A stretch of DNA of 55,368 bases from Melioribacteraceae bacterium (GTDB taxonomy: Bacteria > Bacteroidota > Ignavibacteria > Ignavibacteriales > Melioribacteraceae): contig JALSTI010000147.1 of assembly GCA_026983795.1 (NCBI GenBank), positions 1 through 55,368 on the forward strand. Reading direction: 5' to 3'. This document shows positions 1 to 55,368 of this stretch, piece after piece. The notes beneath the pieces are model-generated. The model saw only the letters and a program-made list of their open reading frames with translations. It had not been told where the DNA came from and searched no databases. Each line of letters opens with the position of its first letter. The stretch's first letter is position 1. The position numbers were made by a program, and so were the translations under genes.

Positions 1-126
1 TTTTTTCAGATTATCATAAAATTTGTAACGTGACGAAAATTTCCCGTTAACCGCGATTTATCATTCTCCTTCTAACGAAATAAATTTTTAGATTTAAATT
101 AAATTCCTTATTATTTTTCCATAACC

Positions 127-1272
127 TTGAACTCCGGAAATAAAAATATCGTTTATGACGTAGTAATTACCGGCGGCGGACCAGCAGGCGGAACGGCGGC
201 TTATTTTGCTGCTAAACAAGGAATGAAAGTCCTTTTAATCGAAAAAGAAAAGCTGCCGCGGGACAAAACCTGCGGAGGAGGATTAATTTTTAAATCGATT
301 GATTTGCTGCCGTTTGATCTGACGGAAATAATCGAAAAAAAATTTTACGGCGCCGTTGTGTTTGTGCAGGATATCGGTAAAAAATTCATTGCCGAAAGCT
401 CAAAGCCGGTCATTTGCAATGTAATGCGCAGCAATTTTGATAACTTTATTCTGAAAAAAGCAGTGAAAGCCGGTGCAGAAGTTTTGGATTCAATAGAAAT
501 ACTATCGGTCGAGAATTCTAATAGCTATGTTGAAGTTAAATCTAAGAATAAAGTTTTCAGGGGAAAATATTTAATAGGAGCAGACGGAGCGACAGGAATT
601 ACAAGAAAATTTGTGGATAAGAATTCTTTATTAAAAATTCCGGCTTTGGAGAGTGAAATTTTTGTCGATAAAGAAAAATTTGAAGAGCTTAGTGTTTTAC
701 CGCGTTTCGATTTCGGATTTGTACCCGGCGGTTATGCGTGGGTTTTTCCTAAGAAAAATCATTTATCCGTCGGTGTATTGTCTGCCGGAAAAGGAATAAA
801 TTTGCATAATTGTTACCGGAATTATTTAGATCTTCTCGGGATTGACAACCCGGTTTCGGAAGAAAAACACGGATATTTTATCCCTATACAAATTAAAAAC
901 AATTCTATTGTAAAAGGAAGGGTGCTTTTAAGCGGAGACTCCGCCGGTTTAGCCGATCCGTTAATTTTTGAAGGGATTAGTCATGCAATTTTAAGCGGAA
1001 AGTTAGCGGCCGGAATAATTAAAAAACATTTTGAATTTCCTGATAAAGTTAGTGAACTTTATTTAAAACAAATAAAGAACAAAATCTTTTACGAAAATAA
1101 ATTTGCTGCAACAATAGCATCGTTAATTTACAAAAGACCCAAAATAAGATCGTTTTTATTTAAATGGAAAGGAGAAAAATTCACGGATTTGGTTACTGAC
1201 GTATCTTTGGGAGATAAAAAATACAGTCAACTGCTCAAAAGTCCGGTTAATTATCTAAAATTACTGAAATGA
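127..1272 (+). CDS. FAD-dependent oxidoreductase, geranylgeranyl reductase family
   Basis: A 381-residue flavoprotein. The N-terminus has the Rossmann dinucleotide-binding motif (GGGPAGG, residues 16-22), followed by the family-typical proline/cysteine segment LPRDKTCGGG (about 43-52). A second FAD-contacting motif, LLSGDSAGLADP, lies near residue 270. Known members reduce double bonds in polyprenyl chains of lipids, chlorophyll or menaquinone; the substrate here cannot be told from sequence. The start is a TTG with no clear Shine-Dalgarno, but no better in-frame start precedes the Rossmann motif. The gene stands alone and ends at a bidirectional terminator shared with the convergent DJ-1 gene. 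Family sure, substrate open. Confidence 0.85.
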   Translation: MNSGNKNIVYDVVITGGGPAGGTAAYFAAKQGMKVLLIEKEKLPRDKTCGGGLIFKSIDLLPFDLTEIIEKKFYGAVVFVQDIGKKFIAESSKPVICNVMRSNFDNFILKKAVKAGAEVLDSIEILSVENSNSYVEVKSKNKVFRGKYLIGADGATGITRKFVDKNSLLKIPALESEIFVDKEKFEELSVLPRFDFGFVPGGYAWVFPKKNHLSVGVLSAGKGINLHNCYRNYLDLLGIDNPVSEEKHGYFIPIQIKNNSIVKGRVLLSGDSAGLADPLIFEGISHAILSGKLAAGIIKKHFEFPDKVSELYLKQIKNKIFYENKFAATIASLIYKRPKIRSFLFKWKGEKFTDLVTDVSLGDKKYSQLLKSPVNYLKLLK

Positions 1273-1329
1273 ACGTTCGTTAATTTTTATAACCGGATCA
1301 ACCGTTTGGTTTGTATTGGTTTTTAATTA

Positions 1330-1361
1330 AAAAGGAGGTGTCTTTTCGGCGCCTCCTTTTA
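1330..1361. terminator. bidirectional terminator between convergent genes
   Basis: A hairpin pairs AAGGAGGTGTC with GGCGCCTCCTT (11 pairs including wobbles, short TTTTC loop). An A-run lies on one side and a T-run on the other, so it can act in both directions. It sits between the oxidoreductase (plus) and the DJ-1/PfpI gene (minus). Confidence 0.85.
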
Positions 1362-1373
1362 TAAAATACTTGA

Positions 1374-1961
1374 TTAAGGTTCAATGGTAGATCCCAGAAC
1401 TTTCAAAAATTGTTTCATCCATTCCGGGTGAGCAGGCCACGCTGGCGCCGTTACTAAATTTCCGTCGGTTAATGCATTATCCGCATTCGGACTAACCTCG
1501 CCGTAATTTGCCCCTGCGGCTTTGCATTCGGGTCCAACAGCAGGATAAGAAATTACATTTCTACCATTTAAGGCATTTGCTGCGACGAGTATTTGCGGAC
1601 CGTGACAAATTGCAGCAATCGGCTTATTATTTTCGGTAAAATGTTTTGTAATTTCCAATACTCTTTCGTTCAAGCGTAAATATTCCGGCGCCCTTCCTCC
1701 GGGAATTACCAAAGCATCATAATCGGCGGGATTAACCGAATCAAAATCTGCATTAATGTGAAATCTGTGTCCTTGCAACTCTACATACGTTTGATCGCCC
1801 ACAAAATCATGTACCGCCGTTCTTACCGTGTCGCCTGCTTTTTTATCGGGACAAACAGCATGTACAGTATGTCCAACCATCGTTAAAATTTGAAAAGGAA
1901 CCATTGCTTCATAATCTTCCACAAAATCGCCTACAAACATAAGAATTTTTTTTGCCGCCAT
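1374..1961 (-). CDS. DJ-1/PfpI family protein
   Basis: A 195-residue single-domain protein of the DJ-1/PfpI class I glutamine amidotransferase-like fold. The nucleophile-elbow motif AICHGPQ puts the reactive cysteine at residue 119, and acidic residues near 15-18 occupy the position of the DJ-1 glutamate that tunes that cysteine. Known members are glyoxalase/deglycase-like enzymes, chaperones or putative proteases; which applies is not visible. A strong Shine-Dalgarno (AAGGAGG) precedes the ATG. The M23 peptidase gene lies 15 bases upstream on the same strand, so the two are probably co-transcribed and end at the terminator beyond this gene. Confidence 0.9.
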   Translation of the reverse strand: MAAKKILMFVGDFVEDYEAMVPFQILTMVGHTVHAVCPDKKAGDTVRTAVHDFVGDQTYVELQGHRFHINADFDSVNPADYDALVIPGGRAPEYLRLNERVLEITKHFTENNKPIAAICHGPQILVAANALNGRNVISYPAVGPECKAAGANYGEVSPNADNALTDGNLVTAPAWPAHPEWMKQFLKVLGSTIEP

Positions 1962-1976
1962 TTTAGCCTCCTTTTT

Positions 1977-2837
1977 TTAATGATTAGAATAAATTGTTTT
2001 AATATGAGCTCTTAGCTTGCTAATATTTAAATGAAGTAAACTTTCCGGATCTATCCGTTTGCTAAACCATTGAACTCCCCAATGAAGATGCGGACCTGTA
2101 GAACGCCCGGTAGTTCCTATTTCTCCTATTTTTTGTCCTTTTTGAACCCGGTTGCCGGTTTTAACTAATATTTTACTTAAATGGAGATAAATACTATTCA
2201 ATCCCTGACCATGATCAAGCAGAATAAAATTACCGTTATAATAAAAATTTTTTCCCGTAAATCTTACAATTCCGCTTGCCGCAGCATAAACAGGCGTTCC
2301 AAGCGGAGCTGCAATATCCAAACCGTTATGCGGATTTTTAGGAATTCCGTTCAGAATTCTTTGGCTTCCGAAAACGCTTGTTATTCTATTACTTTTAACG
2401 GGTTTAATAAATCCAGATAGAAAATAAGGAGTTTTATCTTTCCCGATTTCCTTCCGCGCTTTCCTCAATTTTCTTCTTTCCTTTGCTATACGGTTTAATG
2501 CGGTTTTAGGCGGACTAACATATTTCTTTTTTATCTTGTTAATTCTTTGAATTTTATATTTTCTATTTTTTAATTTTAATATTTTAACAATATCTTTCCC
2601 GTTTAAAAAATTCAGTTTCAGTTTATGAATTCCTTTATCGTCCCTGTCAAATCCGAACAAAAATACTCCCTTGTTAAATTCCAACGAATCGTTATCGAGA
2701 AAAACGCTTTTTAAACTATCCGCAAAACCGATTAAAACCTCTCCCGGCCTCATTTTACCGACTAACTCAAAGTTTTGAGAGAAAGACTTACTTGTAAATA
2801 TTGTTATGAATATTAGTATTAAAAATCTATATTTCAT
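1977..2837 (-). CDS. M23 family metallopeptidase (LytM-type)
   Basis: A 286-residue secreted peptidase. A signal peptide ends around residue 20 (SKSFSQ). A basic, lysine/arginine-rich linker (about 90-135) leads to a complete LytM domain. Zinc ligands are visible: H170 and D174 in NPHNGLDIA, H219 in IYLHLS, and the HLH of GPHLHW (250-252). Such enzymes cut peptide cross-links in peptidoglycan or regulate amidases in the periplasm. All catalytic positions are present, so activity is expected. It precedes the DJ-1 gene by 15 bases and is divergent from the M64 peptidase gene. Confidence 0.9.
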   Translation of the reverse strand: MKYRFLILIFITIFTSKSFSQNFELVGKMRPGEVLIGFADSLKSVFLDNDSLEFNKGVFLFGFDRDDKGIHKLKLNFLNGKDIVKILKLKNRKYKIQRINKIKKKYVSPPKTALNRIAKERRKLRKARKEIGKDKTPYFLSGFIKPVKSNRITSVFGSQRILNGIPKNPHNGLDIAAPLGTPVYAAASGIVRFTGKNFYYNGNFILLDHGQGLNSIYLHLSKILVKTGNRVQKGQKIGEIGTTGRSTGPHLHWGVQWFSKRIDPESLLHLNISKLRAHIKTIYSNH

Positions 2838-2938
2838 TACATTTCAATATTAGTTCAGGAATATTTATCCAATATAAATATTTCAGATTACATTCGAAAA
2901 ATATTTGGAAAAATAATTAATTTATTACGGAGAAAATA

Positions 2939-4405
2939 ATGTTAAAATTTTTTATTAGTATGCTCATTGCAGTTTCGTCTGTTTTAGCGCAGAGTAATTC
3001 AAATTTTTCATCGTACTTTTCGGATAAAACGCTCAGAATAGATTATTTTCATACCGGTAATTCGCAATCGGATTTAATAACCATTGATGAATTGTACGAA
3101 TATGGAAATTGGGCAGGAAATCCCAATAATACAATCGATAATTTTAACAACGGCAAATATTACGTAAAAGTTTACGATAGTAAAACAAATAAATTAATTT
3201 TTTCAAAGGGATACGATAGTTATTTTTTTGAATATCAAACCGGTAAAGAAGCATTAAACGGAATTAAGAAAACTTATCACGAGTCTGTTTTAATTCCTTC
3301 CCCAAAATCTAAAATCCTTGTAAAATTTGAAAAACGCAATAGAGAAAATAAATTGAATGAAATCTTCAGTTTTACAATCGATCCCGGTAATACGAACATC
3401 ATAAAAGAAAATCTGCACGACTCATCCGTAAAAGTAATTAAAAGTTTTTATTCGGGAAATCCTCATAAAAAGGTAGATGTTGTAATTTTGGGCGAAGGTT
3501 ATACTAATTCGGAATTTAAAAAATTCAAGTCTGATTTAGCAAGATTTACAAATGTATTTTTTAATAAGGAACCTTACAAAACGAACAAAAACAAATTCAA
3601 TATTTACGGAGTTTTCAAAACATCGGAAGAAAGCGGAATTGACGAGCCGCGCGCCGGAATTTTTAAAAACACCGCGTTAAATTGCACTTTCAATTCGTTA
3701 GGCTCTGAAAGATATTTGTTAACCGAAGATAATAAAACCATGAGGGATTTAGCCGCAAACGTTCCTTACGACGCAATTTATATTATGGTCAATCATAAAA
3801 GATATGGCGGCGGCGGAATTTACAATCAATTTTGCACATTTACTACCAATAATCAATGGAGTGAGTATGTATTTCTTCACGAGTTCGGTCATTCGTTTAC
3901 CGGTTTGGCAGACGAATATTATACTTCTGATGTAGCTTACAACGATTTCTACCCCAAAGGAACCGAACCGGTAGAACCAAACATAACCGCTTTGTTAAAT
4001 GCTCCGCATGTTAAGTGGCAAAATTTAGTAACCCCCGGAATTGAAATTCCTACTCCTTGGAACAAAAATTTTTACGATAGTTTGGATACTTCATGGCAAA
4101 TAAAAAGAAGGATGTTAAACGATAAAATTGCCAAGTTAAAAAAAGAAAATGCCTCAAAACAATTAGTAATGAAATTAGAGAAAAAATATATAAAACTTGA
4201 TAGAGAACACGCCGGAAAAATTGACAGCTTTTTAGTACATAGCAAATATTGGAATAAAGTAGGAGCATTTGAAGGCGCCGGTTACGCATCCAAAGGATTA
4301 TACAGACCTATGCTCGATTGTATAATGTTTTCCAAAGGAAACAAACCATTTTGCAAAGTTTGCAGGAATGCTATTTCCAAAATGATTAAATTTTATTCGG
4401 AATGA
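2939..4405 (+). CDS. secreted M64-family (IgA peptidase-like) metallopeptidase
   Basis: A 488-residue protein with a signal peptide (cleavage near SSVLAQ, residue 18). The zinc motif HEFGHSF starts at residue 314 and is followed by LADEYY, the extended signature of peptidase family M64, named for a clostridial IgA1 protease. An N-terminal domain of about 150 residues precedes the catalytic domain, and a lysine-rich helical insert (about 385-425) interrupts its second half. The C-terminus carries cysteines in the pattern C..MFSKGNKPFCKVC. IgA cleavage should not be inferred, since M64 proteins are common in free-living bacteria. The catalytic motif looks intact. Confidence 0.85.
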   Translation: MLKFFISMLIAVSSVLAQSNSNFSSYFSDKTLRIDYFHTGNSQSDLITIDELYEYGNWAGNPNNTIDNFNNGKYYVKVYDSKTNKLIFSKGYDSYFFEYQTGKEALNGIKKTYHESVLIPSPKSKILVKFEKRNRENKLNEIFSFTIDPGNTNIIKENLHDSSVKVIKSFYSGNPHKKVDVVILGEGYTNSEFKKFKSDLARFTNVFFNKEPYKTNKNKFNIYGVFKTSEESGIDEPRAGIFKNTALNCTFNSLGSERYLLTEDNKTMRDLAANVPYDAIYIMVNHKRYGGGGIYNQFCTFTTNNQWSEYVFLHEFGHSFTGLADEYYTSDVAYNDFYPKGTEPVEPNITALLNAPHVKWQNLVTPGIEIPTPWNKNFYDSLDTSWQIKRRMLNDKIAKLKKENASKQLVMKLEKKYIKLDREHAGKIDSFLVHSKYWNKVGAFEGAGYASKGLYRPMLDCIMFSKGNKPFCKVCRNAISKMIKFYSE

Positions 4406-4499
4406 TAAATTTTATTACTTGGTATTTTTACATTTTAACCATAGTTTCGATAACTTATAATATCTAATTCTGATATTCTATAAAAAGGGATAGTAAGTA

Positions 4500-6572
4500 T
4501 TGAATATTTCCGGCATAAGAACAACCACAAGAGATCTCTCCCGTAAAACAGCTCAACTGCTTGAAAGAGCAAAGTTAACCGAACACACTTTTATGATTAT
4601 TGTAGCAATAATCATTGGCGTTCTTGCCGGTTTTTCTGCAATTGCAATACGTGCGTTAATTGAATGGTTTTCCGATCTTTCCTTTCCGGGACCGGGAAAC
4701 ATTTTGGAAAATATAATACATTCCCCTTGGTACATAATAATTCTTGCCCCGGTAATCGGCGGATTAATTGTGGGACCGTTAATTTACTTTTTCGCACCCG
4801 AAGCAAAAGGTCATGGCGTTCCCGAAGTTATGCAAGCAATTCTATTAAAAGGCGGAACCATAAGACCGCGCGTAGCATTAATAAAAGCTTTGGCAAGCGC
4901 AATATCAATCGGTACCGGCGGTTCGGTTGGAAGGGAAGGTCCTATTATCCAAATCGGGTCAAGTTTAGGATCAAGTGTCGGTCAATTTTTCCGCGTTCCT
5001 TCACAAAGATTAAAAACCTTAGTTGGATGCGGCGCTGCCGCAGGAATAGCAGCCGCTTTTAACGCTCCCATTGCCGGAGCATTATTTGCAGTGGAAATTG
5101 TATTAATGGATTTTGCCGTTGCTCAATTTTCTCCTATAGTAATTTCTTCGGTAATGGCAACCGTTATTTCACGAAGTTTTGAAGGAGACTTCGCAGCTTT
5201 TACCGTTCCGAAATATTCGATGGGCAGCCCGTACGAACTTATATTTTACTTTATTCTGGGCGCTTTAGCGGGATTAGCTTCTTATCTGTTTATTAAAACA
5301 CTCTATTTATCGGAAGATTTTTTCGATAACAAACTCCACTTTCCCGAATATTTGAAACCGGTTATAGGCGGATTGGCGATGGGGATTATCGCGCTGTTTT
5401 ATCCTCATGTAATGGGAGTTGGTTACGATACTATAAACTTAGCCCTTTACGGTAAAATGTTTTGGCAACTTGCGTTAATTTTAATTTTCATAAAAATTAT
5501 TGCAACCTCAATTACATTGGGAAGCGGAGGCTCCGGAGGTATTTTTGCTCCTTCTTTATTTATGGGAGCTATGCTCGGATCGTTTTTCGGCACTTGGGTT
5601 CATTCTTTGTTTCCCGCTATTACTGCCGGTCCCGGCGCTTATGCATTAGTTGCAATGGGCGGTTTGGTAGCGGGTACAACACGGGCTCCTATCACGGCTA
5701 TAATTATCGTATTCGAACTGACAAACGATTACAGAATTATTCTGCCCTTAATGATTACAACAATTATAAGTATGATACTTTCGTCCAAACTTTCGCGTGA
5801 ATCTATTTACACATTAAAACTTGTTCTGCGCGGAATTCAAATAAAGGAAGGAACTGAAATAAATATAATGGAATCGATTTTCGTTAAGGATGTTTACTCA
5901 GAAAAATTCGACGCTATTCATCTTAACGATAATTTCAGCCAAATCGTAAATAAAGTGATTTCGGGAAGAGGAAGACAGTTCCCCGTTTTGGATTCGCACG
6001 GAAACATTCACGGCGTAATTAAAGTGGATGAAATTAAAGACTATATGTTCGAAAAAGATTCCTTGCAAAATATTTTGGTAGCCGAAGATATTTTAAGTAC
6101 GAACTTCGAAGTTGTATCGTTAGAAGATAACTGTCAAGTAGCTTTGGATAAAATGAGAAACATCGATGTTTACGGTTTACCGGTTGTGGCTAACGCAAAT
6201 TCTAAAAAAGTTGTAGGAATGGTTTGGCGTAAGGATATTCAAGCCGCGTACAACAAAGAAATTAAAAGAAGGGAATTATCTTCTACTTTAGCAAGCAGCA
6301 TCAGTATGAAAGAGCCGGAAACAAGCGTTCAATTTTTAGAAGGATATTCAATTGTGGAGATTAAACCGCCTAATTCATTTATAGGAAAATCCATCAGGGA
6401 ATTAAACATACGAGCTAAATACGGTGTTGATGTGCTTTCGGTAAAAAGTATTGAAAAAAGAGGCGAATCAATTAAAGCCATTCCCAGCCCGGATTATGTA
6501 ATTCAACAAAACGATAGAATAATTATTGCCGGTGAAATAAAGAAAATTAATCTTATTAAAAACCTTGAATAA
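4500..6572 (+). CDS. ClC-type chloride channel/antiporter with CBS pair and RCK C-terminal domain
   Basis: A 690-residue membrane protein. The ClC core spans roughly residues 30-440, with the selectivity motifs GREGP (about 146-150, gating glutamate present, as in H+/Cl- exchangers) and GSGGSGGIFAPSL (about 340-353). Two CBS modules follow (about 457-590), and a TrkA-C/RCK_C-like domain closes the protein (about 615-690). The CBS plus RCK_C tail suggests regulation by nucleotides or ions. The start is TTG with a purine-rich AAGGGA upstream. rsmE follows after 9 bases and an SLC12-type carrier after that, so ion transport genes are grouped here. Confidence 0.93.
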   Translation: MNISGIRTTTRDLSRKTAQLLERAKLTEHTFMIIVAIIIGVLAGFSAIAIRALIEWFSDLSFPGPGNILENIIHSPWYIIILAPVIGGLIVGPLIYFFAPEAKGHGVPEVMQAILLKGGTIRPRVALIKALASAISIGTGGSVGREGPIIQIGSSLGSSVGQFFRVPSQRLKTLVGCGAAAGIAAAFNAPIAGALFAVEIVLMDFAVAQFSPIVISSVMATVISRSFEGDFAAFTVPKYSMGSPYELIFYFILGALAGLASYLFIKTLYLSEDFFDNKLHFPEYLKPVIGGLAMGIIALFYPHVMGVGYDTINLALYGKMFWQLALILIFIKIIATSITLGSGGSGGIFAPSLFMGAMLGSFFGTWVHSLFPAITAGPGAYALVAMGGLVAGTTRAPITAIIIVFELTNDYRIILPLMITTIISMILSSKLSRESIYTLKLVLRGIQIKEGTEINIMESIFVKDVYSEKFDAIHLNDNFSQIVNKVISGRGRQFPVLDSHGNIHGVIKVDEIKDYMFEKDSLQNILVAEDILSTNFEVVSLEDNCQVALDKMRNIDVYGLPVVANANSKKVVGMVWRKDIQAAYNKEIKRRELSSTLASSISMKEPETSVQFLEGYSIVEIKPPNSFIGKSIRELNIRAKYGVDVLSVKSIEKRGESIKAIPSPDYVIQQNDRIIIAGEIKKINLIKNLE

Positions 6573-6581
6573 ACTTTTTCC

Positions 6582-7343
6582 ATGAACATCATTTTGCTTT
6601 TGCCCAAAGATCAAATTGGTCCGAAAAGATATTTTTTATCCGGTTTGAGAGCAAATCATATTAAAGAAATATTAAAATTGAATGTAAACGATACTTTGGA
6701 AATAGGCTTGTTAAACGGTCCGTTGGGAAAAGCAAAGATAAATAAAATAAATGATGACGGTGTGGTACTTGAATTAACTGAAATTTTTACGGAACCCGTT
6801 TCCGGTACTAATTTAACGCTCATCTGTGCACTGCCCCGACCACAAACGCTTAAAAAAGTTTTATCCGTTTCGGCCGCAATGGGCGTTAATACTATTCACT
6901 TTATAAAAACAAACAGAGTGCAAAAAAGTTATTTTCAATCCACACTAATTAAAGGGAATAACTACTTTCGTTACCTGCTTGATGGTTTGAGTCAAGGTAA
7001 AAGAACCAGACTTCCGCAAGTTTATTTTCATAAAAGGTTTAAGGAATTCTTTCAAGAAATTTTGCCGGTTTACAACAACTCGTCTAATGAAATCACGTTA
7101 AAATTATTAGCTGAAAATTCTTCTGAAAATTATTTAACCGGTATTTATAATAACAGCTTTGCAAAACTAATTCTGGCAATTGGTCCCGAAGGCGGTTGGA
7201 TTCCGTTTGAGATAAATTATATGCAAGAGCTCGGGTTCATTCCTTTCAAATTAAGCGAATCGATCCTCCGGGTAGAATCAGCCGTTACCGCCGCAATTTC
7301 CCAATTAGAATTGCTTATTAACGGTAAATACCAATCAAATTAA
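6582..7343 (+). CDS. rsmE: 16S rRNA (uracil1498-N3)-methyltransferase
   Basis: A 253-residue SPOUT-class methyltransferase. The C-terminal knot motifs are clear: LAIGPEGGW (near residue 200) and LSESILRVESAV (near 226-237), both conserved in RsmE. The N-terminal PUA-like domain begins with the PKDQIGPKRYFLSG segment. It methylates U1498 of 16S rRNA in assembled 30S subunits. Length is normal for the family. It starts 9 bases after the ClC gene, probably in one transcript. Confidence 0.92.
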   Translation: MNIILLLPKDQIGPKRYFLSGLRANHIKEILKLNVNDTLEIGLLNGPLGKAKINKINDDGVVLELTEIFTEPVSGTNLTLICALPRPQTLKKVLSVSAAMGVNTIHFIKTNRVQKSYFQSTLIKGNNYFRYLLDGLSQGKRTRLPQVYFHKRFKEFFQEILPVYNNSSNEITLKLLAENSSENYLTGIYNNSFAKLILAIGPEGGWIPFEINYMQELGFIPFKLSESILRVESAVTAAISQLELLINGKYQSN

Positions 7344-7418
7344 CATAAACGGAAGTTTAGGGTAATATTCGAAATATTGTTGTATGTTTATGATAATCTC
7401 AAATAAATATTGGAATTG

Positions 7419-9566
7419 ATGAAATTTAGTAATATTGCCAAATCGTTACGCGAATCTTTTAAGCTTAAAAAGCTGGGAACATTCGGAGGAGTATTTACTC
7501 CCGATGTTCTAACGATACTAGGCGTAATAATGTATTTGCGCCTTGGTTGGGTTGTTGGAAATGCCGGACTGTTAGGAGCAATAATAATAATAGTTTTGGC
7601 AAAAATAATAACAATTGCTACCGGTTTGTCAATGTCTTCCATTACTACAAATATAAAAATAGGAGCCGGTGGCGCATATTCAATTATTTCCAAATCGCTC
7701 GGTTTGGAAGCCGGCGGCAGCGTTGGAATTCCACTTTACGTATCGCAAACTTTATCCGCCGCTCTTTATATAATAGGATTTTCGGAAGGTTGGGTACGTA
7801 TTTTTCCTCATCATCCCATTGTTGTAGTAAGTTTAGCGGCATGGTTTGTATTACTTTTTATTTCTTATATAAGCACTGTTTTTGCCATAAGAATTCAGTA
7901 TATAATTCTGGCAATAATTGCCTTATCTCTTATTTCTTTTTTCCTCTCGCCCAATACTCCGCAACAACATATTGTATTATTCGGAAATTTTGAAGACGCC
8001 GGCTTTTGGACTGTTTTTGCGGTATTTTTCCCTGCCGTAACCGGTATAATGGCAGGCGCTAATTTATCGGGCGACTTAAAAAACCCGCGAAAATCAATAC
8101 CGGTGGGTACTTTAAGCGCAATAGGAGTAACTTTTGTTATTTACATAGCTTTAGCGTATGCCTCGGCGCTTTTTATTTCTCCACACGATTTAAGAACCGA
8201 CGAAATGGCAATGGTTGATAATGCTTTGGTCAGCTGGCTGGTTTTAGCGGGAATTCTTGCCGCAACTTTTTCCAGCGCTTTGGGAAGTATGGTGGGAGCG
8301 CCGCGAATTTTACAAGCGTTAGCGCATCACAGAACCATTCCGTTTCATAATTTTTTTGAAGCGAAAACAAAAGATAACGAACCAAGAAATGCCATTATTT
8401 TTACAGGCGTTATTATTGCCGTCTCTTTGGTGTTCGGAAGTTTAAATGCATTAGCTACATTAATAACAATGTTTTTCTTAATTACTTACGGAATGTTGAA
8501 TCTTGTTGTTTTTATTCAGCAAAGCATGAAAATAATCAGTTTCCGCCCGACTTTTAAAATACCAAGAATAGTACCGTTTATAGGCGGCATAGGCAGTTTT
8601 GGAGTTATGTTTCTGATTAATCCTATCTTCAGTATTGTATCGATTATTTCGGTTATCGGAATTTATATTTGGTTAACTAAAAAAGGACTGTCTGCCGAAT
8701 GGAGCGATTTGAGAGGCGGAATATTTCTTACGTTGGCAGAACAAGCATCGCGTATTGCGGCAAAGTTTCCCAGAAACAATATTGCCTGGAAACCCGATTT
8801 ACTAGTTCCCATCGAAGATCCAAAAGAATGGTCGGGCTCATTGTTATTTATAAGAGATATCACTTATCCCGCCGGAAGTTTGTATGCATTTACCATTAAA
8901 ACAAATGATGTGTCAAAAACAAAAAAAGAATTAACCGAATTGATTCAACCGTTAAAAGATGAAAAATTATTAGTAAACGGAACTGTTATAGAAGACAACG
9001 ACTTTCTTCACGGCGCAAAACTCGTAATTCAAACTTTGCAGGGAAACGTATTTCATCCGAATACGTTGTTTTTAACTTTAAGTAATAATCCCGGTAAGGA
9101 CTTTATAATCAGCGAATTAGTTTATCAAGCATCCAGATATAATTTGGGCGTTCTGATTTTAAAACATCATCCGCGCGTTTCATTCGGTATTCAAAAAGAT
9201 ATAAACCTTTGGCTTAGGGATAAAAGTCCCAACTGGCATTTGGCAATTTTAATAACTCTTCAATTACACTTAAATTGGGAAGGAAAAATTAATTTGGTTA
9301 CCGTTGCCGAAGATAAACAAACACAAAAACGAATGCATAAATTTCTATTTAATTTAAGCGAGCAAACCCGTTTGCCATCCTTAACGGAATTCAACGTTCT
9401 TGTGGGAAATTTTAAGGACGTTATTCCCGATGCCCCGAGAGCTGATATAAATATTTTCGGACTCGGAGAACAAATTCAATTTGATTTTATGAGAGAAATA
9501 ACCGAATTGAGTAATTCCACTTGCTTATTCGTCCGGGATTCCGGTTTTGAAAGTGCGTTGGTTTGA
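7419..9566 (+). CDS. SLC12-like amino acid/cation-chloride cotransporter family protein
   Basis: About 715 residues. The N-terminal signature GTFGGVFTPDVLTILGV and the following ATGLSMSSITTN and IGAGGAYSIISKSLG are the hallmark opening helices of the cation-chloride cotransporter (SLC12) branch of the APC superfamily. About 12 membrane segments occupy residues 25-430, and a soluble domain of about 270 residues follows, as in eukaryotic NKCC/KCC proteins. Bacterial members may carry amino acids or ions; substrate unknown. I chose the ATG at 7419, preceded by TTGGAA, over a TTG nine bases upstream that has no Shine-Dalgarno. Confidence 0.85.
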   Translation: MKFSNIAKSLRESFKLKKLGTFGGVFTPDVLTILGVIMYLRLGWVVGNAGLLGAIIIIVLAKIITIATGLSMSSITTNIKIGAGGAYSIISKSLGLEAGGSVGIPLYVSQTLSAALYIIGFSEGWVRIFPHHPIVVVSLAAWFVLLFISYISTVFAIRIQYIILAIIALSLISFFLSPNTPQQHIVLFGNFEDAGFWTVFAVFFPAVTGIMAGANLSGDLKNPRKSIPVGTLSAIGVTFVIYIALAYASALFISPHDLRTDEMAMVDNALVSWLVLAGILAATFSSALGSMVGAPRILQALAHHRTIPFHNFFEAKTKDNEPRNAIIFTGVIIAVSLVFGSLNALATLITMFFLITYGMLNLVVFIQQSMKIISFRPTFKIPRIVPFIGGIGSFGVMFLINPIFSIVSIISVIGIYIWLTKKGLSAEWSDLRGGIFLTLAEQASRIAAKFPRNNIAWKPDLLVPIEDPKEWSGSLLFIRDITYPAGSLYAFTIKTNDVSKTKKELTELIQPLKDEKLLVNGTVIEDNDFLHGAKLVIQTLQGNVFHPNTLFLTLSNNPGKDFIISELVYQASRYNLGVLILKHHPRVSFGIQKDINLWLRDKSPNWHLAILITLQLHLNWEGKINLVTVAEDKQTQKRMHKFLFNLSEQTRLPSLTEFNVLVGNFKDVIPDAPRADINIFGLGEQIQFDFMREITELSNSTCLFVRDSGFESALV

Positions 9567-9639
9567 TGTTTTTCTTTCACATAAATATCTTCTCAATTAT
9601 AACTAAGTTTGAACATTAATTTCCAAAGAAAATTTAACA

Positions 9640-10941
9640 GTGTCAAATCTAACTTCAAGAAAGATATTCAAATTTTGGTATCCGCTGGCAACAACGTGGT
9701 TAATGATGTCGCTGGAAGGACCTTTTATTGCAGCATTAATCGCACGTTTACCCGAGCCTAAATTTAACTTAGCCGCTTATGGAATAGCTTTTTCCTTTGC
9801 ACTTCTTATTGAAGCTCCCATAATAATGATCATGAGCGCTTCAACAGCTTTAGTAAAAAATAAGGACTCATTCATAAAATTAAGAAATTTTACATACTTG
9901 CTTAATTTATTAATTACATTGTTATTTCTTCTCATTCTCATTCCCAATATTTTTTATTTTATCACAATCGATTTGATGACGCTTCCACAGGAGGTTGCCA
10001 AATTAACGCATTATGCATTAATCATTTTACTGCCGTGGCCAAGCGCAATTGGTTACAGAAGATTTTATCAAGGTATTCTGATTAGAAATAATCTTACAAA
10101 CCGTGTTGCTTACGGTACCGTTCTTCGTCTTTCAAGCATGGCAATTACGGCTACAATATTATTTTCGTTCATGGATATTCACGGCTCGGTAGTTGGAGCT
10201 GCCGCAATGAGCGTGGGAGTAACAGTAGAAGCGATTGCAAGCAAGTTGATGTGCAATTCAACATTAAGAAAAATCAAAAAGACAGAAAATCAAAAGGCTG
10301 AGATATTAAATTATTCAGGTATAATAAAATTTTATTATCCTCTCGCATTAACTTCAATGCTGTCTTTAGGCGTTCAACCGATGGTTAGTTTCTTTTTAGG
10401 GCAAAGCCGGATGGCAATTGAATCCCTTGCCGTTCTTCCGGTAATTAATTCATTGGTGTTTATTTTCCGCAGCGCCGGATTATCTTTTCAGGAAGTGGGA
10501 ATTGCGTTAATGGGAAAACACGGCGAAAACTATACGGCGCTTAAAAAATTTGCACGGATTCTCGGATTTACCGCTACTTTTATTTTAGTTATCATTGCAA
10601 TTACTCCTTTATCCGAATTTTGGTTTAGAAATGTTTCCGGATTATCATGGGAATTAACACGGTTTGCTATTTTGCCTTTAATAATTTTTTCCGTTATGCC
10701 GGGTCTATCGGTTATGTTATCTTTTCAACGGTCGGTTCTTGTATATGCGAAAAAGACTTCACCAATTACTTTTGCAACGGCAACCGAAGTTATTGGAATT
10801 ATTTTAATTCTTTTTATTACTATTAAATACTTTGATTGGGTTGGAGTAGTTGCGGCAACAACAGCATTTACAATTGGAAGAATGGGTTCCATCTCATATT
10901 TAATGCCCTCCTTTTTAAAAACAACCAAGGAATTTACTTAA
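9640..10941 (+). CDS. MOP-superfamily (MATE-like) multispan exporter
   Basis: A 433-residue protein that is almost entirely hydrophobic, with about 12 predicted membrane segments arranged as two related halves (the second begins near residue 225 with YSGIIKFYYPLALTSML, echoing IFKFWYPLATTWLMM at the N-terminus). This internal duplication is typical of the MATE/flippase superfamily. No substrate motif is recognisable. The start is GTG. The gene ends at a strong hairpin shared with the convergent sorting-domain gene. Superfamily fairly sure, subfamily open. Confidence 0.7.
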   Translation: MSNLTSRKIFKFWYPLATTWLMMSLEGPFIAALIARLPEPKFNLAAYGIAFSFALLIEAPIIMIMSASTALVKNKDSFIKLRNFTYLLNLLITLLFLLILIPNIFYFITIDLMTLPQEVAKLTHYALIILLPWPSAIGYRRFYQGILIRNNLTNRVAYGTVLRLSSMAITATILFSFMDIHGSVVGAAAMSVGVTVEAIASKLMCNSTLRKIKKTENQKAEILNYSGIIKFYYPLALTSMLSLGVQPMVSFFLGQSRMAIESLAVLPVINSLVFIFRSAGLSFQEVGIALMGKHGENYTALKKFARILGFTATFILVIIAITPLSEFWFRNVSGLSWELTRFAILPLIIFSVMPGLSVMLSFQRSVLVYAKKTSPITFATATEVIGIILILFITIKYFDWVGVVAATTAFTIGRMGSISYLMPSFLKTTKEFT

Positions 10942-10968
10942 TCCTAATTGTTATTCAAGATTTAATTT

Positions 10969-11001
10969 ATACCTTCGGGGTTTACACAACCCCGAAGGTA
11001 T
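10969..11001. terminator. 14-bp hairpin between convergent genes
   Basis: A perfect stem, ATACCTTCGGGGTT with AACCCCGAAGGTAT, and a five-base loop. It lies between the stop of the MOP exporter and the stop of the convergent sorting-domain gene. There is no long T-run, so it is a probable bidirectional terminator rather than a textbook one. Confidence 0.7.
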
Positions 11002-11011
11002 ATGACTTAAA

Positions 11012-12547
11012 TTACTTCAGAAGCATCATTTTCTTTACTTGAATATTATTACCGGTTTTTAGTTCGTATAAATAAATTCCACTCGGTAAATTGCTTGCAT
11101 TGAATGTTACGGAATAATTTCCGGGAGATTGTTGTTTGTTAACTAATGTTACTAATTCTCTGCCAAGTACGTCATAAATTTTTAATTGCACTAGTTGAGA
11201 CGTTGCATGCAACGTCTTTACGGCAACCGGCACAGTATATTGGATTGTAGTTGTAGGATTAAATGGATTCGGGTAATTTTGTTCCAATTCGAACTTATCC
11301 GGCAATCCGGAATTTCCGGAATTTTCTATACCTGTCAGCTGAATTAACTGTCCGGTCTCAAAATCTCCTAAAAACCTTAATTGATTTATCACATTCCAAT
11401 TTTGACCGTCATCGTAAACCAATTGATATTCCAAACCCCAGTAAAACTTATTTTGATTTGGAACTATGTCCCCAAAGTTTGCTTTGGTTACATCACCAAG
11501 TTTAAGGTTAACTTCCAAAGTTAAACTATCCGGATGATGTTGAGTTCTAAAATCATATCCGCCGGCATTTTCTGCCATTGCAACAAAAGAATCGGGGTCT
11601 GCGGCAAACATCAAAGAATCGGCTAAGGGACGCATATTGGAAATCCAATTGAATTCATTTGCATCCATAGTATCAACGTAACTTCCGAAAATTGAGACCG
11701 TTACACTGTAACCTAAACTAGTGGAATCGCTTATATATTTAAAATTCCATTCATCAGATCTTGCTAAAGAGTCAATCGAATAAGCATCAACAAAATAAAG
11801 TAATGCGTCGTTCGGTAAATCCGCATTCTTTACACTATCGGCCAAAAATTTTGCTTTTTGAAAATTAACCGGTTCGGGAGAAGTAAGTAAAATATTAATG
11901 CCGGTTACATCCGCGTTATTTACAACAATCGAATCGGTTCCACCAATTAAATCTCCGAAACCGGGATCTATCATTCCGTCGTTGTTCATATCTTTGGCTC
12001 CGACCGGAAAATACGTCCCGTTTGGAACATGATTAATCGAAAAATTTCCGTTCGAATCCGAAATACCCGCATAAAGAATAACCGGATTTCCATGCGATAA
12101 ATCATCTGCCAGTAGGGCTACCAAAGTATTTTCTTTTGGAATTGAGGTGTCTTCAAACGAAACACTTCCCGAAACGCTGTATCCATTAAACACAGAATCT
12201 GTAGTAAATTCAATTAATACCGGATTTTGTAATCTGCTTCCATCAGCTGCAAAAACATCATGAAACAGCAAAAAATAATTTGTTTGTGGTTGTAAATCAG
12301 ATTTAAGATAAACGGTTTTAAGATCTGCACTGTACCAAATTTGAGGATCGGGACCTAAATTTGTAAATAAATAATTTCCCTCTTTGAATTTTTTTGTCGT
12401 ATCCAAAGCAGCGCTAAAAGTAACACTTACAGTATCGCTTAAGCCCACATTTGTACTTCCGTTTACAGGATTGGACTGTACAAACGTAATCTGCGCTTTA
12501 GCGGAAATGAAAGAAACAACTAAAAACAGTAAAAGTAATTTTTTCAT
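11012..12547 (-). CDS. secreted protein with Ig-like domain and type IX sorting domain
   Basis: A 511-residue protein. A signal peptide (to about residue 18, SAKAQ) is followed by an SbsA-type bacterial Ig-like domain (about 20-115) and a carboxypeptidase-regulatory-like beta domain with a possible calcium loop (DMNNDGMIDPG, near 188). The C-terminus is a type-A sorting domain for type IX secretion (ELEQNYPNPFNP ... SGIYLYELKTG ... KKMMLLK). GGAGGAAG precedes the ATG. Between TIQYTVP and VQLKIYD the domain carries an insert, VAVKTLHATSQL, encoded by a 20-base palindrome (annotated separately). Surface display or secretion is inferred; ligand unknown. Confidence 0.85.
   Translation of the reverse strand: MKKLLLLFLVVSFISAKAQITFVQSNPVNGSTNVGLSDTVSVTFSAALDTTKKFKEGNYLFTNLGPDPQIWYSADLKTVYLKSDLQPQTNYFLLFHDVFAADGSRLQNPVLIEFTTDSVFNGYSVSGSVSFEDTSIPKENTLVALLADDLSHGNPVILYAGISDSNGNFSINHVPNGTYFPVGAKDMNNDGMIDPGFGDLIGGTDSIVVNNADVTGINILLTSPEPVNFQKAKFLADSVKNADLPNDALLYFVDAYSIDSLARSDEWNFKYISDSTSLGYSVTVSIFGSYVDTMDANEFNWISNMRPLADSLMFAADPDSFVAMAENAGGYDFRTQHHPDSLTLEVNLKLGDVTKANFGDIVPNQNKFYWGLEYQLVYDDGQNWNVINQLRFLGDFETGQLIQLTGIENSGNSGLPDKFELEQNYPNPFNPTTTIQYTVPVAVKTLHATSQLVQLKIYDVLGRELVTLVNKQQSPGNYSVTFNASNLPSGIYLYELKTGNNIQVKKMMLLK
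11198..11217. repeat. in-frame 20-bp palindrome in sorting domain (copy 1)
   Basis: The sequence AGACGTTGCATGCAACGTCT is a perfect palindrome lying inside the coding region of the sorting domain. It is translated, on the minus strand, as part of KTLHATSQL. The same palindrome occurs at the same position of the sorting domain at 20205-20224. Confidence 0.9.
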
Positions 12548-12732
12548 TTTCTTCCTCCAAACGTTTTAATTGATTAGACATTTTTTAATTTTAACATCTT
12601 GCATCTATGTAAAATATACTTTAAGACAGAGGATTTTATACCATACAGTTATTTATCAACAAATTATTATCGATAAATATTTTAAAAAATTAATTTTTAA
12701 AAAAAGTTTCAAAAACTATTCCAGAATGTGAA

Positions 12733-13854
12733 TTAAAGAAAAGAAATCAATTCTCTTGTTGAAAGGACGCCAACGTTGGAAGTATTGGATAGTATAACAA
12801 TGGTTTCTTTTTTGCCCAGCTCTTTTATAAAGTAGGAACGGAAACCTTTCCACCAGCCGGTATGGTAAACAATTTTATTAGTTGAATCCGATGCATTTAT
12901 CCGCCATCCGTAACCGTAATTATCATAAATTCTTAAATCTTTATGCTGCGGTGTAAAAGCTTTACGCATTAAAGTATCACTCACAAATTTACCTTCGTCA
13001 ATTGCAACGCTCCACTTAAAAAGATCTTCCACGGAAGAATAAATTCCTTTGTCTCCAACCACACCGTTTAAGTAAGTATCGTCGGCTTTTCTTCTTCGTC
13101 TGATGTATCCTATAACTCCGGCTGTATTTTTCTTCCCTTTTTGCTTTTGATATACAAATGTATGCGTCATTTGCAAAGGGTTAAACACGGATTCTTTCAT
13201 AAATTCTTTATACGATTTTCCGGTAACCTTTTCAATTATATAAGCAAGAATAACATAATTGGTATTCGAATAATTATAACGGTGATCGGGTTTGTAATAG
13301 CGGAGCGGTTTATATTTTTTCATTAAATCAATTACATCTTTGTTGGTTATGGGAATTCTCTTATTCTTCCAATACTTATCGGCAAAGTACATATACTCTG
13401 GTAAACCCGACCTGTGAGCAAGCAGTAAACGTACAGTTATTCCTTTGTATGGAAAATTTTTGATAAACTTTCCCAGCGTATCCGACAGCGCTAATTTTCC
13501 TTGCTGAACCAAATGTAATATTGCATAAGAAGTTATCGGTTTGGTAAGCGAAGCCAGTTGAAACGAAGAAGAGATTTTTAATTTCTCTTTCTTTTTAAAG
13601 TTTGCATAACCGAATGCATTTTCATAAACAATATTTTTTCCGTTTCCGAATAAAACAGTGCCGTTAAACAATCCTCTTTTCGATCTGTTTTGGAAAAACG
13701 AATCAACTTTGGCGGATATTTTCTTCAAAGCCGGCGAGAGAACAGCGGTTTTTTTTATTTCTATTTTTTCAACCGGTTTTTTATTCGTGCTGTAACAAGA
13801 GCTGAACAGATATAGAGAAACGGATAAAGCGAGAGCAAGAAGAAATTTATTCAT
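12733..13854 (-). CDS. serine hydrolase, class C beta-lactamase family (lipoprotein)
   Basis: A 373-residue protein with a lipobox (LFSSC, Cys20), so probably membrane-anchored. The penicillin-recognising fold is shown by the SxxK motif SLTK (S102, K105), a YSN motif in RYNYSNTNY, and HTG near the C-terminus (YHTGWWKGF), the equivalent of KTG. Members include DD-peptidases, esterases and beta-lactamases; resistance should not be assumed. It lies 14 bases after the alpha/beta hydrolase gene on the same strand, so MOSC, hydrolase and this gene may form one unit. Confidence 0.88.
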   Translation of the reverse strand: MNKFLLALALSVSLYLFSSCYSTNKKPVEKIEIKKTAVLSPALKKISAKVDSFFQNRSKRGLFNGTVLFGNGKNIVYENAFGYANFKKKEKLKISSSFQLASLTKPITSYAILHLVQQGKLALSDTLGKFIKNFPYKGITVRLLLAHRSGLPEYMYFADKYWKNKRIPITNKDVIDLMKKYKPLRYYKPDHRYNYSNTNYVILAYIIEKVTGKSYKEFMKESVFNPLQMTHTFVYQKQKGKKNTAGVIGYIRRRRKADDTYLNGVVGDKGIYSSVEDLFKWSVAIDEGKFVSDTLMRKAFTPQHKDLRIYDNYGYGWRINASDSTNKIVYHTGWWKGFRSYFIKELGKKETIVILSNTSNVGVLSTRELISFL

Positions 13855-13868
13855 TTAATTCTAATAAT

Positions 13869-14540
13869 CTATTTTTTATTGTTCTTGATAAGATCAATTA
13901 ATTCAGATAATGCATTTACATCTATTTCATGTTTACCATCGAACAAAATAAGTTTGTAATTTAATCCCAATTTTTCCAATCGTTTCTTTTCTATTTCAAT
14001 ACTCTTTTCATCAATAAATTGATCTTGTTTACCAAATACAAAATATAGACCTGCATTTTTTATTTTTCCCAATTTACCGCTTAGTTCATTATTCCGAGTA
14101 AGCGAGCCGCCCCAAAGAATCAGATTATCAAATTTATTTTTTGAATTTAAAATCCATCTTGATGCAGTATGCGTTCCTTGAGAAAATCCGAGCAGATTAA
14201 TTTTCAGGTTGGAATTTAATGATTGAGGTATAACTCCGGAATAAATTTTTTCAAGATAATTTATATAATCGGATATTTCATTTTCACGGTCTTCGGTTGT
14301 CATCCATGTCGCTCCTACTTTACCGCTAAAACCTTTAATATAGAATTTATTCAGCGCTTCGGGCGCTACAATGAAATTACGGTCGGAGAATAACGGTTCA
14401 AATTTCTTAATAAAATTTTCCGCTAATTGTCCGTAACCATGTAGAAGAAACCAAACAGCTTCGGTTTTCCCGTTTAAAATTCCGGCCGTTACATATTTAG
14501 CCGTTTTGGAAACCGATATTAAATGCCTGTTAATTTTCAA
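13869..14540 (-). CDS. alpha/beta hydrolase (phospholipase/carboxylesterase-like)
   Basis: A 223-residue protein of the small carboxylesterase type. It shows the oxyanion segment FLLHGYGQ (about 32-38), the nucleophile elbow GFSQG (Ser120), an acid region near GKQDQFID (about 170) and the catalytic His in GKHEID (about 204). The Ser-Asp-His triad seems complete. The start overlaps the end of the MOSC gene by 11 bases, implying translational coupling. Substrate unknown. Confidence 0.85.
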   Translation of the reverse strand: MKINRHLISVSKTAKYVTAGILNGKTEAVWFLLHGYGQLAENFIKKFEPLFSDRNFIVAPEALNKFYIKGFSGKVGATWMTTEDRENEISDYINYLEKIYSGVIPQSLNSNLKINLLGFSQGTHTASRWILNSKNKFDNLILWGGSLTRNNELSGKLGKIKNAGLYFVFGKQDQFIDEKSIEIEKKRLEKLGLNYKLILFDGKHEIDVNALSELIDLIKNNKK

Positions 14541-15366
14541 AATTATTCCGTTCTTTTTTATACTCTAAAATTTCTAATCCGTCACCTAAATTTACAAAAC
14601 CTGAATTTCTTGCGATAAGATTTTGTCCGAATAATATTTTATTTCCGCTTCTTCTATATTTTGACAAAGTAGAAAGCGGTTCTTTATTTTTAATTCCCGT
14701 ATTTTGATCGATGGAAGGAATTACACACCGGGCACAAGGCTTAACAACGTCAAAAATTATGCTGCCGATTTTTATAGTTAGCCAATTATCCTCATCGTGA
14801 GCATTGCCTCCGGTAAAAACAAAATTAGGTCTGAACCTGTTAACAGGAACTTCTTCCGTGAGTTTTGAGTTAAGCAAATCCAGTGATGATTTACCAAGAA
14901 TCAAAAACGGGAATCCGTCGGCAAAACCTACAGTCTCGTTGTTATGCGCATATTTTTTATTGACATAACGTTTATATTTGTCTGATAACGTAACTAATCT
15001 GCATTCCGTACCGGTAGCAATCGACAGCCATCTATCGGCTTCTCCGGAAACGAAATTTGCTTTAACTTTATCGTCAAATATTTTTACCGTGGCAGTTTCT
15101 CCGGAATGTTCGTTAAACGGAATAAATAATTTGGGCAATGATTTTCTTTTGTGCGAAAGTTCCAATCCTTTCTCTTTAATTTCGGTATTTATCAAAGCCA
15201 TTTCCGGTTTTGTGCGTTGAGTAAGAAAGACATTGTTCCTATCAACAAGCATCCAACGGCGATCGAATTGCAGCCCTTCCGTTTCTACCCTTGCAGAATT
15301 CAAGCTAATTCCCGCAAGAGATTTTACAGGGTAAATAAATATTTCGGATAGTGTGTAGTCTTTCAT
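14530..15366 (-). CDS. MOSC domain-containing protein
   Basis: About 278 residues. An N-terminal MOSC beta-barrel domain (SEIFIYPVKSLAGISL, then FDRRWMLVD) is followed by the MOSC domain with the cofactor-binding cysteine region KPCARCVIPSID. The family binds molybdenum cofactor and is related to mARC N-reductases and sulfurases. I start it at the ATG at 15366. The reading frame stays open further upstream, but that stretch is a palindromic repeat unit of the neighbouring transposon, not part of the family. It overlaps the hydrolase gene downstream by 11 bases. Confidence 0.88.
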   Translation of the reverse strand: MKDYTLSEIFIYPVKSLAGISLNSARVETEGLQFDRRWMLVDRNNVFLTQRTKPEMALINTEIKEKGLELSHKRKSLPKLFIPFNEHSGETATVKIFDDKVKANFVSGEADRWLSIATGTECRLVTLSDKYKRYVNKKYAHNNETVGFADGFPFLILGKSSLDLLNSKLTEEVPVNRFRPNFVFTGGNAHDEDNWLTIKIGSIIFDVVKPCARCVIPSIDQNTGIKNKEPLSTLSKYRRSGNKILFGQNLIARNSGFVNLGDGLEILEYKKERNNFEN

Positions 15367-15385
15367 TTTACTTTTGTTACATAAT

Positions 15386-15419
15386 AAAGATGGCATCTCT
15401 TGAGGAGATGACATCTTTT
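15386..15419. repeat. palindromic unit A, downstream flank of the transposase gene
   Basis: An imperfect palindrome with arms AAAGATG-CATCTC and GAGATG-CATCTTT around a TTGAG centre. Together with unit B at 15457 it forms a pair repeated in the same orientation on the other side of the transposase gene at 16123-16194. It abuts the MOSC start region. Confidence 0.88.
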
Positions 15420-15456
15420 AAAGCTAAGAGCAACAAACCTTGTTTTTTGTTTTTCA

Positions 15457-15487
15457 AAGTTCCCATCTCTGAAAGAGATATGAACTT
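15457..15487. repeat. palindromic unit B, downstream flank of the transposase gene
   Basis: An imperfect palindrome beginning AAGTTCCCATCTCT and ending AGAGATATGAACTT around a short GAA centre. It lies ten bases beyond the transposase stop codon. It differs from the copy at 16164-16194 by a single base. Confidence 0.88.
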
Positions 15488-15497
15488 GGGAGAAACG

Positions 15498-16082
15498 TTA
15501 TTCTTCCATAACATAAAAATCTGCAAATACATTATCCCTTCTTTCTTGGTGGTATTCAATAAATCCATTAATCCCACTAAACCAATCCAACACCTCTTTT
15601 CTTTGTAATCTTGTTTTACCGGTGCCGATTATTTTTTTATACGAGCTAAATTTATACTTTGTAAAATCATTAATCATTTTATGATGTAACGGGTTGGCGT
15701 GAATATAATAAACCACTTGAATTAAATAACTATTATCAGTTATTACTTTTCTTTTAAAATTAGATTGAAATAAATTTCCTTTTCTATTTTGTTGTTTGTT
15801 AACAGCCATTGAATAAGAAATAAAAAGTTTTCTAAATTGTTCAGTTATAACTTCAGATTCATTTGTTTCCGGAGAAATTAATAAATGGAAATGATTCGGC
15901 AATAAACAAAAAGAATATGTTTTTATTTTATCACTCAGATAAAAAGAATATTTCTTCAAAAAGTATCTATAATTTCCATCATTAAAAAACAACTTATCCT
16001 TTCCAACAGCACGGTTATAAATATGGTAAAAATTATTTTTAAAAAATTTCGGATGATAATCTGTTCTTTTGGAGTTTATCAT
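15498..16082 (-). CDS. REP-associated tyrosine transposase (RAYT, Y1_Tnp family)
   Basis: A 194-residue single-domain HUH/Y1 transposase. It shows the RAYT opening FYHIYNRAVGKDKLFF, the metal-binding HUH motif LLPNHFHLLI (about 61-70) and, on the following helix, VVYYIHANP with the likely catalytic tyrosine. Unlike IS200 proteins, RAYTs do not sit in a classical insertion sequence; they move or process short palindromes near them. Here palindromic units A and B occur on both sides of the gene. The gene appears intact. Confidence 0.9.
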   Translation of the reverse strand: MINSKRTDYHPKFFKNNFYHIYNRAVGKDKLFFNDGNYRYFLKKYSFYLSDKIKTYSFCLLPNHFHLLISPETNESEVITEQFRKLFISYSMAVNKQQNRKGNLFQSNFKRKVITDNSYLIQVVYYIHANPLHHKMINDFTKYKFSSYKKIIGTGKTRLQRKEVLDWFSGINGFIEYHQERRDNVFADFYVMEE

Positions 16083-16122
16083 TTTACAAATTCCAAATGG
16101 AAATTATTATTTACAACCAAAC

Positions 16123-16154
16123 AAGATGGCATCTCTTGAGGAGATGACATCTTT
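16123..16154. repeat. palindromic unit A, upstream flank of the transposase gene
   Basis: Identical over about 31 bases to unit A at 15386, in the same orientation, 40 bases before the transposase start codon. The A-B spacing is only about 10 bases here, against about 38 bases on the other side. Confidence 0.88.
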
Positions 16155-16163
16155 GAAAAAATA

Positions 16164-16194
16164 AAGTTCCTATCTCTGAAAGAGATATGAACTT
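16164..16194. repeat. palindromic unit B, upstream flank of the transposase gene
   Basis: A palindrome starting AAGTTCCTATCTCT and ending AGAGATATGAACTT, one base different from the copy at 15457. It completes the second A-B pair around the transposase. Confidence 0.88.
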
Positions 16195-16227
16195 AAAATA
16201 CATACATTAAAAATATTTATTATCTGC

Positions 16228-16258
16228 AGCGATCATAAATAATCTGTGTTTATCTGCG
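16228..16258. repeat. degenerate CACAGAT-type intergenic repeat
   Basis: Read on the minus strand this holds CACGCAGATAAACACAGAT, a motif of the short CACAGAT/CGCAGAT repeats that recur in many bacterial genomes. A similar degenerate stretch lies at 52911-52955. Function unknown; low confidence that the two share an origin. Confidence 0.35.
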
Positions 16259-16300
16259 TGCCATTTTTTAAATTGTTTGAACCGGCTTTAATCTAACGTA

Positions 16301-16762
16301 CTAAATTTTCCCGTCGTATCTTAACCATTCTTGTGTTCTATGAAAGAACAGGACATATCCTCTAACTTGCAGCTTTCCGTTTTCCAGCCAAAGTTTGCAA
16401 TCGTAAGTTTTTCCTTTTTTAGGATCAAGAATATCGCCGTCTTCCCAAACATCATCATCTTCGTCATGTTCCAGTCCTGTAATAATCGTCATACCCAGAA
16501 CTTTTTTGTTATATCTCGGATCGTCCTCGTCGCATTTATCACAAACCGGATCCGGGTCTTCTCCCGGTTTTCTAAAAAGCTTAACAACATCGCCGTATAG
16601 TTTTCCGTCTTTAATATAAATTTTAACTACCGACTTCGGTTGGTGGGTTTCGTCGTCTATGGTTTTCCACAATCCCGTTATATCTTTTTGCTGGGCAAAT
16701 GCAAAATTAGTTAAAGTTAAAAGTATTGAGACAGTTAATACAAATAAGATGTTTTTTTTCAT
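16301..16762 (-). CDS. DUF2147 domain-containing secreted protein
   Basis: A 153-residue protein with a signal peptide (cleavage after TNFAFAQ, about residue 24), then a single DUF2147 domain: GLWKTIDDE at the start, a cysteine pair CDKCDEDDPRYNKK in the middle and a WLRYDG end. Function of the domain is unknown; it resembles lipocalin-like beta barrels and is often periplasmic. The ATG overlaps the stop of the DinB gene by 4 bases (ATGA), and a GGAG lies just upstream inside that gene, so the pair is translationally coupled. Confidence 0.85.
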   Translation of the reverse strand: MKKNILFVLTVSILLTLTNFAFAQQKDITGLWKTIDDETHQPKSVVKIYIKDGKLYGDVVKLFRKPGEDPDPVCDKCDEDDPRYNKKVLGMTIITGLEHDEDDDVWEDGDILDPKKGKTYDCKLWLENGKLQVRGYVLFFHRTQEWLRYDGKI

Positions 16763-17301
16763 TTTTTCTCCATTGTTAATTTTGCTAATAAAGATTTAAT
16801 TTGCTTTTGATGATGTTTAAAATGGGCGTCGAAAAAATCCAAAGTTCCCAAAATATTCATTTTACCCGCAATAGGATGTTTGAAAATATCTTTGTCAAGT
16901 ATTTCACCGGAAGTATTATTTATAAGGTCAATAAAAGAATTTCGTACGTTATTCCACTTAGAAGCTGTATTTTCAAAAGTATCAAAATCAGGCACATCCG
17001 AAACGTTTGCCGGCGCTTTAAGTTTTAGCGGCAGATTAAGTCCCCATTTAAGAATAAAAGCATTAAACCTCGATCGTAAGTTTGACTTATCAATATTTGA
17101 TTTGCTGCTTATTTTCCTTTTTATATAAACCACGGATAATTGTTCCGACTTTATCAAATGGTGCATGACTTGAATTATAGACCACTTATCCTTTTTTGGT
17201 TTAAAATTCAGTTCGTCCTCGCTTAAACTTTTAATTACGTTCAATAGAGTTAATCTGTCCTTTTCCAATTGTGCAATTTTATTTTGAAGTTTCGATTTCA
17301 T
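16759..17301 (-). CDS. DinB family protein
   Basis: A 180-residue four-helix protein of the DinB/YfiT type. Characteristic features are the LNFKPKKDKWSIIQVMHH segment (about 50-67) and the later DAHFKHHQKQIKSL, which together supply the histidines of a probable metal site. Members are thiol-dependent transferases or of unknown activity; many are induced by DNA damage. It is coupled to the DUF2147 gene by a 4-base overlap. Its upstream region is occupied by a miniature inverted-repeat element. Confidence 0.85.
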   Translation of the reverse strand: MKSKLQNKIAQLEKDRLTLLNVIKSLSEDELNFKPKKDKWSIIQVMHHLIKSEQLSVVYIKRKISSKSNIDKSNLRSRFNAFILKWGLNLPLKLKAPANVSDVPDFDTFENTASKWNNVRNSFIDLINNTSGEILDKDIFKHPIAGKMNILGTLDFFDAHFKHHQKQIKSLLAKLTMEKK

Positions 17302-17324
17302 GTGATTTCAAATATATTTTATCC

Positions 17325-17493
17325 AACTCAAGTTGACCGCTGAATTTTATAAACCGTTAAAACGGTTATGAAATTAAGGTTTCCGGCGTCCTTAACCCAC
17401 GACTTGAGTCGTGGGTGAATAAGCAAAACAAATAAACAATAGCCGTTTCAACGTTTTTTTAATAACTAAATTTTGAAACGGTCAACTTGAGTT
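17325..17493 (-). mobile_element. 169-bp miniature inverted-repeat element, copy 1
   Basis: A non-coding element bounded by terminal inverted repeats (AACTCAAGTTGACCG and CGGTCAACTTGAGTT). Inside are three hairpins: AACCGTTTTAACGGTT, CCCACGACTCAAGTCGTGGG and a CGTTGAAACG-centred one. It is about 92% identical by eye to the reverse complement of 22638-22805. It fills most of the 330-base gap between the DinB and amylase genes; the rest of that gap shows nothing else. Confidence 0.9.
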
Positions 17494-17629
17494 ATCTAAT
17501 ATAATCATAAAATTCTGAAAGTTAAAACACGTTGCTCTAAAACGAAACCTACAATGATTTGTAACATTATTATTATAAATTGGAATTATAAAAAAGTATG
17601 TAACGGCAAAAAGAAATATTTTTATCCAA

Positions 17630-19927
17630 CTACAGAGATACAGCAGATGAGCTCATTACCGCCAAGTGATTTCTATGCTTTACAATTATAAAATAATTTC
17701 CATGTGGAGCGGCAATAGGAATTTCGGTTCCTGTTCCGTTATCATCAACTATCCAGCCGTCTTTTCTTAAGAAAGCACTGCGGGAGGCAACAACCGGACC
17801 GTTGACCGAATCTTTTAATTGAACCAAGACCCAATCAACTACATTGGAAGGAACGCTTTTTACGGTTCTTTGATCTTCCGGATATGGTGAAGTTAGAGGA
17901 ATCTCGTTATTGGATTGCAATGCTGTGTTCATTAGATTAGATGATGAATTATACGGTCCCTGAAGAACTATTTTAATTTGTGCTAAAACTCCCTGTACCC
18001 AAACCGAATACGATCTCGGCGGAAGTTCTATTAAAACCTCATTATTTGAATTTACTTTTGTATAAGTTGAAAATGTATTGTCTATTAAATTAACAAATAC
18101 ATCACCCGGACTCACATTGGAAGTATTTATTCCTTGTAAAACTTTAAGCGTATCGGTACCGCCGGCATAATTAATTCCTACAATAACATCTTGCCCGGAC
18201 GGCGTATTCATTAATTGGTAAATCAAAGTTGTGGTATTAAAACCAGAAGAAAACGTTTGGCTGTAAGGCGTTCCGCTTCTGCTTAAATAATCCCTTGCAG
18301 ACGATCCGAAAATATACTTTTTGTGAATTGACATAAGTTTATCAATTTTATTTTTCATTCCGCTATTGGAAAATCCGCTTACGTAATAATAATCGGGATA
18401 AAAAACGGTTGGCAGTCCGACTTGATTATTCGTTAAAATATAAGCATATCCGAGAATGGGATCGTTTTGAATGTTGTTTTTTTCTTTGGCTAAATCATGG
18501 TTGTTTATAAAAGTTACAACATTAAATCCACTCATTCCCTCTGCATCTACCAGGCTCGAATTAAACACATTCCGCACATCATATCCGTAAGTATCGGATG
18601 CGTCTTTCAATGCATAGAACAAAGGGAAATCGAACACGCGGGGTATAATAGCTGCTTTTGTATCTGCATCCATGTAAGAATAAACCTGGTCAATCCAATT
18701 TTTAAGAGTAGCCGGATTACCATCAAAATACTCGCCGACGTTAAGTTGAGGATCTATTCCCAAGTTATGCAAATGATCGAACAAGTCGCCGACAAACTCG
18801 GGTGTAAAATGTTTAACCGCATCCATACGCAATCCTCTAATTCCCACATTGTTCCATAGCCAGTCGGTCCAAGTAAATAATGTATCCCTTGTTGCAGTAA
18901 CATACTGGTCATAATCGTAAAAGAACCAAGGCCAGTCCCAATCGCCGCAAAGCGTAGTAGTATTGGTATTATTGGGTTTAAAATTCTGCCAGTCCATAAA
19001 ACCTCGACCGCTGGGCATAGCGGTAAAATCGGTATAAGTTTGGTAAATGATATCAGGTTGAATATTTACCGTAGGATTTACACCGTCGTTATACCACAAT
19101 TCGTAAATATAATGATCAGAATATTGGGCATCGTTTGGTAAAACACAAAAGAGAGTATCGCCGGTTGTATTAAAATCTTGTGCGGTAAGAGATAAAGCAA
19201 ATTCGTCAATTTTACATCCCGATGAGTCGAGAGCCGCGAACCAATTTCTACCAAGAGTAACGTTATTATCCGGCTCGCCGCAACCGCCGCCGCCGTTAGG
19301 TTCAACTTCCGTCGTATCCGGGAGTCCTTGCCATCCCACTTTTCCCGTCCAAACGTAAAACTTATAAGTATTGCCGTAAAAATCCGGATTTTCTGTTTTC
19401 GATTTTATTTTAAAGTAATACGTGCCTGCACCTTTACCTGTCGATCCTCCTATCGGTAAAATAAATCTTACTCTATCCGACGGATAAGGGCAATTGCCCG
19501 GATATGTAAAATTTTCAATCCAATTTTCCACTGCGGGATTATTTTCGGCGGCACCGCCGTCGCGATGGTTGTATACCACATCCGCCACGGTATAAATTCC
19601 GTTGGAATTAAATGTGGCAATAAGATTATCCACATCTGTTCGGGATCCGAAACCGGTGGGACCCAAACCAAACCCGCCCAAGTCAAATAAATCTTTTGGA
19701 TCGTATCCGTTGCTGTTACTGCCGGAGCTTGTACGGGATAACGGAGGGAGCCAGACGTATGTAAAACCTGCATTTGCCAAATCAGATGCTTTGTTTTGCA
19801 ATGTATCCGCCCAGTTGGCTCCGTCCGTTGTTTTCGGATAATCCCAATACCAACCTTGGAAAAGAAAATCCTGTGCCGATAAATTTATTGTAAAAAATAT
19901 TAGCAGAACAGCAAAGTATTTTTTCAT
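17630..19927 (-). CDS. secreted alpha-amylase family (GH13) glycoside hydrolase
   Basis: About 765 residues. I start at the ATG at 19927, which gives a clean signal peptide (MKKYFAVLLIFFTINLSAQ). GH13 motifs in order: region I VADVVYNH, region II GLRMDAVKHF (catalytic Asp, about residue 368), region III NVGEYFDG (catalytic Glu, about 397) and region IV TFINNHD (about 475). A barrel insertion of about 180 residues (about 150-330) is beta-rich. After the catalytic region comes a C-terminal module (VDWVLVQLKD ... FLRKDG ... VKHRNHLAVMSS), and the protein ends without a type-A sorting domain. It presumably cuts alpha-glucans outside the cytoplasm. Confidence 0.93.
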   Translation of the reverse strand: MKKYFAVLLIFFTINLSAQDFLFQGWYWDYPKTTDGANWADTLQNKASDLANAGFTYVWLPPLSRTSSGSNSNGYDPKDLFDLGGFGLGPTGFGSRTDVDNLIATFNSNGIYTVADVVYNHRDGGAAENNPAVENWIENFTYPGNCPYPSDRVRFILPIGGSTGKGAGTYYFKIKSKTENPDFYGNTYKFYVWTGKVGWQGLPDTTEVEPNGGGGCGEPDNNVTLGRNWFAALDSSGCKIDEFALSLTAQDFNTTGDTLFCVLPNDAQYSDHYIYELWYNDGVNPTVNIQPDIIYQTYTDFTAMPSGRGFMDWQNFKPNNTNTTTLCGDWDWPWFFYDYDQYVTATRDTLFTWTDWLWNNVGIRGLRMDAVKHFTPEFVGDLFDHLHNLGIDPQLNVGEYFDGNPATLKNWIDQVYSYMDADTKAAIIPRVFDFPLFYALKDASDTYGYDVRNVFNSSLVDAEGMSGFNVVTFINNHDLAKEKNNIQNDPILGYAYILTNNQVGLPTVFYPDYYYVSGFSNSGMKNKIDKLMSIHKKYIFGSSARDYLSRSGTPYSQTFSSGFNTTTLIYQLMNTPSGQDVIVGINYAGGTDTLKVLQGINTSNVSPGDVFVNLIDNTFSTYTKVNSNNEVLIELPPRSYSVWVQGVLAQIKIVLQGPYNSSSNLMNTALQSNNEIPLTSPYPEDQRTVKSVPSNVVDWVLVQLKDSVNGPVVASRSAFLRKDGWIVDDNGTGTEIPIAAPHGNYFIIVKHRNHLAVMSSSAVSL

Positions 19928-20018
19928 AAAAATAAAGTGAAAATTTGTAATTGATATTTTTCGAATATACAAAAAAGGGCGAAATTATTTCGCCCTCCAC
20001 GTCACAACCGGGAAAAAA

Positions 20019-21167
20019 TTATTTTAATAAAATCATTTTACGAATTTGTGAAAAATTACCGGCGGTTAATTTATAGAAATAAATTCCGCTCGGTAAATTG
20101 CTTGCATTGAATGTTACGGAATAATTTCCGGGAGATTGTTGTTTATTCACCAATGTTACTACTTCTTTACCAAGTACGTCATAAATTTTTAATTGCACTA
20201 GTTGAGACGTTGCATGCAACGTCTTTACGGCAACCGGTACAGTATATTTAATTGTTGTTGCCGGGTTAAAGGGATTGGGGTAATTTTGACTTAAAGAAAA
20301 CTTGGAAGGCAATCCTAAATTAGCTTCTATAATGTTGGAATATTCATAACTTCCGTTAACATCAACTTGTTTTAGTCTGTAAAAATATTTTCCGGAAGCT
20401 GCCGTTTTATCGACAAATTTATATTCTTCCGGCGAATTACTGTTTCCGTGTCCCTTTACAAAGCCGAGCTCGTTCCACTTTCCTTTAGCGAAAGAGGACT
20501 TTCGCTCTACATAAAATCCGTAATTGTTTACTTCCGTTGCGGTTTTCCATTTAAGCTCGACATATTTATTTGAGATATTAGCGGAAAATGAGGTAAGTTC
20601 TACGGGAAGTGATTGGTTAACTGTAAATGTTGCTTGGTAATTTAGACCTCCTCTACTATCATAAATTGTTGATGCAGCGTCTACACCATTAGTGTAGATT
20701 ACTGCATAAACTTCTAAAGTATAATCACCAGATGACAAAGTACTTCCGCTTAATATATCTACGCCCTTATCGGTAGTATTACTACCAGCTATATCAGTTC
20801 CCCATTGTTGATCACCTGCATGTCCGTTAACATTATCAATTTGAAACGCATAATTTATTTCAGTAAAAGAACCGCTTGGGCTACCTACAGGATAAATTCT
20901 GTAAAACAATGATGCACCTGTTACATCTGTTCCATTGTTTTTATAGCTTTTTAATTGCCCTCCCAAAACCAAAGAATGATTAGTTAAATCAAATGAACCA
21001 AGGTTTGCACCTTGAAAATCCGGATTGGCTGTTGAGGCTCCGAGATCATAATAAGTATTTCCGGCTCCATTAGCATTAACTATAGCAAAAGAATCAAAAA
21101 TACCCCCGCCGGCAAATAGACTAATGTTCATACAAAATAATATTAGAACTATAAAAATTTTTCTCAT
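20019..21167 (-). CDS. secreted protein with type IX sorting domain, unknown N-terminal domain
   Basis: A 382-residue protein. A signal peptide (to about FAGGG, residue 22) leads to a roughly 170-residue beta-rich domain that I do not recognise. A fibronectin-like module follows (LPVELTSFSANISNKYVELK ... YSNIIEANL), common in these secreted proteins, then the type-A sorting domain (FSLSQNYPNPFNP ... SGIYFYKLTAG ... KMILLK). AGGAGGAAAA precedes the ATG. Two palindromes are translated within it: one in the fibronectin-like part (ERKSSFAKGK) and one in the sorting domain (KTLHATSQL). It lies just upstream of the amylase on the same strand; a shared role in glucan binding is only a guess. Confidence 0.8.
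   Translation of the reverse strand: MRKIFIVLILFCMNISLFAGGGIFDSFAIVNANGAGNTYYDLGASTANPDFQGANLGSFDLTNHSLVLGGQLKSYKNNGTDVTGASLFYRIYPVGSPSGSFTEINYAFQIDNVNGHAGDQQWGTDIAGSNTTDKGVDILSGSTLSSGDYTLEVYAVIYTNGVDAASTIYDSRGGLNYQATFTVNQSLPVELTSFSANISNKYVELKWKTATEVNNYGFYVERKSSFAKGKWNELGFVKGHGNSNSPEEYKFVDKTAASGKYFYRLKQVDVNGSYEYSNIIEANLGLPSKFSLSQNYPNPFNPATTIKYTVPVAVKTLHATSQLVQLKIYDVLGKEVVTLVNKQQSPGNYSVTFNASNLPSGIYFYKLTAGNFSQIRKMILLK
20205..20224. repeat. in-frame 20-bp palindrome in sorting domain (copy 2)
   Basis: AGACGTTGCATGCAACGTCT, identical to the copy at 11198-11217 and at the same place in the sorting domain. It is translated in the same frame as KTLHATSQL. Confidence 0.9.
20487..20506. repeat. in-frame hairpin AGCGAAAG-AGGA-CTTTCGCT
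   Basis: A perfect 8-bp stem with a four-base loop inside the fibronectin-like module of the sorting-domain protein. On the coding strand it is translated as ERKSSFA. A related hairpin (CAAAAG-AGGA-CTTTTG) lies between genes at 45843-45862. Confidence 0.75.
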
Positions 21168-21256
21168 TTTTCCTCCTGTATATAATTTATATCAAAAAGA
21201 TTGGTTTAAACTTATTAAAATTATGTAGGTAAAATCAATTTAGCATTGAAAAATAA

Positions 21257-22492
21257 TTATCTTTTCGTCAAAATAATTTCGGTTATTTCCGGAGTTGAGT
21301 TATAACGTACCGGAGCAATCGACATTCCGAGTCCGCGAGTAACAATCATTAACATATTCCCGAACCGGTAATTTCCGCGCATATACGGAGTTTCAATCTG
21401 AGTGGGCGAAAGATTATAAAACGGAAACAGGAACGTCATTTGTCCGCCGTGAGTATGTCCGCACAGATATAAATCGTATTTATGCTTTTGTGCAAACTTG
21501 ATTAACCGCTGCCGCGGCTGGTGAACTAAAAATATTTTCAAATCATATTTAGTTGAATCGTATGCAAGAGTATCCAGAATTCCGATGGGCGCTTTATCCA
21601 CATAAGTATTTTTTACAAACGAAACTTTTATTTTAGCCGAGTCGACTTTTATAATCCGGTTTTCGTCGTCTATCATCGGAACGCCGGCAGCGTACATAGC
21701 TTGCTCTACTTCGTGCAAGCTGCGTTTCATATCCGAACGGTAAGCCCAGTTGTCATGGTCGCCAACACAACTGTATTTGCCATACTTTGCTTTTATTCTG
21801 CCAAGATATTCGGCTCCAATTTTTATGTAATTCGGTGTGCTTGTAATTATATCTCCGCCGATTAAAACAAGATCCGGTTTTAGTCCGTTCACTTTTTTAA
21901 TAAAATTCCCTAATCTTTTTTGATCGGTGTAACGGTCGGCTTGCGTATCGGAAATGAGAACAAGTTTAAATCCTTCCAAAACATCAGGTAAATTTTCTTT
22001 TTGATAAACAACTTTTCTAACTTCAACCGAATTGTAATCGTAAATTATTCTGGCGGGAACATAAATAACAAAAAGCAGCAGCAGTCCCATAAATACAGCC
22101 GACTCATATTTATTTAACTTTGTTTTATCTTTTGTGAAAAAATTTAGTAAAAGAAAAATAACTTTAAATATTAAGAATATTAGAATTACCTGAGCAATTA
22201 CAATTGCGGCAATCCAAAAGGGATATTGAATTAAATAGTCGAAAATGATGTTTTGTGGCGGAGTAAAACTTCTCGTACCGGAAATAAACATATACGCCAA
22301 GGAAATTATAATAAATATTGGAAGAAGGTTAATAAAAATTGCTGCGAAATTTCTCCACAGTTTTATTTTTCTTAACGATATTGCGGGAAGCAAGTTGTGA
22401 AATGATTTCGTGAATTTTTTAAAGAAATATATTTCCACTGCCACCAGAGCAATCAAAATCAGAATTACTTTTATAAAAAATATTGCCGACAT
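21257..22492 (-). CDS. membrane-anchored metallophosphoesterase
   Basis: A 411-residue protein. The N-terminal 150 residues hold about four hydrophobic segments; the rest is a calcineurin-like phosphoesterase domain. Metal motifs: ISDTQAD (about 181-186), GGDIIT (212-217), GDHDNW (244-249) and CGHTHGGQM (about 345). The first and third differ from the usual DxH and GNHD: a Gln replaces the His, and an Asp replaces the Asn. The GHTHGG motif is intact. Related proteins hydrolyse phosphodiesters or lipid A precursors; the substrate here is unknown. Its upstream region contains a hairpin and a miniature element. Confidence 0.85.
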   Translation of the reverse strand: MSAIFFIKVILILIALVAVEIYFFKKFTKSFHNLLPAISLRKIKLWRNFAAIFINLLPIFIIISLAYMFISGTRSFTPPQNIIFDYLIQYPFWIAAIVIAQVILIFLIFKVIFLLLNFFTKDKTKLNKYESAVFMGLLLLFVIYVPARIIYDYNSVEVRKVVYQKENLPDVLEGFKLVLISDTQADRYTDQKRLGNFIKKVNGLKPDLVLIGGDIITSTPNYIKIGAEYLGRIKAKYGKYSCVGDHDNWAYRSDMKRSLHEVEQAMYAAGVPMIDDENRIIKVDSAKIKVSFVKNTYVDKAPIGILDTLAYDSTKYDLKIFLVHQPRQRLIKFAQKHKYDLYLCGHTHGGQMTFLFPFYNLSPTQIETPYMRGNYRFGNMLMIVTRGLGMSIAPVRYNSTPEITEIILTKR

Positions 22493-22536
22493 AAATTCTC
22501 TGTTTAATCAAAAGTGCTTAGTTATATACATCAAAG

Positions 22537-22612
22537 GCCCAACTTTTGTTTTTTTTCAAATTTAATTCTATTAAAAATATTCTGTAATGAAAAAAGTTGG
22601 GCTTTTTTCATT
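22537..22612 (+). promoter_or_regulatory. alternative hairpins with a T-run, no plus-strand gene
   Basis: AATGAAAAAAG (22586-22596) pairs perfectly with CTTTTTTCATT (22602-22612). The bases of that hairpin (AAAAGTTGGGC) can instead pair with the upstream GCCCAACTTTT (22537-22547). The two pairings exclude each other, and the downstream T-run makes it terminator-like on the plus strand. No plus-strand gene precedes it. Confidence 0.45.
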
Positions 22613-22637
22613 ATAATTATTATTTCAATTATAACTC

Positions 22638-22805
22638 AACTCAAGTTAACCGTTTCAAAATTTAGTTATTAAAAAACCGTTGAAACGGTTATTGTTTATT
22701 TGTTTTGCTTATTAATCCATGACTCAAGTCGTGGGTTAAGAACACCGGAAATCTTAACTTCATAACGGTTTTAACGGTTTATAAAATTCAGCGGTCAATT
22801 TGAGT
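22638..22805 (+). mobile_element. 168-bp miniature inverted-repeat element, copy 2
   Basis: The inverted counterpart of the element at 17325-17493, with the same terminal inverted repeats (AACTCAAGTTAACCG ... CGGTCAATTTGAGTA) and the same three internal hairpins. I count about 13 differences in 169 bases. It lies in the 430-base gap between the Mut7-C and metallophosphoesterase genes. Apart from this element and the hairpin at 22537-22612 I see nothing in that gap. Confidence 0.9.
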
Positions 22806-22924
22806 AACTTAACCATTAAAAGCGATTGATTTATTAGACAGTTAAAACACAAAAAAGTTCAAACATAAATCCGCTCACAAAACAACGTGCGGAAAGGTAT
22901 GATTAAGTTATGAATATTATTAGT

Positions 22925-23680
22925 TTAATTTTTTATATTCAATTTATCTAAAAGTTTTTTCATTTTTTGGTAATGTGTGCCTCTCCAATAAATTTTATCG
23001 CACTGTCTGCATATCCAAAATTCGTTTTTAGACTCCTTCACTTTTGCCGGTAGTCTGTTTATTACAGAATTTTTATCTACTTGTTCCAGCAATGTATTAC
23101 ATTCAATACAACGCGAAAAAGGGTTGATAAATTTATGCAAATTAAATCTTTCAATTATTTCCGCAACTTGTTTTTCGGCTTTAATATTCCGCACAAAATA
23201 ACCGTGTGTAACTTCATTCCGTTTTAATATACCTATATCCCTTGTTAAAATTGTTCTTCTTTCCTTTTTAGATATATTTATAATTTCCTTGTCATTATAA
23301 TTATTTTCATAAAGCGTGTCAAAACCGAGCATTCGCATTAGTTTTACAAGTTTGCCGAGGTGAACATCCAAAATAAATTTCGGTTTTCTTAACGGTTTGG
23401 TTCGTAAATGCTGAACGCCGGAAATATCGAGCGATTCAAAAACGGGATAAACACTTATTTCGTCTTTATCTTTTACCGGATAATCAAAATTAACGGAAAC
23501 GCCGTTTACAAGTATTAAATCTATTTCCGAATGCGGAACTCCAATAGATTCAATCATATCTTTTACCGAAACACGACCGGAAAACTTATGTTGAAAAATC
23601 ACTTTTCTTCTCTCTGCCGGAAGAAAATCGTTAAGTTCTTCGTAAAATCTGAAATACGCTTTATACTTTTTTTCTTTCAT
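22925..23680 (-). CDS. Mut7-C RNase-fold protein with N-terminal ubiquitin-like domain
   Basis: About 251 residues from the ATG at 23680. Residues 1-85 form a ThiS/MoaD-like ubiquitin fold (the Mut7-C ubiquitin family; SVKDMIESIGVPHSEIDLIL). The Mut7-C domain follows, a PIN-like nuclease fold with DVHLGKLVKLMRMLGFDTLY and ILTRDIGILKR, and ends in a zinc ribbon with CIEC and CRQC pairs and WRGTHYQKM. Members are predicted RNases linked to RNA decay. The open frame extends upstream, but that part lies over the end of the DUF1853 gene and has no family features. It overlaps that gene by 20 bases. Confidence 0.88.
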   Translation of the reverse strand: MKEKKYKAYFRFYEELNDFLPAERRKVIFQHKFSGRVSVKDMIESIGVPHSEIDLILVNGVSVNFDYPVKDKDEISVYPVFESLDISGVQHLRTKPLRKPKFILDVHLGKLVKLMRMLGFDTLYENNYNDKEIINISKKERRTILTRDIGILKRNEVTHGYFVRNIKAEKQVAEIIERFNLHKFINPFSRCIECNTLLEQVDKNSVINRLPAKVKESKNEFWICRQCDKIYWRGTHYQKMKKLLDKLNIKN

Positions 23681-24620
23681 CGTTCGGCCAGCTATTCGAA
23701 ACAATAAAACCCCTTGATTTTTCGAACAAGCAATTATTGTTACCTTGGTAAAGTCCGGCAATCAGCAGCGGATACCGGTTAGCGGAAAAATATTTTTTTA
23801 ATTCAAATATTAATTTTTTAGTATCAAAGATTTTTTCTTTTTTACAATTATAAATTCTCGAAACCCAATTTTTCCTTTCGATAATTTTCCACTTACCGGC
23901 CGAAAAATTATCCAGTAATTCAATATCGCTTTCGCGAAGCCACCAACCCTTTAAGTGTGAAGGCTCCGAACTACCGGGCATAGCATAATTATTGTTTTGA
24001 AAATATTTTAGATTATAAAATAAATATCCTTTTAAAATAACTTTGGAAATCAGATTATTTGTAATTCCCAATTTCTTAAACACTCGTTTTGCCGTTTTGT
24101 TTTCAGCTAACGGAATTTGACTGTTTTGTATTTTATTCAATTTGCTTTGCAGATTATCAATTCCGTTTGGTCCAATAAAATTAGACCATCCGGAAGAATT
24201 ATGCTGAGCCAAATAAAATTTTCCGGCGACCTCAAGATGAATAAATTGACCGGAAGTTAAATCTTTATAAATAAAATCGAACTCTCCCAAAGTTTTATTT
24301 CCGCTGTTTATTTGAATGTTGGAATCGATTAGTTTTACGTCTTCTCTGTGCAGCAACCAAAACTCTACAAGCCGCTCAAAGTATTTGCCGATAAGCCGGG
24401 TGTTATTCTTTTCCAAAAAACAGTTAAGCGCAGACGGATTTTTATCAAGCCGGTTAAGTTGATTTTTAAATATTAAAAACTGATGAAGAAAAAAATCATT
24501 TTCAATAAAATCGATTGAATTTAATTGCACTGAGTTTTGTAATAACGGCGGCGAACCGATTACCCAAGCTAAATCCCGCACGGCTTGAGTATTAAACCGG
24601 TAAAGTCCGGGTAAATCCAT
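23661..24620 (-). CDS. DUF1853 family protein
   Basis: About 319 residues. The start region reads TQAVRDLAWVIGSPPLL, the typical DUF1853 opening, and the central IGKYFERLVEFWLL ... GEFDFIYKD ... HLEVAGKFYL block resembles a restriction-endonuclease-like core (D, ExK-like VEVAxK pattern). Function is unproven. I chose the ATG at 24620, eight bases past the stop of the enoyl-CoA hydratase gene; a TTG at 24683 would add 21 residues inside that gene. The end overlaps the start of Mut7-C, so the two are likely translated together. Confidence 0.82.
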   Translation of the reverse strand: MDLPGLYRFNTQAVRDLAWVIGSPPLLQNSVQLNSIDFIENDFFLHQFLIFKNQLNRLDKNPSALNCFLEKNNTRLIGKYFERLVEFWLLHREDVKLIDSNIQINSGNKTLGEFDFIYKDLTSGQFIHLEVAGKFYLAQHNSSGWSNFIGPNGIDNLQSKLNKIQNSQIPLAENKTAKRVFKKLGITNNLISKVILKGYLFYNLKYFQNNNYAMPGSSEPSHLKGWWLRESDIELLDNFSAGKWKIIERKNWVSRIYNCKKEKIFDTKKLIFELKKYFSANRYPLLIAGLYQGNNNCLFEKSRGFIVSNSWPNDERKKV

Positions 24621-24627
24621 TGCGAGG

Positions 24628-25386
24628 TTATGTTTTACTCTTAAATTTTCTAATAAACTCTTTTGTAAAATCGGAAAGTACAAGTCTGCCGCTATTCTCC
24701 GCGCGTTCTTCTAAAAGTTTATCCCAATGCGCCGTTCCTTCCCAAAATATTTCTTTTAATTTTTTCAAAGCTTCGGGATTGCGGGATGCAAGTTCGTTAG
24801 CGAAATCATCTACAGCTTTATCCAATTCTTCAATCGATTCAAAAGTTTCTTTATAAAAACCGTGCTCCTTTCCCCATGCGGCTGAACGCCATTGGCAATC
24901 GAGAGCCATTGCATTAAAATCTTTTACTCCTATTTTTCTTTCGATCGGAGGACCAACGACAAAAGGACCAAGACCAATTGCCAACTCGCTTAATTTCAGC
25001 GAAGCTGTTGCAGCGGCAAGCGCATAATCGGTAGCGGAAACGAGTCCAACACCGCCGCCTACAGCTTTACCGTGGATCCTGCCGATAATAATTTTATTAC
25101 ACTTCCGCATTGTGTTTACCAATCTTGCAAATCCCATAAAAAACTCTTTCCCCTGCTCAAAAGTTTCAATACTTAGTAATTCATCAAATGAGGCGCCGGC
25201 ACAAAATGCTTTTTCGCCTTCGCTTTTTAGAACAATAACATTCACCGAGTTCTCATCAGATAATTTGACGAATGCTTCTTTTAATTGCTTTAACAATTCG
25301 GATGGCAACGAATTACTTTTAGGATGAAAGAAAGTTACCGTGGCAATTTTATTTTCCGTTTCCGTTTTTACAAATCCTTTTTCCAT
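24628..25386 (-). CDS. enoyl-CoA hydratase/isomerase family protein
   Basis: A 252-residue crotonase-fold protein. The two oxyanion-hole segments are visible: KAFCAGASFDEL (about 59-70) and GRIHGKAVGGGVGLV (about 102-116). The segment LSELAIGLGPFVVGP (about 132-146) supplies the usual glutamate position. Likely acts on an acyl-CoA in fatty acid or branched-chain degradation; substrate not determinable. It lies 11 bases after the HAD phosphatase gene and directly before DUF1853, so HAD, this gene, DUF1853 and Mut7-C form one minus-strand string. Confidence 0.9.
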   Translation of the reverse strand: MEKGFVKTETENKIATVTFFHPKSNSLPSELLKQLKEAFVKLSDENSVNVIVLKSEGEKAFCAGASFDELLSIETFEQGKEFFMGFARLVNTMRKCNKIIIGRIHGKAVGGGVGLVSATDYALAAATASLKLSELAIGLGPFVVGPPIERKIGVKDFNAMALDCQWRSAAWGKEHGFYKETFESIEELDKAVDDFANELASRNPEALKKLKEIFWEGTAHWDKLLEERAENSGRLVLSDFTKEFIRKFKSKT

Positions 25387-25397
25387 ATGTCAATTCT

Positions 25398-26060
25398 CTA
25401 AATTTTATTGTTATTTATTATGTCTATAAATTCACTATAATTATCAACTATAAAATCCGGGTTTTCTTTCATTAAATTTTCTTTTGATCTGTACCCGAAA
25501 GTTACCGCACAAGTTTTTGCGTTTGCATTTTTTCCGCACTGAATATCGAGTTCTGCGTCCCCAACCATTAAAGACTTAGAGGGTTCAACTTTAAGGTTAT
25601 CGAAAATTAAAAGTAACGGTTCCGCCGAAGGCTTTATTGCAATCCCGTTTCTTCTACCCATAATTTCATTAAAATAATTATCAATTTTAAAATGCTTTAC
25701 TATCTTTTCTGCTTGGTCTTGTCCTTTAGTTGTAAGCAACCCAGTTTTAATTTTTTTTTGTTTTAATAAACTTAAAGTTTCCTCAACTCCGTTATAAAGC
25801 TTGGAATAATCGATAAAATCAAAATATAGATTTTTGTAAACATCAATAAAATATTCAATATCGTCAACATACAGATTTAATGCGTCGAACATATCTTTAA
25901 AATGATGTCCCAGTAAATCATAAAATTGTTGTGTGGGTATTTCAACTTTCTGTCCTAATTTTTCAAACGTCTTAACGGTTGCTTTATAAATATTTTCATG
26001 GGATTTAACCAATGTTCCGTCCAAGTCAAAAACAACGGCATCAATTTTTATATTTTTCAT
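25398..26060 (-). CDS. HAD family hydrolase, phosphoglycolate phosphatase-like
   Basis: A 220-residue haloacid dehalogenase-type phosphatase. Motif I is VVFDLDGTLVKS (D12 nucleophile, D14 acid/base). Motif II is near GLLTTKG (about 110), motif III lysine lies in AIKPSAEPL, and motif IV is MVGDAELDIQCGK. An alpha-helical cap follows motif I, as in phosphoglycolate phosphatase and beta-phosphoglucomutase. AAGGAAAAA precedes the ATG. It is divergent from the aldolase gene. Confidence 0.9.
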   Translation of the reverse strand: MKNIKIDAVVFDLDGTLVKSHENIYKATVKTFEKLGQKVEIPTQQFYDLLGHHFKDMFDALNLYVDDIEYFIDVYKNLYFDFIDYSKLYNGVEETLSLLKQKKIKTGLLTTKGQDQAEKIVKHFKIDNYFNEIMGRRNGIAIKPSAEPLLLIFDNLKVEPSKSLMVGDAELDIQCGKNANAKTCAVTFGYRSKENLMKENPDFIVDNYSEFIDIINNNKI

Positions 26061-26278
26061 TTTTTCCTTATTGATATAATTGTTATAATTGCTTCAACTA
26101 AAAGGAAAACAATATTTTCCAAATATTCTGAAGTTTAAAATAAAATTTAACAATAAAAATCATGAAATTACGGAGTGATTAGTGTAAATTGAATCTTTTT
26201 AATTTTTTCTCAACTTTGAATTAGTTAATTTTAAGCAAACAATTGAATTTTTTTACAAACCATAAATGAGGTATTTGC

Positions 26279-27325
26279 ATGATTGATCAAATTAAAAATT
26301 ATTTAGGGGACGAAGCAGATTCTCTTTTAAACTACAAAGCTAAATTCCCGAATGAACAATTAATTCTTCCCGGACCCGATTTTGTTGACCGTGTATTCAG
26401 GAATTCAGATAGACCCATCAACGTATTACGCAACTTACAATGGATATTTAACACGGGCAGATTAGCAGGAACAGGCTATCTTTCCATTTTACCGGTCGAT
26501 CAAGGAATTGAACATACTGCAGGCGCATCATTCGCTCCTAATCCTGCTTACTTCGATCCGGAAAATATTGTTGAACTTGCAATTAACGGAGGATGCAATG
26601 CAGTTGCTTCAACTCTGGGAGTATTGGGAATGACCGCAAGAAAATACGCTCATAAAATTCCATATTTGGTAAAATTAAACCACAATGAGTTGCTAACATA
26701 TCCCAATAAATATGACCAGATAATGTTTGCAAGTGTAGAGCAAGCTTTCGATATGGGCGCAGCTGCAGTGGGCGCAACTATTTACTTCGGTTCGCCGGAA
26801 AGCAACCGTCAAATAATTGAAGTAAGCGAAGCTTTTCAATATGCCCATGAATTGGGAATGGCAACTGTTCTCTGGTGCTATTTGCGTAATTCCGCATTTA
26901 AAGCCGATAAAGATTATCATGTGGCGGCAGATTTAACGGGACAAGCAAATCATCTTGGAGTTACAATTGAGGCCGACATTGTAAAACAGAAACAACCTGA
27001 AAACAACGGTGGGTTTACCGCTCTAAAATTTGCCAAGACCAATCCTAAAATGTACACCGATCTTGCTACCGATCATCCGATTGATTTAACGCGATATCAA
27101 GTTATAAATAATTATATGGGAAGAGCCGGATTGATTAACAGCGGCGGTGCTTCCGGCGAAAATGATTTCGGTCAAGCCGTCAAAACCGCTGTAATTAATA
27201 AGCGTGCCGGAGGAATGGGATTAATTTCGGGTCGTAAAGCTTTTCAACGACCAATGGATGAAGGAGTTAAGCTTTTACATGCTATACAAGATGTATATCT
27301 TTGTGACGATGTAACTATAGCGTAA
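26279..27325 (+). CDS. class I fructose-bisphosphate aldolase, archaeal/DhnA type
   Basis: A 348-residue TIM-barrel aldolase of the DeoC/FbaB (DhnA) type. Family features include [19 protein letters not shown] near residue 65, [16 protein letters not shown] near 126-141, and [17 protein letters not shown]. The enzyme interconverts fructose 1,6-bisphosphate with the two triose phosphates through a lysine Schiff base in glycolysis or gluconeogenesis. A single gene, expressed from the divergent promoter region at 26060-26279 and closed by the terminator at 27336. Confidence 0.9.
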
Positions 27326-27335
27326 AAATCAATTT

Positions 27336-27375
27336 AAAAAGCCGGTTAAAATATTCATACCGGCTTTTCTTTTTT
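27336..27375. terminator. bidirectional terminator after the aldolase gene
   Basis: AAAAGCCGGT pairs with ACCGGCTTTT around a 12-base loop, followed by T-rich sequence; the flanking A-run makes it usable from both sides. It separates the aldolase gene from the convergent lipoprotein gene. Confidence 0.88.
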
Positions 27376-27379
27376 ATTA

Positions 27380-27877
27380 TCAGAAAATTTTAAGCCGGTG
27401 TTTAATCGGTTTCCTGGTATCTGTCGTTGCTTTCTTGGCGGCTTTTTTCGAAAAATCCAATATTGCAGGCACTTGTAATCCTTCCATATCAATTACCCAG
27501 TTTAATGAAGCCGTTGTGCCGCTAATCGTATAATCGCCGTCTTGACTCGTTCCGTCATCGAATTTAAGCGTCAAGTGTTTGTTATCCTTAGTACTCCATG
27601 TACCGCTATCGGTTGATTGTCCGGATGAATCAATTGTTACACTGGAAAACTTTCCGTTGCTATTAAATGTAATTGTTATCTGAACGCCTGCTTCTTGTGG
27701 AGTTAGTGTAGAATCGTTTAACAAAGGAATTGTAATTTTAGTTAATACCCAACTTCCCACCAATCTTGAATCGTTTTCTGCCGTTGGTTCCGCGGGATTG
27801 TTTTGATCTTTCTTGCATCCGGAAAGTACTGCTATCATTATAGTAATCAAAAATAAAAATGGTTTTACTGTTTTCAT
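27380..27877 (-). CDS. lipoprotein with lipocalin-like domain
   Basis: About 165 residues from the ATG at 27877. An ATG four codons earlier lies within ATGGAGAAAAATATG, where GGAG is the Shine-Dalgarno of the start I chose. A lipobox (VLSGC, Cys21) marks it as a lipoprotein. The rest is a small beta-rich domain of the lipocalin-like type (LVGSWVLTKI ... NSNGKFSSVTIDSSG ... GTWSTKDNKHLTLKFDDG). No specific function. The basic tail (KKAAKKATTDTRKPIKHRLK) is unusual. Confidence 0.8.
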   Translation of the reverse strand: MKTVKPFLFLITIMIAVLSGCKKDQNNPAEPTAENDSRLVGSWVLTKITIPLLNDSTLTPQEAGVQITITFNSNGKFSSVTIDSSGQSTDSGTWSTKDNKHLTLKFDDGTSQDGDYTISGTTASLNWVIDMEGLQVPAILDFSKKAAKKATTDTRKPIKHRLKIF

Positions 27878-28048
27878 ATTTTTCTCCATAATTTTTATAT
27901 ATTTTTTCCAGAAAACATATAATAGAGTATAGAATTAAACAGAAAGCTTTTTAGCGGAAAAAGTTTATAAATGCAAATTACTAAATTTTATAACACAATA
28001 CATAAGTAAAAATAATTTATTGAAATCTGTTAAATTGTTTAGTAAATT

Positions 28049-28072
28049 AATTCGGAAAAATTTATCCGAATT
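28049..28072. promoter_or_regulatory. 24-bp dyad directly before the Rrf2 start codon
   Basis: AATTCGGA and TCCGAATT are perfect inverted arms separated by eight bases, and the second arm touches the ATG of the Rrf2 gene. Size and symmetry fit an Rrf2-type operator, so it may mediate autoregulation. A hairpin blocking translation is the alternative. Confidence 0.5.
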
Positions 28073-28504
28073 ATGACAGTAATATTTTCTAAAAAATGTG
28101 AGATTGGATTACAATCGGTTTTGTTTCTCTCTACGCAAAAAGAAGGAACGCTTTTCGATGCACGCAAAATCTCCGAAAAAGTTAAACAACCAAAAGAATT
28201 CGTTTCCAAAATTCTGCAAATTCTTACCAAAAGCGGAATTGTAGGATCAAAAAAAGGTAAAAAGGGCGGATTTTTCTTATCAAAGTCAGCTTCGGAAATT
28301 AGGTTGATAGAAATCGTAATAGCAATCGACGGAAAATCGGTATTTGAAAATTGTGTGCTTGGCTTCCCCGGTTGTTCAAACGAAAAGCCTTGTCCGGTGC
28401 ATGACGAGTGGGGAAAATTAAGAGAAGAAACTTACAAAATGCTTAGTAAAGAAACTTTGGCGGACCTTAAAATTAAAACCCTTAACAAACTTATCAGCCT
28501 GTAA
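28073..28504 (+). CDS. Rrf2 family transcriptional regulator with three-cysteine cluster site
   Basis: A 143-residue winged-helix regulator. The N-terminal Rrf2 core (ISEKVKQPKEFVSKILQIL, then KGKKGGFFLSK wing) is followed by NCVLGFPGCSNEKPC, whose three cysteines match the Fe-S ligand site of NsrR and IscR. NsrR senses nitric oxide with such a cluster. With a NapH-like protein and a HAO-like cytochrome downstream, sensing NO or nitrite and controlling those genes is a reasonable inference. A 24-bp dyad touches its start codon. Confidence 0.9.
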   Translation: MTVIFSKKCEIGLQSVLFLSTQKEGTLFDARKISEKVKQPKEFVSKILQILTKSGIVGSKKGKKGGFFLSKSASEIRLIEIVIAIDGKSVFENCVLGFPGCSNEKPCPVHDEWGKLREETYKMLSKETLADLKIKTLNKLISL

Positions 28505-28550
28505 AAAAACGACTATTAGTAATTTGATTATTTTACAAAAAAGTAATATC

Positions 28551-28580
28551 TTATAATAAGAATTTTTTATCTTATTATAA
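28551..28580. promoter_or_regulatory. 30-bp perfect dyad before the NapH-like gene
   Basis: TTATAATAAGA and TCTTATTATAA are perfect 11-bp inverted arms around eight bases, ending eight bases before the NapH-like ATG. It is a candidate operator or a leader hairpin. Its arms do not match the dyad before the Rrf2 gene, although spacer length and position do. Confidence 0.5.
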
Positions 28581-28588
28581 AAGCTCCA

Positions 28589-29647
28589 ATGGCTTTCATC
28601 AACAAAAACACTGCTCCCTCCGAACAAAAAAAACGGTTTATTGTACAATTATTTTTTGCATCGTTAACTATTTGGATTGGTGTTCAATTTTATCTTTTTG
28701 TTAATTGGTTAAATTCCGGCGGAACTACAACTTTTGTTGAACGCCCACCGGGTGTTGAAGCTTTTTTACCCATCAGTTCATTAATGAACTTGTATTATTT
28801 TATTTTAACCGGTCATATTAATCATGTGCATCCTGCAGGTTTATTTATTTTTATCGCAATTTTAGCCATCTCTTTTATTTTCGGAAAATCTTTTTGCAGC
28901 TGGGTTTGTCCTATTGGTTTTATATCGGAATTAATAGGAGATTTTGGTGAAAAAATAGAGAAAAAAATATTTAAGAAAAAAATTGTTTTGCCTAAAATTC
29001 TTGACTATCCTTTAAGAAGCATAAAATATTTGATACTTGCTTTTTTCGCATATTCAATTTTCAGCATGTCCGCCAATGCGCTCAATTCTTTTTTGAACAG
29101 TCCTTACAATATGATGGTCGATGTAAAACTATATAATTTCTTCGCTCATATTTCATTATTTTCATTGACCGTAATAACCGTAATTTTTGTACTCTCTGTT
29201 TTTATCAGAAATTTCTGGTGCCGTTATCTTTGTCCCTACGGCGCTTTGTTGGGAATATTTTCTTTGCTTAGTCCAAACAAAATTAAAAGGAATTCCACCT
29301 CGTGTATCAATTGTGATCTTTGTACAAAAGCATGTCCGTCACATATTAACGTAGCCAAGGTTTCAACCGTTATATCCGATGAATGTACAACTTGTTTAAG
29401 TTGTGTTGATGCATGTCCGGTTGAAAACACATTAGATGTAAAACCCGTATTTACAAAAACACAAAAAGTAGATAAAAAATACATTGGATTTGTTATACTA
29501 ATCATATATTTTTTCATTACCTCTATTGGCGTTATCTCCAACAACTGGCAAAATAATAAATCAAAAAGTGTTTATTTGCATTTATATAAAAAATTAGAAA
29601 CAATTGAACACGGCACACGTTCAGTTTCTTTTGATGTAACAAAATAA
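28589..29647 (+). CDS. NapH/MauN-type 4Fe-4S membrane protein
   Basis: A 352-residue membrane protein with about five hydrophobic segments. Two CxxxCP motifs at membrane faces (CSWVCPIGF near residue 103, CRYLCPYGA near 211) are typical of the NapH/NosR/RdxA family. Two ferredoxin clusters follow (CINCDLCTKACP near 239, CTTCLSCVDACP near 267). A last helix and a short tail close the protein. Relatives pass electrons from quinol to periplasmic reductases. It lies 30 bases before the octaheme cytochrome gene and is its probable electron partner. Confidence 0.88.
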   Translation: MAFINKNTAPSEQKKRFIVQLFFASLTIWIGVQFYLFVNWLNSGGTTTFVERPPGVEAFLPISSLMNLYYFILTGHINHVHPAGLFIFIAILAISFIFGKSFCSWVCPIGFISELIGDFGEKIEKKIFKKKIVLPKILDYPLRSIKYLILAFFAYSIFSMSANALNSFLNSPYNMMVDVKLYNFFAHISLFSLTVITVIFVLSVFIRNFWCRYLCPYGALLGIFSLLSPNKIKRNSTSCINCDLCTKACPSHINVAKVSTVISDECTTCLSCVDACPVENTLDVKPVFTKTQKVDKKYIGFVILIIYFFITSIGVISNNWQNNKSKSVYLHLYKKLETIEHGTRSVSFDVTK

Positions 29648-29677
29648 AATCTAACCTACAACTAAAAAGGAGAGCAA

Positions 29678-31129
29678 ATGAGATCAATCCTTTTTGCCGC
29701 ATTCGTTCTGGCTTTATGGTTTACTATTTTCCCGGCTAATACCGCCGCACAATCCAACTTACCCGCCAAATTGTCAGAACAAACCCAAACATGTATTGAC
29801 TGCCATGCAACCGAAACGGCAGCAATTTATCAGGAATGGGGAACGTCAAAACATTTCAGAGCAAATGTAGGATGTTTTGAATGCCATTCCGCCAACAAAG
29901 ACGACAAAGATGCATTCGAGCACGAAGGTTTCACAATTAGCGTTATTGTATCTCCGAAAGATTGCGCAAAATGCCACCCCAACGAAGTTTCGGAGTTTTC
30001 CGAAAGCCATCATGCAAAAGCCGGACTAATTTTAGGATCCTTGGATAATTTTTTAGCCGATATTGTGGAAGGAAACAATAAATTTTTCGGTGGTTCGGCA
30101 CTTACCGTTAACGGCTGTAAACAATGCCACGGCGGAATTGTGGAAGTTAACAAAGACGGGTCGCTGAAACCTACGGGCTGGCCGAATACCGGAATAGGAC
30201 GTTTCAATCCGGACGGAAGCGTTGGTTCCTGTACGGCTTGTCATCAACGGCATGCTTTTTCGGCCGAACAAGCAAGACGCCCCGAGAATTGCGGGAAATG
30301 TCACTTAGGACCTGACCATCCTCAAAAAGAAATTTACGAAGAATCTAAACATGGCATTGCTTACCGCGCGCATGAAGCTGACTTAAACATGGAAAGCAGT
30401 AAATGGGTATTGGGCGAAGATTATACCGCCGCTCCTACTTGCGCTACCTGCCACATGTCAGCCGTAAGAACCAAAGACGGCGACTTAATTCCCGTTACAC
30501 ATGATGTAGGTAAAAGAATCAGTTGGAATAATCGTCCTCCCGTTTCCGTTCGTCCCGAAGTATCGGACAAAAAATTAGGACTGGTTAAAATGTCGAAGGT
30601 CAATTGGAAAGTAAGACGGGAAAACATGAAAAAGGTTTGCAACGTTTGTCATTCGGAAAATTACGTGAATAATTTTTACGTTCAATATGACGGCGTAGTG
30701 GATTTATATAATTCCAAGTTTGGCAAACCCGGTATAAAACTCATGAAAATTCTTTACAACTACAAATTAATAACGGATACGAAATTTGACGAAGAAGTTG
30801 AATGGGTCTGGTGGGAAATCTGGCATCACGAAGGCAGGCGGGCAAGACACGGTGCTTCTATGATGGCGCCTGATTACACTCACTGGCACGGCCTATACGA
30901 AGTTGCAAAACATTTTTATATTAAATTTTTACCCGAATTGAAAAAAATCGGTGATGAAAATCTTAAATCTTCCGATCCTCAAAAAGTTAAAGGCGCAAAA
31001 AAATTGTTAGCCGAAATCGATACTCTTCTGAAACAACCCGAACACGTTTGGTATACGGGCAATTTGCCGCCCGAAGAGAAAGCGAAACGCAAAAAAGCTC
31101 AGGAAGAATTTAAGAAACGATACAAATAA
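29678..31129 (+). CDS. octaheme cytochrome c, hydroxylamine oxidoreductase-like
   Basis: A 483-residue secreted cytochrome. A signal peptide ends near residue 25 (NTAAQ) and eight CxxCH motifs follow, with first cysteines at 39, 66, 96, 147, 185, 205, 255 and 321. Heme number, spacing and the C-terminal block RARHGASMMAPDYTHWHG match the HAO family. True HAO oxidises hydroxylamine and has a tyrosine cross-linked to heme 4; reductive relatives lack it and reduce nitrite or hydroxylamine. I cannot assign that tyrosine by eye, but the NapH-like partner favours reduction. A strong Shine-Dalgarno (AAGGAGAG) precedes the ATG, and a terminator follows. Confidence 0.92.
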   Translation: MRSILFAAFVLALWFTIFPANTAAQSNLPAKLSEQTQTCIDCHATETAAIYQEWGTSKHFRANVGCFECHSANKDDKDAFEHEGFTISVIVSPKDCAKCHPNEVSEFSESHHAKAGLILGSLDNFLADIVEGNNKFFGGSALTVNGCKQCHGGIVEVNKDGSLKPTGWPNTGIGRFNPDGSVGSCTACHQRHAFSAEQARRPENCGKCHLGPDHPQKEIYEESKHGIAYRAHEADLNMESSKWVLGEDYTAAPTCATCHMSAVRTKDGDLIPVTHDVGKRISWNNRPPVSVRPEVSDKKLGLVKMSKVNWKVRRENMKKVCNVCHSENYVNNFYVQYDGVVDLYNSKFGKPGIKLMKILYNYKLITDTKFDEEVEWVWWEIWHHEGRRARHGASMMAPDYTHWHGLYEVAKHFYIKFLPELKKIGDENLKSSDPQKVKGAKKLLAEIDTLLKQPEHVWYTGNLPPEEKAKRKKAQEEFKKRYK

Positions 31130-31137
31130 TTAATTTC

Positions 31138-31182
31138 AAGAGATTACCTCAATGTATTTTGGTTGGGGTAATCTCTTTTTTT
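31138..31182 (+). terminator. terminator after the HAO-like gene
   Basis: AAGAGATTACC pairs with GGTAATCTCTT and is followed directly by a T-run. It closes the NapH-like/HAO-like operon. Confidence 0.9.
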
Positions 31183-31340
31183 TATTCACCGGACACCAAT
31201 TACCACTAAAACCTTTAGAAATTAAAACAACAAACCGGACAATCCCGTTAATTTTATAAATGAAAAACATATAAAATTTTATTATATTTGTTTCAGTTTG
31301 AGAAATAAATCAATAACAATAAAACGGAAGTAAAACTGAT

Positions 31341-31755
31341 GGTTCAAGTTGGGCAATTGCTACTCAGGAGGATTATGCTTGAGTAGAGGAAAGTCCGAAC
31401 ACCGAAGAACAGGATGCCGGGTAACGCCCGGGGATCAATTGCGCAAGCAGTTGATTACGGATAGTGCCACAGAAAATATACCGTCCCGGCTCGCCGGGAT
31501 AAGGGTGAAAAGGCAGGGTAAGAGCCTACCGCTCTGGTAGTAATACCGGAGGTCCCTTTAGGGAGTCCCATTTAGGGATCACGGCAAACCCCATCCGGTG
31601 CAAGGTCAAGCAGGAAGGGTCCCTCCGGGGAAGAGGTTGTTCGTCTCTAATCCTTCCGGGTAGACCGCTAAAACACGACAGTAATGTCGTGTTTAGATAA
31701 ATAATTGCCTTCCGGTTTTAACCGGAATACAGAATTCGGCTTATAGACTTGAACC
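31341..31755 (+). ncRNA. rnpB: RNase P RNA, bacterial type A
   Basis: The catalytic RNA of RNase P, about 415 bases. Conserved blocks appear in order: GAGGAAAGTCCGAACACC near the 5' end, ACAGAAAATATACCG, AGGGTGAAAAGGCAGGGTAA, GGCAAACCCCATCCGGTGCA and ACAGAATTCGGCTTATAGAC near the 3' end. The terminal helix P1 pairs GGTTCAAGT (31341) with ACTTGAACC (31747-31755), which sets the ends. recJ starts 26 bases later on the same strand. It processes the 5' ends of tRNA precursors. Confidence 0.96.
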
Positions 31756-31781
31756 ATTAGTTGCTTCCTATATGGAAGAAT

Positions 31782-33494
31782 ATGTTAAAAAAACGCTGGA
31801 CACTACAGGAACCGTCTCCCAAAAGCGCTGTCTTAGCTTTGGCCGATAGTTTAAATATTTCCAATATTTTAGCAGACCTTTTAATTAAACGCGGAATAAC
31901 CAATTTTTTTGAGGCTAAAAATTATTTTAGACCGTCGCTCGACAGTCTGCATGATCCCTTTCTGATGAACGGGATGGAAGAAGCCGCAACAAGAGTTATA
32001 AACGCCGTTACAAACAACGAAAAAATTTGCGTTTACGGCGACTATGATGTTGACGGTACATGCTCGGCTGCAATAATGTATTTGTTTCTAAAGGAATTGG
32101 ATGCGAATGTAGAAGTGTATATTCCGAACCGCATTACCGAAGGCTACGGTATTTCGAAAGAGAGTGTTGATTTTCTTAAATCCCGCGGTACAGATTTAAT
32201 GATTTCCGTAGACTGCGGCATTACCGCCGTGGAGGAAATTGGTCACGCTAAAGAAATTGGAATTGATACAATTATTTGCGATCACCATCAACCCAAAAAT
32301 ATTTTACCCGATGCTTTTGCAATACTAGATCCATTAAAACCAGGCGATGAATACCCGTTTAAATTCTTATCCGGCGCAGGAATAGCATTTAAATTAGCCC
32401 GCGCTATAGCAGATAAAATAGGAAGAAAAGATGTTGTTTTGGATTATTTGGATTTAGTTGCCCTTGCAGCCGCTGCCGATATTGTTCCGCTCGTAGACGA
32501 AAACAGAGTGCTGGTTAAAGAAGGAATTGATAAAATTAATACTAATCCCAGACCAGGCATAAAAGCTTTGATGAAAATTGCCAGAATGGAACCGGGAAAT
32601 CTTTCTGCAGGACAAATTGTTTTTACCGTTGCACCCCGAATTAACGCCGTAGGGAGATTAGGCGACGCACAAAGAGCGGTCGAACTATTCGTTACCGATG
32701 AGTTAAGCAGGGCGGAAGAACTGGCTAAAGTTTTAGAAGGCGAAAACCTTGAACGGAGAAAAATTGACGAAGTAACATTTTCACACGCTCTTGAATTGGC
32801 AAGGGAAGAAATGAATAACGAAGACAATCTGGGAATAGTTTTACATAACGATAATTGGCATCCGGGAGTTATCGGAATTGTTGCTTCGAGATTAGTTGAA
32901 AAATACTACAGACCGTCCATTATGCTTACCACAATTGACGGTGTTGCTAAAGGATCCGCACGAAGCATTGCCGGATTCGATATTTATAAAGCACTTCAAG
33001 AATGTAAAGACCTTCTGATTCAATTCGGCGGTCATAAAGCAGCTGCCGGCTTGGAGCTTTCAATAGATAAAATAGATGAATTTAAAAAACGGTTTAACCA
33101 AGCTTTACGCAAAACGTTAAACAACGACGATATCTACCCGGAAATTATGATCGATACAAAAATTTCACTTAACGATATTACGCCTAAGTTTGTTCGTATA
33201 TTAAATCAATTTGCCCCGTTTGGACCCGGTAATATGCGACCCGTTTTTTTAGCCGAAGATGTTTTCGTTAAAAGCTATCCTAAAATAGTAGGCACAAATC
33301 ATCTTATTACATCATTCAGCCAAAACGGCACCGATAGAGTTTACGATGCAATTGGTTTTAACTTAGGAAAATTTGCTAACATTATTGATAAAAATACAAA
33401 TAAAGTTGATATTGTTTTTACAATTGAAAAAATTGTGCGAAACGGAAGATCTTACCCGCAATTAAGATTAAAAGATCTAAGAATTAAAGAGTAA
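31782..33494 (+). CDS. recJ: single-stranded-DNA-specific exonuclease RecJ
   Basis: About 570 residues. DHH-family motifs are in place: YGDYDVDGTCS (about 85-95), SVDCGITA, DHHQP (about 166-170), RINAVGRLGDA and GGHKAAAG. RecJ degrades single-stranded DNA 5' to 3' in recombination and mismatch repair. I chose the ATG at 31782, with GGAAG a few bases upstream. An earlier TTG at 31761 lies just past the end of rnpB and lacks a Shine-Dalgarno. yebC, ruvC and ruvA follow, giving a DNA-repair string. Length is normal. Confidence 0.93.
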   Translation: MLKKRWTLQEPSPKSAVLALADSLNISNILADLLIKRGITNFFEAKNYFRPSLDSLHDPFLMNGMEEAATRVINAVTNNEKICVYGDYDVDGTCSAAIMYLFLKELDANVEVYIPNRITEGYGISKESVDFLKSRGTDLMISVDCGITAVEEIGHAKEIGIDTIICDHHQPKNILPDAFAILDPLKPGDEYPFKFLSGAGIAFKLARAIADKIGRKDVVLDYLDLVALAAAADIVPLVDENRVLVKEGIDKINTNPRPGIKALMKIARMEPGNLSAGQIVFTVAPRINAVGRLGDAQRAVELFVTDELSRAEELAKVLEGENLERRKIDEVTFSHALELAREEMNNEDNLGIVLHNDNWHPGVIGIVASRLVEKYYRPSIMLTTIDGVAKGSARSIAGFDIYKALQECKDLLIQFGGHKAAAGLELSIDKIDEFKKRFNQALRKTLNNDDIYPEIMIDTKISLNDITPKFVRILNQFAPFGPGNMRPVFLAEDVFVKSYPKIVGTNHLITSFSQNGTDRVYDAIGFNLGKFANIIDKNTNKVDIVFTIEKIVRNGRSYPQLRLKDLRIKE

Positions 33495-33509
33495 TCAAGG
33501 AGATTTTTT

Positions 33510-34241
33510 ATGTCCGGTCATTCAAAATGGTCTACTATTAAAAGAAAAAAAGCTGCTCAAGACGCTAAGCGGGGCAAGCTTTTTACTAAATTGATTAAAG
33601 AAATTACTATTGCCGCACGACAAGGCGGAGGAGACCCTTCGGCTAATCCCAGATTAAGACTTGCGATTGACAACGCAAAAGCCGCAAACATGCCGATGGA
33701 TAATATCAAACGTGCTATAAATAAAGGAACAGGCGAAGGAAGCAGTCAAAATTTTTACGAGTTAACTTACGAGGGCTACGGTCCCGGCGGAATTGCAATA
33801 TTGGTTGAAAGCGTAACTGACAATAAAAACAGAACCGTTGCCGAAGTCAGGCATTTATTAAGTAAATACGGCGGAAGTCTTGGCGAATCGGGATCGGTTG
33901 CCTGGATGTTCGATAAAAAAGGAATTATTACTCTTCCCAAACAAGATAAATCCGAAGATGAAGTGTTGGAAATTGTTTTGGAAGCCGGTGCGGAAGATTT
34001 GCAAACCGAAGACGAATTTTTTGAAGTTACTACCGCAGTAGAAGATTTTGAAAACGTGCGCAAAGCTTTGCAAGATGCAAACCTTAACGTTGAAAATGCA
34101 TCTCTTCAATGGATAGCTAAAAATACAGTTGAAATTAGCGGCGAACACGCCGAAAAAGCAATGAAATTAATAGACGCGCTGGAAGATAACGACGACGTAC
34201 AAAATGTTTATACTAATGCCGACTTTGTTGATGTTGAGTAA
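33510..34241 (+). CDS. yebC: YebC/PmpR family DNA-binding regulatory protein
   Basis: A 243-residue protein with the hallmark opening MSGHSKWSTIKRKKAAQDAK and the GxGE-type motif GTGEGSSQNFYELTYEGYGP. Family members are DNA-binding regulators, and newer work on homologues links them to translation of proline-rich stretches. The gene sits between recJ (15 bases upstream) and ruvC, the usual place for yebC. AAGGAG precedes the ATG. Confidence 0.95.
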   Translation: MSGHSKWSTIKRKKAAQDAKRGKLFTKLIKEITIAARQGGGDPSANPRLRLAIDNAKAANMPMDNIKRAINKGTGEGSSQNFYELTYEGYGPGGIAILVESVTDNKNRTVAEVRHLLSKYGGSLGESGSVAWMFDKKGIITLPKQDKSEDEVLEIVLEAGAEDLQTEDEFFEVTTAVEDFENVRKALQDANLNVENASLQWIAKNTVEISGEHAEKAMKLIDALEDNDDVQNVYTNADFVDVE

Positions 34242-34274
34242 ATTTATTTTTTCTCAAATAAAACCGGTTCGTTG

Positions 34275-34811
34275 ATGATTATTTTAGGGGTCGATCCCGG
34301 TACTAAAATTACAGGATTCGGATTAATAAAATTTCAAAATAATGAACTATCGTATATTAATTCCGGACTGATAAGACCATTGCCTCAAAATAATATAGGC
34401 GAAAAGTTAGAAAAAATATATGATGAACTTGCCCGCATTATCCGGTTATATCAACCCACAGAATTTTCATTGGAAACGGCTTTTTATAGCAAGAATGTAC
34501 AATCGACTTTAAAAATTGGTTACGTGCGGGGCATTTCTCTGCTTGTTTCTGCTCATAATAATCTGAATACTTTTGAATATTCTCCGCGGGAAATAAAAAA
34601 ATCGGTTGTTGGACGTGGAAATGCAACAAAAGAACAAGTTCAATTTATGATTAAAAAACTGCTCGTTATAAAAAAAGAAAAAATGACTTTTGACGAATCC
34701 GACGCTCTTGCAGCCGCTATTTGTCATGCTTTTAATATTAATAAAAATAAACCGGGATCGTCAACCTGGAAAACATTTATTAAAGAAAACCCTAATTTGA
34801 TTATCAACTAA
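34275..34811 (+). CDS. ruvC: crossover junction endodeoxyribonuclease RuvC
   Basis: About 178 residues. The RNase H-fold acidic residues are visible: ILGVDPGT (first Asp), FSLETAFY (Glu, about 66-67) and FDESDALAAAICH (paired Asp near 137-140). RuvC cuts Holliday junctions together with RuvAB. The start is the ATG at 34275, one codon after an in-frame TTG. ruvA starts 9 bases downstream; ruvB is not in this window. Confidence 0.95.
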   Translation: MIILGVDPGTKITGFGLIKFQNNELSYINSGLIRPLPQNNIGEKLEKIYDELARIIRLYQPTEFSLETAFYSKNVQSTLKIGYVRGISLLVSAHNNLNTFEYSPREIKKSVVGRGNATKEQVQFMIKKLLVIKKEKMTFDESDALAAAICHAFNINKNKPGSSTWKTFIKENPNLIIN

Positions 34812-34820
34812 TTAAAAAAA

Positions 34821-35411
34821 ATGATTGGATATTTAACCGGAAAAATTATCAACAAAAAACCTACCGAAGTTCTACTTGATGTTAACGGTGTAGGATATAT
34901 TTTACATATTTCTATTAATACATTCGAAAGTATTTCCGATAAATCCGAGATTGTTTCATTTTTTACATATTTAAGTGTAAAGGAATTCTCCCTTACTTTA
35001 TACGGTTTTTCTAAATTATCAGAAAAGGAAATGTTCGAAAAACTAATAAGCGTAAGCGGAATAGGACCAAAATTAGCGTTGAGTATTTTATCGGGAATAA
35101 CTGTTAACGAGTTGAAAGCCGCTTTACAAACAGGGGATAAAAGCAGAATTATCGCAATTCCGGGAGTCGGGAAAAAAACAGCGGAACGATTGGTTGTGGA
35201 ATTAAAAGAAAAAGTCGATTCGGTTACTTCTGAAAAAGAATCCATGCCGCCGGAACTGTTCGTAATTAAAGAGGATGCAATAAATGCTTTAGTTGCATTA
35301 GGATATAATAAAAAAATTTCGGAACAGTCGGTTAAAAAAGTTTTACAGAAAGATCCGGGAATTTCAATTGAAGACCTGGTTAAACTCTCGTTGCAAGAAC
35401 TTAACAGCTAA
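34821..35411 (+). CDS. ruvA: Holliday junction branch migration protein RuvA
   Basis: A 196-residue protein with all three RuvA domains. The N-terminal OB fold begins MIGYLTGKI, the double helix-hairpin-helix includes SGIGPKLALSIL and IPGVGKKTAERLVVELK, and the C-terminal domain III ends in EDLVKLSLQEL. RuvA binds four-way junctions and recruits the RuvB motor. It closes the recJ-yebC-ruvC-ruvA string. Confidence 0.95.
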   Translation: MIGYLTGKIINKKPTEVLLDVNGVGYILHISINTFESISDKSEIVSFFTYLSVKEFSLTLYGFSKLSEKEMFEKLISVSGIGPKLALSILSGITVNELKAALQTGDKSRIIAIPGVGKKTAERLVVELKEKVDSVTSEKESMPPELFVIKEDAINALVALGYNKKISEQSVKKVLQKDPGISIEDLVKLSLQELNS

Positions 35412-35560
35412 TTAACTGTATAACATATAAAAATTGAGGTATTGTAAATAAAATTAAAAAAGCGTATATTTTCATACTTAAGAACATGGAATTATTAAAA
35501 TTTTACACGGATATACTACGAAAAACGCTTTTATTTTATAATAGAAAAGATTACAACCAA

Positions 35561-35595
35561 AATGCACTTCCAAAAATTAGGAGTGCATTTTTTTT
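35561..35595 (+). terminator. hairpin and T-run abutting the Nif3-like start codon
   Basis: AATGCACTTCC pairs with GGAGTGCATT (one bulged base) around an eight-base loop, followed by an eight-T run that ends at the ATG of the next gene. It looks like the terminator of the ruvA transcript but occupies the place of the next gene's ribosome binding site. Confidence 0.75.
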
Positions 35596-36723
35596 ATGAT
35601 TGCAATAGATATAATTAAATATTTGGAAAATTGGGCGCCGCGCGGGGCTGCGTGGGAAAAAGATAATGTGGGTTTGCAAGTCGGTAATCCTAATACTAAG
35701 ATTAAAAATATCTTTTTAACATTGGAGTTAACCGGCCATTCCTTAAAAAACGCCGTAAAAAATAATTGTAATTTTATTTTTACCCATCACCCGCTTATTT
35801 TCAGGCCTTTATATCGTCTCGATATTCAAAACGATCCTAAAGCTAAATTGATTGAACAAATTGTAAAACATGATCTTGTTGTTTACTCCGCTCATACAAA
35901 TTTAGATTTTACAAAAGACGGGGTAAGCTTTCAGCTTGCAAAAAAATTAAAACTGCAAAAAATTAAATTCTTAGTAAACGAAAAAGAAAATCAATACAAA
36001 TTAACTGTATTCGTTCCCGAAAATTTTGTAGAAACCGTTTCGAATGCAATCTTTGAAGCCGGCGGTGGAATTATAGGAGAATATCAAAAATGCAGTTTTA
36101 GAATAAACGGAAAAGGAACGTTTTTCGGCTCGGAGAATACAAATCCAAATATCGGATCAAAAGGGTCTTTCGAACAGGTGGATGAAATCCGCGTGGAATT
36201 TCTTGTTAATTCATGGTCGTTAAACGCTGCAATTAATTCGATGCTGAAAGCGCATCCGTACGAAGAACCGGCTTACGATGTTTATAAATTAAATAATAAA
36301 AATGTTAATTACGGATTCGGAGCTATTGGCGAATTAAAAAAGCCTTTACCTGCCAAGAAGTTTTTAGATCATGTTTGTGAAGCGCTAAACACTAAAAATT
36401 TAAGATACACCAAAGGAAAGAAAAATTTAATAAAGCGCGTTGCCGTTTGCGGCGGTAGCGGCAGCGATTTATTAAACGATGCAATAAGTCAAAATGCCGA
36501 TGCTTTTGTGACTGCCGATATTAAATATCATACTTTCCAAGACGGTGAAAATAAAATTTTATTTATTGATGCGGGACATTACGAAACCGAGGTTTTATCG
36601 CTTTCGACCGTTAAATCAAAATTAGAAAAATTTATTAGAAATACAGACGAACCGGTTAAAGTTATTAAATACGCCGGTTCAACTAATCCAATAAGATATT
36701 ATAATAAGAAAGGAGAAAAATAA
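35596..36723 (+). CDS. Nif3-like dinuclear metal centre protein
   Basis: A 375-residue Nif3/DUF34 protein. Start and end motifs are typical: IIKYLENWAPRGAAWEKDNVGLQVG at the N-terminus in two parts, FIFTHHPLIF (about 62-71) and VVYSAHTNLDF for the metal histidines, and the C-terminal GGSGSDLLNDAI and FIDAGHYETE. A PII-like insert (about 130-235) separates the two halves. The family has a di-metal site and is implicated in GTP cyclohydrolase or phosphatase activity. It is followed after one base by the zinc-ribbon gene. No Shine-Dalgarno is present, because a terminator hairpin fills that space. Confidence 0.88.
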   Translation: MIAIDIIKYLENWAPRGAAWEKDNVGLQVGNPNTKIKNIFLTLELTGHSLKNAVKNNCNFIFTHHPLIFRPLYRLDIQNDPKAKLIEQIVKHDLVVYSAHTNLDFTKDGVSFQLAKKLKLQKIKFLVNEKENQYKLTVFVPENFVETVSNAIFEAGGGIIGEYQKCSFRINGKGTFFGSENTNPNIGSKGSFEQVDEIRVEFLVNSWSLNAAINSMLKAHPYEEPAYDVYKLNNKNVNYGFGAIGELKKPLPAKKFLDHVCEALNTKNLRYTKGKKNLIKRVAVCGGSGSDLLNDAISQNADAFVTADIKYHTFQDGENKILFIDAGHYETEVLSLSTVKSKLEKFIRNTDEPVKVIKYAGSTNPIRYYNKKGEK

Positions 36724-36724
36724 A

Positions 36725-37462
36725 TTGGTAAATCGATTAACTATACTTTACGAATTACAATTAATTGATGATCAACTCGACGAATTAGAAGAATTGCGGG
36801 GCGATCTTCCCATTGCCGTAAACGAGTTAAAAAGTCAAATTTCGAGTATTACCGAAAATATCAAAACAAAAGAAGAGCAAAAAGAAGAACTTTTGGAAAA
36901 GCGCGCTCAAAACGATGAAGAAATTGAGCGACTTAACGAAAGTTTGAAAAAATTTAAAGCTCAATTGTATAAAGTTAGAAATAATAAAGAATACGACGCT
37001 CTTACAAAAGAAATTGACCATACGGAAGAAAAAATTTTGACGCTCGAAGAAGAAAACAAAGAAGCGGAAAATTTAGTGGAGCAGTTAAAAATGGAAATCG
37101 GGGAACTCACTCCCCAGGTTGACGAATTGGAAAAAGAAGTTGGTGAAAAAGAGAACGAGCTCAAAAAAATTATTAAAGCAAATGAACGGGAAGAATTAAA
37201 ACTTCACGATAAACGCGAAAAAATTGTTAGTCAAGTTCGTAAATCGGATTACAATACATACATGAGAGTTAGAAAAGCCTTGCGCGGAAAAGCAATTGCC
37301 ACCGTGGTTAGAGGCGCTTGTTCGGGTTGCCACAATATGGTTCCTCCTCAGAGACAAATAGAAATAAAATCGAATCGCAGACTTTATACGTGCGAATCGT
37401 GCGGAAGATTACTCGTCTCTCCCGATATTGCGGCAAAAGTTGAAAAAACCTTTAAATTTTAA
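36725..37462 (+). CDS. C4 zinc-ribbon protein with N-terminal coiled coil
   Basis: A 245-residue protein. Residues about 5-175 form a long charged coiled-coil hairpin (repeated E/K heptads). The C-terminal zinc ribbon is ACSGCHNMVPPQ ... YTCESCGRLL (about 197-225). This is the family often placed next to Nif3 proteins and thought to act in RNA or nucleic acid handling. The start is TTG, supported by AAAGGAG nine bases upstream inside the end of the Nif3-like gene, so the two are coupled. Confidence 0.85.
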   Translation: MVNRLTILYELQLIDDQLDELEELRGDLPIAVNELKSQISSITENIKTKEEQKEELLEKRAQNDEEIERLNESLKKFKAQLYKVRNNKEYDALTKEIDHTEEKILTLEEENKEAENLVEQLKMEIGELTPQVDELEKEVGEKENELKKIIKANEREELKLHDKREKIVSQVRKSDYNTYMRVRKALRGKAIATVVRGACSGCHNMVPPQRQIEIKSNRRLYTCESCGRLLVSPDIAAKVEKTFKF

Positions 37463-37548
37463 CCGATAAATAAAATCCTCTATTCCTTGTTTTTATTTCC
37501 GGTTACATAAATCAAAGGGTTTACTCCCTTTAAAATCTCAAAAGGACT

Positions 37549-37890
37549 TTAACTTTTTTCTTTCAACAACCCTTTTTCATATAAAATCGATTTTACTTTT
37601 CCCGGATCCTCAACCGTAAAACCAATCAATTTTGATTTCCCCTTTCTGTGAAGTATAAAAATCGCATCCCTTTTATTCCTTTTTGTATCAAGCGGAAACC
37701 AAATGTTAAAATTAGTTGTTCCCCAAATTCTGTATTTTCCCGTAAAAAGTTTTGGCTCTACAATTTCAATAAAATTCACGTCCGTAAAATTAACTTTTTT
37801 GGAAGCCAGGGTTGGAAAGAAATATTTTTTGAAAAGAATAAACCCATCGGTAATTTCAACTAAACTATCCGAGTAGATTATGTTTTCCAT
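37549..37890 (-). CDS. small cytoplasmic protein of unknown function
   Basis: A 113-residue protein with no recognised motif. Alternating hydrophobic and charged residues and aromatic positions (IIYSDSLVEITDGFILFKKY, then RIWGTTNFNIWFPLD) suggest a single beta-rich domain, possibly PH-like. It starts two bases after the stop of the secreted unknown upstream (37893-38300), so the two are a coupled pair. Nothing further can be supported. Confidence 0.6.
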   Translation of the reverse strand: MENIIYSDSLVEITDGFILFKKYFFPTLASKKVNFTDVNFIEIVEPKLFTGKYRIWGTTNFNIWFPLDTKRNKRDAIFILHRKGKSKLIGFTVEDPGKVKSILYEKGLLKEKS

Positions 37891-37892
37891 AA

Positions 37893-38300
37893 TTATAACA
37901 TTGAAATTATTGCTAAAATAATTGTAAAAATATTTTTACTAATTCCCAAATATTCACCGAATTTTCCAAGGTCATAATTAGGAATGCCACTATACTTTAG
38001 TAAAAGAAATTTTGATATATTGTTCTTTGCAAAAGCTAAATCGCTCTGCCGTTTAAGTGTTTGAGGGAAATTCTGATATAAAAACGTATTTGGATTAGGA
38101 AAAATACTGTTGTTTTTAAACAGGAACGGGAGAATTAATTTTGGAGTCTTGAATTCACTGCCCGGCAAAACCGTTCCCTTTAACTTTAATCCGATTTCAG
38201 GTTTGCCGGTTTTTTTAGAGTTTTGATTTATATCCTTTTGAGAATATAATAATCCGGAAGTAAAAAGAAAAACAATTATTATAATTTTGAAAATATTCAT
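37893..38300 (-). CDS. small secreted or membrane protein of unknown function
   Basis: A 135-residue protein with an N-terminal signal sequence (IIIIVFLFTSGLLYSQ) and a hydrophobic last segment (FTIILAIISML), so it may be anchored at both ends or at the C-terminus. No family recognised. It is coupled to the following small unknown gene (37890-37549) with only two bases between them. Confidence 0.55.
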   Translation of the reverse strand: MNIFKIIIIVFLFTSGLLYSQKDINQNSKKTGKPEIGLKLKGTVLPGSEFKTPKLILPFLFKNNSIFPNPNTFLYQNFPQTLKRQSDLAFAKNNISKFLLLKYSGIPNYDLGKFGEYLGISKNIFTIILAIISML

Positions 38301-38451
38301 AATTAAAGTTTACTTTAAACAAAAGTTAAAGTAAAATATTTTCAATGTAAAGTTATTAATCGAGAAGAAATTTTTATTGAACAAAGCAACACCGTCTCTA
38401 AAGCCTTTTACATAATTTGAAAAGGAAAAGTTGCAAACGGGAATATATAAA

Positions 38452-39807
38452 TCAACTTAAAATTTCTTCTATGGCGGTTACTAAATTTTCAACAGGTATA
38501 ATATTTATTTTGTTTTTCCGTTTAATAGATTTCATATTGTTTTGAGGAATTACAATATTTTCAAAACCTAATTTGTAAGCTTCCTGAATTCTTTTTTCAA
38601 TATTCCCAACACTTCTTATTTCTCCGCCAAGACCTACTTCGCCAATAACCACAGTGCTTTCCTTACAAGGTTTGTTTGATAAGCTGGAAGTGATTGCGGC
38701 GCAAACCGCAAGGTCAACAGCCGGTTCAAATATTTTAATTCCGCCCGCCATATTTAAAAATACATTATGGGAAGACAAACGCAAGCCTGCTCTTTTTTGA
38801 AGTACCGCAAGCAGAATTGAAAGCCGTCTGTAATCGAATCCCGTTGCTACTCTTTGCGGATTACCGAAACTTGAGGGAGTTACCAAGGCTTGTACTTCAA
38901 ACAAGACCGGGCGGGATCCTTCCATACTGGACGTTACAATTGCACCGGTTGTATTTCCGTATCGTTCGCTTAAAAATATTTCGCTCGGATTTTTTACTTC
39001 ACTCAATCCGTCACTGTGCATTTCAAAAATCCCTATTTCATTTGTATTGCCGAATCTGTTTTTTAAAGCCCTCAAAATTCTGTACGAATGATTTTTATCG
39101 CCTTCGAATTGTAAAACCGCATCAACAATGTGCTCTAAGACTTTTGGCCCGGCTATAAAACCTTCTTTTGTAACATGTCCAACAAGCAATGCAGCAAAAG
39201 CCGATTTTTTGGATTCTTCCATTAATGATAAAGTACATTCTCTAATCTGAGTTATTGTTCCGGCGGCGTTATCTAAATCGGGATTATGAATTGTTTGTAT
39301 TGAATCAACAATAACAACGGAAGGGTGGACTTTTGCTATAGTATTTGTTATGGTCTCCAAATCCGTTTCGGCAAGAACCAACAAATTTTCGCTTTTGATT
39401 TTTAGTCGTGTGGAACGGAGTTTAATTTGCCTGACCGATTCCTCGCCGGTAACATAAAGCACGGTTCCGTTAATTTTAGCAGCCGCTTGCATAACAAGAG
39501 TCGATTTTCCGATTCCGGGATCTCCCGCAATAAGAACAACAGAGCCGGGCATTAATCCGCCGCCCAAAACACGATCGAGTTCTTCTACTGTTGTTTTAAT
39601 TCTTTCTTCTTCGCTTAGCACAACATCTTTAAGACTTAAAACTTCAGTCTCTTTTAATACTTTTTTATTTTTCTGTTTTTTTATTTCTTTAACTTCCTCG
39701 GTAAAAGTATTCCATTCACCGCACATCGGGCATTTACCCAGCCACTTTAATGATTCATATCCGCAATTTGTACAGATATAAACTATTTTATTTTTTGCTT
39801 TTGCCAT
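38452..39807 (-). CDS. radA: DNA repair protein RadA
   Basis: A 451-residue RecA-related ATPase. N-terminal C4 zinc finger CTNCGYESLKWLGKCPMCGE (residues 12-31), Walker A GDPGIGKS (95-102), the RadA-specific KNRFGNTNE motif (near 250) and a Lon protease-like C-terminal domain (SLSNKPCKESTVVIGEVGLG). RadA helps branch migration in recombination. It starts six bases after the stop of the ABC ATPase gene, so the two are probably co-transcribed. Confidence 0.95.
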   Translation of the reverse strand: MAKAKNKIVYICTNCGYESLKWLGKCPMCGEWNTFTEEVKEIKKQKNKKVLKETEVLSLKDVVLSEEERIKTTVEELDRVLGGGLMPGSVVLIAGDPGIGKSTLVMQAAAKINGTVLYVTGEESVRQIKLRSTRLKIKSENLLVLAETDLETITNTIAKVHPSVVIVDSIQTIHNPDLDNAAGTITQIRECTLSLMEESKKSAFAALLVGHVTKEGFIAGPKVLEHIVDAVLQFEGDKNHSYRILRALKNRFGNTNEIGIFEMHSDGLSEVKNPSEIFLSERYGNTTGAIVTSSMEGSRPVLFEVQALVTPSSFGNPQRVATGFDYRRLSILLAVLQKRAGLRLSSHNVFLNMAGGIKIFEPAVDLAVCAAITSSLSNKPCKESTVVIGEVGLGGEIRSVGNIEKRIQEAYKLGFENIVIPQNNMKSIKRKNKINIIPVENLVTAIEEILS

Positions 39808-39813
39808 AAAAAA

Positions 39814-40545
39814 TTAAAAACCTGTACGTTTAATAAAATTTTCAACTATCTCATCGGAAGAATTCATAACATCGTCCGGTGTTCCTTCAAAATAAATTTT
39901 ACCTTCATAAAGCATTGCTATTTTATCTGAAACATTTTTAACACTGAACATATCATGCGTAACTACAATTGATGTTACATTTAATTTCTCGGCTAAGTTT
40001 TTAATCAGTTCGTCTATCGAATCCGACATAACCGGATCGAGCCCGGTAGTGGGTTCGTCGTATAAAATGTATTCTGGTTCTGTAATTAACGCTCTTGCAA
40101 GTCCCACTCTCTTTTTCATTCCCCCGGAAAGTTCCGCAGGTTTTAGGTCTTCTATTCCCGGTAAACCAACCAACTCTAGTTTCTCTTTTACTTTATTTTT
40201 AATTTCTTCATGAGAAAGATTGTAATCGTTTTCGACTAAAGGCAATGCAATATTTTCGCCGACGGTCATCGAATCGAACAAAGCAGCACCTTGAAATAAA
40301 TATCCGAACTTTCTTCTGATTTCGTATAGCTTTTTTGTGTTATCAGGTTCTATTTTCTCATTTCCAACCACAACATAACCCTCATCGGGAAATAATAATC
40401 CTACAATATGCTTAAGCAATACACTCTTACCGCTTCCACTTTTGCCAATTATTGCAAGGGTTTCGCCTTCGTTTATTTTCAGGTTAACTCCGGTAAGAAC
40501 TTTGTTTGACCCGAAACTTTTGTGAAGATTTACTACTTCTATCAT
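39814..40545 (-). CDS. ABC transporter ATP-binding protein, MlaF/Ttg2A-like
   Basis: A 243-residue ATPase. Walker A GKSGSGKS (about 35-42), signature LSGGMKKRVGLARAL (about 140-154) and Walker B YILYDEPTTGLDP are intact. The sequence GGMKKRVGLARAL and the overall length match the Mla/MCE lipid-transport ATPase. No permease, MCE or binding-protein gene is adjacent; the downstream neighbour is radA. The partner genes must lie elsewhere. Confidence 0.88.
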   Translation of the reverse strand: MIEVVNLHKSFGSNKVLTGVNLKINEGETLAIIGKSGSGKSVLLKHIVGLLFPDEGYVVVGNEKIEPDNTKKLYEIRRKFGYLFQGAALFDSMTVGENIALPLVENDYNLSHEEIKNKVKEKLELVGLPGIEDLKPAELSGGMKKRVGLARALITEPEYILYDEPTTGLDPVMSDSIDELIKNLAEKLNVTSIVVTHDMFSVKNVSDKIAMLYEGKIYFEGTPDDVMNSSDEIVENFIKRTGF

Positions 40546-40767
40546 ATTACTATTCTTTTACCATATAAATTCAATTTCAAATATAAAAAAGATATTGATA
40601 TGAAATTAAGTAATGACCAAATGTTGAAGGAATAACAATAAGTTTCCCCTGTTTCCATTCCTCTTTAGAATTTAGTAGTTTATTGAGTAAAATATTTTTT
40701 TAATAAACTGAACTATTTGTTTTGTAATTCGTCTATTATATTGTTTTATAAATTTATGAGGAGAAAA

Positions 40768-42675
40768 ATGACTTCAAAAACTCTCTTAACGTTCTTTGCA
40801 TTAATTTTCTTTACAATAACACTTCAAATTTATTCTCAAACTTCAAATCTTTATGTTCCGCGCAATATTCAAACAGCATATAAAAACGGAACCCGTTCCT
40901 ATGATGGAAAGCCGGGACAAAATTATTGGCAGAACGGATCGGATTATAAAATTCAAGCCGAAGTTAATCCCGAAACAAGTATTTTATCCGGGACGGAAAC
41001 AATTACATACCATAACAATAGTCCCGATACATTAAAAAGTATTGTTGTCCGCCTTTATCAAAATATTATGAAACCGGGCTCTGTACGCGACTGGCCTTTT
41101 AATCCCGATGCTTTTACGGACGGAGTTAAATTGGAATATTTTTTAATTAACGGAGATACCATTAACGTTTCGCCGAAGAGCAAAGAGGCAAGGGTTTCAT
41201 CTACAAACATGTTTGTTAAATTGAAAAAACCTTTGGCTCCCGGCAGCTCTTTGAATATAAAATCGGGATGGAGCTTCAAAATATCGGAAAAAGTGCCGAT
41301 AAGAATGGGTAACTATAAAGACGGCGATTTTTTTGTAGCTTATTGGTATCCGCAAATGTCTGTTTACGACGATATTGACGGTTGGGATATGATTAATTAT
41401 CAAGGGAATGTTGAATTTTACAACGATTTTTCCAATTACGATGTAAGCATTACCGTTCCGAACGGTTATACGGTTTGGGCAGCAGGGGAACTGCAAAACG
41501 GCAATCAAGTTTTAAAAGAAGATATTTATAAAAGATATTTGCAAGCTAAACAATCCGACGAAACAATTCATATAATTACAGCCGAAGACAGAAAAAATAA
41601 CAACGTTACTGCAGACAACGAAAAAAACACTTGGCATTTTATTGCTAAGAATGTAACCGATTTTACATTTGCCATGAGTAAAAGTTTTGTCTGGGACGGC
41701 GCCAGCATTCAGGTCGATAAACAAACCGGACGACGTGTTTTGACAGACGTTGTATACAAAGACAGCACAATGTTTTGGGATACCGGCGCACAGATTGAAA
41801 GAACTACCATAAATTATTTATCTAAAGTTCTTCCCGGCTATCCTTACCCGTATCCTCATATTACTTCTTTTTGTAATAAAGGAAGGGGCGGGGGAATGGA
41901 AAGCCCAATGATGACAAACGACGGAGCTCCGAGGCAAAAAGCCAGATTTATCGGATTATTATTTCACGAAATTGCGCATAGTTATTTCCCCTTTATTATG
42001 GGCATAAACGAACGCAAGTATGCTTGGATGGACGAAGGCTGGGCAAGCTTCTTCCCGGAGGAAACCGTCGACAGCCTTGTTCCCGATTTTGACTACTTAA
42101 AAAGAAATGTTCGCAGCTATGAATTAACAGCAGGAATGGAAACAGAATTGCCGCCGATGGTTGTTTCTTATTCGAATAAAACAAGATATATGCGAACAGC
42201 ATTTTATTCACGCCCTTCCAATGCATACAGGGAACTGGAACTTCTTCTCGGTAGAAAAGTATTTAAAAAAGCTTTATTGGATTATATAAATAATTGGCAT
42301 AGTCATCATCCTGTTCCATACGATTTCTTTTTTACATTTAATAGAGTTGCCGGAGAAGATTTAAGCTGGTTCTGGAAACCTTGGTTCTTCGAATTCGGTT
42401 ACCCGGATTTGGGAATTGAAAATGTTACGGTAAACAACAATACCGTTGAAGCAAAAATTAAAAAGATAGGTAATGTTCCTACACGTGCCGAAGTAACATT
42501 TGTTTTTGAAGACGGAACGCAAGACAAAACAGAACTTCCGGCAAAAGTGTGGAAAAACAGTACCGGAGAAATTACGGTAAAATATAAAACGGATAAAAAA
42601 TTATCTAAAGTTATTTTAGGGAATGTGCATATACCCGATTCAAACCGTAAGAATAATGAATTCATAGTTAAATAA
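40768..42675 (+). CDS. secreted M1 family aminopeptidase
   Basis: About 635 residues from the ATG at 40768, preceded by GAGGAGAAAA. A signal peptide follows (LLTFFALIFFTITLQIYSQ). The gluzincin motif is HEIAH (residues 400-404) with the third ligand in MDEGWASFF 19 residues later; the exopeptidase motif of the family is represented by GRGGGMESP (about 375). A beta-barrel N-terminal domain precedes it. It probably trims peptides in the periplasm or outside the cell. A terminator follows at 42691. Confidence 0.9.
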   Translation: MTSKTLLTFFALIFFTITLQIYSQTSNLYVPRNIQTAYKNGTRSYDGKPGQNYWQNGSDYKIQAEVNPETSILSGTETITYHNNSPDTLKSIVVRLYQNIMKPGSVRDWPFNPDAFTDGVKLEYFLINGDTINVSPKSKEARVSSTNMFVKLKKPLAPGSSLNIKSGWSFKISEKVPIRMGNYKDGDFFVAYWYPQMSVYDDIDGWDMINYQGNVEFYNDFSNYDVSITVPNGYTVWAAGELQNGNQVLKEDIYKRYLQAKQSDETIHIITAEDRKNNNVTADNEKNTWHFIAKNVTDFTFAMSKSFVWDGASIQVDKQTGRRVLTDVVYKDSTMFWDTGAQIERTTINYLSKVLPGYPYPYPHITSFCNKGRGGGMESPMMTNDGAPRQKARFIGLLFHEIAHSYFPFIMGINERKYAWMDEGWASFFPEETVDSLVPDFDYLKRNVRSYELTAGMETELPPMVVSYSNKTRYMRTAFYSRPSNAYRELELLLGRKVFKKALLDYINNWHSHHPVPYDFFFTFNRVAGEDLSWFWKPWFFEFGYPDLGIENVTVNNNTVEAKIKKIGNVPTRAEVTFVFEDGTQDKTELPAKVWKNSTGEITVKYKTDKKLSKVILGNVHIPDSNRKNNEFIVK

Positions 42676-42690
42676 AATATTGTTGACCCT

Positions 42691-42723
42691 AAAACCCGGT
42701 ATTTGTACGATGCCGGGTTTTTT
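42691..42723 (+). terminator. terminator after the M1 peptidase gene
   Basis: AAACCCGGTAT pairs with ATGCCGGGTTT around a seven-base loop and is followed by Ts. It ends the M1 peptidase transcript 16 bases before the MFS gene. Confidence 0.85.
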
Positions 42724-42738
42724 AATTTTGAAGCTTAG

Positions 42739-43905
42739 ATGAAAGAAAATAAAAAATTTCAAACCGGAAACGTTATTACTATTTCCGCCGCGCATTTCCT
42801 TCACGATGTTTACTCATCTTTTCTCGCCCCCATATTGCCGCTTCTAATTGCTAAGTTCAACATGTCTCTTTCTTTAGCCGGCTTACTGACGGTTGTTCAA
42901 AGGGTTCCGTCATTGTTAAATCCGTTTGTAGGACTTGCAGCCGATAAACTTCCCATGCGATATTTTTTAATTTTTGCGCCCTCTGTTACAGCTACAAGCA
43001 TGAGCTTGCTGGGAGTTGCGCCAAGTTATATTTTCTTAGTTGTACTATTACTGTTTATGGGAATCGGAGCTTCCATGTTTCATGTACCGGGTCCTGTTAT
43101 GATGCGGCAAGTTTCGGGAGACAGAATAGGAAAGGGAATGAGTTTCTTTATGCTGGGAGGGGAAATTGCCAGAAGTGCAGGTCCTTTGGTTATTCTCGGC
43201 GCCGTTTCATTGTGGGGATTGGAAGGAACATATAAACTAATTCCCTTCGGATTGTTGGCATCGTTAATTCTTTACTTTAAACTTAAAAATATAACTATTT
43301 CAGATAAATTTAAGAGAGAAGAAGAATTGGTTAGTGTGGGCAAAACTATAGGAGACTTAAAACTTCTCTTTGCGCTTCTTGCCGGAATAATATTTTTTAC
43401 CGCAATACTCAAAGGTTCATTGACTGCATTTTTACCTACTTATATAACATCAAAGGGTGAAAGTTTATGGACCGGCGGGATTGCCCTTTCCATACTTCAA
43501 ATAACAGGAGCTGCCGGATCGTTTTTATCGGGAACAATTTCCGATAAGCTTGGAAGGAGAAAAACCCTGCTTATAATTGCGTTCGCTTCTCCCATACTTA
43601 TGTGGATGTTTATTTTAAATAGCGGTATTTTATCGTTCGCTATGCTCTTGCTGCTCGGACTTTTTATTTTCGGAACGACACCAATTTTACTGGCAATAAT
43701 TAACGATAACAAATCTCAACGCCCTTCTTTTATTAACGGAATTTTCATTACAATTAATTTTGTAACCAGCGGATTTGCTGTTTGGCTGGTGGGATTTGCC
43801 GGCGACAGTATAGGACTTGAAAACACTTACCGGCTGACAGCAACCTTGTCTATATTTTCTATTCCTTTTATACTGAAACTTTCGAAAATAAATAACCGCG
43901 TGTAG
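42739..43905 (+). CDS. MFS transporter, fosmidomycin-resistance-like
   Basis: A 388-residue protein with about 12 membrane segments. The first helix region AAHFLHDVYSSFLAPILPLL and the central SDKLGRRKTLL (the MFS motif after helix 8) are typical of the Fsr subfamily. Such proteins export small compounds; substrate not predictable. The gene starts 16 bases after a terminator, so it probably has its own expression signals. Confidence 0.85.
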   Translation: MKENKKFQTGNVITISAAHFLHDVYSSFLAPILPLLIAKFNMSLSLAGLLTVVQRVPSLLNPFVGLAADKLPMRYFLIFAPSVTATSMSLLGVAPSYIFLVVLLLFMGIGASMFHVPGPVMMRQVSGDRIGKGMSFFMLGGEIARSAGPLVILGAVSLWGLEGTYKLIPFGLLASLILYFKLKNITISDKFKREEELVSVGKTIGDLKLLFALLAGIIFFTAILKGSLTAFLPTYITSKGESLWTGGIALSILQITGAAGSFLSGTISDKLGRRKTLLIIAFASPILMWMFILNSGILSFAMLLLLGLFIFGTTPILLAIINDNKSQRPSFINGIFITINFVTSGFAVWLVGFAGDSIGLENTYRLTATLSIFSIPFILKLSKINNRV

Positions 43906-44071
43906 TTAAGTAACCATAGTTTATATTAAATTAATTCCAATACGCAAACCGGAATATTTTTTCCCGGGTTAAAGGTTTGTTTCCAAAAGCACTAACTGCA
44001 AAAATCACGAAAAAATATTTTTTAATAACTTCACAATAAATTTTTCATAATTGCGTTAACTGTTATACAAA

Positions 44072-44626
44072 ATGGATTCCGTTGATAAAAATTTAGAAAT
44101 AAAGTTAATTGCGAAATGTAAGGACGGTGATAAGTCGGCGTTTGGACCATTGATAAATATTTACCGGAAACAGTTATTTAGTTATTTGATAAGATTAAGC
44201 AATAACAAAAGTTTAGCCGAAGACCTTTTTCAAGAAACACTAATCAAAATTTGGAAAGGAATAAATAAATATAATGAACAAAAGAAATTCTCTTCGTGGA
44301 TTTTTACAATTGCTCACAACACAGCAATTGATGCAATTAGAAAAAATAAAATTATGACAACTTTATTATATAACAATACAAACATTTCAACTTCAGGCAA
44401 TCCTCTAGCGGATATTGAAATATCGGAAAACAAAAAGATGATAGAAACCGCATTAACTCAATTAACCGATAAACAGAAAAATGTTTTTCTGTTACGAATG
44501 CACAGTAATATGACTTTTAAAGAAATTGCAAAATTAACCGAAGAACCGCTTAATACTGTGCTAAGTCACATGAACTATGCTGTAAAGAAAATAAAAACTA
44601 TTCTAAAAGAGCAAAATGTTATCTGA
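44072..44626 (+). CDS. ECF-type RNA polymerase sigma factor
   Basis: A 184-residue sigma-70 family protein with region 2 (LIRLSNNKSLAEDLFQETLI ... FSSWIFTIAHNTAIDAIRK) and region 4 (LTDKQKNVFLLRMHSNMTFK ... NTVLSHMNYAVKKIK). It overlaps the next gene by 11 bases, and that gene has one membrane segment in the position expected for an anti-sigma factor. It therefore probably responds to an envelope signal. Confidence 0.92.
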   Translation: MDSVDKNLEIKLIAKCKDGDKSAFGPLINIYRKQLFSYLIRLSNNKSLAEDLFQETLIKIWKGINKYNEQKKFSSWIFTIAHNTAIDAIRKNKIMTTLLYNNTNISTSGNPLADIEISENKKMIETALTQLTDKQKNVFLLRMHSNMTFKEIAKLTEEPLNTVLSHMNYAVKKIKTILKEQNVI

Positions 44627-45218
44627 AAACAAACTGACAAGCAATTTTGAAAAAGAAATATGGTTGTTCCTAGATAAAACTTTATCTGACGAACGGATGA
44701 ATTTTTGGGAGGAAAAGTTAAACAAATCGGAATACTTGAGGGAATATTTTGACCAAACATTTAATAGTCTAAAACATTATTCCGAATTGAGCGATTTTGA
44801 TTTAGACGACAAAAAGTTTTCCAAAATGATTGATATTGCAACGAACAAAAAATCTATTTGGCAAAGAATAACCAATTTTGTTGAATCCATAATAAGAAAA
44901 AAGAGTTTACAACCGTATTACGGAAAGCTGGTTTTAGCGTTTGCAATTTTAGTAACGGTAGTAACAACTTTTCTTTTAACACAGCATCCTTTCAGAAAGT
45001 TAAACCAAAACAATACTCCGCTAGACTGGAATGCAAAATCAATAACCGCACAAATGAATGATATAAAAACATCAATAATTAATTTAGAACTAAAAGAAAA
45101 CGGAAAATCCATTATAAATAACTATGTAACTAACGAATGGAATTATGATTATTTTCAAATTAAATCAATACTCAGAATATTGGAAACAGATATTTTAAAT
45201 AATAATAACAGGATATAA
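44616..45218 (+). CDS. putative membrane anti-sigma factor
   Basis: A 200-residue protein. The first 95 residues are hydrophilic and helical (FEKEIWLFLDKTLSDERMN), followed by one transmembrane segment (YGKLVLAFAILVTVVTTFLL, about 108-127) and a periplasmic tail of about 70 residues. No zinc-binding anti-sigma motif is visible. The 11-base overlap with the ECF sigma gene and this topology suggest it holds the sigma factor at the membrane. Annotation rests on context and layout. Confidence 0.6.
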   Translation: MLSENKLTSNFEKEIWLFLDKTLSDERMNFWEEKLNKSEYLREYFDQTFNSLKHYSELSDFDLDDKKFSKMIDIATNKKSIWQRITNFVESIIRKKSLQPYYGKLVLAFAILVTVVTTFLLTQHPFRKLNQNNTPLDWNAKSITAQMNDIKTSIINLELKENGKSIINNYVTNEWNYDYFQIKSILRILETDILNNNNRI

Positions 45219-45219
45219 A

Positions 45220-45807
45220 ATGAAAACAAAAACCAGCTATTATTTATTTTTTATAATTTTTTTGTTCTTAGGCTCAACACTCTACTCACAAGAAGCAAAA
45301 CCTCCCAAACCGCCTGTTCCGGATTGGAGTTTATTTTCTAAAATAAGTAAAGAACGCGAGAAGAAAATCCTGCAGAATTACTCTAAGAAATTAAAGCAGG
45401 CTTTAAAACATTTAAAGCAATTAAATGAAAAAAAGTATTACGAAATATTGAGCAGAAGACAATTTGATTATTTGATGACTCCCCCCTTGCTCAATAACGA
45501 AGAAGAAAAATCGGAAATTGAAAGAGAAAAAAAAATAAACGAATTGGAAGTGCTTACCGAAACGTTAGGAGCAGAATACCAAAGTTCTAATAAAAACGAA
45601 AAGCAAAAAATTATAAACGAATTGCGCCGGAAATTAGCCGAACTTTTTGAGCTGAAGGAAACGAATAGAAAATATGAAGTAGAAAAACTAAAACAAAAAC
45701 TCGAAAAACTGGAAAAAGCGCTAATCATACGAATGAAAAATAAAAACGAAATTATTAAAAGACGGTTGGAGGAACTAATAGGAGAAGAAGATTATCTTGA
45801 TTGGTAA
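45220..45807 (+). CDS. secreted coiled-coil protein of unknown function
   Basis: A 195-residue protein with a signal peptide (FFIIFLFLGSTLYSQ, about 24) followed by a proline-rich piece (KPPKPPVPDW) and then a long, highly charged helix-rich region (about 45-190, many E/K/L heptads). Start is one base after the stop of the putative anti-sigma gene. The layout recalls periplasmic helical sensors of the CnrR/Spy type that act with sigma/anti-sigma pairs, but no homology can be seen. Confidence 0.65.
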   Translation: MKTKTSYYLFFIIFLFLGSTLYSQEAKPPKPPVPDWSLFSKISKEREKKILQNYSKKLKQALKHLKQLNEKKYYEILSRRQFDYLMTPPLLNNEEEKSEIEREKKINELEVLTETLGAEYQSSNKNEKQKIINELRRKLAELFELKETNRKYEVEKLKQKLEKLEKALIIRMKNKNEIIKRRLEELIGEEDYLDW

Positions 45808-45842
45808 ATTCAGTTCCGTGCAAATTTGTTCTGTTTATTTAC

Positions 45843-45862
45843 AGCAAAAGAGGACTTTTGTT
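45843..45862. repeat. hairpin CAAAAG-AGGA-CTTTTG between convergent genes
   Basis: A 6-bp stem (extendable by wobble) with the AGGA loop and a following T-run, between the coiled-coil gene and ispH. It can act as a terminator, and it resembles the translated hairpin at 20487-20506. Confidence 0.5.
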
Positions 45863-45877
45863 TTAACCGGGTTTTAT

Positions 45878-47113
45878 TTATTTCGTAAGCAATTTATCAA
45901 TACTTCTGTAAACGGACTCTAAGGATTTTGAAGAAGGGAAAAAAGTTAGGAGTTTTTGCAAAACTCTATCCACAATTGCATCGGGACAAGAAGCGCCGCT
46001 TGTTAAAATGATTTTTGCTTTATCTTTTAGAGGCAAATAATTTTCTGTGAGTTTTTCTTGTCTTAAACTCAAATCAAAATGTTTAATTACATTTTTACCC
46101 ATTAATTTGGATTCATCGCTTATAAAGTAAGTAGGAAACTTTTGTTCGAGCAATTCAACAATATGCGAAGTGTTTGAACTTTTATATCCGCCAACAACAA
46201 TGGCTAAATCTGCGTCTTTTTTTAAAAGTCCGTATGTTGCCTGCTGGTTATCATTTGTAGCATAACACAAAGTATCGCGTGTATCTGCAAAGTGATATTT
46301 TATATTTCCCCCCCCGAATTTTTCAATCATTGTTTCTTTAAACAGATCGGCAATTTTCTGCGTTTCAGAAGCCAGCATGGTTGTTTGATTAACAATCCCA
46401 ACTCTGTTTAGATCTTTCTCAACGTCAAAACCTTCGGAATATTTCCCGTTAAAGAAGGTATAAAATTCTTTAGAGTTTGTTTTTCCCAAAATAATGGATT
46501 GTAAAATTTTAGCTTCGTCAATATTTCTTACAATAACGGAAGGTGCGGCTTTATTGCTGTGAGAAAAGGTCGCTCTAGTTTCTTCGTGCCGGTGCTTACC
46601 GTGAATTATAATGGTATATCCTTGGTTTCCCAAAGCTTCGGCTCTGTTCCATACTTTTTCAACAAAAGGACAAGTAGTATTAAATTTAACGGTATCAATT
46701 CCTTTTTCTTTTAAAACTCTTTCATTATCTATAGTTGTTCCGAAAGCCGGAATAATTACAATATCTTCGGATGTTATTTCGTTCCAGTCAATCAAACCGT
46801 TTCCTTGCGTATCGGTTATAAATTTTATTCCATGCTCAACCAGATCCCGGTTTACAATTGGATTATGAATCATTTCGCTAAGCAAGTAAATTTTTTTATC
46901 GGGATTGTTTTCCAAAGTTTTGTATGCTATTTCAATTGCATTTTCAACGCCGTAGCAAAACCCAAAATGGCGGGCAATATAAAATTTGACCTGACCAAAA
47001 TCCAATTCGGTTGGTGTATAATCTTTTTTCTTCGGATCCTCTAATTTCCTTTTTTCTTTAATAAGAGAAATTATAGAGCTTTTGTACTTTGCCGGAATAT
47101 CAAATTTTTTCAT
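45878..47113 (-). CDS. ispH: 4-hydroxy-3-methylbut-2-enyl diphosphate reductase
   Basis: A 411-residue IspH of the long type. The three cluster cysteines are visible: ARHFGFCYGV (Cys53), NTTCPFVEKV (about 148) and SGASCPDAIVD (about 375). Substrate-contacting segments IHNPIVNRDL and HGKHRHEE are present. The enzyme makes IPP and DMAPP in the last step of the MEP pathway. An N-terminal extension of about 40 residues is typical of long (cyanobacterial/plant-like) IspH proteins. A run of eight Gs lies in the coding strand near 46310. Confidence 0.95.
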   Translation of the reverse strand: MKKFDIPAKYKSSIISLIKEKRKLEDPKKKDYTPTELDFGQVKFYIARHFGFCYGVENAIEIAYKTLENNPDKKIYLLSEMIHNPIVNRDLVEHGIKFITDTQGNGLIDWNEITSEDIVIIPAFGTTIDNERVLKEKGIDTVKFNTTCPFVEKVWNRAEALGNQGYTIIIHGKHRHEETRATFSHSNKAAPSVIVRNIDEAKILQSIILGKTNSKEFYTFFNGKYSEGFDVEKDLNRVGIVNQTTMLASETQKIADLFKETMIEKFGGGNIKYHFADTRDTLCYATNDNQQATYGLLKKDADLAIVVGGYKSSNTSHIVELLEQKFPTYFISDESKLMGKNVIKHFDLSLRQEKLTENYLPLKDKAKIILTSGASCPDAIVDRVLQKLLTFFPSSKSLESVYRSIDKLLTK

Positions 47114-47131
47114 AAGTGGAAATTTAGTTAT

Positions 47132-47671
47132 TTATTCTTTATCCTGACTAGTATCGATTGTAAATTTAACTCTTAAGTTTTCCCAATCGATATCCACATC
47201 GGCAGAAAACGGCGACTTATATTCAAAGCTGAACATAAGTCTTTCTCTGAATGCGTGTTTAACAGGTTTTACTTTAAATCTTAACAAATCTTCCTCCGGA
47301 TCATACTTAAACGCTCCCCATTGATTATCAACCTTGTTTAATATTATTGTCCACTCATCCGGGTTAGGAATTGTAAAAAATCCGTACCGACCTTTTGGAA
47401 CTTTGTATCCGTTAACCTTAACATCGGTGCTGAACTCAATTGTGGTTGCTTCGTTAGCTCCGGTTCTCCAAACTTTGTTATACGGTACAAGTCCGCCCCA
47501 AATTTTTCTTCCCTTAACTCCCGGAGAACCGTAAGTGATTTTTACATTTGTATAACCGATTGTTTGACCTACAAAAGCTTTTGGACTTAAGCGCGGCGGT
47601 TCTTTTTGCGCAAAAAGAGAAAGTGCAAACAACATTATTGTTAAAATAACATAGCGAAACTTGATCGGCAT
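47132..47671 (-). CDS. DUF2911 domain-containing secreted protein
   Basis: A 179-residue protein with a signal peptide (ILTIMLFALSLFAQ, about 21). The DUF2911 domain covers the rest, with the typical ITYGSPGVKGRKIWG ... YNKVWRTGANEATTIEFS ... KGRYGFFTIPN segments. Function unknown; found mostly in Bacteroidota-like bacteria. It lies 18 bases before ispH and 15 bases after the lipoprotein gene on the same strand. Confidence 0.9.
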   Translation of the reverse strand: MPIKFRYVILTIMLFALSLFAQKEPPRLSPKAFVGQTIGYTNVKITYGSPGVKGRKIWGGLVPYNKVWRTGANEATTIEFSTDVKVNGYKVPKGRYGFFTIPNPDEWTIILNKVDNQWGAFKYDPEEDLLRFKVKPVKHAFRERLMFSFEYKSPFSADVDIDWENLRVKFTIDTSQDKE

Positions 47672-47686
47672 TTTTATTCCCTGTAA

Positions 47687-48511
47687 TTACTTAAATTTTA
47701 TTACAACTTCCCGGTTAGGATCGATTTTGAAACCAGGTAATTGTTTTAGCAACTCTTTCGTTTCTTGAAAGGTTTTCGGTTTTTCGGATTTAAACTTTTT
47801 TAATTCTTCCGGATTATCCAACAACTTCGAGAAATCCATTTCAAACAAGGTAATACTATTTCCGTTTCTGTATTCGGCGTTTGTTTCAGTAATATTACCG
47901 TTTACGGCAATTTCATATTTAACTTTAAAATCCTTAAAAATGGCTTTTAGCTGATCCATATTAAAAAGGTCGGAATTTGTCGAATCGTTAGTTACTTCAC
48001 CCTTCTTGTTTTCTTTAATGGTTTCACTATTTTTTATATTTTGGGGAAACCGTACAATTAGTTCAGCCGGATTTCCCTTTGAGAAAATAAATGTAATATT
48101 ATCGTTCCCGCTTTCGTTTTTTTGACCCGGAGCATTCGCCGGAACTTTATTGCCGGGATCCTCATTTAACTTTAACTTTGTTATATCGTCAAACGAATAT
48201 AAAGCAAGATAACCTTGTTTGCCGTTTTCCGATAATTTCTTCCCGCTTATAAACTTAACTCCGTTTCCCATTTTCAAAGCATTTGCTCTTAGTTCTTTCT
48301 CGTTGAAAAGATTAAATTTTTGTGCCGAAGCAGAATCTCCCATTGTCTGGAAAGATGAAATCATTTCAACAAGCTGTTTACTGAAAAATACTTTTTCATT
48401 AATTGTTCCCGAGCCATCCTTGTTTAAGTTAACTTTAATGCTGATATCTATACAACCGGATAATGTAAACATTACAATAAAAAATATAAAGGCGTTAATT
48501 AAGTTCTTCAT
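47687..48511 (-). CDS. lipoprotein of unknown function
   Basis: A 274-residue protein with a lipobox (FTLSGC, Cys20). The opening ISIKVNLNKDGSGTINEKV resembles a beta-rich domain seen in several bacterial lipoproteins with a KDGSG turn. A low-complexity N/K/E stretch lies near 135-180. No catalytic motif. Sits upstream of DUF2911 and ispH in the same orientation. Confidence 0.75.
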   Translation of the reverse strand: MKNLINAFIFFIVMFTLSGCIDISIKVNLNKDGSGTINEKVFFSKQLVEMISSFQTMGDSASAQKFNLFNEKELRANALKMGNGVKFISGKKLSENGKQGYLALYSFDDITKLKLNEDPGNKVPANAPGQKNESGNDNITFIFSKGNPAELIVRFPQNIKNSETIKENKKGEVTNDSTNSDLFNMDQLKAIFKDFKVKYEIAVNGNITETNAEYRNGNSITLFEMDFSKLLDNPEELKKFKSEKPKTFQETKELLKQLPGFKIDPNREVVIKFK

Positions 48512-48665
48512 TTTTTATTTCCCCTTTATTGTTTTACAAAGATATTAAGTAAGAAATGAAATTTCATAATTATTTTGATAGTAAACCATCTTGCAAAATT
48601 GAGTTTAAAATCAAAAAAAGCTGTAGTTTGCCTTGTTCAACTAAAATCTAAAAGTAAAGAAAAGG

Positions 48666-49604
48666 TTAAGGAGCAGATTTGTTTAACAATTTTTCTATTT
48701 TAGGCTTCATTCCATTTATGCCCTGAAGTCCGCCAGTATGAATTGCAATAATTGTGGAACCGGATTTAAAATAACCATTTAAAAGCAAGTCGTAAATTCC
48801 GTACATCATCTTACCCGTATAAACAGGGTCGAGTTGTATTCCGTTTAATTTTTCGAATTCGAAAATGAAATCTATAAGATCGCGATTAATTTTTGCGTAA
48901 CCGCCGAAGTGATAATCCAAAAATAATTGCCAATTATTAAATAATTTACCGTTAAAATCTGTTATTAAGTTTTCGATATTTTTTTCTAAGAAGGAAGCGC
49001 CTTTAAGAACAGGAAAACCGAGAGCCTTTTTATTTCCGTTAAGACCGGCAATTATTCCTGCCAGAGTTCCCCCCGTACCGCAAGCCGAACATATATAATC
49101 GAAATCGATATTTATATCCTCTATAATTTCGGCGGCGCCTTTTAATGCAAGCAAATTTGTTCCGCCTTCGGGAATTAAATAAACATCTCCGAACTTCTCA
49201 TACACTTCTTCAATAAAGCCGGAATCATATCTTCTGCGGTATTCCGATCTGCTTACATAATGAATTTTCATTCCGTTATTTTTTGCAAAAGTTAAAGTTG
49301 GATTAAGCGGCAAATGTTCTTCCCCGCGTATCAGTCCTATTGTTCTAAATCCGAAAAGCTTTCCGGCAGCAGCGGTTGCATAAATATGGTTGGAATACGC
49401 ACCGCCAAAGGTCAGCAAAATTTTTTTCCTTTGTTTTTTGGCTTCAATAAGATTGTATTTTAACTTGCGCCATTTATTGCCGGAAATTGCCGGATGGAAT
49501 TTATCTTCCCGTTTAATGTAAATATTTGCAGAAATTTCACTTCCCGGAAGTTCAATCTTTTGGAGCCCGGCCGCATTAACGTCAATAAATTTTTCATAAT
49601 TCAT
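48666..49604 (-). CDS. PLP-dependent ACC deaminase/D-cysteine desulfhydrase family protein
   Basis: A 312-residue PLP fold type II enzyme. The PLP lysine lies in SGNKWRKLKYN (about 41-51), followed by the family loop TFGGAYSNHIYATAAAG (about 64-80). GTGGTLAGIIAGL contacts the cofactor phosphate. Relatives act on D-cysteine, 1-aminocyclopropane-1-carboxylate or L-cysteate; residues that distinguish them cannot be judged by eye. It follows the small lipoprotein-like gene (49620-49982) by 15 bases. Confidence 0.88.
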   Translation of the reverse strand: MNYEKFIDVNAAGLQKIELPGSEISANIYIKREDKFHPAISGNKWRKLKYNLIEAKKQRKKILLTFGGAYSNHIYATAAAGKLFGFRTIGLIRGEEHLPLNPTLTFAKNNGMKIHYVSRSEYRRRYDSGFIEEVYEKFGDVYLIPEGGTNLLALKGAAEIIEDINIDFDYICSACGTGGTLAGIIAGLNGNKKALGFPVLKGASFLEKNIENLITDFNGKLFNNWQLFLDYHFGGYAKINRDLIDFIFEFEKLNGIQLDPVYTGKMMYGIYDLLLNGYFKSGSTIIAIHTGGLQGINGMKPKIEKLLNKSAP

Positions 49605-49619
49605 TTTTAATTGCCTTAA

Positions 49620-49982
49620 CTAAGGCGCTTCTATCGGAAGAGTTTTCCCGGATTTTACAATCTCAACGGCTTGGGCAAATTTAGAATGAAAGGTAGATTC
49701 CGTTAAACCCGTTGCTATATTTGTAGCCAATTTTCTTTTAGTAACTATCGTAACTTTTGTATGTGAATTATCAACCTTATCCACCCAAACACCTATTAAA
49801 GCACCGGCAGAAACAAGGTTTTGGCTTGTTTGCGTTACCATATAGCCTTTATCTTTATGCTGCTCAATTGATTCTGCGCCTTCCCATCTGAGTACCGTAA
49901 CAGCAATATCCCAAGCTTGATCAAAATTAACGGGGTAAACTTCTGCAGTTCCATCGCCTTTGCTTGAAAGAACATCGCTCAT
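49620..49982 (-). CDS. lipoprotein-like protein lacking its signal peptide
   Basis: A 120-residue protein beginning MSDVLSSKGDGTAEV, a beta/alpha domain of a small lipoprotein type. The codons just upstream read TGT GCA ACA ATG (C-A-T-M), as in a lipobox, but a TAA precedes the TGT. Before that, the same frame reads KKYFLPVVAIFTLFFFS, a good signal peptide, with no start codon. It therefore looks like a lipoprotein gene that lost its signal sequence through mutation (or through sequence error); as written it would yield a cytoplasmic protein. Confidence 0.6.
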   Translation of the reverse strand: MSDVLSSKGDGTAEVYPVNFDQAWDIAVTVLRWEGAESIEQHKDKGYMVTQTSQNLVSAGALIGVWVDKVDNSHTKVTIVTKRKLATNIATGLTESTFHSKFAQAVEIVKSGKTLPIEAP

Positions 49983-50034
49983 TGTTGCACATTAGCTAAA
50001 GAAAAATAATGTAAAAATTGCGACTACCGGTAAA
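49983..50034 (-). pseudogene. decayed signal peptide of the lipoprotein-like gene
   Basis: Frame-continuous sequence upstream of the ATG at 49982 encodes KKYFLPVVAIFTLFFFS, then TAA, then CAT(M). A TTG with GGAG just before it lies one base out of frame, so one base missing from the A-run and one nonsense change would explain the loss. Confidence 0.5.
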
Positions 50035-50249
50035 AAATATTTTTTCGCAACAACTCCGTTTTGTTTTTATCTTAGTAATAACATTTTCTTAACATGCAAA
50101 ATAAAAAATATAGTTTTTATCCGATTCAACTAACCATTTTTTAACCAAAATATCGCATTTGTATTTTAACGCCCGGAACAACTAATTTCAAAAAAACTTT
50201 TTAATAATATCTCATTTTTACTTGCTTTAAATTAAAATAAAAAATAAAA

Positions 50250-50484
50250 ACTTCAAATATAAATATAGTTGATTGGGTTTTAATTTCATTAAGAACTGAT
50301 GTTACAGCGGCGACAGAAATTGCAAAAACGCGAGAGATTTTTAAGAACCGACGGGACTGTTGTGGATTTGGACGGACAAACACCTTTGGCTTTTACCGTA
50401 AACCAAGGTTTATATTACGTTGTAGTTCAACATAGAAATCATTTACCGGTAATGAGCTCCGCTAAAGTATCCGTAAATCCTTAA
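50250..50484 (+). pseudogene. remnant of the C-terminal module found in the amylase
   Basis: Reading from 50268 gives VDWVLISLRTDVTAATEIA; after a one-base frame change near 50331 it continues RERFLRTDGTVVDLDG ... YYVVVQHRNHLPVMSS and stops at 50484. The amylase C-terminus (17630-17830) has the same order: VDWVLVQLKD, FLRKDGWIVDD, VKHRNHLAVMSS. The DNA is also alike around CATAGAAATCA and GGTAATGAGCTC. No coding sequence precedes it. The AT-rich stretch 50035-50250 holds nothing I can identify. Confidence 0.75.
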
Positions 50485-50520
50485 AAAATTTTATAAGTAT
50501 AAAACAGTTTAGCACAATAA

Positions 50521-52056
50521 CTAAATTGATAATTCTCCGAATTCCGTTTTTTCATCAACGGTATAAATATCTCCGGATTTTTTACCTACTTTGTTTATTT
50601 TAGTTTTTATTAACAATTTTTGAATTAATTTTGAAAAACCGTTAATTGTCATTATCATTCTTATTCTTTTAACAAAATTTCTTCTATCTATCATTCTTTC
50701 AATTCTGTTAGATAATACTCTAAACCGTTCCGGTGGAATATAAAGACTAAAGCTATTTAGCGGGCTTTGATGGTTGTATATTGTCGGATCATAATCATCG
50801 TTTATAAGTCCCTTTGATTTACAAAAATCGTACAATGCCGTATAAGGATAAGGCGTGAAAATGTTATATAAAATTCTGTCGCTTTTGCACTTTTTCATTA
50901 AGTTAACCGTATCTTTTAATGTTTCCTCGGTTTCATACGGATAACCGACCAAAAAGAAAGTCCTTAACTCAATTTTATGTTTTCTTATAATTTTAGAAGC
51001 ATTTAAAATCTCTTCTACTTTCAAATTTTTACCCATTAAGGAAAGCATCTTGTCATTTCCGGATTCAACCCCTATTTGTATGGTTTCACATCCCGCCCTT
51101 TTCATTGCTGCGGCAACTTCATCATCTATCAAATCCGCCCTGGTCTCACAAATCCATTTAATATCCGGAACTTTCAGTGTAATTTTTTCGCACAAGTTTA
51201 AAAGATATTTTTTACTTACTCCGAAAATATCATCGTCGAAGTGAAATCTCTTTACTCCCAAGCTTCTAACGCTTTTAATTTCTTCAACCACATTTTCAAC
51301 GGAACGGTATCTAACAGCTCTTGTCCATACTTCTTTTGAAGCGCAAAAATGGCAGTTATACGGGCACCCTCTCGATGAAAAAATATACTTGAACGAACTT
51401 AACGGATATTTATCAAAATTATGTAATACTTTTTTTGCAACTTTATGCGGAAACGGCAAGGAATCCAAATCTTTGATATATTCCCTTGGTTGAGTTATAA
51501 TAATTTCGCCATTTTGTCTGAAAATTATACCGTTTACATTTTCCGGAGTTTTTTTATCTTGAATTGCCTTAAGTAATTCAACGATTGTTATTTCACCTTC
51601 GCCTAAAACAGAAAAATCAATAAGCGGATTTTTAAGAAGGTCTTTTTTTGCCATAGTTGGATGCGGACCGCCGAAAATTATTTTTATATCTTTGTTATAT
51701 TCCTTTGCTATTTTTGCAACGTTTAAAGATGAAATAAATGTAGGCGATTTAACCGAAACACCTATTACTGTTGGTTCGTATTCTTTTATTACCTCCTTTA
51801 TCTCATTCCAAATTTCAGACTTCCGGTCGTTTAATTTTGCATAATAATTATTAAATCCTTTTCCGGTAAAGTAACTTATCTTTTTCCGTTCGTTTGAAGG
51901 AATGAAGTCAGCATTATAAACCTTTACATCCCAAGCTGTATTTTTAAGAATGGAACCGGCAAGATAAGCCAAACCAAAGGGAATTCTATCCAATGAATAA
52001 GTATCTTTATGTAATCTGTAAAACGGGGGTTCTATTAATAAAATTTTATTCTTCAT
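50521..52056 (-). CDS. B12-binding radical SAM protein
   Basis: About 511 residues from the ATG at 52056. Residues about 1-150 form a cobalamin-binding-like domain (RIPFGLAYLAGSIL, IGVSVKSPTF, IIFGGPHPTM). The radical SAM core follows, with the cluster motif CPYNCHFC (about 238-245), then FDDDIFGVSKKYL and IQIGVESGND. Such enzymes methylate or rearrange unreactive carbons; the substrate is unknown. No biosynthetic partners are adjacent. Confidence 0.9.
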   Translation of the reverse strand: MKNKILLIEPPFYRLHKDTYSLDRIPFGLAYLAGSILKNTAWDVKVYNADFIPSNERKKISYFTGKGFNNYYAKLNDRKSEIWNEIKEVIKEYEPTVIGVSVKSPTFISSLNVAKIAKEYNKDIKIIFGGPHPTMAKKDLLKNPLIDFSVLGEGEITIVELLKAIQDKKTPENVNGIIFRQNGEIIITQPREYIKDLDSLPFPHKVAKKVLHNFDKYPLSSFKYIFSSRGCPYNCHFCASKEVWTRAVRYRSVENVVEEIKSVRSLGVKRFHFDDDIFGVSKKYLLNLCEKITLKVPDIKWICETRADLIDDEVAAAMKRAGCETIQIGVESGNDKMLSLMGKNLKVEEILNASKIIRKHKIELRTFFLVGYPYETEETLKDTVNLMKKCKSDRILYNIFTPYPYTALYDFCKSKGLINDDYDPTIYNHQSPLNSFSLYIPPERFRVLSNRIERMIDRRNFVKRIRMIMTINGFSKLIQKLLIKTKINKVGKKSGDIYTVDEKTEFGELSI

Positions 52057-52189
52057 AACCATTATTTCATAATAAATTTTAACCAATTTCTAGAATAAAA
52101 ATTATTTTGGGGTGTTTTGAATCACAATTGATAATCTCATTAAGATTTTTGTAAATTATTTTAATAAATTTTAATCAAGAGGAGCGAGT

Positions 52190-52891
52190 ATGAGATATAA
52201 AAAAAATACTTATCTGTTTATACTTTTGGCGGGATTATTATTATCCGGTTGCAAAAAACAAACACCGACCAATAAACCCGCAGAGCAAAAAGAATTAACC
52301 GTAGCGGAAAAAATAGCTAACGTTTACGGAGCGGCTTCTTTCGATAAAGTAAATTCCATTAAGTTTACATTCAACGTACAAAAAGGCAAAAAACAAGTAC
52401 ACAGAAGCTGGTATTGGGAACCGAAAACCGGCTTGGTTAAATTTCTTTCTTACAATAAAGAAAAACCGTTTACATATTTTCGTAAACAGTTATCAGAAAA
52501 TCCAACGGACGAATTAAAAAGTATCGACAGTAAATTTATTAATGACCAGTATTGGTTATTGTTTCCTTTGCATCTTGTGTTGGATAAAAACGTAAATGTA
52601 AGTTTAGATAAAGGAATGTTCAAGTTACCCATTGGTGAAGGAGAAACGAAAAGAGTAATTGTAGAATACAGCGGCGGTAAGGGATACACTCCAAATGATA
52701 AATATGAACTTTACATAGACAATAATTATAAAATTGTTCAGTGGATTTACAGAAGGAATAATTCCCCTACGCCAACAAGATTAACCAAATGGGAAGATTA
52801 CAAACAAGTCGGACCGTTGTATTTATCGCTTAACAGACCCGGAAAAGACGGAAGTTTTAGAGTTTGGTTTACGGATGTTGAAGTGAAATAA
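52190..52891 (+). CDS. lipoprotein of unknown function
   Basis: A 233-residue protein with lipobox LLLSGC (Cys21) and GAGGAGCGAG before the ATG. The body is beta-rich with aromatic repeats (HRSWYWEPKTGLVKFLSYN, VRVWFTDVEVK-like end), similar in style to small outer-membrane lipoproteins that bind hydrophobic ligands, such as the LolA/LppX fold. No family can be named with certainty. Confidence 0.75.
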   Translation: MRYKKNTYLFILLAGLLLSGCKKQTPTNKPAEQKELTVAEKIANVYGAASFDKVNSIKFTFNVQKGKKQVHRSWYWEPKTGLVKFLSYNKEKPFTYFRKQLSENPTDELKSIDSKFINDQYWLLFPLHLVLDKNVNVSLDKGMFKLPIGEGETKRVIVEYSGGKGYTPNDKYELYIDNNYKIVQWIYRRNNSPTPTRLTKWEDYKQVGPLYLSLNRPGKDGSFRVWFTDVEVK

Positions 52892-52910
52892 TATCAATCC
52901 GTTTCGATAG

Positions 52911-52955
52911 AACACAGACGACACAGATTTAATAGGATAATCACGGATTTTAAAA
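52911..52955. repeat. degenerate CACAGAT-type intergenic repeat
   Basis: Contains ACACAGACGACACAGATTT and AATCACGGATTTT, short related units of the CACAGAT family that recur between genes in many bacteria. Similar units lie at 16228-16258 on the other strand. Confidence 0.4.
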
Positions 52956-52962
52956 GATAATT

Positions 52963-53343
52963 ATGTCAACTCCCGTTATTATTTCAACTGTTTTAATAAC
53001 GCTGGCTTTGGTTTTTTACTCGCTTGGTGTTTGGTCTGAGAGAATTGCCAGATATCTAAAACTTAAACATGTTGTTTTTTTCTGGATTGGTTTTATGTTC
53101 GATATTTCCGGCACATTTGCTATGCACAAAATTGCAACGGGACCTTTCAATATTCTTGAACCGCATACATTAACCGGACAAATTGCTTTGTGGCTTATGC
53201 TAATCCATGCAATTTGGGCTACTTTCGTTGTAAAAAAAGGAACCGGCTCATCCCGTAAAAGTTTTCACAAATACAGCTTGACAGTTTGGTTAATTTGGCT
53301 TATTCCATACTTCGGAGGTATGTACATGGGAATGGTCCGGTAA
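52963..53343 (+). CDS. HsmA-family small integral membrane protein
   Basis: A 126-residue protein with four membrane segments. The pattern LALVFYSLGVWSER ... FWIGFMFDISGTFAM ... SFHKYSLTVWLIWLIPYFGG matches the small HsmA/TIGR03987 family. Histidines and aromatic residues in the helices could bind heme, but this is inference. Function unknown. It lies 70 bases after the lipoprotein gene in the same direction. Confidence 0.8.
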   Translation: MSTPVIISTVLITLALVFYSLGVWSERIARYLKLKHVVFFWIGFMFDISGTFAMHKIATGPFNILEPHTLTGQIALWLMLIHAIWATFVVKKGTGSSRKSFHKYSLTVWLIWLIPYFGGMYMGMVR

Positions 53344-53372
53344 AAAATAAATGTTCTATCCCTTTAAATTTT

Positions 53373-55019
53373 TTATCGAAGAAGAATCATCTTTTTAGCT
53401 TGTACAAGTCCGTTAATACGCAACTGATAAATATAAATTCCGCTCGGTAAATTGCTTGCATTGAATATTACTGAATAATTTCCGGGAGCTTGTTTTTCAT
53501 TCACCAATGTTACTACTTCTCTGCCCAATATATCAAACACCTTTAGGCTTACAAAAACCCCCCTTATATTCCCCCCTTTGCCAAAGGGGGGATTGAGGGG
53601 GGTTGAGATTGAATATTGGATTGTAGTAGCAGGATTAAACGGATTAGGATAATTCTGAAACAGCTTGAATTCACCCGGAATATTCGATTCATCCGAAACG
53701 GATGTTAATGTAAAATGTAAATCGATATTATTAAATTCTGTTGATGAAGGTGCAATATCGAAAACGGATGTGCTGACCGCATCCGTGAAGCCAATACTTT
53801 GTGCAATTAATTGATATTTACCGTAAGGCAAATGATTAATTCTAAACGATCCGTTTTGTTTGGGAATTGAATAATACGTCAATTCATCGAAGTCAATATT
53901 TTTAGCAAACAGAATAATATCTGATACATTCACGGAATCGTTCGGATTTGAAGCATCCGCCGTAATGGAACCGCTTATTATCCCGCCCCCGTAAGAAGAA
54001 TCACGTTTTAAGATTATGCTGTTATTATCAACGGTATTTTGAATTAGTATGGAATCCGTCTGCTGCCAAAAAATAGCAGGATCGTTTGTATTGCTTACAT
54101 ATGCGGGCAAGTAAAAATCAGAGAACGCTTGAACATAATAATACCCCGGCTCAATAATATCATCAATAGCAAAAGTCCCGTCGTTATTTATGTTTGCCGT
54201 ATAAGATTGAATTACACCGGCTAATCCGGCGGCTCTGGCGGAAAGTTTTGTTGGTGTATGTTTTCCTTTTCGTACTACTATAATCCCTTTTCGAACGTTT
54301 GCTTTTGTACCGGCGTCAATAACTTTACCGAGAACTCTATTAGGAGTTTGAATTTTTTGAATAAGGTTAAAATTAATTTCCTTAACGGAATCCTGCTCAA
54401 TCAATAATTTTTTTGCATTGTAAGGATCGTATTGATTATCATAAAAAGTGAAATAATAACCGGCTTTTTCCGCTGCAACGGTGTAATTACCTTGCGGTAA
54501 TTTTTTTGAGAACCTCCCGCCGGCATTTGTATAAGTTGTATCGAACAAGTAGCTGCCGTCATAATAAAAATAAATTTTTGAATTATTTAATGGAGAGTTA
54601 TTCTCATCCAAAACCGTTCCCCCCACGGTTCCGGATTTATTTTGATCGTCATAAAATCTTATACTAATTTTCAAATCTTCTTGATCGGAATAACCAGAAT
54701 AAATAACTTTCATTGTGTCTAAAGTATCTTGCGATGTAACCATAAAGTAACCGGCTAAAAGACAATCCATTTTCAAAGTATCGCCCGGCGGAATTGTAAC
54801 CGGATATTGCCATTTTTTGTCGAAGCGGATAAAATAAAAATTGTTGTTATATCTAATTGTGTCAATTATTAAATCTTGATTGCCTCCGTTAATAAACAAT
54901 ACATTTTCCAAACGATCGAAAATATTACTAAATTCAATGGTATTCGGTTTAAGTACTAATTTAGGTTGCGCGTTTATTGCACCGACTAATGTAAGTAAAA
55001 ATATTATAAGAGCTTTCAT
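53373..55019 (-). CDS. secreted protein with carboxypeptidase-like repeats and type IX sorting domain
   Basis: About 548 residues from the ATG at 55019, which gives a signal peptide (MKALIIFLLTLVGAINAQ). A choice-of-anchor/HYDIN-like beta domain (LKPNTIEFSNIFDRLENVLF) is followed by several carboxypeptidase-regulatory-like domains (GTVGGTVLDENNSPL, RVLGKVIDAGTKANV, GGGIISGSI). The type-A sorting domain ends the protein (FKLFQNYPNPFNP ... SGIYIYQLRING ... KKMILLR). Between TIQYS and VSLKVFD it carries TPLNPPFGKGGNIRGVF, encoded by a C/G-rich palindromic repeat. Surface-display protein of unknown role. Confidence 0.85.
   Translation of the reverse strand: MKALIIFLLTLVGAINAQPKLVLKPNTIEFSNIFDRLENVLFINGGNQDLIIDTIRYNNNFYFIRFDKKWQYPVTIPPGDTLKMDCLLAGYFMVTSQDTLDTMKVIYSGYSDQEDLKISIRFYDDQNKSGTVGGTVLDENNSPLNNSKIYFYYDGSYLFDTTYTNAGGRFSKKLPQGNYTVAAEKAGYYFTFYDNQYDPYNAKKLLIEQDSVKEINFNLIQKIQTPNRVLGKVIDAGTKANVRKGIIVVRKGKHTPTKLSARAAGLAGVIQSYTANINNDGTFAIDDIIEPGYYYVQAFSDFYLPAYVSNTNDPAIFWQQTDSILIQNTVDNNSIILKRDSSYGGGIISGSITADASNPNDSVNVSDIILFAKNIDFDELTYYSIPKQNGSFRINHLPYGKYQLIAQSIGFTDAVSTSVFDIAPSSTEFNNIDLHFTLTSVSDESNIPGEFKLFQNYPNPFNPATTIQYSISTPLNPPFGKGGNIRGVFVSLKVFDILGREVVTLVNEKQAPGNYSVIFNASNLPSGIYIYQLRINGLVQAKKMILLR
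53556..53604. repeat. in-frame G/C-rich palindrome in third sorting domain
   Basis: An inner palindrome CCCCCCTTTGCCAAAGGGGG (53571-53591) is nested within outer AACCCCCC and GGGGGGTT arms. The whole stretch is translated in the sorting domain as NPPFGKGG. It sits at the same site in the domain as the 20-bp palindrome of the other two sorting domains. Confidence 0.9.
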
Positions 55020-55086
55020 ATCGACTTTATTTTTTACGTATTTGTATATTAGTTTTGAAATTAACAAAAAAGTGACATTAATTTAA

Positions 55087-55368
55087 TTGAAAAAAAAATC
55101 CTCTACATTTCATAACTTTTCAAAAGAAGAACTTATAAAACTTCTTTCCGAATCGAAAACCGGCAGCTCCGTATCTTTTCAAAAACTTTCGGCTACAATC
55201 CGGGAAATAAGTTATTCGTATTTTATTTCCAAATACAATCTAAAAAGAATTAATTATAAAGAAGATGTAGAAGATTTAACCCATAATGTTTATTTGACTT
55301 TCGCGGAACAATATCAAAACATAAATAATATTGAAAATTGGTTGCGGCGTGTTTTGTTCCTCACATTT
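55087..55368 (+). CDS. ECF sigma factor, 5' part only
   Basis: An open frame of 94 codons runs off the window from the TTG at 55087. It reads FSKEELIKLLSESKTGSSVS, then YKEDVEDLTHNVYLTFAEQY and NIENWLRRVLFLTF, the region 2 pattern of ECF sigma factors. The start codon is uncertain (TTG before an A-run, no clear Shine-Dalgarno). It is divergent from the third sorting-domain gene. Confidence 0.75.
   Translation, partial: MKKKSSTFHNFSKEELIKLLSESKTGSSVSFQKLSATIREISYSYFISKYNLKRINYKEDVEDLTHNVYLTFAEQYQNINNIENWLRRVLFLTF

Follow-up and report, generated by a model that had tools for sequence, protein, structure and literature searches.

We consider it likely that the 20-bp palindrome shared by two genes of the window (the whole stretch of 55,368 nucleotides analysed here) belongs to a double-foot GTAG REP of the RAYT type, tolerated in permissive loops of the C-terminal sorting domains (CTDs) of T9SS cargo proteins and spread from one CTD to another. 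The core, AGACGTTGCATGCAACGTCT, occurs exactly twice in the window even when 3 mismatches are allowed, and its absence from 100 shuffles of the window at the same tolerance (<=3 mismatches) rules out a chance match [Table 1]. The original prediction had placed an identical palindrome in frame in the same loop of two T9SS CTDs, and this was borne out, the coordinates being exact and PF18962 being found in both domains with scores of 46-48 bits (cut-off 27). Both copies are on the minus strand and translate as ...VPVAVKTLHATSQLVQLKIYD... inside this C-terminal Por_Secre_tail domain; the full element on the coding strand at the first site is GTAAAGACGTTGCATGCAACGTCTCAAC, which corresponds to GTAG...CTAC with one change per foot. 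The host proteins are otherwise different, P0001 being a protein of 511 aa with a Big_5 domain and P0002 one of 382 aa.

Table 1. Palindromes, sorting domains and RAYT-like gene of the window
Feature	Position	Strand	Remarks
20-bp palindrome core AGACGTTGCATGCAACGTCT	11198-11217	(-)	Exact match, in frame
Second AGACGTTGCATGCAACGTCT copy	20205-20224	(-)	Core and feet identical to the copy at 11198-11217
T9SS CTD of ORF 11012-12547	11015-11305	(-)	PF18962; palindrome in beta2-beta3 loop
T9SS CTD of ORF 20019-21167	20022-20312	(-)	PF18962, TIGR04183; palindrome in beta2-beta3 loop
Third T9SS CTD of the window	53376-53681	(-)	beta2-beta3 loop occupied by another repeat, STPLNPPFGKGGNIRGVF
Palindrome TCCCCCCTTTGCCAAAGGGGGGA	53570-53592	(-)	Unrelated repeat type, in beta2-beta3 loop of third CTD
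RAYT-like gene between the two palindrome-bearing genes	15498-16082	(-)	NF047646 at 59.7 bits, under the cut-off of 80

The flanks of the two copies, said in the original prediction to be nearly identical over 100 or so bases, agree at 17-20 of 20 positions per 20 bp (ungapped) over ~160 bp around the palindrome, and their identity falls to background beyond ~150 bp to one side of it and ~80 bp to the opposite side. Two points of the earlier description had to be amended. The strands on either side of the insert are not joined directly in the usual domain; the ordinary loop at this site has ~4 residues, and the insert brings a net gain of ~8 residues (24 nt). Nor is a single palindrome characteristic of the site: all three CTDs of the window hold a palindrome in the beta2-beta3 loop, that of the third CTD being a different one whose repeat has four exact family members in the genome, all of them at CTD places. 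In an AF2 model of the CTD near 20 kb (mean pLDDT 71.9, built on four sequences, with weak fold matches), the insert lies between strands 18-25 and 37-44 and is modelled with low confidence; the top Foldseek match, itself weak (E 1.6e-3), is a NucA substrate in a T9SS complex, and a PDB sequence search with the CTD found nothing. An intergenic palindrome of another type, ACCCACGACTTGAGTCGTGGGT, lies at 17395-17416 of the window.

The source genome (3.35 Mb in 312 contigs) has 90 TIGR04183 places by profile search and a T9SS gene matching the SprA profile at 877 bits. The genome-wide search for the palindrome proposed with the original prediction, which like our other counts of this kind rests on pattern searches, located AGACGTTGCATGCAACGTCT at 13 places with <=3 mismatches (6 exact, 7 near) and its reversed control at 0. 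Eleven of the 13 copies are at CTDs, on contigs C147 (twice), C62, C22, C218, C99, C312, C85, C67, C177 and C290, the domain on C99 being cut by the contig end and that on C177 consisting of its downstream half only. Both remaining copies lie on C237, the first within a RAYT-like gene and the second at the extreme end of the lexA-like ORF upstream of it. Another repeat (TQNFA, NPPFAKGG or QGEG) occupies the same loop in ~14 further CTDs, a count that is approximate, a looser earlier parse having included a second QGEG row (L109). Among the 65 CTDs that could be parsed, the short loop is the commonest form (31), and the 34 longer loops comprise NPPFAKGG (11), LHATS (8), TQNFA (3), QGEG (1) and other inserts (11). 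Of these 34 inserts, 18 contain a near-perfect palindrome with arms of >=9, against 0.085 expected on shuffling.

That several CTDs of one genome share the insert could mean that it is a normal, inherited part of the sorting domain. This reading is scarcely credible in view of the prevalence of the short loop among the parsed CTDs, the excess of palindromes among the inserts and the unrelated repeat types held by the same loop. In the congeners G318 and G277, the loop of the P0001 orthologues is short and free of the insert, and the insert is thus derived in the P0001 gene; the orthologues of P0002 have another insert in G277 and none in G313. In the CTDs of relatives, most of which were found through the DNA pattern, an approach favouring palindromic copies, the insert-type segment was not seen encoded by non-palindromic DNA. 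It is also highly improbable that the palindromes act at the RNA level, as hairpins near the 3' end of cargo mRNAs that are retained because they tune stability or translation. An 8-bp stem with a 4-nt loop is predicted in both LHATS mRNAs and fold z-scores are -0.66 and -1.87 for these and -2.61 for the third CTD; however, the fold of the two LHATS mRNAs is unremarkable relative to shuffles, pairs are broken in 6 of the 11 copies, and most of the ~90 CTDs are devoid of a recognised palindrome.

Some copies of the source genome have peculiarities of their own. In the CTDs on C22 (L001) and C218 (L005), the palindrome is followed by tandem copies of AACGTCTCAACGAGC encoding RATSQRATSQ, apparently a local amplification from the right arm of the palindrome. 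In the C67 and C290 copies, a change in one arm has a matching change in the opposite arm; the probability of this by chance is ~5% each for three substitutions, and the observation is suggestive only.

Of 57 genomes of the source's family, 22 contain the pattern GTAGAGACG-core-CGTCTCTAC, and none gave a match when the reversed control was run on the same set. The element is usually 28 bp long, its cores are many and different, mostly self-complementary, and it is open (no stop) in two of three frames. By its letters, the window element would be a slightly decayed copy of this pattern, matching the double-foot REPs of subclass 2.4 TnpA-REP (RAYT), which have 5' GT[AG]G and 3' C[TC]AC and occur in frame inside their own transposase genes (PMC6006769). 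Feet of this form are present in the two copies on C237, in the copy on C89 and in most copies of the family; the window copies read GTAA...CAAC and are described here as probable decayed or copied descendants of the full element. The long palindromic stem is dispersed in several copies per genome, as the 6 exact and 7 near copies of the source genome illustrate.

The full elements resemble double-foot REPs in having a long perfect stem that bears 5' GTAG and 3' CTAC as its feet; in contrast to those, for which insertions were reported within tnpA-REP genes and unrelated genes were cited (PMC6006769), the elements seen here have T9SS CTDs as their main protein-coding home, and the window copies have one base changed in each foot. 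Intragenic GTAG/CGTC REPs are likewise short in-frame palindromes in genes, and their authors argue that they persist in flexible loops, but they were found in varied hosts, with DNA repair and replication genes prominent, and mostly at different sites (PMC3733652), whereas here one domain type is occupied at two fixed loops in many genes. The kinship with the palindromic elements of Rickettsia suggested by the original prediction holds insofar as those too are in-frame palindromes adding peptide to many proteins, and fails at the level of the family. Compared by their description in PMC3733652 rather than by sequence, the Rickettsia elements RPE-4 and RPE-6 lie in varied genes and are assigned to the CGTC type, to which no transposase was linked (PMC3733652); here the full elements bear GTAG tags and are present in RAYT-like genes.

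One of these genes, on C237, is a candidate transposase of the element. It contains ATATCCGTAGAGACGTTGCATGCAACGTCTCTACGGATAT, a perfect 40-bp palindrome with the window core, in frame after the HUH motif MPNHIHG, and the gene on C89 has another core at the place matching this insert. Both are called RAYT-like because their matches to NF047646 (46-56 bits in the case of C237) fall below the curated cut-off of 80. On C237 (L121, C237:1500-4500), the RAYT-like gene is directly downstream of the lexA-like gene on the same strand, the two occupying 1017-1571 and 1603-2259, and a palindrome of the same family provides the lexA-like ORF with its C-terminal tail, NVETLHATSLPRQNG. The RAYT-like gene of the window was considered as a source of the element and rejected, as the repeats on either side differ in type and the gene has no internal palindrome; it is probably not the cognate transposase of the window palindromes. 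The same imperfect palindrome pair (AAGATGGCATCTCTTGAGGAGATGACATCTT; AAAGTTCC(C/T)ATCTCTGAAAGAGATATGAACTT) is found on both sides of this gene, at 15387-15487 and 16122-16194, and gene and flanking repeats together resemble another REPtron-like unit.

The identity profile around the insert suggests how it came to be shared by so many CTDs. In the 60 nt adjoining the insert, identity is 77.0% between CTDs that share an insert and 66.7% between those whose inserts differ, a value as high as the former arising in 0 of 2000 label shuffles; in the distal 90 nt the corresponding values are 62.7% and 59.4% (p 0.05). In a tree of the CTD minus its insert, poorly resolved with 2 of 62 inner branches starred, the eight LHATS rows are scattered, with 8 changes against a shuffled mean of 7.7, and the inserted domains taken together do cluster. 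Duplication of whole domains as the sole cause is unsupported by both the tree and the local identity profile. Since CTDs with a common insert are unusually similar beside it and scarcely so further away, short-tract copying of the insert and its flanks among a subset of CTDs would fit these data, with weak branch support. The original prediction had envisaged a mobile palindrome that landed in a tolerant loop, followed by copying of the entire domain. The first part gains from the mobile-family structure, the candidate transposase and the insert-free P0001 orthologues of two congeners; copying between CTDs is likewise supported, same-insert domains being most alike beside the insert, and copying of the whole domain is not, given the local similarity and the scattered rows of the tree. 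The high DNA identity anticipated for palindrome-bearing CTDs is accordingly seen within 60 nt of the insert and hardly at all distally.

The other possibility raised at the time, that the palindrome helps sorting domains recombine, seems to us unlikely. The palindrome would in that case be a recombination hot spot, as a cruciform or a RAYT nick site, that drives exchange of CTDs between cargo proteins and for this reason resides in a multi-copy domain. The peak of identity next to the insert in same-insert CTDs, the way inserts are shuffled on a tree built from the remainder of the domain, and the GTAG/CTAC feet of full elements, which are like those cleaved by RAYTs (PMC6006769), are all compatible with such a role; however, the unrelated NPPFAKGG inserts show the same local excess of identity, so that a GTAG palindrome is not required for it, and the window copies have lost the foot sequence. 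The only direct hint is a single junction at C177:8977-8996 (L018/L090), where, within the palindrome, unrelated sequence gives way to the downstream half of a CTD, the right arm being kept and the left lost. This case is anecdotal, and the junction may reflect either a rearrangement that broke at the element or a dead gene fragment. An extension of the same idea, to which we give similarly little credence, is that palindrome-bearing loops turn the CTD into a moving cassette, the exchange of CTD halves between cargo genes being initiated where a RAYT nicks, or a cruciform breaks, the loop palindrome; if this were true, a selfish element would shape which proteins the bacterium displays or secretes.

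In the source's family, the 96 distinct copies among the matches listed, with context labels assigned by script, comprise 28 in CTDs, 13 in frame in RAYT genes (including those on C237 and C89), 3 at ORF ends, 51 in noncoding DNA and 1 in an FN3-like domain of a presumed T9SS cargo; copies from the same genome do not count as independent, and G019 alone accounts for eight of those listed. Apart from the RAYT-gene copies, CTDs are thus seen to hold nearly all listed in-gene copies of the family, and they do so in two loops only, beta2-beta3 (TIKYxIP to VxLKxYD) and beta5-beta6 (before LPSGVY), with strands numbered after solved domains (PMC4804311; PMC11285876) and assigned here by motif matching. 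None of the 28 listed CTD copies has the element in the beta3-beta4 loop. All of them are in the VETxxxxSL frame; RAYT copies use both VETxxxxSL and RDxxxxVST. At beta5-beta6, the 3' junction is nearly always (C/T)TACC, corresponding to the L-P of LPSG, and the net change of the loop in some copies is +5 or 0 residues instead of a clean 28-nt insertion, which argues that landing there involved loss of target sequence.

Outside the family, 58 listed copies include 2 in CTDs, 5 in RAYT genes, 5 inside other ORFs (the T9SS-like L276, three ORFs of genome G583, and L259), 1 at an ORF end and 45 in noncoding DNA. The restriction to CTDs and RAYT genes therefore holds for the source's family only, the element being found inside other ORFs beyond it, at least in G583. 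A scan of wider genome contigs with a T9SS-context pattern gave one locus, in Ignavibacteriae bacterium NAT134. We note that the large and presumably secreted proteins at L199 (G215:C96) and L276 (G183) share a full element at one loop of an FN3-like domain (GFxxxR...W); this loop, encountered in two different families, is a possible third tolerant site. Other repeat peptides (ARHLERSREI) are found in the CTD beta5-beta6 loop of relatives (L142, L149 (G039)), and several relatives have glycine-rich inserts after NYPNPF.

The loops occupied by the element fall where mutational work on RgpB predicts: lengthening of the beta5-beta6 loop by mutation leaves export and processing of that protein intact, beta2-beta3 varies in length among solved CTDs, and beta3-beta4 is needed for secretion (PMC11285876). 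The CTD loop thus appears to tolerate the insert, and the use of the same loop by repeats of unrelated type suggests that the site itself is tolerant, not that one transposase prefers it. A further scenario assumes that RAYT-like insertion strongly prefers a CTAC/TTAC-like tetranucleotide present by coincidence in both loops, each CTD having received its own copy. We regard such independent landings as quite improbable. They could account for one genome having different cores at the same loop (LHATS with TQNFA here, LHATS with LHGAS in G215), for the common frame of all CTD copies and for the near-constant beta5-beta6 junction, but not readily for the repeats without GTAG feet (NPPFAKGG, QGEG) that fill the same loop, nor for the flanks shared by same-insert CTDs, including the foot changes GTAA/CAAC common to several copies. 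With a CTD tree so weakly resolved, several independent insertions may have taken place in the source genome.

The reading that we favour, tolerance of the element in permissive CTD loops and its spread among CTDs, would proceed as follows. A double-foot GTAG REP of the subclass 2.4 RAYT kind would land in the beta2-beta3 loop of a T9SS CTD. The gene would stay open, because the element is stop-free in two of three frames and lengthens the loop by a net 24 nt, and would acquire ~8 residues (VKTLHATSQ) in a surface loop apparently tolerated by the secretion machinery. Given the ~90 homologous CTDs in the genome, short-tract recombination would then carry the insert, along with the sequence immediately beside it, from one CTD to others, and the same process with other cores would have affected CTDs elsewhere in the family, also in the beta5-beta6 loop. 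The element's sequence identity and distribution, the loops it occupies, its absence from orthologues and the local profile of identity are direct observations; mobilisation of the full element by a RAYT, copying by recombination and neutrality for secretion are what we infer.

In-frame REPs, the argument from flexible loops and the presence of such elements in tnpA-REP genes are already known (PMC3733652, PMC6006769). No report linking REPs to T9SS CTDs was found in the literature searched, the coverage of which excluded preprints and most subscription journals, and we are apparently dealing with a known element in a niche that is new and unusually concentrated. The finding shows where in-frame REPs can live, namely in a multi-copy export signal with two tolerant loops. 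It also provides a natural map of insertion tolerance in the T9SS CTD over many proteins, with beta2-beta3 and beta5-beta6 occupied and beta3-beta4 free of the element among the matches listed. Odd repeat peptides in database proteins, such as VETLHATSL, find an explanation as element-encoded sequence, and annotators should be aware that part of many T9SS cargoes is mobile DNA and not domain. More generally, these CTDs offer a tractable example of selfish DNA domesticated, or at least tolerated, as protein sequence.
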